Shown piece by piece: positions 1-17,068 of a stretch of DNA of 17,068 nt (positions are counted from its first letter, which is position 1; every line of letters begins with the position of its first letter). A program made the translations under genes and the position numbers. Source of the DNA: Cyclostephanos tholiformis (taxonomy: Eukaryota; Bacillariophyta; Thalassiosirophyceae; Thalassiosirales; Thalassiosiraceae); assembly GCA_036939975.1 (NCBI GenBank), contig JALLPB010002589.1, positions 1-17,068 on the forward strand, read 5' to 3'. Below the pieces are notes generated by a model. It saw nothing but the letters and a program-made list of their open reading frames with translations. It did not search any database and was not told where the DNA came from.

Positions 1-173
1 CTACGTAGAAAACCTACGGAGGGATAGTTTTTTGTTCCCGCCAGAAGGCAAATAGTGGTTAAGCTGTTAATAATGCAATAGCTCATCATGGCAACATCTG
101 CCATTTCAACTACCCCAACCTCTCCCTCCAGTATCATCAGCAACATACCCTTCCAACATGTTTAGCATGTCAA

Positions 174-596
174 TCATTTGACAATGTCACTGGATATCAT
201 ACCAATCCTCACCATTGTCAGTATTTTTCTGACTGTTGTTAAGCCATCTTTGTTCTTCACACTGAGTGTGTCTTTGGAATTTGACAAGAAGACAAAAGCA
301 TGGAGATGGTTGTGGAATGCATTTCAAAGCATCTCTTTCAACTCATTAAGTGGTGCCACCTCCCTAGCCTGCAAGGATTGTCCCGAATGTGTTGATTGAT
401 CCACAGGGGAGGGAACACTGAAAGAAGCACTGCAATCGGAGACCTCATTATCTGCATACTTCACCAATTTCATGGCATGGGGAATGCTCAGATGAGGCAG
501 CATATTGAAGAAGCTAACTGGCTTCTTGATCAACCAATCAAACATATTGATATTGATGATGATATGGGGATGAAATGAGGTGATGAGATATTCCAC
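174..596 (-). pseudogene. Unrecognised open stretch with one in-frame TGA
   Basis: The minus strand from 596 down to 174 reads as one frame of about 140 codons, interrupted only by a TGA at 324-326. The first part (90 residues) contains a hydrophobic, His/Pro-rich start and a Ser-rich middle. The part after the TGA continues in the same frame for about 50 codons with unremarkable composition. A TGA at this point could come from TGG or CGA. I recognise no domain. It lies downstream of the piggyBac-like relic B on the same strand and could be part of that element or of an unrelated one. It may also be a chance open frame, so confidence is low. Confidence 0.25.
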
Positions 597-1394
597 TGCA
601 TCGATTTTCTCTTTTTTAGAGGTGATTGCTGGGGATGATGGGATGATGGGATATCAACTTGATAAGTAAAAAGCAGCATGGGGTGTGATTTATCATATTG
701 ACCAAGAGGACTTCACGGATGTCATTGAACACTTGCAGGGGACAGATAACTTAGTAGAATGAGATTGAACAATCCATTTCCATTTCTGAATTGGGTTGCA
801 CTAGCATGTTAATCTCAATTTTGAGACACGGTAAATGCTCTTTAAAATGTTATGTTTTAAGAGTTTTTGCCCCATATTGCAGTGCATTATACCTCTTGAT
901 ATTATTGGTGTGAAGTTTGCATTGGAGGGGACCCTATGCAATTGTACAGGGTAAGTAGTATGTTGTACCTCAAATTACAACAATATCAAAGGTGTCTCTT
1001 TGACCAAAGAACTACCATAAGGAAAAGTATCTACAATGGTAGGCATATAGTCAATTGGTGATTCAATAGGGCCAAACCTCTAACTATACGTCAAAGTGCA
1101 TTGAGGAGTTCATTTTTATGTTCCACCAATAATTAGAGGCCCCCCAGTGCATTGTTCTCCATCCTCCTAGACCTATTCCCACTCAAGTCAAGCACAACAA
1201 TTCCAATCTGAAATGAATCATGGCAAATCATCTGGAAAATGCCACCTCCAATTAGATGTAATATTTAATCAACCCCCCAATGCACTTGACGTGGTCCCCA
1301 AAGCATTTCATGTAACAAGTCTGGCAATAGGTCCTGATTTGCCCCCACTATCATGGATAGTTGATGTGCAGGTTCTCACGACCCCGGAATACTG
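597..1394. other. No recognisable gene
   Basis: This stretch contains only short open frames in either direction and no protein motif I recognise. It lies just beyond the C-terminal end of the minus-strand piggyBac-like relic B and probably contains that element's 3' part or its flank. I found no terminal repeat or RNA gene in it. Confidence 0.5.
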
Positions 1395-3270
1395 GCTTAT
1401 GTACCAGCTGACATCCCAGCATGCTGCCTCACCTCAGTCTCAGTCAAAGAGGAGAATGCATCTTTGTCCAATCTTGATTGAGCTAGTTTGCAATGCATAA
1501 TTTCACCTGTTTCCACTGAAACTCGAAGTGTGACATAGCTGGGTCCCCCCTTAAATGAGCCCAACAGTTCACCATATTCTGCAATCCAACACCACAAATG
1601 AAACTGAACTGGTGATTTGGCCACAACTTTGTTGTACCTTGTTACACATTCTCCAAACCATTTGTTTGATGCCATTGATGACTCACATCATTAACAGAGA
1701 GCGCTTGGCATCATTTTTCTGGCTGAATGGTTGGGGGGGGTACCTGAAGATTTCCACTTGCAGTTTACTAGCCACTTCCACCAACACACCATGCATACTC
1801 ATCATCTTCATCATGTTATCCATGTTCCTGAGGCAATGAACCACAAACTGCACTCAATTGACAGTCTGTGAACTGTGTGAAGCTTGCGCCCCCAACTCCT
1901 CTTTATCCTTCATCTCTTCCCTGTTGATGTAATCACAGGGAGCATGTCTGGGCCAGTGTTGATGCTTTTTGATCAGTACAATCCTGTTTATGCATCATGA
2001 TGATGTCCATGGCAACACAGAAGCTGCTGTCCATATTCACAATTTTCCCTGTGTGATGTAGGGTGCAGGGGCTCAACATGTAGAGCATCCTGTTGACTGG
2101 TGTCTTTTCAAACCACTCCTCTCCCACTTCAACGGGTACATAAACAGTACACATGCCATTTCTTAACTTTGGATGGTCCTTCCATTCAAAGAGCTTTAGT
2201 ATCTTTCACAAGATTGGATGCCCCCCATCCTTGTCAGCAATCAAATGGTTGTTGTTACCAAATGGTTTTGGCTTCCACATCATGTGAATAAAACCCAGAC
2301 AAAGGTTCATACTTTAGCCAAGATGGAAGGTAGGTTGATGGGTAATGCTCATGAAAGCATCAAACATTGATGCTCTTTGTGAGACCTGTCAACAAATTTG
2401 GTTGGGGGGGGCTGGTCAGTATAACATATAGCATGTGTATTTTCCAAAAAGCGACTTTTTCTTGAGATGAAAGAATTGAGGCGGAAGGGGGTGCCCTCAA
2501 ACATGTCAACACAAGCACTCCTCGACCACCAGCTTTCTCAATCCATGATCCCCTCTGAGCATTCCATAAAGAAGAACTCACTGAGCCAAATGTAGAACTT
2601 GCCAAAGTCCATTGGCACAGTCAAATACATTAATGAATGCATGCATTGGGCATGCACATCTGGAACAGATCCATCTCTGACATTTGGGCAATTTAGTTCC
2701 ATTGTTTCATCATCCAACTTCCAGAATTATCTCCAAACATGCCCTGTGCCTGACAATGGCAGAGTGAGAGTCTTGTCTCAAACACCCTGCACTAGCTCTT
2801 GGTAGTCACCTAGTCTGAGTGAGTTCTCGAGTGCCTGCTGATTGTTGTCATCAAATTCACCACTCCCACTCTCCAACAGAGCTCAGCCATTTTATCATTT
2901 CCTGTGCCAATCACAGTAGGTATTATGTTTGCTGTTGAACAACAATTGTCCTCCTCCATGGGTGCATGATCCAAGGTGACATCTCCATTCATCTTGATTG
3001 AAACTGATTCAATGGGCACCACATCAATTTGGAGGAAGTTCTCTTTGCAATGGGGAAGACAGTGCCATTGTCAATTTTTGGGATGTGAATCAAATAGTAC
3101 AACTTCTCCTTCCTTTGCACATGGTGGGTGCCTTCCCTGGTCATCACAACACCACTCAAATTGAGCTTATTGTCACAATCAGGCCACTTCTCTCTTACTT
3201 TGTTAGCAGTTGGGGGTACGAATCATACCATGCCAGAGCCTTGGTGGGCTCCAATGCCAGTGGGGATATG
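1395..3270 (-). pseudogene. piggyBac-like transposase relic (copy B)
   Basis: Read from about 3270 downwards on the minus strand, frame-shifting pieces line up in the order expected for algal piggyBac-like (DDE_Tnp_1_7) transposases. An N-terminal piece containing LSGVVMTREGTHHVQRKEK lies near 3080-3170. PMDFGKFYIWLSEFFFMECS follows near 2550-2615, then TPFRLNSF and YTDQPPPTKFVDR near 2385-2480. Next come KPKPFGNNNHLIADKDGG (2220-2280) and GKIVNMDSSFCVAMDIIMMH (about 1990-2055), which carries the second catalytic Asp. After these come VLIKKHQHWPRH (about 1940-1980), FVVHCLRNMDNMMKMMSMHG (about 1795-1855), FRYPPQPF, and LWPNHQFSFICGVG (about 1580-1625). I could not recognise the segment holding the first catalytic Asp. 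Several frame changes and in-frame stops show that the gene is dead. Family assignment is from remembered family pattern; edges are approximate. Confidence 0.7.
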
Positions 3271-3970
3271 CCTCATCCTGACCATGATTTGTGAGGTTTT
3301 GTGGGATCAGCCACAAAACTTGATAAAAAAAATCACAAATTCTATGTGGAAAAATTGGCAATGAAAAAAACTGATGCTTTTGTACAATATTGCCAGGCTA
3401 GCAACCCTGATGCACACCTGCATAAAGGATGCAATGTCTCTGCTGTTGGGAAACATCTCCCACCAGCCATTGAAATATTGCTTCTTTACACATAAAGGAA
3501 GAGTTTATCCTACTGGGTCCATTTCATTCGGGCGTTGGATGCCCTTCATCGAGACAGATGAATACACCTCTTTTTAGATAAAACCTCTTAGTCAGTTAGA
3601 GATCTCCAGCCGTTTTGTGCCCACGACAGTACTGTGTGCACTATCCCCATTAATTTGGGGGGAAAGGCACAAAACAACATGACCAACTGTTGGTAAAAAA
3701 CTTGCCAAATAGAAAGTGTAATTCCGTCAAACACGTGGATTAGTAGTCACATGGTTTAAGCTCCATTATAAGAAAGGCATACATACCCTCCTTCGGAGAC
3801 TTGCTAAATATCTTATTCCTACATGTAGCGCTGGTCCTCTTTCTATTAGCAAGAGCTTTCTGGTGATATGCAGGTCATTGTTGTCCAACCAATGGTTGAA
3901 GAGCTATGGTATTTCAAGGCTGACTAAAAACAACACTAACAAAATCACTAACAGAAGTGTTAGGTAAAGC
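3271..3970. other. No recognisable gene; A-rich stretches
   Basis: The stretch holds A-rich runs (for example around 3325-3365) and only short open frames. It is upstream of the N-terminal end of the minus-strand piggyBac-like relic B, so it may contain the 5' part of that element. I could not identify a terminal inverted repeat. Confidence 0.4.
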
Positions 3971-3973
3971 ACT

Positions 3974-4005
3974 AACAAAAACACAAAAACACAAAAACAC
4001 AAAAC
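3974..4005. repeat. Simple repeat, 8-bp unit ACACAAAA
   Basis: About four copies of an A/C-only unit (ACAAAAAC/ACACAAAA) follow each other directly. It is a microsatellite-like tract between relic B and the small plus-strand ORF. Confidence 0.8.
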
Positions 4006-4129
4006 CCAACTGATTAAATGGTGTCTCCCTTCACCATTGTTGCCTGGGAGTGCCAGGAGTGTGCCACCACCATGACATGTAGCAAGGAAGAAGGCGCCTG
4101 CCCCACAGCCAGGAGTGCCATGGTGACAG

Positions 4130-4570
4130 ATGCAAATGCAAACAGGACATATGGTCATGATGGTGGTCAGCAGCATGACATCATCCGGTCTCTGTCCACT
4201 TGCAGCTGTCCCCCACACAGTCAATAATCATGCATTACTTCTTGAGCATTTGATGGGGACAATGGTCGATGTCATCGGTATTGGTATTGAGAGAGGGGAC
4301 CAGGGGTGTAATTGTCACACTCATGATGTTTGTGGCAAACAAATTGTTCCAGGAGTGAAGCTAAGATTTCGCAAGGAAACAATGATCGATCCAGTGACAG
4401 TGAACAAGGAGGATGTTGTTGCAGCATACATTGTTGGAGATTTCACGATGATATGCAAGGTGGGCTTTCTGCTGCTGCATCTTGCGGTATGCCGGGCAGC
4501 CGATTATGATGGCTTGTATGCTCATGATGTCAAGGTTTACACTCCTCGATGCACAAACACATCCAAGTGA
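4130..4570 (+). pseudogene. Small Cys/His protein, possibly a pogo-element accessory ORF
   Basis: An open frame of 146 codons ends at a TGA at 4568-4570. The part after residue 50 looks real. It has a cysteine/histidine cluster (CNCHTHDVCGK), then a charged strand-like segment (VKLRFRKE), then CKVGFLLLH and a YDGLYAHDVKVYT segment. This order (CxCHxxxxC, then C-x-VGFLxxH, then YDG) matches my recollection of a short conserved protein found beside pogo/Tigger-type transposases in algal genomes. That is memory, not a search result. The first 50 residues are probably not authentic, because an overlapping frame (4018-4227) ends where this one becomes convincing. It converges on the pogo-like transposase relic at 5074-6030, which supports their belonging to one element. 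The function is unknown. Confidence 0.4.
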
Positions 4571-5073
4571 CAGAAGTGGCACTGCAACTATAGCTGCTGC
4601 CATGACAAGATAATGAATTTTAATCCAATTAATGCAATATAATCTTGTGACATCAGAGTCAGAATAAGTCATTGCTGAATGTAGTAAGGTGATTGATAGT
4701 CAAAGAAGTAAATAAGCTTGGAAATTTATTTGTCAAAGGTCGTTTGATATCATTGTAATACTATGTAAGCAACTATTGCACAATATCGATATTTGTCATT
4801 CTGTGAGGTGTGGGCTGAAAGACATAGTGGATGCAAGCAGGCTACGGAGTCACACTGTATGATGTACTAACTCCTCTGCAAGCCACAACAAAAATTAACA
4901 GAATGGCAGAGGGTGGAATGGTGGACAGAATGGTGGAATGGCGGCAATGGCTACCTACCTACTTTTTATGGTACATGCCAACGACACTGACACTGATGTT
5001 AACGATGATGATGATAACACTTAAATCTTTTATAGTATCAATTCACTGCTACTATTTGTTTACAATTCTTTAT

Positions 5074-6030
5074 CTAATTCTCACCATCTTCTTTGTCCAT
5101 CATCAACTCGGCAGTAGTGTCCAACTAGTTGCCAAACTCCTCATTAGGGAAGTAGAAATACCCCGTTTTCTTCTACACATTGATGATGACCTCAGAAGAA
5201 ACAGCGTGGTTTGCTGCAATGATCCATGCGGCAACCTTGTCGTGCTTCACCACAGGAATTGGCTTGTTCATGTCTTGGTTATGCAGCCACTCTGTGTAGA
5301 CTTGACACATCTTTGCCTTGAAGGACTTGTTGAATCCTAAGGTTCTGGATGGCAGTGGTGACCGTTCCCTTCATGTGGACAGAGAATGAGTCCAGTAGAA
5401 GAATGGGGATGATGTAATGCAGAACAGTAGCAACATATGAGGCAAGAATGGTATTCACCCAATTGAGCATGGTTGCCTCGTCAAACCATGCCTTGGGTTG
5501 ACAGGCATAGTGGCAGTCATCAGGCAACAGGGGCAGCTCGCGTCGTGCGATCTGCCCGTCACACTTGCCTGTCCAACCAATGAGATGATGAAGAACAAGT
5601 GAGCTGAAAAAAGATACATCAAGATTAGTATATCGTTTTTGAAAGTTACCTTTGAATACAACCATGGGGTGAAGACTCTTCCCCGATGCAGTGACAGACA
5701 TGGCAACAGTGACGCATTTGGTGTCAGCTGCCAATGTATGCATGTTGATGGTGCGCCCTCCCTTCTGGTGAATTGTAGTTTTATAGTTCATTGCATATTA
5801 GACTGGGGTCTGGTCCATGTTTAAAATAAAGTCCAGGTCCCAGGTTCCATCAAGAAGCAAAGGCCTGATAACATCGAGGTAAACAAAGGCCTCCACCTGA
5901 ACTTCAGCAGGATGACACTGTGCAGCATGAGTTACCATGCAATGGATGAGGTTGTCCTCACCATAAAGCGGGAGACAGAAATTTTCTGAGCTTGCTTAGA
6001 CTTCATGTTGAACTCAGGTTTTACTGCCAC
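5074..6030 (-). pseudogene. pogo/Tigger-type DDE transposase relic
   Basis: The minus strand encodes a DDE_1-superfamily transposase in pieces. KSKQAQKISVSRFMVR lies at about 5965-6005. The segment from 5938 runs to FILNMDQTPV, which carries the first catalytic Asp in its NMDQT motif. After an in-frame TAA come a GGRTIN segment, SVTASGKSLHP and VVFKGNF. Further on are CQPKAWFDEATMLNWV and the second catalytic Asp in ILLLDSFSVH. Near 5337 the frame changes and the usual DxGxxxxIPxGxT...QPxDV stretch is missing, joining IQNL to GFNKSFKAKM. The tail EWLHNQDMNKPIP to TGYFYFP carries two TAGs. So there is an internal deletion that removes the third acidic region, plus three stops and at least two frameshifts. 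The N-terminal helix-turn-helix half is absent. The 5' side ends close to the MITE-like repeat at 6042. It is not functional. Confidence 0.8.
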
Positions 6031-6041
6031 TCTTTTAAAAA

Positions 6042-6283
6042 TTGAAACACTACTAGCTAACTAAGGGGTAGCTAAGGGTTAGCTAAAGGTTGACTGAGGG
6101 TTAGGAATTTACTAGGAATCAGTACATGGCAACGAGTGTACACAATCTAAAATCGCTTCCCAAAAAACTCCACTGAAAATGGAATTAGTATATGTTCACG
6201 AGTCTTTCTACGCTATCGAATTCCTAACCCTTAGCTAACCCTTAGCTAACCCTTAGCTAACCCTTAGTTAGGGTCTGTTTCAA
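6042..6283. mobile_element. MITE-like inverted-repeat element
   Basis: About 65-bp arms at 6042-6109 and 6219-6283 are inverted copies. Both start with TTGAAACA at the outside and end with GGGTTAGGAATT at the inside. Each arm is largely a tandem array of an 11-bp unit, CCCTTAGCTAA (right arm) or its complement (left arm, more degenerate). The roughly 110-bp centre is unrelated and non-coding. TTAA lies next to both ends (6035-6038 and 6284-6287), which would fit a piggyBac-type MITE. The left side has three extra A residues between TTAA and the repeat. The right TTAA is also the left target-site copy of piggyBac element A. Confidence 0.6.
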
Positions 6284-6287
6284 TTAA

Positions 6288-6510
6288 TAAGAGCGGTAGT
6301 AGTTTTTTCCCGCCTACCCCTGAGTGTGCTGTTTTTCTTTTGTCAATCGGGCTGTGGTAAGTTTCATGAGTCGACCCAAGTATATAAAAAATCCGAAATT
6401 TTGCGCTAAATCCAATGGTTGCGTTGGGAATTTTTGAAAACAACTGCATTGCTTTGCAATTTAATTCCTCCTATTTTTAATTATCTGACTAATTTACATA
6501 GATTTAGTGT
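6288..6510 (+). repeat. Left terminal inverted repeat of piggyBac-like element A
   Basis: This stretch matches, inverted and with scattered substitutions and small gaps, the stretch near 13620-13838. Clear anchors shared with the right end are CCCCTGAGTGTG (right: CCCCTAAGTGTG), TCGACCCAAGTAT, GAAATTTTGCGCT (right: AAAATTTTGTGCT), AATCCAATG, GCAATTTAATTCCTCCTAT and TGACTAATTTA. The divergence means this element is much older than the nested one. The inner end is approximate. Confidence 0.75.
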
Positions 6511-6677
6511 CTGGTGCTTAACTCCCGGTGGTGTTTGTCTCCCACACCACACCCCCAAAACGTAGGCCGACTCATTTTGCAGTATGTAGATCGCTTCCTT
6601 TTTTTTACTTATTTACCTACTCTAATCATAAAATTTACGTAAAAATACAATAGATACCCCACAAACACAACTCTACC

Positions 6678-7181
6678 ATGGTTTCCAAGGCCTGCCAACC
6701 CCAATATGAAGAATCATTTGTTCATAAAGTGAAGACATCTTTTCACTGTGAATACACACAGGAAGGGTACTTGAAGCATCCCCGACCAATCATTATTTGT
6801 GGAGATATGAGGTTGGACAGTGGTTGGTTTTTGGTTGGTTTTTGGGTTGTGAGACACCTGACATGCGATTGGGTAGGCAGACTAGGTAAAAAAACACACA
6901 CCCCGACCATGGCGGCCGCTGTTGTACCATGGCCATCATGGTGCCTCACTCCCAGCGCCGAGACATTCAACAATCAGCCAACATATGCACCCATTTTTTT
7001 ACTAGCTCTTAAAAATATAGTTTCTCCACCAATTTTGGTCGCCTCAGCCACAGAGAAACAATGCCCTCTAGCCAAGCTCTCTGGCTACAGCCATGTCCAC
7101 TTTTCTCTTGTCAAAGCTTGTTGCACCAATAGCTTGAAAAGGGGGTCCATTTGGAATAATGACATTGTTGCAAACAACTAG
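6678..7181 (+). CDS. Unrecognised ORF between the left end and the transposase relic
   Basis: A 167-codon open frame starts at an ATG in a good eukaryotic context (CTACCATGG). I recognise no domain. It contains short tandem GGTTGGTTTTT repeats around 6822-6848 and a Trp/Val-rich segment. It sits inside piggyBac-like element A, upstream of the transposase relic and in the same orientation, so it could be leader sequence, the remains of the transposase N terminus or chance. The surrounding gene is badly decayed and a long open frame here is not evidence of function. Confidence 0.2.
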   Translation: MVSKACQPQYEESFVHKVKTSFHCEYTQEGYLKHPRPIIICGDMRLDSGWFLVGFWVVRHLTCDWVGRLGKKTHTPTMAAAVVPWPSWCLTPSAETFNNQPTYAPIFLLALKNIVSPPILVASATEKQCPLAKLSGYSHVHFSLVKACCTNSLKRGSIWNNDIVANN

Positions 7182-7265
7182 CGTACTTGCTAGCTAAAAA
7201 AAACTATCACAACCACATGACACAACCTCTTACCATTTCCGCTTTCCCATCAGCCTACCATCACA

Positions 7266-8669
7266 ATGCCCTCTACCTCCTCCTAGCACCAGCACATTGT
7301 CCTTGTTGACAAGGAATGGGCTGCTACCCTCATTGGCCTTCCCGTGCTGGTGCCTAACTCCTGGTGGGAAGGCTACTACAGGAGGGATGATGACACCCTC
7401 AATGCCGACACCATCATTGGTGTTGATTTCAATCAGCCGCACTCAAAGTACTTCCAACTAGAGTGCAGATCTATGCCATGAGATATAATGCTGTCCATGA
7501 ATTTGATGATACAGATCACACAACATACAATGCTTTGAAGTTTCGCCTTCTGCTCAATGCACCTGCAAATCCAGCAAACAAGGATGGAGTGATTGTGCCT
7601 AAAAAAACAAAAACAATCTGGAGACAGGAGGAGGACAAGGATGAGGATGAGGATGAGGATGATGACAATGAAGAGGAGGACAACTTTGTGACGCCATCCA
7701 AGTGCAACAAACCCACAGTACGCAAATGCAAGCACAAAAAAAGAAAAGCGACAATCAACCCTGATTTAGTTTTTGGTGCAGTGGTGGGAGCAAATGAGGT
7801 CAACAAGGTGAACAATGATGAGAATCAAATGACTATGGCAGATCCAAAGAAGTATACGGTGACAAAAATATTGAAATGGATGAGGTGCAATGAGGGAGAG
7901 GGGCGAGTAATCAAACCGGTGCCATGCACTACCCTGTCGGAGCTATTTGACATCAAATTGGAGGATGACAATTTGGACAAGATGCACAATGGATACGGAA
8001 CAATCTGCTTTCATCTCCTCTTTGATTGGCTGCTCCCCAAATTTGGCGAGGGCTTGGATGAAAATGGATTCTACAAGTCTGTTGCTGCATGAATGAGAAC
8101 GTACATGATTCAGATCACAAGAAAACATTCATTCTGGCCACAGTAATTTGATCCTTATGATGGGAAGTTCATCCTGGCAGACAGCGTCACACGCTTCTTT
8201 GGGTGTCAGCTTGCTCATGCAATAAAGGGACTCCAGACTGTTGGAGTACACGAGAAGCACTCGATGCAATCAGGATGGCAAAGGAGAGCATGCCTTGCAG
8301 CGCTTTCAGTGACATGCAAGGTGCATGCACTTTGCGGACAATTGGGCAGACGATGATCTGCAGAGCCTTCATGAGAATGTTGTGACAACCCAGAAGTGGG
8401 CCAACCTCATGGACGTCATCCTTGATGACTTCAAGGGGAAGGGCCACTGCATCACAATGGACTCCATTTACATGGGAGACATGATGGCACAGATTGGATG
8501 TGTTGAGTGGCAGCTCAATATGATTGGCACATCACAATCAAACAGAGTCGGAGTCAACATCAAGGAAATTGTTGACAAGATGAAAATTGTCACCTATGAG
8601 TTGATCATCTGGGAACACAAAAGCAAGAATTTGGTGTTCACCACATGGTCTGACAATGCCATTATGAAG
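7266..8669 (+). pseudogene. piggyBac-like transposase relic A, 5' part
   Basis: This is the N-terminal and central part of a piggyBac-like transposase. The first piece runs 7287-7463 (VLVPNSWWEGYY, then TIIGVDFNQ and YFQLE). The frame then shifts to a 210-codon piece (7463-8092) with YAMRYNAVHEFDD, an Asp/Glu-rich run near residues 56-72 and a Lys/Arg-rich segment after it. In-frame TGA (8090-8092) and TAA (8144-8146) interrupt a continuing match: MRTYMIQITRK, FDPYDGKFILADSVTRFFGC. Two more shifts give CWSTREALDAIRMAKESMP and CMHFADNWADDDLQSLHENV. The match then jumps to GKGHCITMDSIYMGD (about 8438-8480), which holds the equivalent of the second catalytic Asp. The region that should contain the first catalytic Asp is missing, so an internal deletion near 8385 is likely. 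The frame is then cut by the nested transposon after WSDNAIMKT. Confidence 0.75.
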
Positions 8670-8673
8670 ACAT
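8670..8673. repeat. Target-site duplication ACAT, left copy
   Basis: ACAT immediately precedes the left 44-bp inverted repeat and is repeated directly after the right one (12449-12452). The choice of 4 bp is supported because removing the element with one copy restores the interrupted reading frame. A TA duplication with a 43-bp repeat (AGACTG outermost) is also formally possible. Confidence 0.75.
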
Positions 8674-8717
8674 AAGACTGTTCGAATAGAAACAAACGTT
8701 TGACAATTTGGCGGGAA
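8674..8717 (+). repeat. Left 44-bp terminal inverted repeat
   Basis: It begins AAGACTGTTCGAATAG and ends TTGGCGGGAA. It is the exact reverse complement of 12405-12448, and similarity stops abruptly inside it (a T run on the left, CCGATAAACGG on the right in the same orientation). The internal AAACGTTT is palindromic and could be part of a transposase-binding site. Confidence 0.95.
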
Positions 8718-9246
8718 TTTTTTTTCACAACCGGACAGACCTTCTTTTTTTCAGAGCCTCGGCGACGAAAATCGAAAAACAAAAATTCGCCACACGGAAA
8801 CCTGGGGAAACGATGGGCGGCAGCGGCGATTGCCCATTTCTCTGCCTGCAGCATCGCGCACCCCAATCTGATCGATGAAAATTGATCCTCATGCGAAAGG
8901 CTATATCATGCCGTGCTTGGTTTTTTGGGAATTCCATTTGGGGAACGTGCGGGGTCACGACTGTTGCCGTGTGGCGCCTCCAGTTTACTTCTCCCCAAAA
9001 GCAGCAGCGTCGATTGACTCCTCCTGTTGCTCTGATCCACCTCATTTGATCGACCAGAACGCATCCATTGGTCATAAACAATGATATAATGCGCGCGGTT
9101 TGGTCAAAATTGCGTGGGGGAAAGCTCTGTTTTGCACGGAAATTGGGGGGGGGTATTAAGGTTAGTCTATGCAGTATTTATTTTATTTTTATTTATATGT
9201 CATGTTCTCAGCCACCAGCTTTGTGCCGTCCCTTACCACACTACAA
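8718..9246. other. Non-coding left end of the nested transposon
   Basis: This is about 0.5 kb between the inverted repeat and the stop codon of the DUF7869-type gene. It is rich in CpG and contains homopolymer runs of T and G (for example GGGGGGGG near 9147). Short open frames exist but none shows a motif. It would contain the 3' untranslated region and polyadenylation signal of the minus-strand gene, and I cannot point to the signal with confidence. Confidence 0.6.
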
Positions 9247-11744
9247 TCAACAAGGAACAGTTGGGGAGGACGCTGGCGCCATCACACTAGTCAATGCATT
9301 GGCAAGATAGGCCTCTAAACGAGCCATCAGTTCGGCCTTTTTACCGTCTGCCCGGAGCCCATGTTTTTTTAGCTCTTCCTTGATCTCTGGGACCTTCAAC
9401 TTCTTCACCCCAAAAAATGCATCTGCTTTTTGGTCAGCCGCATCCACTTTCTTCTCCTTCAATGCCTTCACCTTTGCCCTATTCTCAGTTCGGAGAACCT
9501 TCTCCTCCTTTACCTTTTGCAATACATCATCGGGGGGTTTTATATAGAACTCGTCTTGATGATATTCTGGAGGTACCACCGGGCGGTACTTGGCATACAA
9601 TTCAACCCGTTTGTATGGATTGATCCCCGGAGGTTCTATCATTGTGAGAAGCTTGGCGGACACAATACGCAATTTATCAATATCATTTGCAAATCCTCTC
9701 TTTGGCCTTACTGCGGTGTGTTGAATTATTTGATGTTCAGCGGGATCGCTCTCTCGAATTGTCATGATCAATTCATCATCGTCACCGTCGCAGGTGAAGA
9801 TGTGATTATTTAGCACCAACCCGGACAAGTTGGTGTAGAAATCTCTGAATGCTGCATTATAATCGAGAAAGTCACTGGCAACTGTCGGATCAACAGTTAT
9901 CTTATCGGAGACATTCAATGCAACAATCAACTCATCCATCGTGAATAAGTTTCTCTTGCGGTACTCGTGTTTCAAAGAATTGAAGAGGCAGTCACAAGCA
10001 TTCTTCGTGTGTCCAACGATGAGGAATACAAAGTTGACTCTTTTAAAGTAATGCATTTCTTTTAGCCACATTGCCAGCTTCAAGACTGTGTTGTTTTTAT
10101 TTTGTCCCGAGCAGTTGTCAAATATTATATTCAACTCTCCGCCGACTTCATCATCTCTAAGAAGTTGCATCTTGCGTAGAGTCTTCACAATCAATGAAGT
10201 AACATTTGTTCCGCCTTTCTTTCCAATTCCCTCATGATATACATGGCAATACATATGATTGTCTATAATACCATTGCCATAGTCGTGGGAGTGATTGACT
10301 ATTCCAAAATTGTTCGCGGTCATGGGAGTGTAGTAGTATGTACAACCTGGCTGCTCGGAATTGTAACATGGGACTTGTATGTTTTGTCCGAAGTCAACAG
10401 TAAGAGTTGTTCTCCTTTTTGAGTACTCAACACCATTTTTTGCATCAGACACAGCAGCTGCCTCCAAACTTTGATATAGAAACCTCTGTGCCCTTGCCAT
10501 ATCAATATGCTTCGAACATTCCAGAATGAGAAGCTCTTTTGCCTCCTCAACTTTGGAACTCGCTGAATCCAGCTTGTCAAGATGTGTGTTGTCTAGCAGC
10601 TGTAGTAGGCCGTCGATATTGTCATTGTCATCGGAATCATTCAATTGTTCCTCATTTCCATTTTCCTTGGTGTGATTGGATAATATCCTGTGTTTGTTTG
10701 CAAAGGTTTAGCAGTAGTAGCATATATCTTTGGCCGGCCGACTCACTTTGAGGGAAGGATAATCCATCTTCCACTTTGTGTAGTATGTGGAAAAGGCAAC
10801 AAAGGAATCCTCGGTTCCGTCTGCACCTTCTACTGTCAAGGTTCCATTTGGGCCAACTGCAACTTTATATCCAAGAGATTCCATGTATCGGTAATAACAA
10901 TTGCGATATCCCATGCTTATTGGCAGATAGATATTCCCATTGGTGTCCTCTCTATTGGTGAGACCACGTTCTCCATCAACCACTGTTGCAATCACTCTAG
11001 TGGCTCTGACCTCTCCGAGCTTATGCAAGTAATCGAAATGATGTCTCAAGTGAATCATGCGTGGATCATCATTTTTGATTGTCACATTACTCTTTTTTCC
11101 TGCTCCCTTATGTCGTGGCATGACTCCAAGTGAAGAGGCGGCTTTGATGGATCTATATCTGGTGTCACCGATACCCATCAATGAACGCATCCCAAGCAAA
11201 CATAGTTGATGCTTTTGTAATGCACGAAGACAATCGATGTCGGCACCATCCGTTGAAATATATGGTAAGCAAAACCACAGATGCTTACCCCCAAGCTTAG
11301 CAGCGATAGCATACTTGGTGTACCACTCCAAAATAATAGAGTCCTGGTCATATTTTTCTTCGTCTCGAACTGAACCAAATACTGTGCAACACACTCCTGA
11401 ACATTCCGGTCTGTAAGAATGTCAAGGCAATCACACATCTTATTCTTACATGAAGGAAGACATTTGAGTCACTCAATGAGAAGCAGTAACAGCTCATCTT
11501 CATTCATATGCTTCCTGCTTTTCCGATTCGGGTATTTGATTGTTGCATCTTCATCGCTCATCTCGGTGAAAGCATGATCATCCCCCCTTCGTTTTTGTGC
11601 TGAGCTTCTGGTGTTCATTGACGGCGAGTCAAGAAAACCATGTTGGATGGGCCTCACCGGCGACAAGAGCTCATCACGAGCCACTTCGTCCAGTCCTATT
11701 GGCCCAATCCCAGTTCGTTTTTGTGCCGAGCTTCTGGTGTTCAT
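9247..11744 (-). pseudogene. DUF7869-type putative transposase with C-terminal SAP domain
   Basis: The gene is about 830 codons, from an ATG at 11744 to a stop at 9247-9249. The N terminus repeats the decapeptide MNTRSSAQKR twice and has basic clusters. A Cys-containing segment (CLPSCKNKMCDCLDIL) follows near 11400-11465, then EWYTKYA, a LMGIGDTRYRSIK motif and HHFDYLHKLGEVRATRV. Next come LPISMGYRNCYYRYMESLGY and DICYYC followed by TFANKH. The second half has CHVYHEGIGKKGGTN (about 10205-10250), FDNCSGQNKNN (10090-10122) and GHTKNACDCLFNSLKHEYRK (about 9960-10020). The conserved acidic residues E, D and D fit an RNase-H-fold transposase, which is inference. A SAP DNA-binding domain (VPEIKEELKKHGLRADGKKA onward, about 9295-9400) ends the protein. 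There are three breaks: TGA at 11469-11471, a one-base loss in the T5 run at 11353-11357, and TAA at 10708-10710. All pieces otherwise join without gaps, so the gene died recently or contains assembly errors. Confidence 0.8.
11600..11744 (-). repeat. Duplicated start region of the DUF7869-type gene
   Basis: The DNA coding for MNTRSSAQKR occurs at 11715-11744 and again, nearly identical, at about 11588-11617, in the same frame. On the plus strand the shared core is CGTTTTTGTGC, one variable base pair, then GAGCTTCTGGTGTTCAT. The second copy offers an alternative initiator ATG 42 codons downstream. Confidence 0.85.
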
Positions 11745-11867
11745 CTACGGTGGCGATAAGAGATGATCTGGGAGAAAAGATAAGCTGCCACTCAGACAAA
11801 TAGGTGAGCATTGGCATGGACTTCCAGTCCTTGGGGCGTCGGTTGTTGTCATCATGATTGTTGTGTC

Positions 11868-11990
11868 AGGGCTTCGTGGTGGTGTTGGTCGGGGCTTCGT
11901 CATTGTGTCAGTTCGGGCTTTGCGGTCGTGTTAGTCGGGGCTTCGCGGTCGTGTTGGTCGGGCTCTGTCATCGTTGCGTGCGCCCGTCGT
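11868..11990. repeat. Degenerate GC-rich tandem repeat
   Basis: Several imperfect copies of a unit like GTCGTGTTGGTCGGGGCTTCG follow each other upstream of the DUF7869-type gene. It may be part of the promoter or leader of that gene, or a subterminal repeat that the transposase binds. The unit boundaries are approximate. Confidence 0.65.
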
Positions 11991-12025
11991 TGCACGTGCC
12001 TTTCGTTGTGTCGCGTGCGTAGTAA

Positions 12026-12073
12026 TTGAACAAGGAGAACACGTCGGACTTGAACAAGGAGAACACGTCGGAC
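12026..12073. repeat. Exact 24-bp tandem duplication
   Basis: Two identical 24-bp units, beginning TTGAACAAGGAG and ending GTCGGAC, lie head to tail, about 330 bp inside the right inverted repeat. They are in the non-coding 5' region of the DUF7869-type gene and are candidates for subterminal binding sites. Confidence 0.95.
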
Positions 12074-12404
12074 TCCGAGGAAAGTGGGACGAACAAGTCC
12101 CAACGAGATGGGGGCTGTCGACCGGTGTGATGGTTTGCTGGTCGGCACTTTTTTGAGAACTTTTTTCGCGGTCCGGCCGCCAAAATAATTGGGGACAAAA
12201 AAACACAAAAAAGAGTTGTGACGGACTTACCCAGCTAAAAATGAGTTTTGGAGATGCGCCAAGAGTAGTTTAGCCTCCCCAGCACGCTGTTTTGCATTCT
12301 ACAATGGAACAGATAGAGAGATGGGGGGAAGACATTTCCAACGATGGGTTGGATGCAATTTCGACCTCATAAAAATTTGTGGCAATTTTTCGTCCGTTTA
12401 TCGG

Positions 12405-12448
12405 TTCCCGCCAAATTGTCAAACGTTTGTTTCTATTCGAACAGTCTT
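12405..12448 (-). repeat. Right 44-bp terminal inverted repeat
   Basis: This is the exact reverse complement of 8674-8717, starting TTCCCGCCAA on the inside and ending ACAGTCTT at the outer end. It is directly followed by the ACAT target-site copy. Confidence 0.95.
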
Positions 12449-12452
12449 ACAT
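12449..12452. repeat. Target-site duplication ACAT, right copy
   Basis: This is the direct repeat of 8670-8673. The sequence after it (TATCAAATTATC) continues the piggyBac-like coding sequence interrupted at 8673. Confidence 0.75.
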
Positions 12453-13228
12453 TATCAAATTATCACAGCGCAACAATTTTTGACGCAGAGGATGGGTTGA
12501 GGCAGAGGAGGACGGGAGATGTGTCAGAAGCCGGTGCCTTGTCCAGAACAGACAAAGACATATTGTGAGACATTCCACCTGATTGACAAGAGGAATGGGG
12601 CAGAGGCAAAGTATGAAATTGCGGGGATTACCTGGACCCAATATTGGGCACCAAAACTTGTGTTCCGCCTCTTCAACATGGCGATGAACAACGCACATGT
12701 CATGTTCAAAGAGTTGGTGTTGAGAGACGGTGGGAAAGCATGTCTATGGGGCAGGCATTGAAGGAGCTGGCACATAGTTTGTGCCAATGAGGACAGTCAA
12801 TGCGATCATTTGCGGTGATGCATCCGGCTCATCTGCATGGCATGAACCAAGTAGATGGGCATGAAAAGGGGACAAAAATTCAGAGCGACAGGAAGTCAGA
12901 GGTGATGCTGTCACCCCCAAAAATTACTGAGGCAATCTCAGCCAAAAGCCAGCTAACAAATCAGAAGAAGAAGCAGATGTGGCGTGTTCACCAGCCAATA
13001 TGCGCATACATTTGCCAAAGGTGCTGCTGGGCGAGATGCCCCAGCATCAAAAAAAGTAAGGCAAAATGAAAGCAAGCATATGATACAAGCTACTTCTGTG
13101 AGGAATGCACTGCAGAGGCAGGGCACAAGACTTATTTGTGCCATTCCATTAAAAATGGTGAAGGGGTAAGTTGCCATGTTGCTTATCACAAACTCAACCA
13201 TAACAAGGTGTTCAAGTCCAGGCGATGA
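12453..13228 (+). pseudogene. piggyBac-like transposase relic A, 3' part
   Basis: This continues the gene cut at 8673. Joined across one ACAT, the frame gives MKT followed by LSNYHSATIFDAEDG, the usual LSxxH segment after the W-x-D motif. The frame then shifts near 12519 to KPVPCPEQTKTYCETFHLID and GITWTQYWAPKLVFRLFNMA, the conserved C-terminal part of piggyBac transposases. A further shift near 12730 gives SMSMGQALKELAHSLCQ, an in-frame TGA (12788-12790), then HPAHLHGMNQVDGHEKG. The end is a Cys/His-rich finger region, read in two frames: RCGVFTSQYAHTFAKGAAGR, then SYFCEECTAEAGHKTYLCHS and VSCHVAYHKLNHNKVFKSRR, stopping at TGA 13226-13228. The CxxC, C-x-H and CH spacing fits the Cys-rich C-terminal domain of the family. 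At least three frameshifts and one stop make it non-functional. Confidence 0.75.
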
Positions 13229-13619
13229 AATTGGGGGGGTATGCCATAGTACCAACAACAGTAATTCATAACTTTAGAACAACTGGATGACAGCCAGGAA
13301 ATGAACATACCTCGTGATCCCTGAGACATGGGGGACCTAACCATATGATTTCAGCCCACCCCCCTAACAGGAACATTGATTCCTCTGGCCATTTCCACCA
13401 TGGTTGAATTGTTCCATTGTATCTATTTTTTTATGGATTCAATGAGAGGGTCACAAAGGAATCCTATGCATGTGAGGGGGGGTTGAGGCCCAAAATCTTG
13501 CGTCAGTTCCCACCAACCCTACATACCTCCTTGAAAAGTATGACTGTGTTGTTTTGGGTTCCCACCCAAACCAAAATAGCTGTAAAAAATTTTCCAGAAT
13601 CTAAAGTAATTAGCCAGTT
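13229..13619. other. 3' non-coding part of piggyBac-like element A
   Basis: This lies between the last stop of the transposase relic and the right inverted repeat. It contains G runs and only short open frames. I see no gene. Confidence 0.5.
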
Positions 13620-13838
13620 CAATGTACAACCTAGGTCTAAATTAGTCAAAAAGTTAAATATAGGAGGAATTAAATTGCATTGCAATGCAATCGTTTTCAA
13701 TCACCCGGATGCAATCATTGGATTCAGCACAAAATTTTGCATTTTTCATATTTATACTTGGGTCGACATATGATATTTACCGCAGCCCTTTATCCAAATG
13801 AAAAACAACACACTTAGGGGTTGGCAACAAAAATCTAA
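13620..13838 (-). repeat. Right terminal inverted repeat of piggyBac-like element A
   Basis: This is the inverted, diverged counterpart of 6288-6510, with shared blocks ATAGGAGGAATTAAATTGC, CATTGGATT, ATACTTGGGTCGA and CACACTTAGGGG. It is followed by TTAA at 13839-13842. A complete comparison would show identity well below that of the nested element's ends. Confidence 0.75.
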
Positions 13839-13842
13839 TTAA

Positions 13843-14538
13843 GATAGATTTAGCCTTCACACTTTGCTGAAAAGGTGTTGCTTACGCCCCGGCAAAAATG
13901 GTAGACAGATTAACTAGGCAAGTTCGGAGGAGTTTTGCTCGTACATTTTCCCTGTAGAATGTCTCGTAGGAGTTTTCCTGGTTGACCTTTTCCCCCCGCC
14001 AAAAAAGCCCAAGATGAGCGCCAGGAGGTGGTGCCCAACATATGGTGGTTATCTCTACTAAAAGTAATCAAGTCTAACCACTGGACATGGGTTTGTTGTC
14101 ACTTGATGGACACATGACATCAAGATCAGATACATCTTAATCCTAATCCTAATCCTAAGTGTGAAGCTAAGCAGGTGCTAGGGGGTGCCAAAAACTGTAG
14201 GGTTTAGAATCCCCAGATGCAAACCCAACCCCTAGACCCCCTGGGGACAAAATGACACCCCATCAACTATCATGATCATGGTCATCCCCAGGGGGTAGGG
14301 CAAACAGCACCCCCACCCATGACGAGAGATTACAAGGGACCTCGATGGACACCTGTATTGAGTGAACATCAGGAAAGTCCCTCTTGAGCTGCAACACAAA
14401 CAACCCTGACCCCTGATGAAAAAAACCCATAAGTATGCAAGCACAGAAATCCTGCCCCTGTCCAGCCAGAAGTTTCTTTCAACCATCACATGTTGATGAT
14501 GTCATTCAAACTTTACTGGATGGCTTTGCAAAGCTGAT
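13843..14538. other. No recognisable gene; inverted repeat and short TCCTAA tract
   Basis: This is the spacer between piggyBac-like element A and the retrotransposon remnant. It has three TCCTAA units at about 14140-14157 and an 11-bp inverted repeat, CCCCCTGGGGA at 14237-14247 and TCCCCAGGGGG at 14285-14295. On the minus strand this region is downstream of the tyrosine recombinase, so it may hold the 3' terminal repeat of that element. The other end is outside the window, so this cannot be confirmed. Confidence 0.5.
14237..14295. repeat. 11-bp inverted repeat with 37-bp loop
   Basis: The arms CCCCCTGGGGA and TCCCCAGGGGG are perfectly complementary, and the outer CCTA/TAGG bases extend the similarity with a 2-base offset. 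The loop contains a second small palindrome (ATCATGATCATG). Confidence 0.8.
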
Positions 14539-15650
14539 TTACCACTCGTAGTCTGAAAGGACACATGTGCTTGTAATGTCATGATAAGAATTGCTGTGTA
14601 CATTGACAAACTTGAAGTTGTGTTTCATTTTGTCATCATTCCTTCTAAATAGCATGCCAGCTGCTCCCTAATGTACTCCTTAAATGTGATGCCCCTCCAG
14701 CATCCCTTTTTTTAAATGAGGGTTCAGAGAAGCCCAAGAGGGCCAAACTGTTAGCATCACCAATTTGGAGAGAGTGAGAATCAATGAGTTTGATTGACAT
14801 ACCCCCTGTCTCTGGATATTTGAGTAGTGTTGCTGCCATTTTGAGTGCCTTGCTTCTATCTTCCCCACAGACATCAAACCTCTTTCCCCCATGGTAATAT
14901 GCAGATAGGAGAGTTGATTTTGATACTTCATGTTTGCGTAGCTGCACAAAACGCCGCCTAAGTGCTCTGATTGGGCAATAGAAAGCATCACCATTTGTTT
15001 CCTGGTGAACAAACATTCCCTTCCACATGTTTTTTTGTTGTCAAGCTTAAGGGTGGCACTATTGACAGACAAAATGAGTACATCTGGTGCATTTCGGGGT
15101 AGACAGCATAACTGACCAACTTTAGTCTCTTTGAAGAAAGTGATGTCCTTGAATTTAAACTGTACCATTTGCTTAGTGATGTTGCACTTCCCTTTAACAG
15201 TGTATTCGCCAATGCAAAGGAGATAGTAAAATGCCATCATGGTGAGGTCTCCAACTGCCTGTGTGTGGGTTGTTCCCGAGTTGCTATAACCCATTTTGAC
15301 AAGCACTTCTGGCACCTGGCACATCCGTTTTGACCGTGAGCATTTTTCTGCATCGGTGGGTCCTCTTTTGCATAGCCATTGATCATGACCTGTAGCGCCA
15401 GTAGTAATTTCTCAGACCCTATGACCTTGTTGGGCTATTTCTGATGACCATGGATATTGTCTGCCTAACGTCAATAATTGTACCTGTGACTGTTGTAGCC
15501 TGCACCTGTCATTCTTGTCCATAGTATCTGATGCAAATTTGCTGGGCAAATCCAGTAAGGATATGGATTCATCATTTGAAAGTTGTCAATTGTAAATGAG
15601 GATCGATTCCCACAGGTGCAAAGTAGGTTGTCCAAATTTGCCAATGAGCT
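14539..15650 (-). pseudogene. Tyrosine recombinase of the DIRS-like element, inactive
   Basis: The core-binding half is visible as ILTGFAQQI, YYGQE-stop-QVQATTV, RQTISMV and, after a frame change, KVIGSEKLLLALQVM followed by GYAKEDPP. The catalytic half begins with GDLTMMAFYYLLCIGEYT (about 15205-15260), where the first catalytic Arg is replaced by Cys (15214-15216). It continues FKFKDITFF, then after a one-base loss in the A7 run (15030-15036) WKGMFVHQETNGDAFYCPIR and RALRRRFVQLRKH. The HxxR motif reads HSLQ, with Gln at 14765-14767. After another one-base loss near 14707-14713 come GCWRG and TFKEYIREQLACY, in which Tyr (14673-14675) is the expected nucleophile. The end is KMKHNFKFVNV to the stop at 14539-14541. 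Both signature arginines are gone, so it cannot recombine DNA. Confidence 0.75.
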
Positions 15651-16345
15651 TCCCTGGCATGGGAAGTCACCACCAAGCATCCAGCACAAAATGCTGCATC
15701 CGCAAGGCAGAAATCACATGCATAACTGTCTTGTAATTCAGGTGGAAGAACATCCATGATTGCTGTGAGGGCAAATGGAAAATTGAATTAAGCAGTGTGA
15801 GTAACTCGTTGTTGGTTTTGCAGTGCCATGCTGGGTTGCTTCCAAATGATTGAGAGGGGATGTCTGCTATTGCATTTCATTTCCCCGAAATGTGGATTGG
15901 TGTAAATGGGCATGCCTTCTGAAGTTTGCACATAGGGCTAGTTCCTGGACGAGCTGCTCTGCCACTGTTGATTGCTTTGATGCAAGTTTCAGTGCCCACC
16001 CGGTCATGGGGAAGTTGTTGTTGAATAAGGTTAATTGTTTTTCCTCTAAGGGTCCACAGACCTCTTCCATCATCAACCATAATAGTACAAGTCCTGCCAT
16101 CTTCAAATCAGAATTTGAGATGCATTCCCCCAATTGTCCATTGTTTTGATATCATTTGCTACATCAGCCAGCCACTGTAATCAAGAAACCATGGGGATGC
16201 ATGCCAACATCTTGCCAATAATGACCCCCCCTGTCCCATGGCTTGAGGCATTGATGAATCCAATGTAGTCTGGCCAGCCAGGGATTAGCTGTCAGCATCA
16301 TGTTGGCTTCATTGTTGATTCCCAGAGGAGTGTGTGACAGCCCTC
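15651..16345 (-). pseudogene. RNase H domain of the DIRS-like element, inactive
   Basis: This follows the reverse transcriptase in the same orientation. The first part reads GWPDYIGFINASSHGTGG, where the expected catalytic Asp of the VDAS-type motif is Asn (16250-16252). It continues after frame changes with NSDLKMAGLVLLWLMMEEVC (about 16055-16115), then LFNNNFPMTGW (about 16000-16030), where the usual SDN aspartate is Asn. VAEQLVQELAL follows. The C-terminal end contains NAIADIPSQSFGSNPAWHC and ELLTLLNSIFHLP (about 15780-15870), interrupted by TGA just before NAIAD, then QQSWMFFHLNYK and FVLDAWW before another TGA. The domain assignment is from a remembered consensus of the family. Two acidic positions are changed to Asn, so the enzyme would be dead. 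Confidence 0.65.
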
Positions 16346-16965
16346 AATCGCATTTAGAGCCCATCTGTTCTGACTGAGGTAGACATACTTGGGTTTGACT
16401 TTCAGGATTTGGTTGCATTGAGAGAGCAGACTAACTCCCATGGGAATGCATGTTGTATTTTCTTGATCATTGATTTGAACTCTTTGAATGGTATTCCCAC
16501 TGTTCCCCAATGCCCTGTGTGAATCCAGCTGCATAGAATTGTCAGCAACTTTTCTCATTTTCCCAACTCAAGCCACATCATCTTATTAATCCCGTCAAAG
16601 TAAAAACCAAGAAGGGTTTTAATAGTTGAATATTGCCCCTCCAGCTTTTTCAATTTCTTTTCCGATATGGGGTCATCACCATTGTCCTTGTTGTTTGCTG
16701 GGAATATGTCATTGATTCCAGTCATCACAGCCAATGCTGTGTGTTGGAGCTGCAATTTGGATATTGGGATTACAAGGCTCATAAAATCATTGACACATAC
16801 CTCTATTGTACATCAAAATGCTTGGCCATTGTGGTCATCTGGCAGCTCCGCATATGATTCCCTGTCAATGATGTATCTCACAAATTTGTGTGGCAGTATC
16901 AACCCTACTGGCATTGCAGTATATTCGGAGGCAATATCCCTGCGCTACCTCGCACGAAAGCGATA
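16300..16965 (-). pseudogene. Reverse transcriptase 3' half of the DIRS-like element, inactive
   Basis: The minus strand from about 16960 contains LPHKFVRYII, then IEVCVNDFMSLVIPISK. The active-site box, normally YVDD, reads CVND (16786-16797), so one metal-binding Asp is Asn. The frame then runs AVMTGINDIFPANN, DNGDDPISEKKLKKLEGQYS and TIKTLLGFYFDGINKMMWLE to a stop at 16555-16557. After a frame change come IPMGVSLLSQCNQILKVKPK and YVYLSQN, then AIEGCHTLLWESTMKPT, the connection segment leading to the RNase H. The residues before the active site are too degraded to place. I recognise this as the reverse transcriptase of an algal DIRS-like group from memory. Confidence in the enzyme class is good, in the subgroup moderate. 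Confidence 0.7.
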
Positions 16966-17068
16966 ATAACATAGAGATTAGAAGTTTGTTGAGATAAACT
17001 AGTATTTGATAGGTTGGATAAATTATGAGCTTTAGATTTAGAATCTAGATGTGTGTGAATGCGAATGC

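What the first reader, a model, noticed from the sequence alone, without database searches (positions are those of the whole stretch)
8674..12448. A DUF7869/SAP gene packaged as a DNA transposon with perfect 44-bp ends
Seen directly: 44-bp inverted repeats without a mismatch, a flanking ACAT direct repeat, and one recognisable gene between them whose product has the FDNCSGQNKNN motif, conserved E/D residues and a C-terminal SAP domain. DUF7869-type proteins are, as far as I know, mostly annotated as uncharacterised. Finding one alone between intact transposon ends argues that it is the transposase. The combination of a 4-bp target site, 44-bp ends starting AAGACTG and a SAP domain may mark an undescribed superfamily or lineage.
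Basis: partly seen in the sequence, partly recalled or inferred. Interest (0 to 1): 0.9.

Follow-up and report, generated by a model that had tools for sequence, protein, structure and literature searches.

The report
Sola2-like DNA transposon with SAP domain
This is a cut-and-paste "jumping gene" from a microbial eukaryote, probably a diatom; its protein carries a domain of unknown function that appears to be the DNA-cutting enzyme, and counterparts sit in bacteria, so it most likely belongs to the known Sola group rather than a new one.

Summary
In detail: window 8674-12448 has perfect 44-bp inverted repeats, an ACAT duplication and one DUF7869+SAP gene. It is mobile DNA: the end pattern occurs 61 times in the host genome, reversed control 0, and three paralogues of the interrupted host repeat show the empty site with one 4-mer. 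DUF7869 is very probably the transposase: 11 of 20 DUF7869 contigs carry inward-facing ends, and an Asp triad is invariant in 13 chosen diatom-type and bacterial proteins. Flanks are A-N-N-T; 9 of 16 pairs are identical 4-mers. Published Sola2 elements have 4-bp AWWT duplications (PMC3627910 passages), so a new superfamily is unlikely. Filed as Sola2-like; similarity to a named Sola transposase was not testable. The window's gene is broken (stops at 10708-10710 and 11469-11471, a frame change). Bacterial relatives lie in insertion-sequence-like units. Unexplained: 12 of 24 flank pairs differ, only at the inner two positions. No structure was obtained.

The parts
8670..8673 (.). left copy of the 4-bp target duplication, ACAT
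   Evidence: paralogous empty sites
8674..8717 (+). left terminal inverted repeat, 44 bp, AAGACTG...TTTGGCGGGAA
12405..12448 (-). right terminal inverted repeat, 44 bp, identical to the left
12449..12452 (.). right copy of the target duplication, ACAT
9247..11744 (-). transposase gene, broken: in-frame stops at 10708-10710 and 11469-11471 and a frame change between 11421 and 11468; the frame 9247-10707 is open
   Evidence: a relative with one open frame of 845 aa lies in contig C165
9754..10218 (-). stretch matched by Pfam DUF7869 (PF25273), read here as part of the catalytic domain
10393..10395 (-). codon of the first candidate catalytic Asp (D105 of the 486-aa frame, VDFGQN)
   Evidence: D in 111 of 113 rows; invariant in the 13 rows
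10117..10119 (-). codon of the second candidate catalytic Asp (D197, FDNCSGQNKNN)
   Evidence: D in 112 of 113 rows; invariant in the 13 rows
9991..9993 (-). codon of the third candidate catalytic Asp (D239, GHTKNACD)
   Evidence: D in 111 of 113 rows, 41 residues between it and D197 in 109 of the 110 rows that have both; invariant in the 13 rows
9304..9408 (-). C-terminal SAP domain (residues 434-468)
8313..8673 (+). reading frame of the interrupted host repeat, cut where the element begins
12453..12568 (+). continuation of that host frame after the element, up to a stop

Best explanation
A cut-and-paste DNA transposon of the Sola2 type. The DUF7869 protein is its transposase. It binds the 44-bp ends, cuts at AAGACTG using three Asp residues on an RNase-H-like fold, and joins the element to a staggered cut at A-N-N-T sites, leaving a 4-bp duplication. 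Shown: the ends, the duplication, the empty sites, many related ends, short two-ended derivatives too small to hold the gene, and linkage of DUF7869 to the ends. Inferred: cut-and-paste rather than copying, the catalytic role of the triad, the fold, end binding, and a DNA-binding role for SAP and for the upstream Cys motif. The window's own gene is broken, so this copy could now move only with protein from another copy.
For: Perfect 44-bp ends and ACAT. 61 end matches, reversed control 0. Empty sites in C1314 and C1401 (ACAT) and C1232 (AAAT). 9 of 16 paired ends have identical 4-mers; shuffles give 3.2 on average, p 0.0013. A at -4 in 64 of 67 ends, T at -1 in 66 of 67. 11 of 20 DUF7869 contigs have an inward end within 3 kb, reversed control 0. 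Triad kept in 111, 112 and 111 of 113 rows and in 13 of 13 chosen rows that include bacteria. By eye, hydrophobic stretches around the three Asp fit strand-D, strand-D, strand-helix-D. One bacterial relative (L092) has a weak, below-cut-off match to the transposase family DDE_Tnp_ISAZ013 over the same part (E 0.018, 14.5 of 26.9 bits). Bacterial units have similar anatomy. Sola2 has AWWT 4-bp duplications; Sola has a DDD transposase, 4-bp duplications and 2-9 kb.
Against: 7 of 16 diatom pairs and 5 of 8 bacterial pairs differ in the inner two bases. 9 of 20 DUF7869 contigs show no end by my pattern, and one contig (C859) also has an end facing away. No structure model; no meaningful match to a solved structure. 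In three bacterial genomes searched the gene occurs once each, so no recent spread is seen there. No named Sola transposase was at hand. One insertion (L052, 44-602) carries 4 extra bp.
Confidence: 0.85

Rival explanations
1. DUF7869 transposons, bacterial and eukaryotic, are a superfamily of their own, not Sola.
For: No library searched names it: Pfam calls it unknown function, no NCBIfam model reaches its cut-off, PHROGs gives nothing better than E 0.033 to an unknown family, and no paper of the held library uses the term DUF7869.
Against: Duplication length, A-W-W-T preference, DDD triad, size and presence in bacteria and eukaryotes coincide with Sola/Sola2 in passages of PMC3627910 and PMC10741241.
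Confidence: 0.12
2. The DUF7869 gene is a passenger between ends moved by another transposase.
For: The window's gene is broken, and short elements with these ends have no room for a gene.
Against: DUF7869 lies between both ends in three separate elements (window, C165, C1084), and Pfam names no other gene in the three window frames scanned or in C165's long frame (other frames of C165 and C1084 were not scanned). In three bacterial loci whose frames I listed (L089, L091, L092) it fills most of the unit; in L087 it is split over two frames. The triad is conserved.
Confidence: 0.05
3. The inverted repeats belong to a larger unrelated element.
For: The window has an outer inverted pair (6300-6384/13753-13837 and 6434-6496/13638-13700).
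Against: The outer pair flanks the interrupted host repeat. The three empty sites break exactly at 8673/12449 with one 4-mer, so the inner element is its own unit.
Confidence: 0.02

Closest known systems
Sola2 group of the Sola superfamily (described for Dictyostelium fasciculatum and Polysphondylium pallidum in PMC3627910; passages seen)
   Same: 4-bp duplications of A-W-W-T type (ATAT, AAAT, ATTT in print; ACAT, ATAT, AAAT, AATT in identical pairs here), terminal inverted repeats, one large transposase; DDD-type enzyme for Sola in general (PMC10741241, passages seen)
   Different: TIRs of 44 bp rather than 12-21 bp; C-terminal SAP domain in this branch; no Fanzor gene among the frames scanned with Pfam; transposase similarity not tested
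Bacterial DUF7869 units found here (Thiomargarita, Desulfocicer, other Desulfobacterales and others)
   Same: same Pfam domain in the four proteins scanned, same three Asp, paired inverted ends with 31-39 of 40 positions identical, A-N-N-T flanks as I placed the ends
   Different: 2.0-2.3 kb in six of eight (L093 3.5 kb, L097 2.7 kb); ends start with GG or GAG rather than AAGACTG; no SAP in the four scanned
piggyBac and Kolobok
   Same: 4-bp duplications; Kolobok ends begin with two purines (PMC9587614, passages seen)
   Different: both are TTAA-specific (PMC9587614); here the target is A-N-N-T

Membership tests
Sola / Sola2 | 4-bp target site duplication | tested here: met
   empty sites; 9 of 16 pairs identical, 7 of 16 not
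Sola / Sola2 | A-W-W-T target preference (Sola2, PMC3627910) | tested here: met
   A at -4 in 64 of 67, T at -1 in 66 of 67; A or T at -3 in 59 of 67 and at -2 in 56 of 67; the window's own ACAT is A-N-N-T, not A-W-W-T
Sola / Sola2 | DDD transposase | tested here: inconclusive
   three Asp conserved, but catalysis and fold untested; no structure
Sola / Sola2 | size 2-9 kb, TIR 11-1124 bp (PMC10741241) | tested here: met
   3,775 bp, 44-bp TIR
Sola / Sola2 | present in bacteria and eukaryotes | tested here: met
   11 bacterial loci encode a relative
Sola / Sola2 | sequence similarity to known Sola transposases | not testable with these tools
Sola / Sola2 | terminal motif of the group | not tested
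   known to me only from recall
piggyBac | TTAA duplication | tested here: not met
   ACAT here; A-N-N-T in general
Kolobok | TTAA duplication | tested here: not met

The most novel reading that the evidence does not exclude
DUF7869 transposases of bacteria and eukaryotes form one superfamily outside Sola, in which the element can carry its old 4-bp A-N-N-T flank into the new site. That would explain flank pairs that agree at A and T but differ inside, and the insertion that has 4 extra bp next to its duplication.
Probability: 0.08. Interest if true: 0.75.

Novelty: new member of a known kind. Interest (0 to 1): 0.42.

Why it matters
It gives a testable function, transposase with an Asp triad, to a Pfam family filed as unknown. 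It points to a large set of bacterial proteins (566 relatives found; among the 120 listed, the readable names are hypothetical protein or, once, chaperonin) as probable insertion-sequence transposases, which would let annotators name them. If the Sola2 link is confirmed, bacterial and eukaryotic forms of one transposon lineage can be compared directly.

Tried and rejected
Independent new superfamily: lowered after the Sola2 target description. An intron between the 10708-11421 and 9247-10707 frames: rejected, the two frames are in phase and separated by one TAA. Viral relatives: 11 stretches matched a pattern, none confirmed. Plasmid and phage records: no match to one bacterial protein, L092. 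Solved structures: nothing meaningful for the transposase or for the host frame. Paper searches for the motif QNKN and for SAP-domain transposases were unhelpful, as were those beyond the papers cited. Donor-flank carriage as the general rule: only one of the seven mismatched diatom pairs (L052, 44-602) shows it; L046 looks like a later point change and L047 has flanks that match two different repeats; the other four had no hit across the join.

The padloc library was not searched.

Full report
WHAT IS THERE. Listed homologues that bear an organism tag are diatoms (Cyclotella, Nitzschia, and a record tagged Psemu). Window 8674-12448 has 44-bp inverted repeats without a mismatch and ACAT on both sides. 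On the minus strand the frame 9247-10707 matches Pfam DUF7869 (2.4e-21) and SAP (5.1e-12). Upstream frames continue the protein, but the gene is broken by an in-frame TAA at 10708-10710, a TGA at 11469-11471 and a frame change between. A copy in contig C165 has one open frame of 845 aa from its first ATG, with DUF7869 and no SAP match.

IT IS A MOBILE ELEMENT. The end pattern AAGACTG-N15-45-TTGGCGGGA occurs 61 times in the genome and 0 times reversed. In the window and 60 fetched stretches (L024-L083) I could pair two ends in 16 cases. For C165 there are two nested right ends; I used the inner one, and the outer one would not match. Nine of 16 pairs carry the same 4-mer on both sides; shuffling the right flanks gives 3.2 on average, p 0.0013. 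Among 67 distinct ends, A is at -4 in 64 and T at -1 in 66; further out the strongest bias is A in 33 of 67 at -7. By the coordinates, ten of the 16 paired elements are 297-303 bp, three are 513-559 bp and three are 3.3-3.8 kb. Joining the window's flanks and searching the genome gave five matches: the two halves of the window itself and three paralogues of the interrupted repeat that run through the site (82, 78 and 86% identical). They have one 4-mer, ACAT (C1314), AAAT (C1232) or ACAT (C1401), where the window has two ACAT. Of seven of the other eight copies with matching 4-mers, three (L044, L045, L065) have hits that span the joined site (these sequences were not read, and for L044 the hits pass the join by 11-16 bases only; L052 1471-1994 was not tested). 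Of the seven with non-matching 4-mers, two (L052 44-602 and, by 10-14 bases, L046) do (read).

DUF7869 IS THE PROBABLE TRANSPOSASE. The protein has 41 matches on 22 contigs, a lower bound. I examined 20 of these contigs (C534 and C179 not fetched): 11 have at least one end that faces the DUF7869 stretch within 3 kb, 9 have none by my pattern, one (C859) also has an end facing away, and the reversed pattern gives 0. Three elements have both ends (window, C165, C1084); C1084's flanks, AGGT and AATT, do not match. I aligned the window frame with 112 of the 120 listed hits of the first homologue search, which found 194. In the 113 rows three Asp are kept in 111, 112 and 111; 41 residues lie between the second and third in 109 of the 110 rows that have both. 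By eye, hydrophobic stretches surround them in the order expected of an RNase-H-like fold. No model could be made, and sequence searches of solved structures give nothing meaningful. The one hint from a library is a below-cut-off match of bacterial relative L092 to DDE_Tnp_ISAZ013 (E 0.018).

BACTERIAL RELATIVES. A scan of prokaryote genomes gave 99 pattern matches and 11 confirmed relatives, E 6e-26 to 1e-10 relative to the candidate stretches, including Desulfocicer vacuolatum DSM 3385 and Thiomargarita. The four proteins that I scanned match DUF7869; none reaches an NCBIfam cut-off. Eight of 11 loci have paired inverted ends around the gene (L087, L088, L089, L091, L092, L093, L095, L097) and three do not (L090, L094, L096). 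I placed the start of the ends at the first G after A-N-N-T with the diatom pattern in mind, so the 16 of 16 A-N-N-T flanks are partly by choice; in L089 the inverted match runs 4 bp further out. Three of eight pairs are identical 4-mers (L087, L092, L095). The three Asp are invariant in 13 of 13 proteins that I chose from both groups. A search with three bacterial proteins found 566 relatives; among the 120 listed, readable names are hypothetical protein or, once, chaperonin. Three genomes searched with the Desulfocicer protein have one match each. In the order of Desulfocicer 5 of 146 genomes have the domain and 0 of 14 control genomes do: patchy, as for a mobile gene, but with no burst of copies.

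WHAT IT IS CLOSEST TO. Passages of PMC3627910 say that Sola2 elements of two social amoebae have AT-rich 4-bp duplications (AWWT; ATAT, AAAT, ATTT). Passages of PMC10741241 say that Sola elements encode a DDD transposase, make 4-bp duplications, are mostly 2-9 kb and occur in bacteria and animals. These fit. What I could not test is similarity to a named Sola transposase: the founding paper is not held, and my memory of its motifs is not evidence. Hence Sola2-like, membership likely but open. piggyBac and Kolobok do not fit because of their TTAA target (PMC9587614, passages). Passages of PMC10294476, PMC7998251 and PMC4455052 name Sola but gave no further feature to test.

WHAT DOES NOT FIT. 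In 7 of 16 diatom pairs and 5 of 8 bacterial pairs the 4-mers differ, and each difference is at the inner two positions (for bacteria the placement of the ends favours this). Later mutation alone should hit all four. Rearrangement or recombination between copies, each end keeping an A-N-N-T of its own, could explain most; L047's two flanks match different repeats. In L052 (44-602) the filled site reads ATTT, an extra AATT, the element, then ATTT, while the empty paralogues read ATTT (C290) and ACTT (C588), as if the element had brought an old flank along. L046 fits a simple ATAT duplication with a later change on the right. I leave this as a lead.

VERDICT. Real and well supported as a transposon; the transposase assignment is strong but lacks a structure; a new superfamily is unlikely. 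No paper in the held library mentions DUF7869, so the assignment may be new in print, within the limits of that library.

Noticed in passing
window 6300-6496 and 13638-13837: Outer inverted repeats (85 nt at 79% and 63 nt at 87%) enclose the interrupted host repeat, so the element appears nested in an older transposon. Its frame looked piggyBac-like to me by eye only; Pfam gave no match over cut-off for 8313-8675 or 7427-8092.
   Followed up: partly
window 6049-6271: Runs of an 11-bp unit CTAACCCTTAG facing an inverted partner, resembling telomere-type repeats.
   Followed up: no
window 5279-5797, minus strand: A frame with a Pfam DDE_1 endonuclease match (2.3e-6), another transposase remnant.
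   Followed up: no
L052 44-602 (contig C64): An insertion with duplication ATTT and 4 extra bp AATT beside its left end, judged against two empty paralogues.
   Followed up: partly
L089 2515-3151: The Desulfocicer DUF7869 unit begins inside what looks by eye like an IS3-type transposase frame; the flank 4-mers AAAT/ATTT do not match.
   Followed up: no
P0276: A bacterial DUF7869 protein is named chaperonin in public databases, apparently a misannotation.
   Followed up: no
P0156: A DUF7869 homologue also lists Pfam PF21743, so other extra domains besides SAP occur.
   Followed up: no
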